Assembly: GCA_028687045.1 (NCBI GenBank)
Contig: JAQUAW010000006.1
Coordinates: 1 to 48,165 of the forward strand
Length of the DNA: 48,165 bases
Reading direction: 5' to 3'
DNA from: Patescibacteria group bacterium
GTDB taxonomy: Bacteria > Patescibacteriota > Patescibacteriia > Magasanikbacterales > UBA922
The notes under the pieces are model-generated. The model saw nothing but the letters and a program-made list of their open reading frames with translations, did no database searches and was not told where the DNA came from. This document shows, piece by piece, positions 1-48,165 of the stretch (position 1 is the first letter of the stretch; each line of letters starts with the position of its first letter). The translations under genes and the position numbers were made by a program.

Positions 1-21
1 TCGTCGTATTCTCGACTCGGG

Positions 22-1326
22 ATGATAGCGCCTATGCGTCAAAGCCTCGACCTTCACATCCACTCCAAATATTCTCGTGCTTGCTCGAAGAGTTTAGAAT
101 TGCCTTTGATTGCGAAGACTTGTGAAACCAAAGGAATAGATATAGTCACTACTTCAGACTTCACTCATCCGAAGTGGTTTGCGCATATGAAGGATTGTTT
201 GGTGGAGGATACGGAAGGAGTTTATAAATTAAAGACCTCACCCGCTGGGACTGCGTCGTCCCAGTCGACCTCTCCTAATAGGAGAGGTTATGACGTTGCT
301 TCTAAGACGCGCTTTATAGTTGGGACGGAAATTGCTTCTATCAAAAAACACAAAGGTAAAACACGTAGAATTCATTTGCTTATTTTTGCACCAAGTATTG
401 AAGTGGCTGAAAAATTTAATAATAAATTGAATAAAATGGGTTTCAATTTGAAATCTGATGGTCGTCCTATTTTGGGTTTGACTTCCAAACAGATTTTGGA
501 ACTCATGCTTGAGACCGATGAACGCATGATGATGATTCCGGCGCATGCCTGGACACCATGGTTTGGTATTTTTGGTAGCAAAGGTGGTTATGATTCTTTG
601 CAAGACGCATTTGAAGAATTGACACCTTATGTACGGGCCGTAGAGACGGGTCTGTCGAGCGATCCACTCATGAACTGGAGGTTGTCAAGTTTGGATAATA
701 TCACGCTCATATCAAATTCTGATGCGCACAGTAATGCCAAACTAGGTAGGGAAGCAAATGTTTTTGATTTTAAATCAGAAAAAGAAATTACTTATACAGA
801 AATAAAAAGAATTATTGATGAACAAGATAGAAAAAAATTTATTTCGACGATAGAATTTTTTCCAGAAGAAGGAAAGTATCATTATGATGGACATATGTCT
901 TGTAATTTTTCTTGTGCGCCAGAAGAAACAAAAAAATTGAAAGGGCTTTGTCCTAAGTGTGGTAAGAAATTAATTATTGGAGTAGAGAATAGAGTACATG
1001 AATTGGCGGATAGAAGTATTGAAGAAGCGCGTGACGCTGGTAAAAGAAAAATTCCTTACCAAAGTATTGTACCTTTGGTAGAAATTTTGGCAGATGTTTT
1101 TGCTTGTGGTGTAAATACCAAAAAAGTTAGTGACGTTTACGAAAAATTATTACAGAATTTTCATAATGAATTTTTTATTTTACTTGAAGCTGACCTTTCG
1201 CAGATTGCGAAAGTAACTAGCAAAGATATTGCTGAAGCTATTTCACGTGTTCGTAGTGGGAATATTTTTGTGAAGCCGGGGTTTGATGGTGTTTTTGGTG
1301 TGGTGAAGGTTTTTAAAAATAGATAA
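22..1326 (+). CDS. PHP-domain protein, endonuclease Q-like (TIGR00375-type), with zinc-ribbon-like C-terminal part
   Basis: DLHIHSKYSRACSK N-terminal PHP motif, SNSDAHSNAKLGREANVF, CNFSCAPEETKKLKGLCPKCGKKL Cys cluster followed by NRVHELADR. Confidence 0.85.
   Translation: MIAPMRQSLDLHIHSKYSRACSKSLELPLIAKTCETKGIDIVTTSDFTHPKWFAHMKDCLVEDTEGVYKLKTSPAGTASSQSTSPNRRGYDVASKTRFIVGTEIASIKKHKGKTRRIHLLIFAPSIEVAEKFNNKLNKMGFNLKSDGRPILGLTSKQILELMLETDERMMMIPAHAWTPWFGIFGSKGGYDSLQDAFEELTPYVRAVETGLSSDPLMNWRLSSLDNITLISNSDAHSNAKLGREANVFDFKSEKEITYTEIKRIIDEQDRKKFISTIEFFPEEGKYHYDGHMSCNFSCAPEETKKLKGLCPKCGKKLIIGVENRVHELADRSIEEARDAGKRKIPYQSIVPLVEILADVFACGVNTKKVSDVYEKLLQNFHNEFFILLEADLSQIAKVTSKDIAEAISRVRSGNIFVKPGFDGVFGVVKVFKNR
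245..287. repeat. Two adjacent GC-rich hairpins carried in frame inside the EndoQ-like ORF
   Basis: ctgggac-tgcgtc-gtcccag (245-264) and cctctcct-aat-aggagagg (269-287); encode TSPAGTASSQSTSPNRRGYD between YKLK and TRFIVGTEI. Confidence 0.75.
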
Positions 1327-1426
1327 TTGGAATAGGAAATGTTATTTTAAGAGGAATGTGGAATGAGGAAAGAGGAATGAACAATGAAAAAGAAAAATTT
1401 TGGATGAATAAATTATACATAAAAAA

Positions 1427-1460
1427 CAAAAACACTCTCTAGATGAGAGTGTTTTTTTAT
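1427..1460. terminator. Bidirectional intrinsic terminator
   Basis: aaaaacactctctagatgagagtgttttttt between convergent genes. Confidence 0.75.
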
Positions 1461-1474
1461 TGATAAGAAAAATA

Positions 1475-1657
1475 TTATTTTTTCTTAGCAGCTTTACGTT
1501 TAGCTGGTTTCTTAGCAACTTTTTTCTTAGCTACTTTTTTAACCGCTTTTTTAGCAACTTTTTTCTTAGTAGCTGGTTTCTTTTTAGCAACTACTTTTTT
1601 CTTAGCTACTGGTTTACGTTTAGCTGGTGATTTCTTTTTTGCTGGCATAAATTTCAC
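1475..1657 (-). CDS. Histone H1-like Lys/Ala-rich small basic protein (start possibly MPAKKK, 1648)
   Basis: 60 aa, almost entirely K/A/P/V with repeated KKVAKK / PAKRK motifs. Confidence 0.75.
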   Translation of the reverse strand: MKFMPAKKKSPAKRKPVAKKKVVAKKKPATKKKVAKKAVKKVAKKKVAKKPAKRKAAKKK

Positions 1658-2001
1658 CCCCTTCTTTTATTTAGTTATTTGATGTTCACTTTGACGTGAC
1701 CATGGTACACACCAAAATAATTTTTGTGTACATCTTTTAAGATTTTACATGACAAGCATCGATGTAAAAACTTTTTATATTTTTTTGAAAAAAAATATTA
1801 CGACCTTTCATATGATAAGTATAATTTGTTTTGCTATTTTTTGAAATAGATTTTTTAAAAAAACTGTGTATAACTTTTTTATTTTTTATTTTGAATATTT
1901 TTTTTAATAAATAAAAAATTATTTTTATAAATATTTTTATATAGTATAATATTGTTGTAATACATAATTTTTTTGTATGTGCTAGGTAATTTATTTAAAA
2001 T

Positions 2002-2037
2002 AAAAAAATCATCAACAGTGTTGATGATTTTTTTTTA
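2002..2037 (-). terminator. Intrinsic terminator downstream of HD-domain gene
   Basis: aaaaaaatcatcaacagtgttgatgattttttttt. Confidence 0.7.
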
Positions 2038-2056
2038 GATATTTTAAAGTTTTATT

Positions 2057-2797
2057 TTAATTTGATGTAGCATAGCTAATGCTGTTCATCTCGATGACGT
2101 TGTTTAATCTATTTTCAAGTTGGAACATAGTTTTTTCCAACCATTCTTTTCCAAAATTTTCTACATGCCACAAATAAATTTCTGTTTGTGAAAGCCAAGC
2201 AATAAAATTTTTGATAGTCTCTTCAATATATATTCTAGCTTCAATAGTTTTCATTTCCAAAATATTGGTATGAAGATTGAACCAGATCAATGTGCGGAAT
2301 TTTCGTAAATTGGCTTTGGACATCTGAGCTAAGTGTCCAGCTTCATAAAAACGTTGGATATTTAGGACATCCATCATGTCGGCGTCTTTTAGTAGATTCA
2401 AAAGTATTTTGGTTCTTTTGTCAGCAAAAATTTTTGTCATAAATTTGCCTGTCATCATACCACTACACATGAGTATAAAAAAAGTTTTCATCATGACACT
2501 ACTTACTACACGATAGCGAACAGCATAGAAAAGTAAGGCAAAGGCTGATAAGTTGTCATCAAAAAATGCCATCCAAATCATAGAAGGTCTATTTGATAAA
2601 GCGCGACTAGCATCATGCCACCAGGCAGCTAGTTCTAGGGCATCTCTTTCTTTTTGACTTAGTTTGATATTTTGTGAAATTTTTTTTGTGTTTTCAACTA
2701 CTCTTTCAACGTGGCGCAAATCATGAAGAGGATCAAAAGAATGGCTCATTTGTTTTTGAGCTTCGGCTATAAGTGGTTTGATACTGTTTGTGAACAT
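2057..2797 (-). CDS. HD-domain phosphohydrolase-like protein
   Basis: DPLHDLRHVERVVENTKKI...ELAAWWHDASR HD signature. Confidence 0.7.
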   Translation of the reverse strand: MFTNSIKPLIAEAQKQMSHSFDPLHDLRHVERVVENTKKISQNIKLSQKERDALELAAWWHDASRALSNRPSMIWMAFFDDNLSAFALLFYAVRYRVVSSVMMKTFFILMCSGMMTGKFMTKIFADKRTKILLNLLKDADMMDVLNIQRFYEAGHLAQMSKANLRKFRTLIWFNLHTNILEMKTIEARIYIEETIKNFIAWLSQTEIYLWHVENFGKEWLEKTMFQLENRLNNVIEMNSISYATSN

Positions 2798-2896
2798 AAA
2801 TATTTTTTGTAGATGAAATGTTTATTTTTTACAATATAAGATTTACATTCCTATTATAACATTTTTTGCTGTTTTTTTGTATTCCTCATTCCTACT

Positions 2897-2994
2897 TTCG
2901 TAGGTTAGGATGGACTTCCTGCCTGTCGGCAGACAGAGAACTATCAACCCCAACGTTATATCCCGATGTTATCGGGACTAACTACTGAGCTATT
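2897..2994 (-). pseudogene. tRNA-like degenerate copy A, carrying two palindromes
   Basis: Minus strand: atagctcagtagttag[tcccgataacatcggga]tataacgttggggttgatagttc[tctgtctgccgacaggcagg]aagtccatcctaacctacgaaagtagg; aligns to the intact tRNA at 3027-3100. Confidence 0.65.
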
Positions 2995-3026
2995 TTATTA
3001 AGTTTGATTTTGTATTCCTACTTTCG

Positions 3027-3100
3027 TAGGCTAGGATGGACTTGAACCATCGACCCCAACGTTATAAGCGTTGTGCTCTAACCAACTGAGCTACTAGCCC
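3027..3100 (-). tRNA. tRNA-Ile (anticodon UAU), no encoded CCA
   Basis: GGGCTAG TA GCTC AGTTGGTTA GAGC A CAACG CTTATAA CGTTG GGGTC GATGG TTCAAGT CCATC CTAGCCT A folds as a full 74-nt cloverleaf. Confidence 0.85.
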
Positions 3101-3116
3101 TAATAAAATAAAACTA

Positions 3117-3182
3117 ACTTTTGAACTATTAACCCAACGTTATATCCCGATGTATCGGGACTAACAACTGAGCTACTAGCCC
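3117..3182 (-). pseudogene. tRNA-like degenerate copy C with palindrome, 3' truncated
   Basis: Minus strand: gggctagtagctcagttgttag[tcccgatacatcggga]tataacgttgggttaatagttcaa. Confidence 0.65.
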
Positions 3183-3187
3183 TCTTA

Positions 3188-3254
3188 ATTGAACCATCGA
3201 CCCCAACGTTATATCCCGATGTTATCGGGACTAACCTGCTTGAGCTATTGGCCC
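3188..3254 (-). pseudogene. tRNA-like degenerate copy D with palindrome, 3' truncated
   Basis: Minus strand: gggccaatagctcaagcaggttag[tcccgataacatcggga]tataacgttggggtcgatggttcaa. Confidence 0.65.
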
Positions 3255-3339
3255 TTTATTTTTTCAAGAAAATTAACAAATAGATTATAGCAGAATACCC
3301 TTGATTTTTCAAGTCTAATAGGGTATAATCGTTCTACCT

Positions 3340-4320
3340 ATGAAAAATACTAAAAATACACAAATTTATCAAGTACCAGAAGAAGCTCGTCATGATCGTC
3401 TGGATGTTTTTTTGGCTCTACAAATGGGAATTAGTCGTTCCCAAGTACAGAAGCTTATTAGTTCAAATCAAGTAAAAATGGACGGTAGAGAACCTAAGAA
3501 ATCTGGCGAAAGATTGACTTCTGCCAAACAAATAGAGGTACAAATTGAAAATTTAGAAAAAAAAGCTAGTGAAAAAAAGGCTAAAGCTAAAAAATTACCA
3601 AAATTGGATGTTGTAGCTGAAACTGATGAATATATTATTGTAAATAAACAATCTGGAATTTTGGTTCATCCGACACAGGCTGGAGAGATAAATACCTTGG
3701 TAAATATGCTTTTGGCTAAATATCCAGAAATAAAAGATGTTGGTGAAGCAGAAGTCAGACCTGGTATTGTGCATCGTCTAGATAGAGAAGCTTCTGGTTT
3801 GTTGGTTGTCGCACGTACACAAAAAAGTTTTGAAAATCTAAAACAACAATTCAAAGATAGAGATGTAGACAAAATATATAGTGTGCTTGTTTATGGACAT
3901 TTGCCACAAGATCATGGTCAAATAGATTTTGAGATTGACAGGGGTGGCGATGGACGTATGGTTTCTCGACCTAAGATTGATAAAATGAAATTAAGGAATG
4001 TCTCAAAAATTCAAGATGGCAAGGAAGCTTTGACTGAATATTGGGTAGAAAAAACATTTAAGAGATTTACTTTGTTAAAAATAAAAATCCATAGTGGACG
4101 TACTCACCAAATTCGTGTGCATATGTTTGCGCTAGGTTGTCCTGTTGTTGGTGACAATCTTTATTTCAACAAAAAATTGCAAAAGAAGAGTGAGCAAGAA
4201 TTAAATAGATTATTTTTGCATGCCAAGCATTTGGAATTTACTGATTTGCAAGGTGTGCGTGTAAGTTTTGACAAAAATATTCCAAAAGTTTTGAAAGATT
4301 ATTTGGAGAGTTTAGTATAA
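3340..4320 (+). CDS. RluA-family 23S rRNA pseudouridine synthase (S4 + PseudoU synthase domains)
   Basis: S4 domain RLDVFLALQMGISRSQVQKLI; GIVHRLDREASGLLVVART; SGRTHQIRVHMFALGCPVVGD. Confidence 0.9.
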   Translation: MKNTKNTQIYQVPEEARHDRLDVFLALQMGISRSQVQKLISSNQVKMDGREPKKSGERLTSAKQIEVQIENLEKKASEKKAKAKKLPKLDVVAETDEYIIVNKQSGILVHPTQAGEINTLVNMLLAKYPEIKDVGEAEVRPGIVHRLDREASGLLVVARTQKSFENLKQQFKDRDVDKIYSVLVYGHLPQDHGQIDFEIDRGGDGRMVSRPKIDKMKLRNVSKIQDGKEALTEYWVEKTFKRFTLLKIKIHSGRTHQIRVHMFALGCPVVGDNLYFNKKLQKKSEQELNRLFLHAKHLEFTDLQGVRVSFDKNIPKVLKDYLESLV

Positions 4321-4328
4321 GAAAAAAT

Positions 4329-4919
4329 ATGGACAAACTTTACCCTATTATCATCATCTCTGGTCCTTCTGGAGCAGGGGAAGACAGTATTATAAATGCG
4401 TTAAAGGAGAGACTGGATATAGAGAGAGTGCTCACGACTACTACTAGAGAAAAAAGGCCAGAAGAGAGTGAAGGTAATCCTTATTATTTTTTGACTAAAG
4501 ATAAATTTGAAGATTTGTTGGCAGAGGACAAAATGTTTGAACATGCAATTCAGTACGACAATTATTACGGTGTGACCAAAGAGGAAATAAAGAGGGTGAG
4601 AAATAGTGGAAAAGTAGGTGTTCTAAAGTTGGATCTGCAAGGTATTCAAACTTTACAAAAGAGAGGTGACAAGGGCTTCATCAGTATATTTGTGTCGGCT
4701 CCTGTAGAACAACTGGAAAAGAGGGTAAGAAATAGAGATGGTAGGAGTGAAGAATATATTCAAGATAGAATGGAATACGCTAAAAAATGGCTAAAATATA
4801 AGGATATCTATGATTACCAGGTAGAAAACCTGGATGGAAAATTGGACAAAGCTATAGAGGAGACAGAAGCTATCATCAACAACGTTTTGTCTCTTGACAA
4901 AAAGGGCTTTATTGTGTAG
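4329..4919 (+). CDS. gmk: Guanylate kinase-like protein with altered Walker A (GPSGAGEDS)
   Basis: IIISGPSGAGEDSI, TTTTREKRPEESEGNPYYF, RVRNRDGRSEEYIQDRM lid-like region. Confidence 0.8.
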   Translation: MDKLYPIIIISGPSGAGEDSIINALKERLDIERVLTTTTREKRPEESEGNPYYFLTKDKFEDLLAEDKMFEHAIQYDNYYGVTKEEIKRVRNSGKVGVLKLDLQGIQTLQKRGDKGFISIFVSAPVEQLEKRVRNRDGRSEEYIQDRMEYAKKWLKYKDIYDYQVENLDGKLDKAIEETEAIINNVLSLDKKGFIV

Positions 4920-5004
4920 AATATCTCCGTTATTACAAACTTAAACTTTTATAAATCTCGCATGTTGGGGTAATCAACTACCAACCTCTCGTAATTCAAA
5001 AAAT

Positions 5005-5397
5005 ATGTCAAAAGAAATCAAAGACATCAGAGATGAAGTACAGTCAGGTATGATTGTCAGAGTTCATCAAAAAATCAAAGAAACTAATACTAAAGGTGAA
5101 GAAAAAGAACGTATTCAACTTTATGAAGGAATCGTACTTGCTGTAAAACATGGTTCAGAAGCTGGTGCTACAATGACTGTTCGCAAAGTGTCTGAAGGTA
5201 TCGGTGTTGAGAAAATTTTTCCATTACATTCCCCAGTAGTAGACAAAGTCGAGCTTGTTCGCAAAATGAAAGTAACAAAATCTCGTCCTTACTACTTACG
5301 TACTTACAAAAAGAAATTGAAAGAAGTAAAGGAAGAAAAGACTGTTGCTAAGAAAGAAGTTAAAAAAGAAGAAGTAAAAGAAGAAGTTGCTAAATAA
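5005..5397 (+). CDS. rplS: 50S ribosomal protein L19 with K/E-rich C-terminal tail
   Basis: VRVHQKIKE...KERIQLYEGIVLAVKHGSEAGATMTVRKVSEGIGVEKIFPLHSPVVDKVELV. Confidence 0.95.
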   Translation: MSKEIKDIRDEVQSGMIVRVHQKIKETNTKGEEKERIQLYEGIVLAVKHGSEAGATMTVRKVSEGIGVEKIFPLHSPVVDKVELVRKMKVTKSRPYYLRTYKKKLKEVKEEKTVAKKEVKKEEVKEEVAK

Positions 5398-5414
5398 GAT
5401 TTTTAGAAATCTTG

Positions 5415-5429
5415 TCCGCCTTGGGCGGA
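5415..5429. repeat. Dispersed palindrome TCCGCC-TTG-GGCGGA
   Basis: Reverse complement of the copy at 43736-43750; related copy at 12815-12829. Confidence 0.75.
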
Positions 5430-5431
5430 TT

Positions 5432-5462
5432 AAAAGACCACTTGAGAAAGTGGTCTTTTTGT
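5432..5462 (+). terminator. Intrinsic terminator after rplS
   Basis: aaaagaccacttgagaaagtggtcttttt. Confidence 0.85.
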
Positions 5463-5569
5463 TTTTGTTTTCTTTTTTGGGAGACCTATTTTAACGATTT
5501 TCTTAGTAATAATCGTTAAAAAGTAGAAAAAAGTGGTGTTTTTCACGATTTTTACTTAGGTGTATATTA

Positions 5570-6355
5570 TTAAAATGGAATATCTTCTATTGATATATCA
5601 TTTTTCATATTGCTAGGCTTTGAAGGATAATCTCTTGGCTCAGGAGCTGGTAATATTGTTGTTGGTAACATCATATTTTCATATCTATCCTCATCATCTA
5701 CACTATTGTCGCAATTACAATCATCATCTTCATCATCTTCCCAAAATGTACTATCTTCTCCATCAAAATGTATATGATCAAATAAGTCTTCAGGAACTTG
5801 TTTGTATTTTTTGAGTTTGATAGCTTCGTGTGCAGTTTTTATCCAAGCACTGGTATATTCAATTTCATCGGTAAGTTCAGCAAGACGCATTCTCACTGTT
5901 GTATAATAATCTTCGCTAAAATTGTACTTCCATTCCTCCTGTTCTTTTTTTGTTGCTGTCTTGATCATACGTTTGTGGATGTCTCTTTCAACGTCCATTT
6001 TGGATAATTCAAAACGTGCTGCACCTGCTTTGTCCATTCTATCCCAAAGTCGGCGTTCTTTTTGAATAATCATTTTTGCTGTCAAAAAATCTTTTTCTTC
6101 TTGTTTGCTATTTGGACTATAGTAAAAAAAGAGGGCTTCATCATAAGCAATTTTAGCATATTCACGAAGTTCTTTGCTTGGCTCTCTGACAATAAAATCT
6201 TCCAACTTCTCGATGCTTTCAGCTGTCCCGGCGTGTGCCCACTTTTGCAGTTGTGAAAATAGTAAGTCTGAGATAGATGTTGGTACTTTTTCCTTTTTTT
6301 GTTTTTTATGTTTAGATTGAGGAGCAGCTGTTTTGGCTGATTGTTTTTTAGGCAT
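5570..6355 (-). CDS. Hypothetical protein: basic N-terminus, acidic linker, SSB-like C-terminal tip (EDIPF)
   Basis: 261 aa; N-term MPKKQSAKTAAPQSKHKKQKKEK; EDDEDDDCNCDNSVDDEDR; ends NDISIEDIPF. Confidence 0.7.
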   Translation of the reverse strand: MPKKQSAKTAAPQSKHKKQKKEKVPTSISDLLFSQLQKWAHAGTAESIEKLEDFIVREPSKELREYAKIAYDEALFFYYSPNSKQEEKDFLTAKMIIQKERRLWDRMDKAGAARFELSKMDVERDIHKRMIKTATKKEQEEWKYNFSEDYYTTVRMRLAELTDEIEYTSAWIKTAHEAIKLKKYKQVPEDLFDHIHFDGEDSTFWEDDEDDDCNCDNSVDDEDRYENMMLPTTILPAPEPRDYPSKPSNMKNDISIEDIPF

Positions 6356-6417
6356 AGATAAAATTAGTTAAATATAAATATAGTTTTATTTTAATTTTAT
6401 TTACAGTTTCTGTCAAT

Positions 6418-6813
6418 TCAAAACAAAGTAGAATATTCTTTATAGTTATTCTTTATCATCTGTTTCCAAAGTGTTGTCTCGCTCCCAGAACCAACCAAAT
6501 CATTTTTGTGATAAACTAGTAGTATTGAAACTTTTTTTACTTCTTCATCTACAATAATAATGCATCTGTTGCCAGATGATTTGGGACTTTTGTTGGTACC
6601 AGCGACGGAAAAGTCAGTCTTTATTATCTTATATTTTCCGGCATCAATTATAGTCTCGGCTATATCACGCTTGAGCAACATATCAATACGCTCAAATTGA
6701 GCTAGCAAAGCTTTTTGTGTAATATCCCAAGCACGTTTATATTTTTTTTCAAAACTTTTTATATAGTGCCTCTCTGCAAATTGTTCAATAAATACTGAAT
6801 AATTTTCTAGCAT
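6418..6813 (-). CDS. Putative RelE/ParE-fold toxin partner of the upstream Panacea antitoxin
   Basis: 131 aa; YKIIKTDFSVAGTNKSPKSSGNRCIIIVDEEVKKVSILLVYHKNDL...ETTLWKQMIKNNY; starts 6 nt after the antitoxin ORF. Confidence 0.55.
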   Translation of the reverse strand: MLENYSVFIEQFAERHYIKSFEKKYKRAWDITQKALLAQFERIDMLLKRDIAETIIDAGKYKIIKTDFSVAGTNKSPKSSGNRCIIIVDEEVKKVSILLVYHKNDLVGSGSETTLWKQMIKNNYKEYSTLF

Positions 6814-6819
6814 AAGACA

Positions 6820-7506
6820 TTAATATAAGTTTTTTGGATCTTCTTGAGTGATGAGTTCATAAGGAATGATTTCATCTTCACGACATAAGAAGTAGGGAAG
6901 TTGGTTGTGGGTGAAATTGACTATTTCTTCTGTCCTTTTGTCGTTCCATCTTTTACTTATATTTTTTATCAACTTTTTTTCTTCGGAGTTCAAATCATCA
7001 AATTGTTGTTTTGTATTACTTTCACTTTCTTTTATCAAAAACATATTATTTTTTCTTTTGTCTATCACAATTTTCCCGTCTGATTCTAGTTCATCCAAGG
7101 CTCTAAAATACATGTCTGGCACAGGTCCATAAGCTTGTCGGCGGTATTGCATGCCACTCATACTATCCAATTTTTCATAAAACCAATTGAAATCGGCCAA
7201 ATATACTAGTTTTGCTAATTTTGTTTTTGGGATTTTTTTGTCGGAAGAACTGGCTAGTCTTAAAAAAGATAGTATCATTTCTTTGTATTTTTTCATGTTT
7301 GGGTACATGCCACTTTCTATATTTTCCAAAGATATACCAAAAATATCAGCAATCTTCACCATTTGAGAAAAATTCAAGTCAGTTTTCCCTTGTTCGAAGG
7401 CAATATAAGTAGAACGAGAAGTGTCCAATTTACTGTATATATCTTTTTGAGAAAGACCTTTTTCTATTCTTAATTTTTTTATTAGTTCGCAGTATTTATT
7501 AGTCAT
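6820..7506 (-). CDS. XRE-type HTH fused to Panacea (DUF4065)-like domain, putative antitoxin
   Basis: HTH: LIKKLRIEKGLSQKDIYSKLDTSRSTYIAFEQGKTD; Panacea-like: KTKLAKLVYLADFNWFYEKLDSMSGMQYRRQAYGPVPDMYFRALDEL. Confidence 0.75.
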   Translation of the reverse strand: MTNKYCELIKKLRIEKGLSQKDIYSKLDTSRSTYIAFEQGKTDLNFSQMVKIADIFGISLENIESGMYPNMKKYKEMILSFLRLASSSDKKIPKTKLAKLVYLADFNWFYEKLDSMSGMQYRRQAYGPVPDMYFRALDELESDGKIVIDKRKNNMFLIKESESNTKQQFDDLNSEEKKLIKNISKRWNDKRTEEIVNFTHNQLPYFLCREDEIIPYELITQEDPKNLY

Positions 7507-7601
7507 ATTTTTGGTGTTAGTTTAGTAACATCTTATACACAAAGTATACACAATTATAGTATGAATGTCAAACACAGAATGTTTATATTTTAGACATAAT
7601 T

Positions 7602-7630
7602 AAAAAACCACTTGAAAGAGTGGTTTTTTG
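7602..7630 (-). terminator. Intrinsic terminator-like hairpin
   Basis: aaaaaaccacttgaaagagtggttttttg; symmetric, orientation ambiguous. Confidence 0.6.
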
Positions 7631-7642
7631 TTTGATTATTTT

Positions 7643-7927
7643 TCATTCTGCTAGACAATAATGTACTTTTGTCCAACCCTGGAAGCTAGCTGGTGTGCCA
7701 CCAAGATCTTTACACTGTGTTTCATCGGTGACGTCTTGATATACTTTTACAGTGTACTGTTCAGGTGGCCCTGGACAATAATCCCCGCAAGCGAAGAAAT
7801 CTACGACGGCAGGTTTCTCTACGGTGTTGGCTTGTTTATCATGAGAAACGTATTTTGGCCAGAGTAGGTAGGCAGCGGAGAGGATGATGACGAGGAGGAC
7901 TAAGACAAAGGGTAATGATTTTTTCAT
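7643..7927 (-). CDS. Small membrane-anchored/secreted Cys-containing hypothetical protein
   Basis: N-term TM/signal MKKSLPFVLVLLVIILSAAYLLW then CGDYC...QCKDL...HYC. Confidence 0.5.
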   Translation of the reverse strand: MKKSLPFVLVLLVIILSAAYLLWPKYVSHDKQANTVEKPAVVDFFACGDYCPGPPEQYTVKVYQDVTDETQCKDLGGTPASFQGWTKVHYCLAE

Positions 7928-8144
7928 AGATAAATATTATTTATATAATAATTTTAGCATTATCAGTATTTTGTTTTTTTATTTGCTATTTTTATTAAAA
8001 ATGTCTTGTACACAGTTATCTTGATTTTTTTAGTATTTTATGTTATATTACATTTAATCACGCTTGATGGATTCATTCATCGAGATACACATAAGACCAA
8101 GATTTATTTCTGGTCTTATTTTTTTATTAATTTTAATTGATCTT

Positions 8145-8681
8145 TTAATTTATATTTTTTATAAAATCTATCACTTTGTTTAAATTTTGCCATGCAAGTG
8201 ACCAATCATAAACTAAAATACTGCTTATGAAACCAATTAAGATTGTAATTATTTTGTTTTTTTTCCACAACCAAACTATAAAAATAAATATTAAAGTTAA
8301 GAGTTTCCATAATATCCAGAAAGGATTAATATAATTCCATTTGTTTTCTTTAAGAGAACTTATAGAGTACCAAAAATATTTTCTATAAAATTTTGGTAAT
8401 ATTTTTATTAAAATTAAATCGTGCTCCATCATAAATTCTATTGGTGTAAATATTGAGAGCATAGCTTCTTCTTGTTCGTCACGTCCTATTGGAAGATTTA
8501 TTTCAATTATCCCTTCATTTTCTAACTTCTGTAATATTCTTTTTTCTTCGTCAGCCATTAACGTATTAGGTGCAACAAAATTTGTATTGAAATGATATAT
8601 AACCCAATGTGGTTCGGGATTAATTTCGCTTTCTTCTTTTATTTCTTTTAGTATGTAATATATTTTTTGTTTTTTATTCAT
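8145..8681 (-). CDS. Hypothetical protein with two predicted C-terminal TM segments, last gene of R-M-like operon
   Basis: WILWKLLTLIFIFIVWLWKK and KIITILIGFISSILVYDWSL; ATGA overlap with upstream MTase. Confidence 0.55.
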   Translation of the reverse strand: MNKKQKIYYILKEIKEESEINPEPHWVIYHFNTNFVAPNTLMADEEKRILQKLENEGIIEINLPIGRDEQEEAMLSIFTPIEFMMEHDLILIKILPKFYRKYFWYSISSLKENKWNYINPFWILWKLLTLIFIFIVWLWKKNKIITILIGFISSILVYDWSLAWQNLNKVIDFIKNIN

Positions 8682-9415
8682 AATTTTTGGAAAACAAACA
8701 AATGTTCGTGCATTATTAATAAAAAATTAAGATCTTTTGACTTTTTTACCCAGAAACCTGTCGCTTTACAATTGTGTTGTTGTTTTATAATATCTTCTTT
8801 TAGAAGAAATCCTTGTTTCAAGAATTTTTCCATGACTTTGTAAGCCATTGGCTGGTACATTTTGTTTCTTCTGGTGTCACCAATCAAAATGGCACAAAAT
8901 TTTCCTGGTTTCAAGACTCTGTATAATTCTTTTGCCACTAATTCCATTTCTTCAGCGAATTTTTCTATATCATGAATATTTGATAAGTCTTCTTCTATTT
9001 TTCCTTCGCTATATTTTATAATGTCGGCGTAAGGTGGGTGAGTGAGGACAAAATCAATTTCATTATCTTTTATAAAATCCATTTTTCTAGCGTCACATTT
9101 TATAATCCTTTGTTTTACTTTGTTGTCTACTTCAAAATTTAATGATTTTCTCGTTCTTTCCAAGGCTTCTTCGTTTACATCTATACAAGTGATATGACGA
9201 TTGAGTATTTTGGCTTCAATCGCTGTCGTACCTCCACCAATCATACAATCGAGTAAGTGATCTTTTTCGTTTGAGTAACGCAAAATCAGATTACGCACGA
9301 CTTCTGGTGCCCAATTTCCCCTCCAGTCTGATTTGTGAGTAGCCCATTTCCCACGACGAGGGAAAGACCAGACTGTTGCGCATTCTAAATCGAAATTGTC
9401 TGGGTGAAGTTTCAT
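8678..9415 (-). CDS. Site-specific DNA methyltransferase
   Basis: TVWSFPRRGKWATHKSDWRGNWAPEVVRNLILRYS; LLDCMIGGGTTAIEAKILNRHITCIDVN; FVLTHPPYADIIKYS. Confidence 0.85.
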   Translation of the reverse strand: MKLHPDNFDLECATVWSFPRRGKWATHKSDWRGNWAPEVVRNLILRYSNEKDHLLDCMIGGGTTAIEAKILNRHITCIDVNEEALERTRKSLNFEVDNKVKQRIIKCDARKMDFIKDNEIDFVLTHPPYADIIKYSEGKIEEDLSNIHDIEKFAEEMELVAKELYRVLKPGKFCAILIGDTRRNKMYQPMAYKVMEKFLKQGFLLKEDIIKQQHNCKATGFWVKKSKDLNFLLIMHEHLFVFQKL

Positions 9416-10116
9416 TTTTTTAAACTACTTAAATCTATTTCTGTTATTACGTTGTTATTAGTATAGTTTTTCTTGAAGTAAAAAGCTCTCCTTCTAACTT
9501 TAGTAATACCACCTTTCCCATCTGGAGCTGGTGTTGTGTCTTTATTATTTTTTCCTTTTGTTTTTGGCTCAATATATTCGCCCATAGAACAAGATAGTTC
9601 ATCACCTTTACCTTTTACTATATAAGAGTGTATAAGTTCCCAATCTTTTTTAAAAATTTCTTGTTTTTTTGTATCTGGTACATCTATAAACCAATCCAAT
9701 AGTACATAATTGTCCTGAGACAAATTTTTCTTTGTTTTTGGATCTCTTGGTACGCCATATACTATCCAAAAAATTGTTTCTATCTTGTCTCTTACTTTCG
9801 TTGTTTCCCAAGTTTCTTTTGCAACTTCTAAGAAATTAATCATTTTAATTTGAGTAGGTTCTTTTACTTTCAAATTGTGTAATTGTATAGGTAATACTTT
9901 TATTTCTACTTTTAATTCTTCCAAATCTGCTTTTGGTGATGAATTGTTTTTTAGTCCTAACAAATTTTCAACAATCAAACCAGAAGCACCTTTTTTGAAG
10001 TGGGAATGTTTTTCTCCTGTTATGTGACTATAAATTTCACCAATAGTTTTACCTTTGTTTTTTTCAATAATATCTATGTATTTTTGTAGTGCTTTTAATT
10101 TTTTACTTGATAACAT
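9412..10116 (-). CDS. MutH/Sau3AI-family restriction endonuclease
   Basis: KGASGLIVENLLG...KADLEELKVEIKVLPI (D-x-ExK), ETWETTKVRDKIETIFWIVY, FKKDWELIHSYIVKG, RRRAFYFKKNYTNN. Confidence 0.8.
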   Translation of the reverse strand: MLSSKKLKALQKYIDIIEKNKGKTIGEIYSHITGEKHSHFKKGASGLIVENLLGLKNNSSPKADLEELKVEIKVLPIQLHNLKVKEPTQIKMINFLEVAKETWETTKVRDKIETIFWIVYGVPRDPKTKKNLSQDNYVLLDWFIDVPDTKKQEIFKKDWELIHSYIVKGKGDELSCSMGEYIEPKTKGKNNKDTTPAPDGKGGITKVRRRAFYFKKNYTNNNVITEIDLSSLKK

Positions 10117-10119
10117 ATG

Positions 10120-11754
10120 TTAAAAATATTTGGTTATGATAAAATCATAAATTTTTATAGCTAAATCCTTTGATCTGTCATCTACATTTGATTCTTTCCA
10201 TGGTTCATCGAATTTTTTTATAAAATCTTGAGTTGATAAATAACAGGTATTACTAATTATTTTATTTGAATCTTTAAATTCTTTTTTACCACGCTTAATA
10301 TTTAATTCTTTTTCTAATAATATTAGATTGCCAATTTTATCACACCATTTTTCTTTTTTTGATTGTGGGGATATGTGGTCAAGGGACTCCTCAGTTATAT
10401 CAACATTGTTTCCTGGGTTATAAATTTTTTCTAAAAATCTATAAGAATATAATATTAGTCCTTTATTTTTGTTAAAATTTAAATTAGTAAAATTTGCAAC
10501 AAAATCTTCTTTTTCAGGTATTTTGTTTTTTAGTTCGTCTTTTAAAGTAGTAATAAGAGAATCTATATCATTTGGTTTTTCTCTTAATGAAATAGAAAAT
10601 TTTGAATATTTTTGATCCATTCCAGACGGTCTCTTAGAACATACGGCATTAAAAATATAGTGAAAGTTAGTTAATATTTCTAAAATTTCCTCTAATTTTT
10701 TTTGATGAATTATTCTGTTTTTTGACAAATCTAAAAGTGCAGATAAAAAAGAAAAGTGAACTTTGATTTTAAATTTATCCAACGATATTATCATTTCTCT
10801 TATTTTTATACAATTTTTTACGTCATGTGGACAATATTTTTTAAAATCATTATCGTTTGGTAAAGTTATATCTCTATAAATTTCAGAAAATTCTAATAGT
10901 TTATTTAAAAAAATTTTTGTATCTTTTTGTGAAAAAACTTTAGTTTTTTCATTAAAAGACTTATATAATTTGATATCACTAACTTTTTTAAAATACGAAG
11001 CCCAATATCTGTTAAAAAAGTTTTTTTTGTCTTCTTTTATATTATTTAATAAAATTTTCCATTTTTCTCTTGGATCATCTATCCCTGTTTTTTTAGGATA
11101 TTTTCTTACTACAAAACTTTTTACTAAATCTAATATGTTTAAACTTATACCTCGAAAGTTTAGAGTTATAAATATATTTATTGCTTCTGATTCATTGTCT
11201 TGTACAACAACTATGAAATTTATTTTTAATAAATTATCTCTTAATTTTTTCAACTCTTCTAATTCATAATCTTTAATTTTTTCTTCAAAAAATTTTTTAG
11301 CAGCTAGTAAATTGTTTATCTCTATATTATTATCAGTACATTCTTCATTGTATAAAACTATTTTTTGAAAGAATGAATGAGCATTTTTATTGTTAAGTAC
11401 TAAGTGTGTTTGTGCATTATCATCTTTAAAAAACAGTCTCTCTTTTAAAATTTTTGCTATTTCTATTTCGTTTATTTTTTCAAATTTTTCGATCATCCTA
11501 TTTAAAAGTAGTAGAATTGTTGTTAATCTTTGTTGGCCGTCAATTATTTCAAATGGTCCTATATGATCTGTAAAGTTTTTACCGGCTAAAACTATTGTAC
11601 CCAAAAAGAAATCATTATCCGAAGTTTGTAAATCATTCCAAAATTCATTAAGTTGTTCTAATTCCCAAGAATATTCTCTTTGAAATTCTGGTATTTCATA
11701 TTCTTTTTTTTGTAATATTGTAGAAAGTTGATAACTTTTTGCAAAAAAATCCAT
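10120..11754 (-). CDS. DUF262 + DUF1524 (GmrSD-like) protein
   Basis: YEIPEFQREYSWELEQLNEFWNDL...FEIIDGQQRLTTILLLL; C-terminal HNH-like LDHISPQSKKEKWCDKIGNLILLEKELN. Confidence 0.85.
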   Translation of the reverse strand: MDFFAKSYQLSTILQKKEYEIPEFQREYSWELEQLNEFWNDLQTSDNDFFLGTIVLAGKNFTDHIGPFEIIDGQQRLTTILLLLNRMIEKFEKINEIEIAKILKERLFFKDDNAQTHLVLNNKNAHSFFQKIVLYNEECTDNNIEINNLLAAKKFFEEKIKDYELEELKKLRDNLLKINFIVVVQDNESEAINIFITLNFRGISLNILDLVKSFVVRKYPKKTGIDDPREKWKILLNNIKEDKKNFFNRYWASYFKKVSDIKLYKSFNEKTKVFSQKDTKIFLNKLLEFSEIYRDITLPNDNDFKKYCPHDVKNCIKIREMIISLDKFKIKVHFSFLSALLDLSKNRIIHQKKLEEILEILTNFHYIFNAVCSKRPSGMDQKYSKFSISLREKPNDIDSLITTLKDELKNKIPEKEDFVANFTNLNFNKNKGLILYSYRFLEKIYNPGNNVDITEESLDHISPQSKKEKWCDKIGNLILLEKELNIKRGKKEFKDSNKIISNTCYLSTQDFIKKFDEPWKESNVDDRSKDLAIKIYDFIITKYF

Positions 11755-11756
11755 AT

Positions 11757-12746
11757 CTAATAATTAATCACCAAAACTTCTTTGATTTTTCCTCGTTTAC
11801 TTGCTTTAGAATTTATCATTCTGTTGGCATCTATTTTGTGTACTTTTATTTTTTTATCAATTTCAGAATAAAGTTTGTTTATAAAAGGTGTGTTTGAATT
11901 GGAAAGCATAACAAAACAACCTCGTTTGTGGAGTTCTGCGAAAGTGTCTCTCAATTCTTCTTGTTCTTTTTCTAAGAAAGCTTCTTTGGTGTAACTTGTG
12001 AAACTAGAAGTCTTGTTTACTGGATAATATGGAGGATCAAAATATACAAAATCTCCTTTTTTGGCTTTTTTTAAAACATGTTTATAGTCTTGATGTAATA
12101 TTTTGGTATTTTTTAATGTTTTGGAAAGTTTTAGCAAATTTTCTTCATCACAAATTAGGGGATTGTTGTATTTTCCAAAAGGTACATTGAATTGTCCTTG
12201 GCTGTTTACTCTGTACATGCCATTGAAACAAGTCCTGTTTAGATAGATGAATCTTGAGGCTATTTTCAAATCTGAAAGATTGTCTATTTTTTGAGCACGA
12301 ATTTTTAGAAAAAATTCTTTGTCGTATTTGTACTTTTTTAGACTTTTTATAAGATTTTTTACATCATTTTTTATGACGTTATAAGTGATTACCAATTCTT
12401 GATTCATGTCAGAAAGGACAGCTTTTTGTGGTAGCAAGTCTAGAAATACAGCGCCACCTCCGACAAAAGGCTCAAAATAAGTTGCTTTATTTGGATTGAA
12501 ACCTTCTGGGGGATAAAGCCCTAGTTCTTTGAATTGTTTCAATAATTGTCTTTTTCCTCCAACCCATTTTACAAATGGCTTTGGTCTTTCTGATATTATT
12601 TTTTCAGCATCTTCCAATAGATTTTCTTTTCTAGCCAAAGCAAAAATAGTAGTCGCATAGATGTGATTTATATTGAAAGTTTTTTGTAATTCTAAGACGG
12701 CTTCTTTTTGGACCATATGTATTTTATTATATGGTAATTTTACCAT
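11757..12746 (-). CDS. dam: Dam-type (D12 class) N6-adenine DNA methyltransferase; ORF open to 12788 but likely start MVKLPYNK at 12746 because the longer ORF overlaps the uvrA terminator
   Basis: PFVKWVGGKRQLLKQ; YFEPFVGGGAVFLDL; FVYFDPPYYPVNKTSSFTSYT. Confidence 0.85.
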   Translation of the reverse strand: MVKLPYNKIHMVQKEAVLELQKTFNINHIYATTIFALARKENLLEDAEKIISERPKPFVKWVGGKRQLLKQFKELGLYPPEGFNPNKATYFEPFVGGGAVFLDLLPQKAVLSDMNQELVITYNVIKNDVKNLIKSLKKYKYDKEFFLKIRAQKIDNLSDLKIASRFIYLNRTCFNGMYRVNSQGQFNVPFGKYNNPLICDEENLLKLSKTLKNTKILHQDYKHVLKKAKKGDFVYFDPPYYPVNKTSSFTSYTKEAFLEKEQEELRDTFAELHKRGCFVMLSNSNTPFINKLYSEIDKKIKVHKIDANRMINSKASKRGKIKEVLVINY

Positions 12747-12769
12747 TATAAACTTTTCTTGGCAAATAC

Positions 12770-12801
12770 AAAAAACAGAGCTTTTCAACTCTGTTTTACT
12801 T
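12770..12801 (-). terminator. Intrinsic terminator after uvrA
   Basis: aaaaacagagcttttcaactctgtttta. Confidence 0.6.
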
Positions 12802-12814
12802 TAAATTTATTTAA

Positions 12815-12829
12815 TCCACCCAAGGCGGA
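12815..12829. repeat. Copy of dispersed palindrome (TCCACC-CAA-GGCGGA)
   Basis: One mismatch to the 43736-43750 copy; shared flank GGCGGACNNG. Confidence 0.65.
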
Positions 12830-12838
12830 CAGGTGGTT

Positions 12839-15667
12839 TTACAAAATATTCTTCAAATACTTCCCAGTCCAACTTCTCTTCGCTTTGATAACATCAGCTA
12901 ACACTCCTTCGGCAACCACTTCACCACCAGCTTTGCCACCGTCAGGTCCTAGATCAATTATCCAGTCACTAGATTTGATAATATCAAGATTGTGTTCGAT
13001 GATAAGTACGGTGTTGCCTTTGTCTACTAGCTGATTCAAGACGTGTAAAAGTTTTTTGATATCTTCAAAGTGCAAACCTGTACTTGGTTCATCAAGAATA
13101 TAAAGAGTTTTGCCAGTTGAACGACGAGACAATTCTGTCGCTAATTTTATTCTTTGCGCCTCACCACCAGAGAGAGTAGTAGCGGGTTGACCAAGTTGCA
13201 AGTAACCCAAGCCTACATTGCGGAGGACTTGTATTTTTTCGGCAATATTCTTGTTGTGCATGAAAAATTTGTAAGATTCTTCTATCGTCATGTTGAGAAT
13301 TTCAGCAATATTTTTGTCTTTGTAATGAATTTCTAAAACATCTCTGGTGTATCTAGTACCATGACACTCACTACATTCTACATAAACATCGTTTAAGAAA
13401 TGCATGGGAATAGTCACATAACCTTCACCACCACAAGCTTCACAGCGTCCATCACCTTTGACATTGAAACTAAAGGTGCCGGCACTGTAGCTTTGCATTT
13501 TTGATTCTGGAAGTTCAGCAAAAAGATCACGGATGAGAGTAAATATTCCTGTGTAAGTAGCCGGATTAGAGCGAGGTGTACGACCAATTGGGGTTTGGTC
13601 AATCGTAATGACTTTGTCAATATTGTTTAGGCCTTTGATAGTCTTGTGTAGGCCTGGTTCATCTTTGGCACGATAAAATTTCTTAGCTAATTCTTTACTT
13701 AAAATATCTAGGATAAGAGTAGATTTACCAGAACCAGAAACACCAGTGATACTGACGAGTTTGCCAAGAGGAATTTTGACATCAATATTTTTCAAGTTAT
13801 TAGCTTTGGCACCTTCAATAATAATTTCTTTGCCATTACCTTTGCGTGGTTTTTTTGGTGTATCTATTTTTTCTTTTTTACTTAAATAGCGACCAGTAAG
13901 AGATTTACCAGCTTTGATAATTTGGGCAGGAGTACCTGACGCCATGATTTCACCACCATATTCACCAGCACCAGGACCGATATCGATGAGATAGTCAGCT
14001 GCTTCCATAATTGCTTTGTCGTGCTCAACGACAATGACAGTGTTACCGGAGTCGCGTAGAGATTTGAGAGTTTCAATCAGTTTGTCATTATCCTTAGAAT
14101 GTAGACCAATAGAAGGTTCATCAAGAATGTAAATTATACCAGAAAGTCCAGCTGAAAGCTGTGTGGACAATCTTACTCTTTGTGATTCACCACCAGAGAG
14201 AGTGCTGACTGATCTGTCCAAAGTCAAATATGACAAACCAACTTTGTCTATATGATCTAGTCTTCTTTTGACTTCTTTGGCAATAGTGATAGCGACTTCT
14301 TGTTCTTTTGCTGATAATTTTTTTAGTAAGTCGGCTTTTTTGGTTTCAATACTTTTGAAAAAATTCAAAGCTTCACCAATACTCATTTCTACCATGTCAG
14401 CAATTGTAATATCGGCTACTTTTATATTGATACTATCTTCTTTCAATCTTTTGCGATTGCAAACTGAACAATCTTTTTCGTGCATGTAAGTTTCGATTTC
14501 TTTTTTGACGTATTCAGATTTACTAGTTAAATATTTATTGGTTAAGTTTGGGATGACGCCTTCGTAAATAACTTTTTTGCCATTTAGATCATATTCTTGT
14601 CCGTCGGTACCATAAAGAATAATGTCAATCACTTTTTGTGGTAGTTTGTCTACAGCTTCATCAACTGAAAAACCTTGAGCTTCGGCTACTTTGCTAATAA
14701 GCTCTTGATAATATACTTGATTACCGACTAGTCTGGTCCAAGGTTGGACAGCACCTTCAGCCAAAGTTAATTTTGGATTTGGGATCACAAGTTCTGGATC
14801 TACTTCTAGAGTTTTGCCAAGGCCAGTACAGCGAGGACAAGCACCATAAGGACTGTTGAAAGAAAAAGTGCGAGGTTCGACTGGTTCAAAGACACGAGCA
14901 CATTGACTACAGATTGGTACTTCGGAAAAAGTGGTGTATTGGTTTTTTTCTTCGTCAAAAACTTTGACAAAGCCATTGGCATAGTCTAGTGCTTTCTCGA
15001 CATGAATTGTCAAATCACTGAGTGGAATGGCACTTAGTTTGTCGATAAGTAAATCAATATCATAAAGATAGTCAGGATTGAATTTGAAATTTTTCAAATT
15101 TTTTATTTGGACTTGTACGCCGTTGATTAGTAAATTACTATAACCAGTTTTTTCGATTTTAATTTTCAAATTTTTCAAATTGATTTTTTGTCCGCGGATA
15201 ATAGGGGAGAGTAGCAAACTTTCTGGACTTTTCTTTTTGAATTTTCTGACTTCTTCAATAATTTTTCCTTTGTTCAAAAAATCAACTGGTATATGACACT
15301 TAGGACACCATTGTTTACCAATGCGGGCAAAAAGAAGACGTAAATAGTCATAAATTTCGGTAGTTGTACCGACAGTGGAGCGAGGATTTTTGGCAAAATT
15401 TCTTTGGTTGATAGCGATAGTAGGGGAAAGACCTTGGATTTCGTCGACGTCTGGTTTGTCTTGCATATCCATGAATTGACGAGCATAAGCATTGAGACTC
15501 TCGGCATAGCGACGTTGACCTTCGGCGTAAATTGTGTCAAAAGCAAGAGAAGACTTTCCTGAGCCGGAAAGTCCTGTAATAATAGTTAGTTTGTTTTTTG
15601 GTATTTCGACTGAGACATTTTTCAAATTGTGTACTCGGGCGTTTACTACTTTTATTTTGTCGTGCAT
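12839..15667 (-). CDS. uvrA: Excinuclease ABC subunit A
   Basis: [29 protein letters not shown]; two ABC signature motifs; [10 protein letters not shown] and CxxC zinc modules. Confidence 0.98.
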
Positions 15668-15702
15668 AGATTAGCTATCTTTATTATTTATTTTTGTTTT
15701 TA

Positions 15703-17148
15703 TTATTTTCCTGTAAAACCAAATTTGCTGTAGTGTCTGACCATTTTTGATACATCATTATTATCATATCCTACAGTGTCAGCATCTAGATTTAGTATTA
15801 CACCTTTTAACATTTTTTCTTTTGATATTAAATATTTGTCAGGTCTGGCTACTGAGTTTGAATTTAGAAAAATTTGTTGACAAACACTATATCTTATATT
15901 AAGAAGACCTCCGAATATTGACATGTTATTACATAAATCTACGGCATTACCATTTTGGTCCATACCGATAAGGTGTTTTTCATCTTTGACACCGTTGACT
16001 GGTATATTCATTTCAAATTCTAGAGCATAGCCAAGTAATTTACTGTTGCTTGCTTTACATCTATTTTCTAGACTTATTATTTCATTATCTATTTTTGGTA
16101 TTAAGTAAGTTTGTTTATAAATATTGTCAATATCTAGGGGTTCATCATCATAGTTAGATTCTATCAAAGCACCGTTTTCACATACTGCAAAAAGTGTTAC
16201 ATCACCACCTACCCAAGGCCAAGTCCAGTAATCTGTTAGGGCATCAAAGACTAATCCTGTTCCTGTAGCACCTTTGGCTACTATTTGACCTGCAAAACTA
16301 GAATTAGTTATTATACCGGCAGCAGTACCTTTAACGCATTTGTAACTTGTTGTTTGTGCTGCGGTAGGTTCACCAAAACATAGGTTGGTGTTATCAGTAC
16401 AAGTTTGACCAAGACAACTTTGTCCACCAGTTTTGTCTACATAGTAATTATTGCCACAAAGTGCTATTGTGGAAGTGCTTATATCAAACCATTGAGCTTT
16501 GTCGATATTTATCGTAGAAGAAGAACTTTGGGCATTGGCTAAAGCAATTTTTACATCTCCACCCAAATTTTCACAATAAATTGGGGCAATACCTTCAGTA
16601 TTGATAGCCCAAATACTAGGTAAACGAAAATTGACCAAATAAGGATTGATAGTATTTAAGATGGTATAGGACAACGCCATTAGTATTAATCCTATGACTG
16701 AGCCCATGATTTTTTTCTTGGCTTGTCCGACGGTATCTGAGTTGCCACCTGAAAAAATATACATAACACCAGCTACGATGATAACCATAACAGCCACCAC
16801 AGAGCCTACGATAAAACCATATTGATAAATAAATTTTATGAATTCACCAACATTGGAAAATTGTGTTCTACCACCAAAGGAAATAGTCGTGATAGCTTGT
16901 CCAGCAGGTAAACAAAAACCAATTTTTCTATTTATAAGATCAGTACCTTCGGTATTGGTTTTGCAAGCTAATCGAGCGTCTTCATGATCTTTGGCACTGT
17001 AGAATCCACCTGTTGCATCGGCTGAACCAAAGTCTTCTCTGAATTTTAGACAATCTTCTTCTGTCCAACATTTTTGATCAAGATTGGCTAAACTAAATTG
17101 TGGTAACAAGACGAAACCAAACACCAAAATTATAAATAGTCTTTTCAT
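15703..17148 (-). CDS. Secreted/membrane Cys-rich protein with TrbC/VirB2 pilin-like double TM region
   Basis: Signal peptide MKRLFIILVFGFVLLPQFSLA; IVGSVVAVMVIIVAGVMYIFSGGNSDTVGQAKKKIMGSVIGLILMALSYTILNTINP; many Cys. Confidence 0.6.
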   Translation of the reverse strand: MKRLFIILVFGFVLLPQFSLANLDQKCWTEEDCLKFREDFGSADATGGFYSAKDHEDARLACKTNTEGTDLINRKIGFCLPAGQAITTISFGGRTQFSNVGEFIKFIYQYGFIVGSVVAVMVIIVAGVMYIFSGGNSDTVGQAKKKIMGSVIGLILMALSYTILNTINPYLVNFRLPSIWAINTEGIAPIYCENLGGDVKIALANAQSSSSTINIDKAQWFDISTSTIALCGNNYYVDKTGGQSCLGQTCTDNTNLCFGEPTAAQTTSYKCVKGTAAGIITNSSFAGQIVAKGATGTGLVFDALTDYWTWPWVGGDVTLFAVCENGALIESNYDDEPLDIDNIYKQTYLIPKIDNEIISLENRCKASNSKLLGYALEFEMNIPVNGVKDEKHLIGMDQNGNAVDLCNNMSIFGGLLNIRYSVCQQIFLNSNSVARPDKYLISKEKMLKGVILNLDADTVGYDNNDVSKMVRHYSKFGFTGK

Positions 17149-17151
17149 AGT

Positions 17152-17877
17152 TTATTTATTTAAATTTTTAATGATTAGTTTGTCCCATTCATCAGCGCTG
17201 ATATCTCCTTCTAGAATCTCACCATTTATCAGATATGTTGGTGTGCCACGTAAGCCGATGCTGACAGCATCTTCTAAATCTTTTTCAATATTATTGATAT
17301 ATTTGTTGCTAGTAAAGCAAGTATCAAATTTTATCATGTCTAAGTCAAGACTTTTTGCTTCATAATAAAGTGAATCTGTGTCTAATTGTTTATTGGTATA
17401 TAGGGCATTATAATATTCCCAAAATTTGTTTTGTTCATGGGCACAGCTGTCAGCAATCGCAGCCTTTAGAGCATTAGGATGTATTTCGGCTAATGGTAAA
17501 TTTTTGAAGATTACTTGAGTCACTGGTTGGTATTTTTCTAGGACATGTTTAAAGGTATTGTAACTTGCTTGACAATAAGGGCATTCAAAATCAAGAAAAG
17601 CAATAATGGTTATTTTGGCATTTTTTTCTCCTTGGGTAGGATTGAATTTTTGGATGAGTTTGGAATAATCGGTGATATTTTGTGGGGCATCTTTGTCGAT
17701 ACTAGAACTAAAATTCTTTTCATATTGAGATGCAATGTTTTGGATAGAGAGGCTATTTCCGTATTTTAGTTGTACTGAATAATATATAAAGAAGCTTAAA
17801 AAAAATACGATAATGAGAGCAATTAAACTAAGTGAAGTTATAAAAAAATATTTCCAAAATTTTGAATTTTGTGGCAT
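17152..17877 (-). CDS. DsbA-family thioredoxin-fold protein
   Basis: N-terminal TM; FLDFECPYCQASYNTF; cis-Pro region GLRGTPTYLINGEILEG. Confidence 0.85.
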   Translation of the reverse strand: MPQNSKFWKYFFITSLSLIALIIVFFLSFFIYYSVQLKYGNSLSIQNIASQYEKNFSSSIDKDAPQNITDYSKLIQKFNPTQGEKNAKITIIAFLDFECPYCQASYNTFKHVLEKYQPVTQVIFKNLPLAEIHPNALKAAIADSCAHEQNKFWEYYNALYTNKQLDTDSLYYEAKSLDLDMIKFDTCFTSNKYINNIEKDLEDAVSIGLRGTPTYLINGEILEGDISADEWDKLIIKNLNK

Positions 17878-17944
17878 AGAAAATTTTTATGTAAATGGTG
17901 CTCATATTATAACATATTTTGCGCTTTGTCAACAGTAGTTTGAC

Positions 17945-18051
17945 ATACAAATATACAAATATTACTAATTATAGGAATATTACAAATTTTTGTTTAGCTA
18001 GTGTTTCTATTAGTATTATTTGTATGATTAGTAATATTCGTATATTGGTAT
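17945..18051. repeat. AT-rich long inverted repeat element, copy 1
   Basis: Left ATACAAATATACAAATATTACTAAT (17945-17969), right ATTAGTAATATTCGTATATTGGTAT (18027-18051); 23/25 complementary. Confidence 0.75.
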
Positions 18052-18062
18052 ATTTACTTATA

Positions 18063-18091
18063 TTGACAAAAAGCCTTTATTCTGATAAAAT
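18063..18091 (+). promoter_or_regulatory. Candidate sigma70-type promoter upstream of secG
   Basis: TTGACA - 17 nt - TAAAAT. Confidence 0.4.
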
Positions 18092-18152
18092 CACTCTACT
18101 TGATTGCTTTTAATCAGTATTGTTGTATAATATAGTAAATTCTTAAAAAACT

Positions 18153-18371
18153 ATGCTTAAACAAATATTACAAGTTACCCAACTTATTTTAGCGGTATTA
18201 CTTATCGTAGTGGTACTTTTGCAACAAAAAGGTACAGGTCTTGGTTCTGCTTTTGGTGGTTCTGGAACTATCCATACTACCAGACGTGGTATTGACAAGG
18301 TCCTTTATAGATTGACTATTGTTATAGCCTGCTTATTTTTCCTTTTGGCTATTTTGAACTTAGTGTTTTAA
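18153..18371 (+). CDS. secG: Preprotein translocase subunit SecG
   Basis: 72 aa, two TMs, VVLLQQKGTGLGSAFGGSG motif. Confidence 0.9.
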   Translation: MLKQILQVTQLILAVLLIVVVLLQQKGTGLGSAFGGSGTIHTTRRGIDKVLYRLTIVIACLFFLLAILNLVF

Positions 18372-18436
18372 GTTTATTTATAAATTCCAATTTTGAATTG
18401 GTTTTTCTTCTATTATAAAATAGTAATCTTTTTTCT

Positions 18437-20464
18437 GTGTTTTCTTTTCTAAAAAAAACGGGACAGATAATTACTAAAAATCTGAAACGCAACAAAAATG
18501 TCAATCGTCTTGAAAAAGATGATATCTTACTTATGAAGAAAATGCGTAAAAATAGTTTTCTTTCACTTCGTCAGTTTTTTAGTATCAACAAAGTCTTATC
18601 TGGTTCTGAAAAATTAATATTTTTTTTAGCAGTTATTATTTTTGTTGTTAGTTTTGTTTGGGGTGCTAATGTTCTTTTGAATAAATATGGTGTAGTTGTT
18701 GCAAATATTGGTGGAGATTATATTGAAGGAACTTTGGGTGCACCACAGCTTATCAATCCTCTTTTTGCAAGTTTAAATGATGTTGATCAAGATTTGGTTA
18801 ATCTTATTTATACTGGTTTGATGCGCTATGACAAAGATCGTAATTTGATAACAGACTTGGCTAGTAGTTATGAAGTTAGTGAGGACAAAAAAGAGTATAC
18901 TTTCAAATTACGCCAAGGAGTATTTTGGCAAGATGGTGAAAAATTTAAGGCAGATGATGTGATGTTTACTTTTGATACTATTCAAGATAGTTTGGTTGGT
19001 TCTCCACTAAAAGTAAGTTTTGATAATGTTAAATTAGAAAAAATAGATGACAATACTATTAAGTTCACTCTTAATGATGCTTTCCCATCTTTTTTGTCTA
19101 CTTTAACTGTGGGCATTTTGCCACAACATATTTGGTCAAGTGTTTCACCTGATAAAATGAAATTGGCTGGTCGTAATTTACAACCAGTTGGTACCGGTCC
19201 TTTCAAATTTAGTAAGCTTATCAAAAATAGTAATGGTACTATAAACAAAGTAACTTTGGAACGTTTCTCTGATTTTTATCGACAGCCAGCTTACTTAAAG
19301 ACTTTTTCTTTTATTTTTTATAATGATTATGATGGCCCGGATGGTGTTATCACCGCGTTACGTGAACAAAAAGTAGAAGGTATTAGTTTTGTGCCATTTG
19401 AGTATCGTGAAAAAGTTACACGTAAACATATTGATTTGCATACTTTGAAATTGCCACAATATACTGCTTTGTTTTACAACATGGATAGAAAAGTTTTGGA
19501 AGAACAAGAAGTACGTCTTGCTTTGTCAGAAGCAATGGATAGAGACAGAATTGTGAGTGATGTCTTGGACAATGAAGCTCAATTGATTAATGGACCTATT
19601 TTGGAAGGTTTCCCAGGGTTTGATGCTAATTTGGCAGGACCAACTTTTTCAGTTGAAGATGCTAACAAACTATTAGACAAACATTTTGAACGTATTTCAG
19701 CCGAAGATTATCGTAATTTGCTTATTGATGCTCAATTAAAAATTTTGGAAGAACAAGCAAAAAAAGAAATGCCAACTAGTACAGATGACAATATTACAAG
19801 TTCTACTGATTCAAATGTGGCAAGTACTAGTAGTGATATAAATCTGGATGAGCTTAGAAAACAAGCTGAAAATTTGGTAGACAATAGTTTGGATGAAGTA
19901 CAATCGTTTTATCGTTATGCTGATAAAAATGATAAAACAAAAATTGTTGAGTTGAATTTGGTTACTTCCGCTAATCCTGAATACAATAAAGTAGCCCAAT
20001 TGATTGCTGGTTATTTACAAGACGTCGGTATTAGAGTAAATGTTAGGCTTGTAGATGCCAATGATTTTGTAAGACAAGTGTTGAAGACACATGATTATGA
20101 TATTTTATTGTATGGTGTAATTGTTGGTAATGATCCTGACCAATATCCTTTTTGGAATTCCAACCAAATTGTTTATCCTGGTCTTAATTTTTCTCATTAT
20201 ATAAAAAGAGGTGTAGATGATTTGTTAGACAAAATCAGAAGTACCAAAGATGAAAATGAACTTTCTGCAGGATATAGTGAATTACAAAAAACAATTTTGG
20301 CTGATGTGCCAGCAAATTTTCTTTACGTTCCTACTTATAGTTATGCTTTGACAGATACTATAAAAGGTTTTGATGTTGAGCGTATTGCTCATCCATCTGA
20401 TCGTTTGGTCAATATTACTGATTGGTATATCAAGACAAAAAAAGTCTGGAAGTTCAAAAAATAA
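18437..20464 (+). CDS. Membrane-anchored peptide ABC transporter substrate-binding protein (SBP family 5); GTG start
   Basis: LINPLFASLNDVDQDLVNLIYTGLMRYDKD...WQDGEKFKADDVMFTFD; N-terminal TM. Confidence 0.85.
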   Translation: MFSFLKKTGQIITKNLKRNKNVNRLEKDDILLMKKMRKNSFLSLRQFFSINKVLSGSEKLIFFLAVIIFVVSFVWGANVLLNKYGVVVANIGGDYIEGTLGAPQLINPLFASLNDVDQDLVNLIYTGLMRYDKDRNLITDLASSYEVSEDKKEYTFKLRQGVFWQDGEKFKADDVMFTFDTIQDSLVGSPLKVSFDNVKLEKIDDNTIKFTLNDAFPSFLSTLTVGILPQHIWSSVSPDKMKLAGRNLQPVGTGPFKFSKLIKNSNGTINKVTLERFSDFYRQPAYLKTFSFIFYNDYDGPDGVITALREQKVEGISFVPFEYREKVTRKHIDLHTLKLPQYTALFYNMDRKVLEEQEVRLALSEAMDRDRIVSDVLDNEAQLINGPILEGFPGFDANLAGPTFSVEDANKLLDKHFERISAEDYRNLLIDAQLKILEEQAKKEMPTSTDDNITSSTDSNVASTSSDINLDELRKQAENLVDNSLDEVQSFYRYADKNDKTKIVELNLVTSANPEYNKVAQLIAGYLQDVGIRVNVRLVDANDFVRQVLKTHDYDILLYGVIVGNDPDQYPFWNSNQIVYPGLNFSHYIKRGVDDLLDKIRSTKDENELSAGYSELQKTILADVPANFLYVPTYSYALTDTIKGFDVERIAHPSDRLVNITDWYIKTKKVWKFKK

Positions 20465-20529
20465 AAAACAAGAATTAGGGAATAAAAATTAAGAAGATAT
20501 AATATTATCTTTGAAAATATTTTTATTAC

Positions 20530-20780
20530 TTAGATCTTTTTTATAGAGTACGGATTGGACGAATTTGTTGATTCGTTAGATCTGTATTCTATTATCAGAC
20601 TATTTGTCTGGTGTTTTATATTTTTTTCTACACAAAATTTTTGTTGTAGTTTTCTTCAAAAAATATAAAGAATTATTGTTGATGTTTTTTACATCGACAA
20701 CTTTGTGTAGTATTTTAACCATTTAAAATACACATATTTATTATTAATTAGGTTATTAATTTAACTCATTTTAATTTGTT
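20530..20780 (+). promoter_or_regulatory. Putative structured 5' leader of the RNase J gene
   Basis: Several consecutive hairpins (20676-20700, 20710-20731) and long-range pairing CTACACAAA (20628-20636) / TTTGTGTAG (20702-20710). Confidence 0.4.
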
Positions 20781-22667
20781 ATGATTAGAAAAAATACTTC
20801 TGTGGATAGCAGAAAATCTTCTACTTCTGCCGTTCCTAAGAAAACAGAAGGAGAAACAACATTAGCTCGTAAGCCCTTTGTGTCTAGAACTAGACATACA
20901 GCGCATACCACGAATAATAGTGGTAGTAGAGCTAAATACAAAAATTTACATAATGCTAAACGTGCTACTAAATTGACTTCAATAGCTCCTGCAAACGATG
21001 TTTCAAAAAATTTGCGCATTATCCCAATTGGTGGTTGTGAGGAAGTCGGACGTAACATGACTATTTTTGAATACGATGGTGATGCTGTGATTATTGACAT
21101 GGGTATTCAGTTTCCTGAAGAAGACATGCCTGGTATTGATTATATTATTCCAAATGTTAAATATTTGGAAAAGAAAATCAAAAATATTCGTGGTGTAGTT
21201 TTCACTCATGGTCATCTTGATCATATTGGGGCTGCTCCTATTTTACTTGAAAAGTTGGGTAATCCTGTTATCGTCGGCAAAGATTTGACTTTGGCTTTGA
21301 TAAAGCACAAACAAGAAGACTACAAAAAAGGAACTTCCAAAAATTTGCGTACAATTCGTGTTCAAGGTCTTACTGATGTCGTAAAACTTGGCAAATTTAC
21401 CGTGAAATTTTTTCAAGTAGAACATTCTATTATGGATGCTGTGGGTGTGATTTTGGAAACACCAAGTGGTACAATTATTCATCCAGGTGATTGGACTTTG
21501 GCTCGTGATATCAATGGTGTAACTCACATCAATTATGATGAATTGAGTAAATTGCCAAAGCCAACAGTACTTATGCTTGAAAGTCTTGGTTCTACCAATG
21601 ATAAACGTCATGGTATTTACGAAGAAATTTACAAAAATATTTATAACCTTTTATCGACGGCTCCTGGTCGTGTGATTATTGGTACTTTTTCTTCCCAGCT
21701 TGAACGTGTTCGTTGGATTCTGGAATCAGCCGAAAAATTGGATAAAAAAGTAGCGCTTGATGGTTATAGTATGAAGATGAATGTGCAAGTTGCACAAGAA
21801 CTTGGTTATATCAAATCAGCTAAAAATGTTCTGATAGATATCAAAGATCTTCATCGTTATCCAGAAAACAAAGTTGTGGTAGTCTGTACTGGTGCGCAAG
21901 GTGAGAAAAATGCTGTTCTTATGCGTATCGTCAATAAGCAACATCGTTTTGTACAATTGAAAAAACATGATACTGTGGTTTTTTCATCATCTATTATTCC
22001 TGGTAACGAAAGAAGTATCCAACGTCTCAAAGATAATATGTATCGTCAATGTGACAACGTCATTCATGGTGAAATCATGGAAGTACATGTCAGTGGCCAT
22101 GCAACGAGAGAAGACATCATGACGATGATCAATCAAATCAAACCTACTTATTTCATTCCGGTTTATGCCAACTATTACTTCTTGCGTGAAGCTGAACAAT
22201 TGGCTCTCAAAAATGGTTTTCCAAAAGAAAGAATTTTTGTGCCAGACAATGGTAGTATCATCGAAGTAAATACTCAAAAAGCTGTGATGCTAGATAGAAA
22301 AGCACCAAGTGATTATGTGTTTGTGGATGGTCTTGGTGTAAGTGACAATCAAAATATCGTTTTGCGTGATAGACAAGTTTTGGCTGGTGACGGCATGCTT
22401 GTCGTGATTGCGACGATTGATTCGAAGACTGGCACTCTTATCCAAAATCCAGATATCATTTCTCGTGGTTTTGTTTTCCTCAAAGACAACAAGGATTTGA
22501 TAGAAGAAATTAGAAACAAGGTGAAACAATTGGTTATAAAATCTGATCCAAAAACTTGGGTTGATAGTAATCAAATTCGCAATGACATCAGAGACAAAAT
22601 AGGACAATTTGTTTTGAGTAAAACAGAGAAACGACCTATGATGTTGCCGGTGATTATAGAAGTTTAA
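20781..22667 (+). CDS. rnj: Ribonuclease J
   Basis: GGCEEVGRNMTIFEYDGDAVIIDMG; FTHGHLDHIGAAP; SGHATREDIMTMI; C-terminal DUF2073/RNase J C-term. Confidence 0.95.
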   Translation: MIRKNTSVDSRKSSTSAVPKKTEGETTLARKPFVSRTRHTAHTTNNSGSRAKYKNLHNAKRATKLTSIAPANDVSKNLRIIPIGGCEEVGRNMTIFEYDGDAVIIDMGIQFPEEDMPGIDYIIPNVKYLEKKIKNIRGVVFTHGHLDHIGAAPILLEKLGNPVIVGKDLTLALIKHKQEDYKKGTSKNLRTIRVQGLTDVVKLGKFTVKFFQVEHSIMDAVGVILETPSGTIIHPGDWTLARDINGVTHINYDELSKLPKPTVLMLESLGSTNDKRHGIYEEIYKNIYNLLSTAPGRVIIGTFSSQLERVRWILESAEKLDKKVALDGYSMKMNVQVAQELGYIKSAKNVLIDIKDLHRYPENKVVVVCTGAQGEKNAVLMRIVNKQHRFVQLKKHDTVVFSSSIIPGNERSIQRLKDNMYRQCDNVIHGEIMEVHVSGHATREDIMTMINQIKPTYFIPVYANYYFLREAEQLALKNGFPKERIFVPDNGSIIEVNTQKAVMLDRKAPSDYVFVDGLGVSDNQNIVLRDRQVLAGDGMLVVIATIDSKTGTLIQNPDIISRGFVFLKDNKDLIEEIRNKVKQLVIKSDPKTWVDSNQIRNDIRDKIGQFVLSKTEKRPMMLPVIIEV

Positions 22668-22670
22668 TAT

Positions 22671-22711
22671 CAGCAGAGTAAGCAGAGTAAGCAAGGTAAG
22701 CAGAATAAGTA
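22671..22711. repeat. Imperfect 9-bp tandem repeat (gcagagtaa)
   Basis: cagcagagtaagcagagtaagcaaggtaagcagaataagtaa. Confidence 0.7.
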
Positions 22712-22721
22712 ATTTGAAAAT

Positions 22722-22752
22722 AAAAAATCGTCTTGAGAAAGGCGATTTTTTT
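22722..22752 (+). terminator. Intrinsic terminator after rnj
   Basis: aaaaaatcgtcttgagaaaggcgattttttt. Confidence 0.75.
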
Positions 22753-22915
22753 GATGTAAATATTTTTTGGAATATTTCTGCCAACGTTTAATGGTGTAAA
22801 AATAGTTGTAAATTGGGGAATATTTACTTGCCCAGTTATACCAAAATTAATGTGGGACAAAATTTTTGAATAATTACTTTAATTTCAATGTTTTGCAGTG
22901 CACTATAAGGCATTT

Positions 22916-24613
22916 TTATTTTTTAAACAATTTTTTATTTTCAGATAACCTTAAAATAATATATTCCTCAATGTCAATGTCTGATGGAATTTTATCTTTA
23001 ACAATAGGAAGAATGAATTGACAATTTATCGAGTTAGCTAAATCAATTAATATTGTGCTTAATTGATTGTCGTGTATATTCTCAAGTTGGTCGTGCATTA
23101 TGAAATGAATAAATTTCATTTCCATTTTTTCTGCAAATAATACATATGCGAAATCGAATGCAGCTATTTGCCCCTTCTTTTTTCCTGTACTTGGATTACC
23201 TTCAATGTTTGTTACTATTAGGTCGTAACCCTTTTCGCTTTTTTTAGGGCTTAATAAATACTCTTCCCCATAGAGTTGACGGGAAATTTTTGTAAAGTAT
23301 TTATTGAAAAGGGTAATTCTTTTTTGGATTGTAGTGTCTTTAGAATTAATTTCAGAGTTAATTGTTTCTAATTCTTTATTAATGCGATATAGTTTTTCAT
23401 TCGATGTAATCCAGAATTTTTTCCTCTCTTCTAAATTTCCTTTCTTTTCATAAAATGAATTCAATTCAATTAGAATCTTGTCATAATCATCACTATAATC
23501 TGATGCACTTACAAACTCCGATAATTCTTTTTCACGTCTCCTAAATGAAGAAATATCCTTTGAAATTGATTTCAGTTTTTCTGTCAAAGCCGGCAACTCA
23601 AATTCAATGTATTTAATTTTCTCATCCAAAAGGTTATTATGAAATTTAACAGTTTCTTCAAAAGATACTTGTAAATTCGGTATCAATTTTGAAGCTTTGC
23701 TATATAATGATTCTATCTGATTGACATCAATGTTAGTTCTTTCCTTTTCCAATTCTGCCTTGCTTTCGAGTATTAATTCTCGCCTCATATTCAATCTACT
23801 TAGCTCTGTGGAAAGTTTTGAAAGGTTTAACTTTAACTGATTTAGCTCCTCTAATTGCGCTTCAAATTTTTCATTAAAATTAAAATTGGCTTTTATTTGC
23901 TGAAGTTCTTCTATTTTTGTATTAACCAATTCAAGTTGTTGAACAATTAATGATAGTTCCCCTTCCTTTTTAAGTCTTCTTTGAAAACTTTCTTCTTTGG
24001 TTTTTTCTTTACCTAAAAGTTCCTTCTGATTATGGGTGTCTGTATTTATTCCTAACCAAAAAAGGAATAGAGCTTCATATTCTTCAATTTTTGTATACGG
24101 ATTTAAAACTTTTACAATGTTTGCTAGCTTATTTTTTTCGTCACGAATATTTTTAGAAACAATTTGCTTGAAGGTTGGCTTTTCTACGTTGGTATTAAAT
24201 ACTAATTTCTTTAGCTGTAAATCGAATTCCTTATCATTTATAATGGTTTCGCCATTTATTTCTTGGATTTTCTTACCATACTTTAAAAAATTCTTCTTAA
24301 TAGTAATTGAATCTGAAGGAAAGTCTAAATCATCATGCAAAGTTAAAATTACAAGCACCTCTGTATCAATTAAAAAATCCTTGATTGTACTATTTTCTTG
24401 CTCTTTGAATTCTGAATCATGGTAAATATTTTTTCCATCAGAACCCAAACAAAAATCTACAAGTCTCAATACTGTCGTTTTTCCTACATTATTACCAGTC
24501 ATTTTTTTGTTCTTTTCTACTGTTTCATCCACTATCAAATTGAGTCCCTTATGAAATTCAATCTCACGGATTAAACCTAGTTTATTCTCTATTTTCAGTC
24601 TCTTTAGAAACAT
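22916..24613 (-). CDS. SMC/RecN-like ABC ATPase with DUF2326-like C-terminus, ABC-3C type
   Basis: Walker A variant GNNVGKTTVLRLVDFCLG; coiled coil; IAAFDFAYVLFAEKMEMKFIHFIMHDQLENIHDNQ. Confidence 0.75.
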   Translation of the reverse strand: MFLKRLKIENKLGLIREIEFHKGLNLIVDETVEKNKKMTGNNVGKTTVLRLVDFCLGSDGKNIYHDSEFKEQENSTIKDFLIDTEVLVILTLHDDLDFPSDSITIKKNFLKYGKKIQEINGETIINDKEFDLQLKKLVFNTNVEKPTFKQIVSKNIRDEKNKLANIVKVLNPYTKIEEYEALFLFWLGINTDTHNQKELLGKEKTKEESFQRRLKKEGELSLIVQQLELVNTKIEELQQIKANFNFNEKFEAQLEELNQLKLNLSKLSTELSRLNMRRELILESKAELEKERTNIDVNQIESLYSKASKLIPNLQVSFEETVKFHNNLLDEKIKYIEFELPALTEKLKSISKDISSFRRREKELSEFVSASDYSDDYDKILIELNSFYEKKGNLEERKKFWITSNEKLYRINKELETINSEINSKDTTIQKRITLFNKYFTKISRQLYGEEYLLSPKKSEKGYDLIVTNIEGNPSTGKKKGQIAAFDFAYVLFAEKMEMKFIHFIMHDQLENIHDNQLSTILIDLANSINCQFILPIVKDKIPSDIDIEEYIILRLSENKKLFKK

Positions 24614-24837
24614 ATTTTTATTTTACCATTTTTTCCTTTGACTATTAATCCTAAAATAAATAACCAATCTAACGTTAAAGAATATAAATTGATAGTAATT
24701 TCTTTTTTATTGTTAATTAACGTGTACAAATCCATGTAATCGATTTTTTTGTTTTCCTTGTTTTGAAGAACCTCAATTAGGATACCTCCTAAGTAATACA
24801 AATCTCTTTCTGGATTAATATTTTTATCTATTATCAT
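24604..24837 (-). CDS. ABC-3C middle-component-like small protein
   Basis: 77 aa, NINPERDLYYLGGILIEVL...LTLDWLFILGLIVKGKNGKIK; overlaps ATPase by 10 nt. Confidence 0.6.
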   Translation of the reverse strand: MIIDKNINPERDLYYLGGILIEVLQNKENKKIDYMDLYTLINNKKEITINLYSLTLDWLFILGLIVKGKNGKIKICF

Positions 24838-24840
24838 AAT

Positions 24841-25686
24841 TTATATTGATTTAGGAGGTTCTTCCAAAATATTACAACGCATAAAAGCATCAACAATTAC
24901 TATCATCAAACTAAAATCAATCGTTTCTTGGTCAAACTCATCCAATTTATTTGGTGCTTTGTCAACATTATCCCATATAGTCTCAATCACTTTATCCAGA
25001 ATAATGTCAGCATTATTCCTTATTTCTTCAATGTTTTTATATTCAGATTTTACTCTTAGATAAATTCGTTTAATATTATGTAAAACTAATTCCTTTTTGG
25101 TAGAGCCTTCTTTTTCGATTACCTCATAAATCTTATTAAGTTTAACTTGATATGGGGCAAACTCTCTAATTACAGATTCATATCTTTTGACGTTATTAAA
25201 TAAAATCTTGGTTTCTGTATTTGGGGCATTTTCGGTTTCAGGTAAATCAAGAACCTCATCTATTTTAGAGCCAATTGTATTAATTACTTTATTTAAAGCT
25301 AATGGATGTCTTGATAATAAATTTTTACTTGAAATTAATTCTAAAATCTTTTTTTCGTGTGAACGTTTCCATTCTTTTAAAAGAGGCGTTGGGTATTGAG
25401 TTTCGTTTTCCTTATTGTCTATCATCACGTGATGTTCGTCACAAAGCAATATTAGGTTATCAAAATCTCTTCTTTTATCATTGGACATTTTTTCGTCAAA
25501 CCTTGGGCCTCCTTTACTTGCTGCTGTAATGTGACAAATTTTACTAATTATTGAGATTCCATCTTCTGCAATCAATTTTTTGGTACAATTGGGATGGGCA
25601 CATTCATTTCCCGAAAGAGTATCTAACCGTCTTAAGGTTGACTGTTTATATTGTCTAGCTTTGTCTTTTGATTTTTTTTTTGTCAT
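24841..25686 (-). CDS. HNH nuclease-like effector of the ABC-3C locus
   Basis: CAHPNCTKKL...ICHITAASKGGPRFDE...RDFDNLILLCDEHHVMID. Confidence 0.7.
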   Translation of the reverse strand: MTKKKSKDKARQYKQSTLRRLDTLSGNECAHPNCTKKLIAEDGISIISKICHITAASKGGPRFDEKMSNDKRRDFDNLILLCDEHHVMIDNKENETQYPTPLLKEWKRSHEKKILELISSKNLLSRHPLALNKVINTIGSKIDEVLDLPETENAPNTETKILFNNVKRYESVIREFAPYQVKLNKIYEVIEKEGSTKKELVLHNIKRIYLRVKSEYKNIEEIRNNADIILDKVIETIWDNVDKAPNKLDEFDQETIDFSLMIVIVDAFMRCNILEEPPKSI

Positions 25687-25924
25687 AATTTAACTAAAAA
25701 TATATTACAAAGTCAATTATTTTTTCTAAATAACCTATAATTCTTTATATCATAATTTATTAAATATTTAGCTAAACTATATTATAATTTTTTTATAAAA
25801 TGTATTATATAAAACTTTCTACGAGTATGTAACTATTATAGTACATTTTATATAATATGACAACAATTTTGATATAAACTAAAATATTTTTTAGGAATAT
25901 TATTTTTATTATTTTTTTTAATTT

Positions 25925-26116
25925 TTATACATTGCTATTTTCTTTAGCCTTTTGGTCTATTCTAAACATTTTATTTAATTCATCATTTATATTGGCTAGT
26001 TCGCGAGGGGCTAATGTTTTTACTGGTATATCTTGAAAATTAATTTTATATTTAAATATTACATCAAGACATTCACGACTGCAAGCAATAAACTTTGTAA
26101 AACTTTCCCATTTCAT
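25925..26116 (-). pseudogene. Truncated duplicate of the N-terminus/upstream region of the DUF6624-like gene at 27233-27790
   Basis: FKYKINFQDIPVKTLAPRELANINDELNKMFRIDQKAKENSNV vs FTYKNNLQNMSVETLDPRELASISDKLERMFNTDQEARTNNV. Confidence 0.6.
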
Positions 26117-26646
26117 TTCTCACTAATACCCGCTAAATATCTAGCAGTATTAACATTTCTTATAGTCATGAGCTTATAAGATTTGTGGTTGATTATTTTG
26201 TTTAGCTGGCTTTTGTTATAATCATCTCTCTTTACATTCCAAAAGATAGCACCTTTTATATAACGAATGTCTAGAAATTCTTTTTTGATGGGTAATTCAT
26301 CAATTATTTTTTTGTTGTCAGCTTCTGGAAATAAATAAGCGACATCAGTTTTTTGGGTGCTATCATTTTGCCAATTTTCTGGTATTGTCTGCGCTATTTT
26401 TTTTATTTCTTTTTCGGTTTTGATAATAATAGGTATTTCAAAAGCAAATTCTTTTTTTAGACATTTTTCTATTTTTTTCAGTACATCATTTTTTTTGTCT
26501 GTTGTCTCAAATATGATATTTCCGGAATTGATATAAGTGTAAATGTTTGTATAGCTTAATAATTCAAATAAGACTTTGAGTTTTTTCATTTCTACTTTGT
26601 GGTTACCACCGACATTGATGCCACGGAGAAGAGCAATGTATTTCAT
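26113..26646 (-). CDS. DUF1697 domain protein
   Basis: MKYIALLRGINVGGNHKVEMKKLKVLFE...YINSGNIIFET. Confidence 0.85.
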   Translation of the reverse strand: MKYIALLRGINVGGNHKVEMKKLKVLFELLSYTNIYTYINSGNIIFETTDKKNDVLKKIEKCLKKEFAFEIPIIIKTEKEIKKIAQTIPENWQNDSTQKTDVAYLFPEADNKKIIDELPIKKEFLDIRYIKGAIFWNVKRDDYNKSQLNKIINHKSYKLMTIRNVNTARYLAGISEK

Positions 26647-26661
26647 ATCTTTTGTGGTATA

Positions 26662-27201
26662 TTATTTACTTTTTACTATTTTTGCTGGATTGCCAGCGAT
26701 TACAACATTGGCGGGGAAACTTTTGCTGACTACTGCTCGAAAACCTATGACTGATTTTTCACCAATTTCACAACCTTTCAATATTACTGATTGACCACAA
26801 ATCCAGACATTATTTCCTATTTGTACTGGTTTTGTTTTTGGGTTGCCATACAAAACATGTTCTTTGTCAGAAAAAGTATGAAAATCTGTGTCCATAATTA
26901 TGGCACTACCTATTAGACAATTTTCACCAATTTGTATAGATTTTTCGCTATGGCAGGTCAGGCCATTCAATCTACTGTTTTGTCCAATTTGGATAATAGC
27001 TTCTTTGTCATAAAAATAAAAACGGTTTGGCTCTTCATAAGCCCACAAATTTGCATTGTCTGCTATTAGCAATTTACCCTGGCCTTTTATTTTTAGTTTG
27101 TGATTTACTATTATATTTTTTCCAAACTCTATTTTTTTTCCGTAAATAATTTGGTAATAAACGATAAATAATTTGCTGAGTAAAGAAGCTAATTTTTTCA
27201 T
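26662..27201 (-). CDS. Left-handed beta-helix (hexapeptide) acyltransferase
   Basis: CLIGSAIIMDTDFHTF...VQIGNNVWICGQSVILKGCEIGEKSVIGFRAVVSKSFPANVVIAGNPAKIVK. Confidence 0.85.
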   Translation of the reverse strand: MKKLASLLSKLFIVYYQIIYGKKIEFGKNIIVNHKLKIKGQGKLLIADNANLWAYEEPNRFYFYDKEAIIQIGQNSRLNGLTCHSEKSIQIGENCLIGSAIIMDTDFHTFSDKEHVLYGNPKTKPVQIGNNVWICGQSVILKGCEIGEKSVIGFRAVVSKSFPANVVIAGNPAKIVKSK

Positions 27202-27232
27202 ATTTTTTAGAATAATTCATTTTTGTTAGATA

Positions 27233-27790
27233 TTATTTTGCTGTTGGTGTATTTCTATCGTTTAGCCATTCTTCATACATCTTTCTCATGGCTTCTTCAT
27301 GTTCAGCAAAAGGTTCCATACCCATTTCCGCTCGGCGTTTGTCTAGATTTTCTGGTTCAAATATTTCTGTTGGTGTTTTTTTTGGTAAATACAAAATTCC
27401 ATTTTCGATTGAACATTGTGTTCCATAACGTTGAGGCTTTTTTTCAGCCACTAGAGTTCTATCTTCGAGAGATGCCACATCTTCTTGTTGTACTTCTTCT
27501 TTTTGTTCTTGTTTCATTAATTCCAGACATTTTTTTTGAAATTCTAGATCTTGATCAGCATGTTGAGCCAAAAGCCAAGCATAGTGTGCTGAATTTTCTC
27601 CGACTTTGGATTTTGTTGGCCAACCAATTCTATCAATTATTTCTTTTAGTCTTTGTGTATTTTCTTGGTCTGTTTTTAGGGTAACTTCTGGAACATTATT
27701 TGTTCTAGCCTCTTGGTCTGTGTTAAACATTCTTTCTAATTTGTCGCTTATACTTGCGAGTTCTCTAGGGTCTAATGTTTCTACTGACAT
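27233..27790 (-). CDS. DUF6624-like protein (ORF open to 27862; likely start MSVETL at 27790)
   Basis: IIDRIGWPTKSKVGENSAHYAWLLAQHADQDLEFQKKCLELM...VASLEDRTLVAEKKPQRYGTQ. Confidence 0.65.
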   Translation of the reverse strand: MSVETLDPRELASISDKLERMFNTDQEARTNNVPEVTLKTDQENTQRLKEIIDRIGWPTKSKVGENSAHYAWLLAQHADQDLEFQKKCLELMKQEQKEEVQQEDVASLEDRTLVAEKKPQRYGTQCSIENGILYLPKKTPTEIFEPENLDKRRAEMGMEPFAEHEEAMRKMYEEWLNDRNTPTAK

Positions 27791-27916
27791 ATTTTGAAGA
27801 TTATTTTTATATGTAAATATTACACCAAGATACGCACAATTACAACTATTTATTTTGTACAATTTTTCTTTTTTATGTTATACTAAATTTATATAAATAA
27901 TTTAATTTAAAAAAAT

Positions 27917-28825
27917 ATGCCTGTCAAAAAATCTGTTTCTACTGATAGTAGAAAAAGTATGGCTCCTTTGTCTGACATGTCTATGTCTCCGATGTCAGAA
28001 ATGACAAAAAATTGTGGTCATGGACATTTGGGTATGGGTCATCATTGTAAGAGTCACGGTTGTCATTTTAGTTACAAATTACTAAAAACTTTTTTTGGTA
28101 TTTTGTTAGTCTATGTTATAATTTTGGTTGGTTCACTAATTCGCAATGAAATAAAAAAGTATGATTTCATTGGTGTGGCCCCAGAAAATGTTAGTGATCG
28201 TCAATTAAATATTTCTGCCGAAGGTAAGGTAGATGTGAAACCAGATGTTAGTCAAATAACTGTGGGAAATAGTTTAAGAGAGGCTACATCAGTAGAAGCT
28301 ACTACAAAAAATGATAAGCTTATTGCTGACTTTGTAAACAAAGTAAAAGCTTTAGGAATTGATGTCGCTGATATCAAGACGGAATCTCAAATAATGTATC
28401 CAGAGTATAATTATAAAGAAGATGGTACAAAAGAGCTTGTTGGTTATAATATCACTCAAAATGTTACTGTCAAAGTTAGAAATGATGTTAACAAAGCTAG
28501 TCAAGTTGTAGCTCTTGCTGGACAAGTTGGTTTGAATACTATTGGTGGCGTAGAATCTGTGATAGATGATACTGAAATTTATCTTGATCAAGCTCGTCAG
28601 CAAGCTGTAAAAAAGGCTCAAGCTAAAGCTAAAGAATTATCCAAAATGTTGGGTGTTCAACTTATTGGTGTAATTTCTTATAATGAATATGTACCAGAGT
28701 CTTATCCTATGTATGACGAAGGTTTGGCTATGAAGTCATCTGTGGGTATGGGTGGTGGACCTACTATTGAACCAGGCACAAGTGAGGTTACTATGAATGT
28801 AAATATCACTTATAGAATACAATAA
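27917..28825 (+). CDS. SIMPL (DUF541) domain membrane-anchored protein
   Basis: TM LLKTFFGILLVYVIILVGSLI; LNISAEGKVDVKPDVSQITVG...YNITQNVTVKVRN. Confidence 0.85.
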   Translation: MPVKKSVSTDSRKSMAPLSDMSMSPMSEMTKNCGHGHLGMGHHCKSHGCHFSYKLLKTFFGILLVYVIILVGSLIRNEIKKYDFIGVAPENVSDRQLNISAEGKVDVKPDVSQITVGNSLREATSVEATTKNDKLIADFVNKVKALGIDVADIKTESQIMYPEYNYKEDGTKELVGYNITQNVTVKVRNDVNKASQVVALAGQVGLNTIGGVESVIDDTEIYLDQARQQAVKKAQAKAKELSKMLGVQLIGVISYNEYVPESYPMYDEGLAMKSSVGMGGGPTIEPGTSEVTMNVNITYRIQ

Positions 28826-28835
28826 TTAGATAAAT

Positions 28836-28868
28836 AAAAGACAGCCTTTCCTAAAGGCTGTTTTTTTT
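28836..28868 (+). terminator. Intrinsic terminator
   Basis: aaaagacagcctttcctaaaggctgtttttttt. Confidence 0.85.
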
Positions 28869-28899
28869 GGTATAATGTAGCAAAGGCTTGAAAGGCCAA

Positions 28900-28923
28900 A
28901 AAAGCTTGAAATGCTTAAAAGGC
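28900..28923. repeat. 24-bp direct repeat, copy 1 (aaaagcttgaaatgcttaaaaggc)
   Basis: Identical to 42988-43011. Confidence 0.8.
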
Positions 28924-29000
28924 TTTTTTATTTTAATTTTAAATTATTTTTTTAAAACCTAGGTAAACCTAATACCCAAAACCTAGGAACCTAATTACTA

Positions 29001-30263
29001 ATGTTTATGAAAAACACTGAAATCAAAAAAATTGTTTCCAGAGAGATATTGGATTCACGAGGTAATCCGACACTAGAGACTAAAGTATATTTAGAAGGTG
29101 GAGCTATTGGAAAAGCTGCTGTACCATCAGGAGCTTCAACTGGCACTCATGAAGCTTTGGAGCTTCGTGACAATGCCAAACGTTTTGGTGGTAAAGGAGT
29201 TCTCAAAGCTGTCAAAAATGTTAATACCACAATTGCTAAAGCTTTATTAGGAGTGGATGTTTTGGATCAAAGAAATATTGATAAGATAATGATTGAACTT
29301 GATGGCACAGACAACAAAAGAAAATTGGGTGCCAATGCAATACTTTCAGTTTCTCTGGCTTGTGCCAGGGCTGGTGCTAAAGTTCTGAAAAAACCATTAT
29401 ACAAATATATTCGTAGTGCTTATAATTTACCAGAAAAAAATTGGCGTATGCCGATTGCCACTATGAATATTTTGAATGGTGGTAGGCATGCTGACAACAA
29501 TCTAAGTTGTCAGGAATTCATGATTATTCCAATTCACAAAAAATTTGCCGAGCGTGTCAGAATGGGTTCACAAATTTTCCATTCTCTCAAAGCAATTTTG
29601 AATGACAAAGGTTATACGACTTCGGTAGGGGACGAAGGTGGTTTTGCGCCAGATTTACTAAACAATGAAAGAGCTATACAGCTGGTAATAAAAGCAATAC
29701 AAGTTTCAGGTTTTGAACCTGGTAAAAATGTTTTTCTTGGTTTTGATATTGCTGCTTCAGAGTTTTATCGTAAAGGAAAATATTATTTTACTAGTCCATC
29801 TCAACCTTCTACAGCTGAAAAGATGATTAGAATTTTGGAAACTTGGATTAGAAAATATCCTATACTTTCTATAGAAGATCCTTTGGCTGAAGATGATTGG
29901 GAAAATTGGGCTCTTCTTACTAAAAAATTTGGTAAGAAAGTAACTATTGTAGGTGATGATTTATTTGTGACCAATGTTAATCGTATCCAAAAAGGAATTG
30001 ACGAAAAAGTGGGTAATGCTGTTTTGATAAAGCTAAACCAAATTGGAACGTTGACTGAAACAATTGACGCTATTTATTTAGCTAAGAAAAATGGTTACAA
30101 AGTTTCTGTGTCACATCGTTCAGGTGAAACAGCTGATACTTTCATTGCTGACTTGGCGGTGGCTGTTAATTCTGAGTTTATCAAGAGTGGTTCAATGAGT
30201 AGATCTGAGAGAGTAGAGAAGTATAATAGATTGATGGAGATTGAGGAAGAACTTGGCGTTTAA
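29001..30263 (+). CDS. eno: Enolase
   Basis: SREILDSRGNPTLET; GAPSGASTGTHEA-like VPSGASTGTHEALELRD; VGDDLFVTN; VSHRSGETADTFIADLAV. Confidence 0.97.
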   Translation: MFMKNTEIKKIVSREILDSRGNPTLETKVYLEGGAIGKAAVPSGASTGTHEALELRDNAKRFGGKGVLKAVKNVNTTIAKALLGVDVLDQRNIDKIMIELDGTDNKRKLGANAILSVSLACARAGAKVLKKPLYKYIRSAYNLPEKNWRMPIATMNILNGGRHADNNLSCQEFMIIPIHKKFAERVRMGSQIFHSLKAILNDKGYTTSVGDEGGFAPDLLNNERAIQLVIKAIQVSGFEPGKNVFLGFDIAASEFYRKGKYYFTSPSQPSTAEKMIRILETWIRKYPILSIEDPLAEDDWENWALLTKKFGKKVTIVGDDLFVTNVNRIQKGIDEKVGNAVLIKLNQIGTLTETIDAIYLAKKNGYKVSVSHRSGETADTFIADLAVAVNSEFIKSGSMSRSERVEKYNRLMEIEEELGV

Positions 30264-30281
30264 AATTGTATATATCATAAG

Positions 30282-30378
30282 GGATACGAAATACGAAAAT
30301 TTACGAAAGTACGAACTAGTAAATTTTCGTAATTTCGCCTACCTGCCGGCAGGCAGGTACCTTTCGTATTTCGTATCC
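30282..30378. repeat. Nested inverted repeat enclosing a GC-rich palindrome
   Basis: GGATACGAAATACGAAA (30282-30298) / TTTCGTATTTCGTATCC (30362-30378), inner TACGAAAATTTAC/GTAAATTTTCGTA, core cctgccggcagg (30342-30353). Confidence 0.8.
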
Positions 30379-30411
30379 AATTGAATTTATACATTTATAC
30401 AAAAACAAATT

Positions 30412-31995
30412 ATGTCAAAAGAGACTAACAATAAAATTAAAAAAGAAACTTCAAAGGATAAACCCGTCGTCTTCATGATCCTCGATGGTTTTGGTTTGGC
30501 TGATCCAAAAAATACCGGCAATGCTATCACACCAGATACTGCTCCCAACATTTTTTCATACATCAAAAAATATTCTAGTACAGAGATAAAAGCTTGTGGA
30601 GTTGATGTTGGACTTTTTCCTCATCAAGAAGGAAATTCTGAAGCAGGACATTTGAATATTGGCGCTGGAAGAGTAGTTGAACAAGATTTGGTGCGTATTT
30701 CTAGTGCTATCAAAGATGGTACATTTTTCAAAAATGATTCTTTTCGTCATGCGCTTTTTCATGCCAAAAAATATAATAGTGCGGTGCATTTGATGGGACT
30801 TTTGACAGATGGTCAAAGTGCTCATTCTAATCCGGAACATGTTTATTCATTGCTTGAATATTTTCGTAAACAAAAACAAAAAAAAGTTTTTCTTCATTTA
30901 TTTACTGATGGACGTGATTCTTCTACCCATGGTGCGGTGAATTTTTTGCGTCTATTACGTAAAAATATGCAAAATGGTGAGGAAATAGCTACTATAATGG
31001 GTAGGTTTTATGGTATGGACAGAAACAAAATGTGGGGTAGAACAGAGCAAGCTTACAATGCTATGGTTTTGGGTGAAGGCTTTTCAACAGAAAGTGCTGA
31101 AGAAGCAAATTCGCAAGCTTATAATAGAGATGAAACTGATGAATACATTTTGCCAACAGTTATTACTAAAGGTGGCAAACCTATTGCAACCATAAAAGAT
31201 AATGACGTGATTTTCTTTTTTAATGCCAGAAGTGACAGGGCTAGACAAATCACCAAAGCTTTTGTACAAAAAGATTTTCAAAAAATGAAACAAGGTGCTT
31301 TCAAAAGAAAAAAAATTTCCAAAAATATTCGTTTTGTAGCGATGACCGATTTTGGTCCAGATTTGCCAGGTATTTTTACAGCTTTTCCAAGTCCTGATTT
31401 CAAAAATTGTTTGGCCAAAGCTATTGGAGAAAATTATAGACAACTTTATATTTCAGAAACTGAAAAATATGCGCATGTAACTTATTTTATCAATGGGGGT
31501 TATTCTCTACCTATCAATGGTGAAAAAAGACAAATGGTGAAATCGGGTGCTCACTATTCGTATGCCGATAAACCAGAGATGCATGCAAAAGAAATTACTG
31601 ACATTATTTTGAATTATTTAGAAAATAATACTTACAATTTTGTCACAGTCAATTATCCAAATGCTGATATGGTTGGGCATACTGGTAATTTTGAAGCTAC
31701 TCAAAAAGCAGTAAAGATACTTGACGAACAGGTCAAAAGGCTGGTAGATTATGTGTTGTCACGTGATGGTAAATTATTTATTACAGCTGATCACGGTAAT
31801 GCGGAAAAAATGTTTGATGAAAAAACTGGTGAAATTATGACTTCTCACACTACCAATCATGTCCCTTTTATTTTGATAAGTAACGAAAAAAATCAAAAAA
31901 TCAAAACAGGAAGATTGTCAGATATTGCGCCAACTATTTTGAAAGTATTAGAAATTGAGAAGCCTGATGAGATGACGGGTAAGAGCCTTCTATAA
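30412..31995 (+). CDS. gpmI: 2,3-bisphosphoglycerate-independent phosphoglycerate mutase
   Basis: MILDGFGL, GNSEAGHLNIGAGR, TDGRDS, FFNARSDRARQ, NADMVGHTGN, TADHGNAEKM, SHTTNHVPF. Confidence 0.95.
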   Translation: MSKETNNKIKKETSKDKPVVFMILDGFGLADPKNTGNAITPDTAPNIFSYIKKYSSTEIKACGVDVGLFPHQEGNSEAGHLNIGAGRVVEQDLVRISSAIKDGTFFKNDSFRHALFHAKKYNSAVHLMGLLTDGQSAHSNPEHVYSLLEYFRKQKQKKVFLHLFTDGRDSSTHGAVNFLRLLRKNMQNGEEIATIMGRFYGMDRNKMWGRTEQAYNAMVLGEGFSTESAEEANSQAYNRDETDEYILPTVITKGGKPIATIKDNDVIFFFNARSDRARQITKAFVQKDFQKMKQGAFKRKKISKNIRFVAMTDFGPDLPGIFTAFPSPDFKNCLAKAIGENYRQLYISETEKYAHVTYFINGGYSLPINGEKRQMVKSGAHYSYADKPEMHAKEITDIILNYLENNTYNFVTVNYPNADMVGHTGNFEATQKAVKILDEQVKRLVDYVLSRDGKLFITADHGNAEKMFDEKTGEIMTSHTTNHVPFILISNEKNQKIKTGRLSDIAPTILKVLEIEKPDEMTGKSLL

Positions 31996-32123
31996 AAGTT
32001 GTGGTGTTGAAGAAATAAATTCGGATATCCGGATAATCCAGATTTACGGATGTGAACTACATTAAATTTTATTTCTGATATTAGTTTTATATTCGTGTTA
32101 TACTTTTTATTAAAAAATCATCT

Positions 32124-33707
32124 ATGAATGAAAGTCGTCGTCCAAAACCTGCTGTTTTACTTACTTTGAGTGGTTGGGGATTAGCTCCAAATACTCCTGG
32201 TAATGCTATCACCAAAGCACGTACCCCAAATTTCGATAGATTCACTAGAGAATATCCAGTGATGAGTTTAGGTGCTTCTGGATCAGACGTGGGTTTATTA
32301 GATTTTGAAGCTGGTAATTCTCGTATAGGACATTTGAATCTGGGTGCTGGTAGAATTTATCAAAAAATTTTGCCACGTATCAATCAAGCTATAAAAGATG
32401 GTAGTTTTTATGGAAGACATTCTTTGAATGCTGCTATCCAAAATGCTTTGGATAATAATTCTACTTTGCATATTATTACCATGTTTGGTAATCAAATTCA
32501 AAATGCCAATGATGAACATTTTTTTGCACTTTTGGAAATGGCTAAAGCTGGCGGTATAAAAAAAGTTTTGGTGCATGCTATCTTGGATGGTGAAGATGAT
32601 ATTTATAATAATGCCAAAAATCATATCCAAAAAATAGAAGAAAGAATGAAAGAATTTGGTGTTGGTAAAATAGTTTCTTTGTCGGGTCGTTATTATGCTT
32701 TGGACAATGGACGTCATTGGGATAGAACACAAATTGTCTATGATGCTATGGTTAATGGCAAAACAAAATATGTTTTTTCTGATGCCACAAGTGCTTTGCA
32801 AGATTCTTATAATAGACAAGTATATGATAGAGATTTTGTGCCAGCTATTATTGGTGTAGAGGCTGGTAGCACAATTATAAAAAATAATGATTCAGTAATT
32901 TTTGCTAATTTTGGGGCAAGTTTATGTAGACAGTTGACCAAAGCTTTTGTTTTGCCAGCTTTTCCAAAATTTGAACGTAGTTATTTGCGAAATTTGTGTT
33001 TTGTGACAATGACAGATTATGAAAAAGAAATACCTACTTTGGTAGCTTTCCCACGTTCTTATATTCATAATTCATTGGGAGAAGTTTTGACCAAAGCTGG
33101 TTTGAGTCAAATTAGAATAGCTGAAACCGAAAAATATGCCTGTGTTACAACTTTTTTCAATGGTATGTATGATGAGAAATTTGCTAATGCTGAGTGGAAA
33201 ATGATTCCTTCAAAAAAATTATCACAATATGATAATGAACCTGAGATGTCTGCTCATAAAATATCTAGTGAAATAATAAAATCTATTAAATCAGAAAAAT
33301 ATGATTTTATTTTGGCTAATTTTGCTAATGCTGATGCTGTATCTCGAACTGGTAATTTGTCAGCTACTGTCAAAGCTTGCGAAATCTTGGATAAAGAAAT
33401 TGGCAGAATAGCTGATTATGTGTTGGCTGAAGATGGTGTATTGTTTATTACTTCTGATCATGGTAATGCTGAAAGTGTTTTGAATATGCAAACTGGTAGT
33501 ACTGACAAAACTCCTAGTACCAACAATGTGCCATTTTTTATTATAAAAGAAAGTCTCTTTGGTATGTCTGGTAGAGCAGGCGATCCTCCAGATAATGATC
33601 TTAGTTTGTTGCCAAAGGCTGGTATTTTGGCTGATGTGGCACCAACTATTTTGAAAGTTTTGGGAATAGACAAACCGGAGGAGATGACGGGGGAGAGTTT
33701 AATTTAA
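32124..33707 (+). CDS. iPGM paralogue with several catalytic/metal-ligand residues replaced (probable pseudoenzyme)
   Basis: LSGWGL, GNSRIGHLNLGAGR, NADAVSRTGN, TSDHGNAESV, TPSTNNVPF; full length relative to gpmI. Confidence 0.85.
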   Translation: MNESRRPKPAVLLTLSGWGLAPNTPGNAITKARTPNFDRFTREYPVMSLGASGSDVGLLDFEAGNSRIGHLNLGAGRIYQKILPRINQAIKDGSFYGRHSLNAAIQNALDNNSTLHIITMFGNQIQNANDEHFFALLEMAKAGGIKKVLVHAILDGEDDIYNNAKNHIQKIEERMKEFGVGKIVSLSGRYYALDNGRHWDRTQIVYDAMVNGKTKYVFSDATSALQDSYNRQVYDRDFVPAIIGVEAGSTIIKNNDSVIFANFGASLCRQLTKAFVLPAFPKFERSYLRNLCFVTMTDYEKEIPTLVAFPRSYIHNSLGEVLTKAGLSQIRIAETEKYACVTTFFNGMYDEKFANAEWKMIPSKKLSQYDNEPEMSAHKISSEIIKSIKSEKYDFILANFANADAVSRTGNLSATVKACEILDKEIGRIADYVLAEDGVLFITSDHGNAESVLNMQTGSTDKTPSTNNVPFFIIKESLFGMSGRAGDPPDNDLSLLPKAGILADVAPTILKVLGIDKPEEMTGESLI

Positions 33708-33746
33708 GCACAAACCATATAACACACATCACATATCAAAAATTTT

Positions 33747-34097
33747 ATGAATGTATTTCATGATATTTTGAAGAAAAAAATTACAGATTATGTATTGTCT
33801 GGATACATTATTTCTAGAAAATTTCCAAGTGATGAAAGATATGCTTTAACCTCTCAATGTCGTAGAGCTATGGTTTCTGTATTGTTAAATTATGTAGAAG
33901 GTTTTGCTAGGAAAAAGAGAAAAGTGATGGTCAGTTTTTATGAGATATCTTATGGATCTTTGCAAGAATCAATTACCACTTTTTATTTGGCATGTAATTT
34001 GGGTTATATTTCTACGAAAGAATATATAAGTATGTTTTATAGAAAAGAAGAACTTGCCAAAATGTTGTGGTCAACAATAAGTAACTTAGAAAAATAA
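33747..34097 (+). CDS. Four-helix-bundle (S23/IVP-like) protein
   Basis: FPSDERYALTSQCRRAMVSVLLNYVEGFARKKRKVMVSFYEISYGSLQESITTFYLACNLGYIS. Confidence 0.85.
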   Translation: MNVFHDILKKKITDYVLSGYIISRKFPSDERYALTSQCRRAMVSVLLNYVEGFARKKRKVMVSFYEISYGSLQESITTFYLACNLGYISTKEYISMFYRKEELAKMLWSTISNLEK

Positions 34098-34124
34098 AAC
34101 ACGAATATTTCTATCGTGTTTTTT
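34096..34124 (+). terminator. Intrinsic terminator
   Basis: aaaacacgaatatttctatcgtgtttttt. Confidence 0.75.
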
Positions 34125-34159
34125 GTTTGTCATGTGTTACATGTCTTGTGTTATGTGAT

Positions 34160-35320
34160 CTATTTATTTATCTCATTTTTTATATGTGCTACAATTTCTT
34201 CTTCTACTTCATGTAAACTCTTGCCACTAATTTCAAATTTGCTTTCATTTTCATCACCTTCAGCTGAATATTTTTTCATTATTTCTGTGGCGTGATGTTG
34301 TGGTAAGATACGTAATGTTCCAGATATTTTTTCGCCATCGTCTGGATCTTCGTGTAAGAGTAGTACAAACTGTGCAGAAGGTGAGGTCGTAATTAATTCA
34401 TCTATGATATTGTTTAGATCTTCTTTTTTGGCGCCACTTCTGACGAAATCATCGCGAGTAATAGTTGACCAGACAAAATTATTTGCTTTGTCTTCTTTCA
34501 AGTGACTGAGGACTGAACCCCAGATTTTGAAAGTAGCAATAGATTTGGTTTGGTAAAGATTTTTTATAATAAAAGCACGGTCTGCACCTAAGTCAACTAG
34601 TTTACTAGCGACTTGCAAAGTCTGAGGACGTACTTTGTTTTTTTTGAAACTGTTTGTTCCGGCGACAATGCCAGTAAGTAAAGATTGAGCAATATGACGA
34701 TTGATTAATTCTTCTTGAGATTTTTGTAAGAGTTCAAAAATAATTTCAGCACTAGTACTCGCTGGTAAGTCAATTATATTGATTTGGCCATAATGTTCAT
34801 TGTTGGCTTGGTGATCAATGTTGATGATTGGTTTGCTATAAAAGAAATTTTCGTGGTCAGTGTATATATTACCAAGAGAAGACAAATCAGGTGTATCAAT
34901 AGTAATTATCAAATCATATTTAAAATCACTTTGGCTAGTTTGGATATCTTCTCTATTGATATAACCATTTTTTGGAGTCAAAAAAATTCTTAAATTATTA
35001 TCTTTAGTGTCATAACTGAGTTCAGAGATACCAGTTTTTTCAATATCAATACTTATGATGAAGTTGTTTAAACCATCGAAGCTGGACTTTATTTTGTTGG
35101 AGTGTTTTAAGAATGTAAATTGGCTAGGTAACACAAAATCAGCACAGACTATTTCTACGTGTTTACCAAGTTGCTCCAAAAAGAGTTTTAGTGCCAAAGC
35201 ACTACCGATAGCATCACCGTCAAAATGTTTCTTGAAAGTAATTAAGATTTTTTTCTTATCTTCTATCGCTTTTGTGAATTGTTCAGTTTTTGCAAGTGCC
35301 ATAGTTTTTGTTACACTCAA
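34160..35320 (-). CDS. DHH-family phosphoesterase (NrnA-like), DHQ at the DHH motif
   Basis: ITFKKHFDGDAIGSALALKLFLEQLGK; IIVTIDTPDL-like LIITIDTPDLSSLG; INIDHQANNEHYGQINI. Confidence 0.8.
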   Translation of the reverse strand: MSVTKTMALAKTEQFTKAIEDKKKILITFKKHFDGDAIGSALALKLFLEQLGKHVEIVCADFVLPSQFTFLKHSNKIKSSFDGLNNFIISIDIEKTGISELSYDTKDNNLRIFLTPKNGYINREDIQTSQSDFKYDLIITIDTPDLSSLGNIYTDHENFFYSKPIINIDHQANNEHYGQINIIDLPASTSAEIIFELLQKSQEELINRHIAQSLLTGIVAGTNSFKKNKVRPQTLQVASKLVDLGADRAFIIKNLYQTKSIATFKIWGSVLSHLKEDKANNFVWSTITRDDFVRSGAKKEDLNNIIDELITTSPSAQFVLLLHEDPDDGEKISGTLRILPQHHATEIMKKYSAEGDENESKFEISGKSLHEVEEEIVAHIKNEINK

Positions 35321-35519
35321 ACATTTAGATATAAATATCTAGGTGTAGCAACCCTTTTTGGCTACTTTGGTAAAAAAGGGGGATAGGAGATTATAGCCTA
35401 AAACTAAAAATATGTCAATACAGCCTAATATTGGCTGTCTTTTCCAACTATTTGGCTAACTCTAGGCAATTTCTTGCATTTTCATGGTAATTATAGTATT
35501 ATTGTTAGTGAGTTGTTAT

Positions 35520-35621
35520 ATACTAATATACGAATTCATTCGAATTATACAAATATTACTAATACTTACTTAGTAAAGATTAGTAATATTTGTATAATTG
35601 GTATTATTAGTATATTGGTAT
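35520..35621. repeat. AT-rich long inverted repeat element, copy 2
   Basis: AATTATACAAATATTACTAAT (35543-35563) / ATTAGTAATATTTGTATAATT (35579-35599) perfect 21 bp; outer ATACTAATATAC / GTATATTGGTAT. Confidence 0.8.
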
Positions 35622-35663
35622 GACTTTTAACTTTTTAACTTTAAGAACTTTATAAACTAATGT

Positions 35664-38384
35664 ATGGACAAAGCTTACGAACCAAAAAAATACGAAGATG
35701 ATATTTATAAGTCTTGGGAAGAGAGTGGATTTTTCAATCCCGATGTTTGTATTGAAAAGGGAATAACAACAAAAGATTCCAAACCTTTTACTATCGTCTT
35801 GCCTCCACCAAACGTCACAGGAACACTTCACATGGGTCATGCGGCTATGTTGGCTATAGAAGACGTCATGGTCAGATATCATCGTATGAAAGGTGATAAG
35901 ACGCTCTGGGTGCCTGGTACTGATCATGCTGCTGTTGCTACTGAATCCAAAGTTGAAAAAATGCTTATTGAGTCAGGAGAATTCAAAAAACCAAAAGAAG
36001 AATTGGGTAGAGAAAAATTTCTAGAAAGAGTGGCTCAGTTTGCCCAAGAATCTCATGATACTATTGTCAATCAATCCAAAAAAATGGGTTCTAGTTTAGA
36101 TTGGAGTAGAGAAGCTTTCACTCTGGATGAAAAAAGAAATCTGGCTGTCAAAACTGTTTTCAAAAAAATGTACGATGATGGGCTTATTTATCGAGGCTAC
36201 CGAGTAATCAATTGGTCAGTAAAGGGTCAATCTACTTGTAGTGATGACGAACTTGTTCATATTGAACGTCCTGCTAAGATGTATTATTTCAAATATAGTA
36301 AAGATTTTCCGATTACAATTGCGACTACTCGTCCGGAAACCAAGCTTGGTGATACGGCTGTGGCTGTAAATCCCACAGGAAAATACCAAAAATATATTGG
36401 TCAAGAATTTGAAGTACAAGATGTCGGACAAAAAGGTCATATTCTAAAAATAAAAATTATTGGCGACGATCATGTTGATGAAAGTTTTGGTACAGGAGCT
36501 CTTGGCGTAACACCAGCTCACAGTCCTGTGGATTTTGAAATGTATTTGAAACAAAAAGCCCTTGGCAATGATATTGGTCTGATTCAAGTTATTGGTGAAG
36601 ATGGCAAAATGACTGATAACGCTGGTAGTGATTATTCAGGATTTAGTGTAGAAGAAGCTCGTGAAAAATTTGTAAACTATTTAAGTGTAGAAGGTCTGCT
36701 CGAAAAAGAAGAAGACATCATGCAAAATGTTGGTACTTCTGATAGATTCAAAGATGTTGTTGAACCTTTGCCAAAAACTCAATGGTTTATTGACGTAAAC
36801 AAAAAATTTCAAATAGATGAAACAAACTTTCTTGTTGGTTTACAATTGACTAATGTTAAAAATGGGGAAGAATATTCTCTCAAAGAATTGATGCAAAAAG
36901 TAGTGACAACCGGACAAATAAAAATCGTGCCAGAAAGATTCGACAAAGTTTATTTCAATTGGATAGACAATCTTCGTGATTGGTGTATTTCTCGTCAGAT
37001 CTGGTATGGACATCAGATTCCTGTTTGGTACCGTAAGGGGAATGGGGAACGGGGAACGGGGAACGGGGAAATTCATGTTGGAGTTGAAGCTCCAGAAGGT
37101 GAAGGTTGGGCACAAGATCCAGATACGCTAGATACTTGGTTTTCAGCTGGTTTGTGGACTTTTTCAGCTTTAGGTTGGCCAGAAAAAACAGCTGATCTAC
37201 AAAATTTTCATCCTACTTCAGTACTTGAAACTGGTTATGATATTTTGTTTTTCTGGGTAGCTCGGATGATTCTGATGACTACATATACTCTTGGGCAAGT
37301 TCCTTTTGAAACTGTTTATTTGCATGGTTTGGTACGCGATGAACAAGGTCGTAAGATGAGTAAAAGTTTGGGAAATATTATCAACCCACTTGATATGATA
37401 GAGAAGTATGGTACTGACGCGACACGTCTTTCACTTTTGCTCGGTAATACTCCAGGAAGTGATATGAAATTGTCTGAAGAAAAAATTGGTGGCTTTAGAA
37501 ATTTTGCCAATAAACTTTGGAACATGGCAAGATTTATTGAAATGACTTTGGAAGCTGAAGAAAAGAAATTAGTGAAAGATATAAATTTGCCAGAAGCCAA
37601 AACTCTTTCAGATAAATGGATTTTGCAAAAATTGAATGAAGTAAGTAATGTGGTTGTTAGTAATTTGGATAGTATGAACTTATCTTACGCTGGTGAAAAA
37701 CTTCGTGATTTCACTTGGAACGATTTGGCAGATTGGTATCTAGAGATTGCCAAAATTGAGGGCGAAAAATCAGAAATATTGAATTATGCTTTGAATACGG
37801 TTTTGAAATTATGGCATCCTTTTATGCCATTTGTGACAGAAGCTATCTGGCAAGAATTTTATGGTAAAGAAAATATTTTGATGGTTGAAAAATTTCCTTT
37901 AAGTACTGAACAAAATTTAGAAATAAAAGATTTTGAAATTATTCAAAATGTGATAGTAGGTATTCGCTCAATAAAAGGTGATTACAAAATTGATCCAGTC
38001 AAAAAATTGAACGTCACAATTTCAGCAGGTGATAAAAAAGATTTGTTGTCACAAAATTCTGCAATAATTAGTAAATTGGCTAGATTAGAAAATTTGCATA
38101 TTGAAGAAAAAATAGCAAAACCTGATCAGTCCGTTTCTTTTGTAGAAAGTGGCTTAGAAATTTTTGTTGAACTTGCGGGCGTGGTTGACTTTGCCAAAGA
38201 AAAAGAAAAACTAGGTAAAGAAATAGAACAATTGACTAAATACATTGCAGGACTTGAAGGTAAACTAAGTAATTCAGGTTTTGTAAGTAGTGCTCCAGCA
38301 AGTATAATTGAACAAGAAACAAATAAGTTGAGTGAAGCCAAAGAAAAGTTGGAGAAATTAAATAAACAATTTAGTAATATATAG
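35664..38384 (+). CDS. valS: Valyl-tRNA synthetase
   Basis: PPPNVTGTLHMGHA; GTDHAAVATESKVEK; GRKMSKSLGNIINPLDMIEKYGTDATR. Confidence 0.97.
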   Translation: MDKAYEPKKYEDDIYKSWEESGFFNPDVCIEKGITTKDSKPFTIVLPPPNVTGTLHMGHAAMLAIEDVMVRYHRMKGDKTLWVPGTDHAAVATESKVEKMLIESGEFKKPKEELGREKFLERVAQFAQESHDTIVNQSKKMGSSLDWSREAFTLDEKRNLAVKTVFKKMYDDGLIYRGYRVINWSVKGQSTCSDDELVHIERPAKMYYFKYSKDFPITIATTRPETKLGDTAVAVNPTGKYQKYIGQEFEVQDVGQKGHILKIKIIGDDHVDESFGTGALGVTPAHSPVDFEMYLKQKALGNDIGLIQVIGEDGKMTDNAGSDYSGFSVEEAREKFVNYLSVEGLLEKEEDIMQNVGTSDRFKDVVEPLPKTQWFIDVNKKFQIDETNFLVGLQLTNVKNGEEYSLKELMQKVVTTGQIKIVPERFDKVYFNWIDNLRDWCISRQIWYGHQIPVWYRKGNGERGTGNGEIHVGVEAPEGEGWAQDPDTLDTWFSAGLWTFSALGWPEKTADLQNFHPTSVLETGYDILFFWVARMILMTTYTLGQVPFETVYLHGLVRDEQGRKMSKSLGNIINPLDMIEKYGTDATRLSLLLGNTPGSDMKLSEEKIGGFRNFANKLWNMARFIEMTLEAEEKKLVKDINLPEAKTLSDKWILQKLNEVSNVVVSNLDSMNLSYAGEKLRDFTWNDLADWYLEIAKIEGEKSEILNYALNTVLKLWHPFMPFVTEAIWQEFYGKENILMVEKFPLSTEQNLEIKDFEIIQNVIVGIRSIKGDYKIDPVKKLNVTISAGDKKDLLSQNSAIISKLARLENLHIEEKIAKPDQSVSFVESGLEIFVELAGVVDFAKEKEKLGKEIEQLTKYIAGLEGKLSNSGFVSSAPASIIEQETNKLSEAKEKLEKLNKQFSNI
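37037..37070 (+). repeat. Heptamer tandem repeat (ggggaac)n with five G4 tracts inside valS
   Basis: ggggaatggggaacggggaacggggaacggggaa. Confidence 0.9.
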
Positions 38385-38388
38385 ATTT

Positions 38389-39525
38389 ATGTTGAGAGAA
38401 GGTTCTCCTGAAATAGGAATAGAAATAGAAAGGGATAAAGAAAAAATATTAAAATGTTTGAAAGATTTGTACGAACTGGATGATTTTTTGAGTTCGGATG
38501 AATTTTTTACAGGAGCAGAATCTTTTTTGGATAATTTACCATCAGATGGTGTAATAGACTCTGCACGTATTGCTGTGATGGAAGTCATCAAAAAAGATGT
38601 TGGTTTGAAAAAACATTTTGAGCACGATGTGACAACTTTGGCTACTACAGTATTGGGTAACTTACGTTTATTAGAAAAGAAAAAAGGGGAAGTGCCTTAT
38701 AAAACAATAGAATTTTTACAAAAAAATTGGTCTAGATTCTTTGTATCTGTAGAAGATTTGTTGCTTAGAGCTTTACCAGATTCTGATGTCAAAGAGAATG
38801 CCAGAAATTTTACAAAATTACAGACTTTACATCGTGTAATGGAATATTTTGTTAGCACTGAGTTTAAAAGTCTAAAAGAGAAATCAATGAGTCTTTCAAA
38901 AGAAGTTAATCCTGGAACTGAGATTAAAATAGATTCTGATCTTCGTTCTATTTTACAAAGAGAAAATCATTATGATGGTATAGAAAATAGGGAATTGAAT
39001 GTGATTGCAGATTGGAATGAATTGGAACGTAAATTAGCTGGCCGTCAAATTGTTATGGATCAAGGTGTTTTATTGAATTTTATATTAAATGCAATTCGTA
39101 ACCCTTTGAAAAAAGCCATTGAAGTCGCAGGTAAACATACTAATATAAGAGTAGAAATAAAAATTGTAGGAGAAGAATTGCTAGTAAAAATATCGGATAC
39201 TGGTAAGGGAATGGAAGATAAACACTTGGACCCTAATGATCCTAGTTGTATATTTAACAAAGGAGCAAGTAGCACCAATAGTACAGGGCTTGGTCTGACA
39301 AATTTTCAAAATAGATTTAGGATTTTTGGAGGTAAGTTGGAAGTTTTTTCTAGGCGTTATCCAAGTAATGAAATGGACGACACCCCCTTTGTTTATTATA
39401 GTAACTACGGGGAAAAGGAAGTTAATTTTACATTTTATTCAGGTGGAGATGCCAAAGAAATAGTTCAAAGCCAAATAGATGATCATGGTACAGAATTCAC
39501 ATTGCACGTACCTTTGGTAGTCTAA
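38389..39525 (+). CDS. Histidine kinase-like GHKL ATPase protein
   Basis: FEHDVTTLATTVLGNLRLLEK; VLLNFILNAIRNPLKKAIE (N box); KISDTGKGM; STGLGLTNFQNRFRIFGGKLEV. Confidence 0.75.
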   Translation: MLREGSPEIGIEIERDKEKILKCLKDLYELDDFLSSDEFFTGAESFLDNLPSDGVIDSARIAVMEVIKKDVGLKKHFEHDVTTLATTVLGNLRLLEKKKGEVPYKTIEFLQKNWSRFFVSVEDLLLRALPDSDVKENARNFTKLQTLHRVMEYFVSTEFKSLKEKSMSLSKEVNPGTEIKIDSDLRSILQRENHYDGIENRELNVIADWNELERKLAGRQIVMDQGVLLNFILNAIRNPLKKAIEVAGKHTNIRVEIKIVGEELLVKISDTGKGMEDKHLDPNDPSCIFNKGASSTNSTGLGLTNFQNRFRIFGGKLEVFSRRYPSNEMDDTPFVYYSNYGEKEVNFTFYSGGDAKEIVQSQIDDHGTEFTLHVPLVV

Positions 39526-39631
39526 AAATATATGAAAGAAAATATTATTTGCATAAATTAGTACCTTTCTTTATAATGTTAGTTATAAGTGATTTGATTA
39601 TTAGTATCTTAATTTGTTTTAAAATAAATAT

Positions 39632-40825
39632 ATGAATGTAATTACAGATGAAGAAAAAATCCAAAATTTGTTATCACGTGGTGTAGAAAATATTTACCCA
39701 AAGCGTGATTTTTTGGAAAGTAAATTAAAATCTGGCGAAAGACTTACTCTTTATACTGGTTACGATCCTACCGCTCCAACTCTTCATATTGGTCATGGCA
39801 TTACCATGCTCAAACTTCGTGAATTCCAACAACTTGGACACAAAGTTATTATGTTGATTGGGGACTTTACTGGTATGATTGGTGACCCAACTGACAAGGG
39901 CGCTGCCAGACAAAAACTTACTCGTGAACAAGTTTTGGAGAACTGCAAAATGTACCAAAAACAAGCTAGTGCAATTTTGAATTTTGAAGGTGAAAATCCT
40001 GTGGAAGTTCGCTATAATAGTGAATGGTTTCTCAAAATGAATTTTGCTGACGTGCTTGATTTGACTTCACACTTTACTGTACAAAGAATGTTGGAGCGTG
40101 ACATGTTTGATAAGCGTATTAAAGAAGAAAAACCAATTTACTTACATGAATTTTTATATCCTGTGATGCAAGGTTACGATTCTGTCGCTATGGATGTGGA
40201 TGGTGAGATTGGTGGTAATGATCAGACTTTCAACATGTTGGCTGGACGAACTCTGATGAAAGATTTGAAAAACAAAGAAAAATTTGTGCTTGCTGGCAAA
40301 CTTCTGACAGACAATAATGGTAAAAAAATGGGTAAGAGTGAAGGTAATATGATTGCTTTTGCAGACACTCCAGAAGATATGTTCGGCAAGATTATGAACT
40401 GGACTGATGGTATGATTGTCAGTGGTTTTGAAATTTGTACACGTATGCCAATGTCAGAAGTTGAACAAATTAAAAAAGATTTAGAAACTGGTGCTAATCC
40501 TCGTGATGCTAAGTTTAGACTTGCTTATGAAATTACTAAGACTTTCTTGGACGAAGAAGCTGCCAAGCTTGGTCAAGAACATTTTGAAAAAGTCATCCAA
40601 AGTAAAGATAGACCAGACGAAATTCCAGAACTAAAACCTACAAGTTATAATATTATTGAAGTGTTGGTAGAATCAGGACTTAGCACTGGCAAGAGTGATG
40701 CTCGTCGTGCGATAGAGCAGGGTGGGGTCAAAGTAAATGATGAGAAGATTGAAGCTTTTGATTATGATACTAAGCCGGAAGATGTGATTCAAAAAGGTAA
40801 AAGATTTTTTGTTAAGGTAAAATAA
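39632..40825 (+). CDS. tyrS: Tyrosyl-tRNA synthetase
   Basis: YTGYDPTAPTLHIGHGITMLKL; MLIGDFTGMIGDPTDK; KMGKSEGNMIAF; C-terminal S4-like. Confidence 0.95.
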   Translation: MNVITDEEKIQNLLSRGVENIYPKRDFLESKLKSGERLTLYTGYDPTAPTLHIGHGITMLKLREFQQLGHKVIMLIGDFTGMIGDPTDKGAARQKLTREQVLENCKMYQKQASAILNFEGENPVEVRYNSEWFLKMNFADVLDLTSHFTVQRMLERDMFDKRIKEEKPIYLHEFLYPVMQGYDSVAMDVDGEIGGNDQTFNMLAGRTLMKDLKNKEKFVLAGKLLTDNNGKKMGKSEGNMIAFADTPEDMFGKIMNWTDGMIVSGFEICTRMPMSEVEQIKKDLETGANPRDAKFRLAYEITKTFLDEEAAKLGQEHFEKVIQSKDRPDEIPELKPTSYNIIEVLVESGLSTGKSDARRAIEQGGVKVNDEKIEAFDYDTKPEDVIQKGKRFFVKVK

Positions 40826-40828
40826 ATT

Positions 40829-41263
40829 ATGAAATTTGGAATTGTATTAGATTCAAAACAAAACAAAGGAATGCTTACTTTGAATAGTTTAAGTTTTATT
40901 AAAGTTGTGATTGCAATTACGTTATTTGTTATAGTTCAACCTTATTTGTTAAGATCATTTGATTATAGAAGATTTGATTTTATATTATATATTTTGTTAG
41001 TATTTGTTCTTATATTTTTTATGCGTCATAATGTTGTTTTTGATAATGATTTTATTGTATTAGGAGATGGTTTTAGTATGATGACTAAGAAAATTTATTT
41101 TAGTGAGATAAAAGAGTTAAAAATTGATGAATATAGTAGTTTCCATATTATTTTAGCTGATAATAAAGAATTTGTTTTTTGCGCTAGGCGTAAATCTGAA
41201 TATGAAGATTTGAAAAATCAGTTTTACTCTGTGGGCTTATACAAGGGTGATATTAGAAAATAA
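40829..41263 (+). CDS. Small two-TM hypothetical membrane protein
   Basis: FIKVVIAITLFVIVQPYLL, FILYILLVFVLIFFMRH; tight spacing between tyrS and argS. Confidence 0.5.
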   Translation: MKFGIVLDSKQNKGMLTLNSLSFIKVVIAITLFVIVQPYLLRSFDYRRFDFILYILLVFVLIFFMRHNVVFDNDFIVLGDGFSMMTKKIYFSEIKELKIDEYSSFHIILADNKEFVFCARRKSEYEDLKNQFYSVGLYKGDIRK

Positions 41264-41268
41264 ATTAT

Positions 41269-42975
41269 ATGAATAAAATTTTACAAACAAAAATTCAAGA
41301 AATTTTGGGATTAGAAAATCTAATATTTTCAACTCCACCAAAAGCTGAGATGGGAGACATTTGTTTTTCAGCATTTGAAGAAGCAAAAAAAAACGGAAGT
41401 AATCCTGTGGACGTTGCCAAAGAATTGGCTGAAAATTTCAAAACCAAAATTTCAAATTTCAAATTGATTGATAGAGTAGAACCTTTTGGACCTTATGTTA
41501 ATTTATTTTTGAATACATCAGAAGTCAGTAAATTAATTTTGTCAGAAGTAAATGAAGATTTTGGCAAAAATAATATTGGACAAAATAAAAAAGTTTTGAT
41601 TGAATATCCTAGTCAAAACACTCACAAAGAATTTCACATCGGACATTTTCGCAATGTTTGTATTGGCAATACTATTGTCCAAGTTTATCGTGCGAGTGGT
41701 TATGATATTATCCCGATGAATTACGTCAACGACTTTGGTCGTCATGTGGTGAAGTGTTTGTGGGGAATAAAAAATAGTTCTTTGTTTGATGTTTCTAGTT
41801 TAGAGATTGAAAATACTGAAAATAAACAAAAAATGTTAGGTCAGATTTATGCCAAAGCTAGTAATTATTTAAAAGATCATGATGAAGATTATAAGGCTGA
41901 GTTGGATGACATGCAACAAAAGCTGGAAAGTGGAGAAGCTGAAATTACTAAATTGTTTTTTGAAACCAGAAAATGGAGTACTGATGGTTTTGCGGACTTG
42001 ATGCAAGAAATGAAAGTAGAACATGATTCTATTATTTATGAAAGTGAAGTGAAATCTGCCGGTCAAAAATTGGTTGATGAATTATTAGATAAGAAAATTG
42101 CGCAAGTAGGTGAAGGTGGTGCTATTATTGCTGATTTGAATAAATATAATTTGGATATTGCGTTGCTTCGCAAAAGTACTGGCGGTGGCGTGTACATGAC
42201 TAGTGATTTGGCTTTGTCTTCTGAAAAATTTAGACGTTATGAGGTGGAAGAAAGTATCAATTTGACAGGAAGTGAACAAAATTTTTATTTCAAACAATTA
42301 TACAAAATTTTGGAGCTTAGTGGTTTTGATAACAAAATGACGCATATTGGTTATGGTCTAGTCAATTTGCCAAGTGGTAAAATGTCTTCTCGTGCTGGCA
42401 ATGTAATTCTTTATGAAGAATTGCGAGACAGAGTTTTGGAACATTTACAAAAAGAAACAAAAGCTCGTCATGAAGATTGGGATAACGAAAAGGTAAATAC
42501 TACTGCTCACACTTTGACTATGGCTGTACTTAAGTTCACCATGCAAAAGCATGAAGCTGACAAAGTCGTAACTTTTGATTTTGATGAAGCTGTAAGTTTC
42601 GATGGTTTTAGTGCCCCATACATACTTTATACAGTAGCTCGTATCAATAGTTTACAGAAAAAATTTACCGGTAAATTGAATGATGATACTGATTTCGCTT
42701 TGTTTACAGAAGATGAAGTAAAAAATTTAGTTATGAAAGTATCTGATTTTCCAGAAATTATTACAAAATCATTGGAAAATTATAATTCATCTGTTATTGC
42801 TAAATATTGTTTTGATTTAGCCAAAATGTATAATGATTTTTACAATAAGTACAGTGTTTTGAATGCTGAAAGTGAAGAGCTGGTAAAGACAAGATTATAT
42901 TTGAGTTCCAAAGTTTCAGAAGTTTTGACAAAGGCTCTTGGATTGCTTACAATAGATGTGGTCTCTGAAATGTAA
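41269..42975 (+). CDS. argS: Arginyl-tRNA synthetase
   Basis: IEYPSQNTHKEFHIGHFRNVCIGN; LPSGKMSSRAGNVI. Confidence 0.95.
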   Translation: MNKILQTKIQEILGLENLIFSTPPKAEMGDICFSAFEEAKKNGSNPVDVAKELAENFKTKISNFKLIDRVEPFGPYVNLFLNTSEVSKLILSEVNEDFGKNNIGQNKKVLIEYPSQNTHKEFHIGHFRNVCIGNTIVQVYRASGYDIIPMNYVNDFGRHVVKCLWGIKNSSLFDVSSLEIENTENKQKMLGQIYAKASNYLKDHDEDYKAELDDMQQKLESGEAEITKLFFETRKWSTDGFADLMQEMKVEHDSIIYESEVKSAGQKLVDELLDKKIAQVGEGGAIIADLNKYNLDIALLRKSTGGGVYMTSDLALSSEKFRRYEVEESINLTGSEQNFYFKQLYKILELSGFDNKMTHIGYGLVNLPSGKMSSRAGNVILYEELRDRVLEHLQKETKARHEDWDNEKVNTTAHTLTMAVLKFTMQKHEADKVVTFDFDEAVSFDGFSAPYILYTVARINSLQKKFTGKLNDDTDFALFTEDEVKNLVMKVSDFPEIITKSLENYNSSVIAKYCFDLAKMYNDFYNKYSVLNAESEELVKTRLYLSSKVSEVLTKALGLLTIDVVSEM

Positions 42976-42987
42976 TTGGAAGGCTTA

Positions 42988-43011
42988 AAAAGCTTGAAAT
43001 GCTTAAAAGGC
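42988..43011. repeat. 24-bp direct repeat, copy 2
   Basis: aaaagcttgaaatgcttaaaaggc identical to 28900-28923. Confidence 0.8.
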
Positions 43012-43108
43012 CTAAAATGCTGAAAGTTTTAATTATTAGTGTTATTTGTGAGTATTTGTGTTATCCTAAAAATAAAGTTTAAATATATAACTATTGCATT
43101 GATATCAT

Positions 43109-44203
43109 ATGTTGTATAAAAAAATACTTCGCCCAATTTTATTTAAAACTGATCCAGAAAAAATACATCATTTTGTTATCAATATGTTGGGCGCCATTAG
43201 TGTTGTGCGTCCTTTTTATTTTTTGATTAAAAAATTTTTGTTTATTGATGATCCTCGTTTACACGTGAAGCTTGGAAATATTGAATTGAAAAATCCTGTT
43301 GGCTTATCAGCAGGCTTTGACAAAGATATTACTGCACCATTGGCCTATCCGATGCTTGGTTTTGGTTTTGCAGAGCTTGGGTCAATTACCAATTCAGCTC
43401 AACCAGGTAATCCTAAGCCAAGATTATGGCGTTTACCAAAAGATAATGGTCTTATCGTTTACTACGGTTTGTCCAATTGTGGTAGTCTAGAAGCAGCTAG
43501 AAAAATTAAGAAAAAAATGCAAAAACGTGATATTCCTTATGGCATTAGTATTGCGGTGACCACAGGTTTGGAAGGAAAAGAAATGGCAGATGATTATGTC
43601 CGTTCATTTTTGGATTTGTATGAGTTGGCTGATTATATTACCTTAAATGTTAGTTGTCCGAATGTTGCTAAGTGTGATGTTTTTGCTCAAGTTTCTTTTA
43701 TAGAAGAACTTTTGCAGAAAATTATGAATATTGTTTCCGCCCAAGGCGGACCAGTATTCTCTGGAAAAAAAATAAAGAAAGATATTTTCATCAAGATTGG
43801 ACCAGACATGAGTTATGAAGATTTGGACAAGGTGATAGATTTGTGTTTGAAATATGAGATTACGGGTATTGTGGCAACTAATCTGATAAAAAATAGATCT
43901 TGGGTCAAAAAATTTGAATCATCTCCTGAACAGTTGAATCATCCTGGTGGAATTTCTGGCAAACATTTGCAAGATAGAAGTAACAAAATAATTAGTCATA
44001 TCCGTGAACGAGCAGGAGACAAATTAAAAATCATTGGGGTTGGTGGAATTTTTACAGCAGAAGATGTTTATGTTAAAATGAAAGCAGGTGCTGACGCTGT
44101 GCAAATGATTACAGGTTTTATTTACGGTGGACCTTTGACTATTAGAAAGATTAATAAAGGTTTATTAAAAATTTTGGAGGATAAAGAACAGATTAAAAAT
44201 TAA
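43109..44203 (+). CDS. pyrD: Dihydroorotate dehydrogenase (class 2-like)
   Basis: NPVGLSAGFDKDI; LGFGFAELGSITNSAQPGNPKPRLWRL; NVSCPNV; GVGGIFTAEDVYVKMKAGADAVQMITGFIYGGP. Confidence 0.92.
   Translation: MLYKKILRPILFKTDPEKIHHFVINMLGAISVVRPFYFLIKKFLFIDDPRLHVKLGNIELKNPVGLSAGFDKDITAPLAYPMLGFGFAELGSITNSAQPGNPKPRLWRLPKDNGLIVYYGLSNCGSLEAARKIKKKMQKRDIPYGISIAVTTGLEGKEMADDYVRSFLDLYELADYITLNVSCPNVAKCDVFAQVSFIEELLQKIMNIVSAQGGPVFSGKKIKKDIFIKIGPDMSYEDLDKVIDLCLKYEITGIVATNLIKNRSWVKKFESSPEQLNHPGGISGKHLQDRSNKIISHIRERAGDKLKIIGVGGIFTAEDVYVKMKAGADAVQMITGFIYGGPLTIRKINKGLLKILEDKEQIKN
43736..43750. repeat. Dispersed palindrome TCCGCC-CAA-GGCGGA inside pyrD
   Basis: Exact reverse complement of 5415-5429; encodes part of VSAQGGPVF. 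Confidence 0.8.
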
Positions 44204-44211
44204 TTTTTTTT

Positions 44212-45300
44212 ATGATAATTTTAAAAGAGAATATTGAAAAAATAGAGACATTAAAAAAAGAAGGTGTGATTTTTTGTGACAATCTGCAAGAACAATTGGA
44301 AGAATTGTGTGAAATAAAAAATCCAATATTAAGAGATGACAAAGAAAAAATGGCAGAATTGAAAAAGACTTTTGTTTTTGAAAATAAAGATAAATTTGTT
44401 TATTTTTATATACCCGAAAGAAGAAGTTGTCATAAAATTTTGTTAGAGAATGATTATTTTGAATTAAGAACGGCTAGAAATAAAAATCTTATAACTTTGG
44501 AGGAACAAAATAAATTTCGTGAAGCAAAAGTATGTTTTGCTGGTCTTAGTGTTGGTAGTAATATGCTTAGACTTTGTGCTTTACAAGGTGGCCCAAAAAA
44601 TATCAATATTGCTGATATGGATGTATTGGGGCTTAGTAACTTAAATAGAATTTTAGCTGGTGTACATGATTTGGGTAAAAAAAAGACAGAAGTAGTTTCT
44701 GAATATCTTTATGAAGTAGATCCTTATTTACAAATAAATTTATTTAGTGATGGTATAAACGAAAAAAATGTTGAAGATTTTATTAGAATAAATGGTGAAG
44801 TAGTAGATGTTATAGTAGATGAAGTAGATGATATCAAGTCAAAAATAGCTTTGCGTCAAATGGCTGATAAATATAAAAAACCTTTGATAAGTGTAGCTGA
44901 CAATGCTGATGGTGTGATTATTGAAGTTGAAAGGTATGACCAAGATTTTACCTTTGGGATGTTTGCTCAGAGATTAGAAATTTTGAAAAAATTTGGTAAT
45001 CCTCAAGAAATGACTATTGAGGCTAAAGCTAAAGCTATTACACATTTTATTGGTATTGAAAATATTGATACAGATATGTTAATTTCAGTGTCAGAAGTTG
45101 GTAAAAATCTTTATTCTTGGCCACAGCTTGGTGGAGCAGCTGTTTTGTCTGGTGTGGTAGGATCTTATCTTATAAGAAAAATAGTTAATGGTAGTAATAT
45201 AAAAAGTGGTGTTTATCTATTTTCTTTAAAAGATCTTTTTGATTTAGAAAATGAAGAAGAAAAAAAGAAAAGAGAAAATATTTTAAAATTCTTTAATTAA
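44212..45300 (+). CDS. ThiF-family (E1-like) adenylyltransferase/Rossmann protein
   Basis: KVCFAGLSVGSNMLRLCALQGGPKNINIADMDVLGLSNLNRILAGVHDLGKKKTEVVSEYLYEVDPYLQ. Confidence 0.8.
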   Translation: MIILKENIEKIETLKKEGVIFCDNLQEQLEELCEIKNPILRDDKEKMAELKKTFVFENKDKFVYFYIPERRSCHKILLENDYFELRTARNKNLITLEEQNKFREAKVCFAGLSVGSNMLRLCALQGGPKNINIADMDVLGLSNLNRILAGVHDLGKKKTEVVSEYLYEVDPYLQINLFSDGINEKNVEDFIRINGEVVDVIVDEVDDIKSKIALRQMADKYKKPLISVADNADGVIIEVERYDQDFTFGMFAQRLEILKKFGNPQEMTIEAKAKAITHFIGIENIDTDMLISVSEVGKNLYSWPQLGGAAVLSGVVGSYLIRKIVNGSNIKSGVYLFSLKDLFDLENEEEKKKRENILKFFN

Positions 45301-45320
45301 TTGAAAATTAATTTTATATT

Positions 45321-46928
45321 ATGGATTCTGAGTTTTTGTTTTTAACAGGGGAGGGACTTGGTGTAAACGAAGTACATGAAGTAGCTTTTGGTCTTAGAAA
45401 AGTGCAAATTGCAGAGGAAGCAAAAAAAAGAATAATTGAATCACGTGAAATGTTGGATTTATGGGTGGATGAAGAAAAAATAGTTTATGGTATCACTACA
45501 GGTTTTGGACCTTTGGTTTCTGTATTAATACCAAAAAAACATCAGAGTGATTTGCAAGAAAATCTTATTAGAAGTCATTCTTCAAATGTAGGACCTCTTT
45601 TTTCCAAAGAAGAAGTTAGGGCTGCGATGTTACTTCGTATCAATGCTTTTTGCAAGGGTTATTCGGCTATCAGGTTGGAAACAGTAGAATTGATGGTAGC
45701 TATGCTTAATAAAGGTTTGCATCCTTGTGTACCTCAATTTGGTTCTGTAGGTGCTAGTGGAGATCTTACACCTTCATCACATATAGCTTTGTCACTCATG
45801 GGTGAAGGTAAGACAGAGTATCAAGGTGAAATATTAGATACCAAAGAGGCTTTGAAAAAAACAGGTTTAGAACCTGTTAAACTCATGGCTAAAGAAGGAT
45901 TAGCTCTTATCAATGGTACTACTATGATGACAGGTGTAGCAGCTTTGCAGGTTTATGATACTTGGAATCTGATTAGAACAGCTGAGGCTATAAGTGCTTT
46001 GTCTATTGAAGTTTTGTTGGGTTCTATTGAACCATTTTTGGTTAGAGCACATGAACTTGCCAAACCACATCCAGGACAAATAAATACTGCTTATAATCTT
46101 AGTGAAATGTTGAAAGATAGCAAATTGATTTGGACAAAGGAGAAATTAAAAGAAATTCAAGAAAAATTACAAAATACTGTTAAGGAAAATGGCAATGTAA
46201 CAGATAGTAGTATTCATGTTCAAAATGTTTATTCTCTTCGTGCTACGCCACAAATTTTGGGAGCAGTACGTGATGCTTTGGATTATATAACTAGACAAAT
46301 TACCACAGAGATGAATTCTGCTAATGACAATCCTTTGTTTTTCAAAGATATGGATATGGTTTACCAGGGTGCACATTTTCATGGACAACCAGTTGCTATG
46401 CCAATGGATATGTTGTCAATTTCTTTGACTGAAATAGCTATTCTTTCTGAAAGAAGATTAAACAAAATGTTGGATAGAAAAAGAAGTGAAGGTCTGACAC
46501 CTTTTTTAGCAGGAGATAAATTTGGTCTTCGTTGTGGTTTTGAAGGAGCACAATATATACCAACATCTTTGGTAGCTGAGTGTCGTACTATGTGTGTGCC
46601 TGCTTCTATACAATCTATCCCTTCAAATGAAGAAAACCAAGATGTAGTTAGTATGGGACTTGTGGCTGCACGTAAAGCAAGAGATATCAAAGAAAAAATA
46701 TCTTATGTTTTGTCTGTAGAACTTTTGGTAGCTTGTAATGCTGCAGAAGAAAGAGGTATTGAGAATCTGTCTTCTGTTGGTAAAAAAGTTTATGATCTTG
46801 TTAGAGCAGATATTTCAAAATATGATGAAGATAGACAAATGTCTTTAGATATTGAAAAAATGAATTCCTTAATTAAGGAAGGTTCAATTGTTACTGAAAT
46901 TAAAAAGATTATTCCAGACTTAAAATAA
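45321..46928 (+). CDS. Histidine/aromatic amino acid ammonia-lyase (MIO family)
   Basis: YGITTGFGPLVS; LQENLIRSHSSNVG; FGSVGASGDLTPSSHIALSLMGEG (ASG MIO triad); NSANDNPLFF. Confidence 0.9.
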   Translation: MDSEFLFLTGEGLGVNEVHEVAFGLRKVQIAEEAKKRIIESREMLDLWVDEEKIVYGITTGFGPLVSVLIPKKHQSDLQENLIRSHSSNVGPLFSKEEVRAAMLLRINAFCKGYSAIRLETVELMVAMLNKGLHPCVPQFGSVGASGDLTPSSHIALSLMGEGKTEYQGEILDTKEALKKTGLEPVKLMAKEGLALINGTTMMTGVAALQVYDTWNLIRTAEAISALSIEVLLGSIEPFLVRAHELAKPHPGQINTAYNLSEMLKDSKLIWTKEKLKEIQEKLQNTVKENGNVTDSSIHVQNVYSLRATPQILGAVRDALDYITRQITTEMNSANDNPLFFKDMDMVYQGAHFHGQPVAMPMDMLSISLTEIAILSERRLNKMLDRKRSEGLTPFLAGDKFGLRCGFEGAQYIPTSLVAECRTMCVPASIQSIPSNEENQDVVSMGLVAARKARDIKEKISYVLSVELLVACNAAEERGIENLSSVGKKVYDLVRADISKYDEDRQMSLDIEKMNSLIKEGSIVTEIKKIIPDLK

Positions 46929-46932
46929 TTTT

Positions 46933-48165
46933 ATGTATGATTCCTATGAAAAACTTTCAGCTGATTTGAAGACAAAACCAGCTGATTTTTGGGTTAAAAA
47001 AGGGGAAGAATATGCTTTGGAATTGTTTCATAGAGCTGCTGAAAAGGTACCAGCTTATCAAGATTTTTTATCCAAAAATTCAGTAGATCATAAAAAAATT
47101 ATTACGATAGAAGATTTTAAAAGTGGGGTTCCTGTTATTGATAAGGAGAATTATATTTATAAATATAGTTTGAGTGAATTATGTTGGAATGGAGATGTCA
47201 CTCAAAGTTCACTAATATCCCAAAGTTCTGGCACAACTGGTAGTCCTCATTTTTGGCCACGTTTTGCTAAATATGACAAGGATTTAAAATTAGTGCATGA
47301 GGTTTTTTTTAAAGATTTGTATAATACCGATAATAAAAAAACCTTATTTATAGTTTGTTTCTATTTGGGTGCACATATTGCTGGAGTAGTTACTGCTAAT
47401 GCAGTAAGAGATATTTTGTCTGATGGAATGAGAGGGTCTATAGTAACAGCAGGTATAAATAAAAAAGATATTTTTAGTACAATAAATAAATTGTCACCTT
47501 TATTTGATCAGACAATCTTGATGGGCTATCCTCCATTTTTACGTGATATCATTTTAGATGGTAAAAATGATGATGTGGGTATAGATTGGGAAAAAATAAA
47601 TTTGAAATTCATGTTTTCAGCTGAGTCTTTTCCAGAAAATTGGAGAGATAATTTATACAAAAATTCTGGGATAAATAATTTTTTACAAAGTGGCTTTAAT
47701 GTTTATGGTTGTTCAGAGGTTGGGTTCATGGGACATGAAAGTGAATTTACTATCAAATTGAGAAAATTTTTGGAGAATAATTCAGAATCTAGAAGTTTAT
47801 TTGGTTTGGTAAATGGTTTTGTGCCTGCTATATATCAATATCATCCTTGGAATAAATATTTTGAGTCAATAAACAATCATTTGGTTTGTACTTCTGACAA
47901 TGGTTTACCTCTAATTAGGTATGATATAAAAGATATAGGGGTTGTTTATAAAACAGATGAAATTAAAGAAAAATTTTCAAGTAAAATAGATATGGGAAAT
48001 ATTTGGAATTTACCAATTATTACCGTTTTTGGTAGGAGTGATTATACCGCCACTATTTATGGAGTTAATGTATATCCTGAACATATCAAAGCTGTAATAG
48101 CCAAAGATAATTTTATAAATTTGATTGGTGATAAGTTTTTTTTGAAAACAGTTTTTGAGAAGGGC
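46933..48165 (+). CDS. PaaK-like (phenylacetate-CoA ligase family) adenylate-forming enzyme, 3' truncated by window end
   Basis: ATG at 46933, open to the window end (411 codons); LISQSSGTTGSPHFWPR; GCSEVGFMGHES; LPLIRYDIKDIG. Confidence 0.75.
   Translation, partial: MYDSYEKLSADLKTKPADFWVKKGEEYALELFHRAAEKVPAYQDFLSKNSVDHKKIITIEDFKSGVPVIDKENYIYKYSLSELCWNGDVTQSSLISQSSGTTGSPHFWPRFAKYDKDLKLVHEVFFKDLYNTDNKKTLFIVCFYLGAHIAGVVTANAVRDILSDGMRGSIVTAGINKKDIFSTINKLSPLFDQTILMGYPPFLRDIILDGKNDDVGIDWEKINLKFMFSAESFPENWRDNLYKNSGINNFLQSGFNVYGCSEVGFMGHESEFTIKLRKFLENNSESRSLFGLVNGFVPAIYQYHPWNKYFESINNHLVCTSDNGLPLIRYDIKDIGVVYKTDEIKEKFSSKIDMGNIWNLPIITVFGRSDYTATIYGVNVYPEHIKAVIAKDNFINLIGDKFFLKTVFEKG

Follow-up and report, generated by a model that had tools for sequence, protein, structure and literature searches.

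A predicted GATC-type restriction-modification operon of a Patescibacteria group bacterium, with an exchangeable nuclease position and a nested GmrSD-type gene

The window, i.e. the complete stretch of 48,165 nucleotides that was analysed, comes from a genome that is 95.6% complete (G000; G-numbers denote genomes and L-numbers loci), and contains a run of five tightly packed genes on the minus strand (Table 1), with junctions of +2, +3, -4 and -4 nt along the operon. This packing and the family assignments of the original prediction were borne out by the ORF spacing and by searches of Pfam, NCBIfam and PADLOC, respectively. The operon had been claimed to begin just past the uvrA terminator, and a strong intrinsic terminator was indeed identified at that place. 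The candidate promoter is a consensus match only, in a region where the number of such matches is near the shuffled mean. The reading frame of the first gene, dam, is open upstream to 12746/12788, and its start had been placed at 12746; position 12716 is the more probable start, since the 319-residue form equals a 94%-identical orthologue (G002, locus L021) in length and the promoter-like site overlaps the upstream ATG. A chance arrangement can be excluded, because Dam, MutH and M2 each have close orthologues in other genomes, in unchanged order. Adjoining the operon (6418-7506, minus strand), a gene for an HTH-Panacea (SocA/PanA-like) antitoxin of 228 residues is followed by a gene of 131 residues that matches no family, and the two are probably a Panacea toxin-antitoxin pair.

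Table 1. Genes and regulatory elements of the operon (positions in the window)
Feature	Position	Strand	Basis and remarks
M1, Dam-type D12 adenine methyltransferase	11757..12716	-	319 aa; family matches and likeness to LlaDCHI M1
DUF262-DUF1524 (GmrSD-type) predicted nuclease, accessory, nested between M1 and R	10120..11754	-	Domain matches, motifs, trees, DUF262-first search
R, single-domain MutH/Sau3AI-type predicted nuclease	9412..10116	-	Family matches and motif spacing
M2, permuted TRD-less N6/N4-type methyltransferase with invariant HPPY	8678..9415	-	Family match, alignment, model
Orphan protein of 178 aa, two-TM module at its C-terminus	8145..8681	-	4-nt overlap with M2; not co-conserved with the other genes
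uvrA intrinsic terminator, upstream operon boundary	12797-12772	-	Strong
Candidate sigma-70-like operon promoter, TTGCCA-17-TAAAAT	12765-12737	-	TG before second hexamer; consensus match only

Dam matches PF02086 (E=3e-62) as well as the dam model TIGR00571, the latter over its cut-off (Pfam, NCBIfam), is 46% identical to M1 of LlaDCHI and has an intact DPPY motif. The nuclease R matches MutH (PF02976, E=5e-18), and the Sau3AI/MutH models of NCBIfam below their equivalog cut-offs. Its motif spacing is that of MutH, i.e. D...E.K (ADLEELKVEIK), as shown by alignment to Sau3AI and to MutH of E. coli, and a conserved upstream Glu and an FY.KKN motif are also present. The catalytic motifs of Dam, the DUF262 protein, R and M2 all appear to be intact. 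A GATC Type II restriction-modification (R-M) core of Dam and a MutH/Sau3AI-like nuclease, as had been proposed, is supported by these family matches and motifs and by the conserved loci described below. The frequency of GATC (observed/expected 0.66 in the host genome, 0.53–0.65 in relatives lacking the system) was dropped as a sign of restriction, since genomes without the operon avoid GATC equally.

M2 belongs to the N6_N4 methyltransferases (PF01555, E=3e-23) and is 60–95% identical across phyla. Its motif I (MIGGGTT) precedes motif IV, as had been noted; the "TxPPY-like" motif of the original prediction turned out to be HPPY, which is found in M2 of all 81 loci compared (the window plus the best 80 of 357), and for which no paper naming it was found in a literature search. 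Residues 37–93 of M2 match residues 205–262 of the DpnA-type M2 of LlaDCHI, and residues 94–215 match residues 18–136. This non-collinear alignment rules out a DpnA orthologue, as anticipated, and on its evidence M2 is a circularly permuted DpnA relative without the target-recognition segment (TRD). A moderately confident structural model (pLDDT 72) gave the general amino-methyltransferase fold in a structure search, with Trm11/TrmN as best matches (TM-score about 0.6), which is not decisive for the substrate. As the host has ComEC, a DpnA-like role of M2 in protecting transforming DNA is possible. In one relative (L043:8977-10173) the C-terminus of M2 is fused to a domain recognised by eye as LexA/S24-type peptidase-like, which suggests damage-responsive control of a methyltransferase.

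Among 94 other related genomes, M2 orthologues (71–95% identity) could be identified in eight. A wider search of the genome collection gave 357 M2 loci, of which the best 80 were used together with the window; these 81 loci come from many Patescibacteria and Campylobacterota. Within this set, Dam lies upstream of M2 in 67 loci, and at least one nuclease-class gene is found between the two in 66 of these 67. The nucleases in this slot belong to the families DpnII (PF04556; 36 loci), DUF6996/6997 (15), MutH (5), C5 (5), C4 (PDDEXK_11-like; 3), DpnI (2) and HNH (1), where C4 and C5 are nuclease cluster labels of this analysis; one locus has both DpnII and DUF6996/6997. These families are mutually unrelated and have been exchanged between Dam and M2. 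MutH is thus not specific to the system. The set of four genes, for Dam, DUF262 protein, nuclease and M2, is found again in distant bacteria, where unrelated enzymes take the place of the GATC cutter.

The DUF6996/6997 and C5 proteins carry E/D...E-x-K motifs, and examples of both match Type II restriction enzyme profiles of PADLOC. A structure search with the DUF6996/6997 nuclease gave weak matches to Cas4/AddAB-like nucleases only, and nothing on DUF6996 or DUF6997 was found in the literature search. The GATC-nuclease position is held by DUF6996/6997 at L050:1871-2626 and by C5 at L061:4598-5209. From their position, both families are predicted to be GATC-specific restriction enzymes.

Two of the loci have DpnI in the nuclease slot (L095:7279-9681 and L109:7212-9726). 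In both, Dam ends at ...DPPYYPVSKTASFTSYTFA and a stop (after ...FTSYTFA), and is roughly 70–80 residues short; the start of M2 has been replaced by foreign sequence, the replacement differing between the two. DpnI cuts Gm6ATC only. The loss of Dam beside DpnI therefore fits a GATC specificity of the cassette, as a cell with DpnI would not survive the Gm6ATC made by an active Dam, and these alleles provide strong, though indirect, genomic evidence that the intact cassette makes Gm6ATC. Because the DpnI proteins of L095 and L109 are almost identical, both loci may derive from one event and are not two fully independent cases. The situation mirrors the alternative DpnI/DpnII alleles of pneumococcus, where DpnI can replace DpnII at the same locus (PMC3573125). 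Since Dam and M2 bracket a swappable nuclease, and since Dam is broken in the DpnI alleles, the operon is, as read from its genes, a GATC Type II R-M system of the type M1-R-M2.

The protein encoded between Dam and R has both a GmrSD_N (E=8e-34) and a GmrSD_C domain (E=7e-10), with the motifs QREYSW, DGQQR, FITLNFRG and DHISP...IGNL intact. It thereby shows the sequence features of GmrSD enzymes, with DUF262 and DUF1524 in one protein and the QR, DGQQR, FxxxN and His-Me-finger motifs (definitions from PMC11411939). Its best PADLOC profile is HEC-06, matched over nearly the full length (E=2e-62), and this profile class, unmentioned in the PADLOC 2021 text, is found here in the neighbourhood of a GATC R-M operon. 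A DUF262 gene is present in 12 of the 67 Dam-containing loci and in 14 of the 81 loci overall (window plus best 80 of 357). Every Dam locus with DUF262 carries a further nuclease, and the DUF262 protein was therefore rejected as the GATC nuclease itself. The DUF262 gene directly precedes this nuclease gene in all Dam-containing DUF262 loci except L067, where the order is Dam-C4-DUF262-M2.

A DUF262 alignment was also searched against 381 genomes of the class, which escapes the bias of M2 as bait. The four best places (G070, G000, G598 and G486), and six of 15 overall, adjoin Dam or a nuclease of the type found in the Dam-M2 frame; about 0.045 of 15 would be expected from random placement, even if every genome were assumed to have such an operon. 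The closest homologue (55%, G598) lies in the arrangement Dam-DUF262-C4-M2. In maximum likelihood trees, the window protein groups with three in-operon homologues (support 100/98) whose nucleases differ; six in-operon sequences from Patescibacteria and Campylobacterota form a clade with support 100/99, or 86/86 once stand-alone plasmid relatives are added, and there is a second clade of further in-operon sequences. These clade statements are provisional, as the trees over-sample in-operon versus stand-alone members. The interleaving of a GmrSD-like gene with the GATC core, as proposed originally, is thus recurrent, and the window gene belongs to a lineage seen in such operons; DUF262 is a recurrent accessory that was recruited more than once. 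It is also dispensable, as about 80% of the loci (window plus best 80 of 357) lack it and the gene is split in three (L058, L065 and L067). Between the window and L066, identities are 74% for Dam, 80% for MutH and 82% for M2, but 34% for the DUF262 protein, which may have been replaced repeatedly; such divergence would suit a specificity element that is replaced or evolves fast.

Extra genes of at least 130 residues inside the Dam-M2 frame are found in 27 of the 67 Dam-containing loci (window plus best 80 of 357). In addition to DUF262, they encode AIPR/AbiU-like and DndB/DpdB-like proteins, an OLD-type ATPase, a C5-methyltransferase with a HATPase, and small membrane proteins. The DndB/DpdB-like gene is found at L069:7069-8112, L110:5666-7562 and L118:6205-8084, in Campylobacterota with a 280-residue partner. 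Downstream of M2, relatives carry defence genes such as a Gabija-like OLD and UvrD pair, TPR-GreAB-PIN, NACHT and OLD. In G039 (L025:2876-6447), a Gabija-like OLD ATPase and UvrD helicase pair lies directly downstream of M2 and overlaps it.

The last gene of the window operon encodes a membrane protein of 178 residues, with hydrophobic segments near residues 117–141 and 144–163 and nothing above threshold in Pfam, NCBIfam or PADLOC. Searches of 94 further related genomes and of 380 genomes of the phylum gave no full-length relative, and the gene was not seen in the best 80 of 357 M2 loci. Its four weak matches all concern the two-TM tail alone, the one in L126 being to a multi-spanning membrane protein. 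The tail (NPxWLxW...DYSLAW) is common to the window protein and to proteins of L124, L125 and L127, all of Patescibacteria, with unrelated N-terminal domains, and is a candidate for a portable membrane effector or anchor. A conserved abortive effector was rejected, as no orthologue exists in these sets. The idea of an integrated five-gene module with a membrane effector could thus not be upheld: DUF262 recurs with Dam and the nuclease, and M2 is co-conserved with them, but the membrane gene is not co-conserved with the other four. It is probably an unrelated or strain-specific addition belonging to the variable downstream layer.

The operon resembles the GATC R-M systems DpnII, MboI and LlaDCHI in combining a Dam-type M1, a GATC-type nuclease and a second methyltransferase in one operon. 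It differs from these in that R has a MutH fold, M2 is permuted and TRD-less, in contrast to DpnA, and a DUF262 gene is inserted. For a GATC pair on a Psychrobacter plasmid, Dam and R alone are annotated, so that a second methyltransferase is not universal in the DpnII/MboI kind. A parallel for the insertion is TgvAB on VPI-2 of V. cholerae, a GmrSD-type pair inside a Type I R-M operon with experimentally established activity against hypermodified phages, where the nesting was shown to give complementary coverage of unmodified and modified DNA (PMC11411939). The likeness lies in the nesting of a gene of the GmrSD Type IV family inside an R-M operon; unlike TgvAB, an obligate pair of DUF262 proteins, the window has a single DUF262-DUF1524 protein, and its host operon is of the Type II GATC kind. 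By analogy with TgvAB, a nested Type IV gene would be the best reading of the operon. The DUF262-DUF1524 protein also resembles SspE and BrxU, partners of Ssp and BREX, in domain architecture, motifs and the link to modification-based defence. However, its partner here is the Dam/M2 GATC system, similarity to SspE is limited to the N-terminal motif region, and no phosphorothioate modification genes, the partners of SspE, were found in a scan of the operon's proteins and of those encoded a short way downstream.

MboI has the gene order M1-R-M2, and GmrSD Type IV enzymes cleave sugar-modified hydroxymethylcytosine DNA but not unmodified DNA. We consider it likely (probability about 0.62) that the operon is a GATC Type II R-M system of MboI-like order, with an accessory GmrSD-type nuclease gene between M1 and R and two complementary arms. 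What is observed is which genes are present and in which order, that their motifs are intact, that the nuclease is exchanged, that DUF262 recurs in position and lineage, and that Dam is lost when DpnI is present; from this we infer all biochemical activities, the role of M2 and the DUF262 target as follows. Host GATC sites would be methylated to Gm6ATC by Dam, and incoming unmethylated GATC would be cut by the MutH-like nuclease. M2 would add further amino-methylation, perhaps shielding incoming or replicating strands that are poorly protected by Dam. The NTPase/sensor and His-Me-finger domains of the DUF262-DUF1524 protein would destroy DNA with base modifications that block GATC cleavage. 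Expressed from a single transcript, the two nucleases would then cover both unmodified and modified phages.

Alternatively, the DUF262-DUF1524 protein could recognise the methyl marks of Dam and/or M2, much as SspE recognises phosphorothioates, and so be licensed to attack foreign DNA; Dam/M2 would then serve both nucleases as their modification arm. The profile match to SspE points in this direction, as does the persistence of the window's DUF262 lineage beside Dam/M2 in operons whose nuclease may be MutH, C4 or DpnII. Nevertheless, we regard this coupling as rather unlikely, as most Dam/M2 loci (window plus best 80 of 357) lack DUF262, relatives stand alone on plasmids with no methyltransferase neighbour, and AIPR, DndB/DpdB and OLD families fill the same slot. 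Doubtful to a slightly greater degree is a version in which Dam and the permuted HPPY-type M2 jointly place a composite mark on GATC for two kinds of effector to read, its absence by the exchangeable nucleases and its presence or alteration by the DUF262-DUF1524 sensor. If true, it would couple an SspE-like effector to a Type II R-M system.

The slot could also be an insertion hot spot, with DUF262 as an independent defence gene having no functional link to the operon. The many families among the slot extras, the split of in-operon DUF262s into two or more clades, and the low G+C content of the gene (0.226, versus 0.320 for the window) agree with such cargo; the clustering of in-operon DUF262s by lineage, with closest relatives in-operon, and the coupling of gene junctions within a few nucleotides make it improbable to a similar degree. 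Finally, Dam and MutH are strand-discrimination parts of mismatch repair in E. coli, and a MutS-family ATPase domain is present, so that the "methyl-directed arm" of the original prediction might be taken for MutH-style repair rather than restriction. This is highly improbable and was rejected, because MutL was not found: no PF01119 match was obtained in the 95.6%-complete genome, with the control positive in 11 of 14 genomes. In addition, DpnII-type restriction enzymes occupy the MutH position in relatives.

The preferred reading, a GATC R-M operon with a nested GmrSD-type gene, portrays such operons as a cassette in which the two methyltransferases stay nearly constant, the nuclease is drawn from seven interchangeable families, and a GmrSD-type gene recurs in an accessory slot. 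It also draws attention to M2, a second methyltransferase that is highly conserved in Patescibacteria and Campylobacterota, and position supports GATC specificity for the uncharacterised nuclease families DUF6996/6997, C4 and C5. What V. cholerae shows with Type IV genes nested in a Type I operon would thus have a Type II counterpart in this tiny-genome Patescibacterium.
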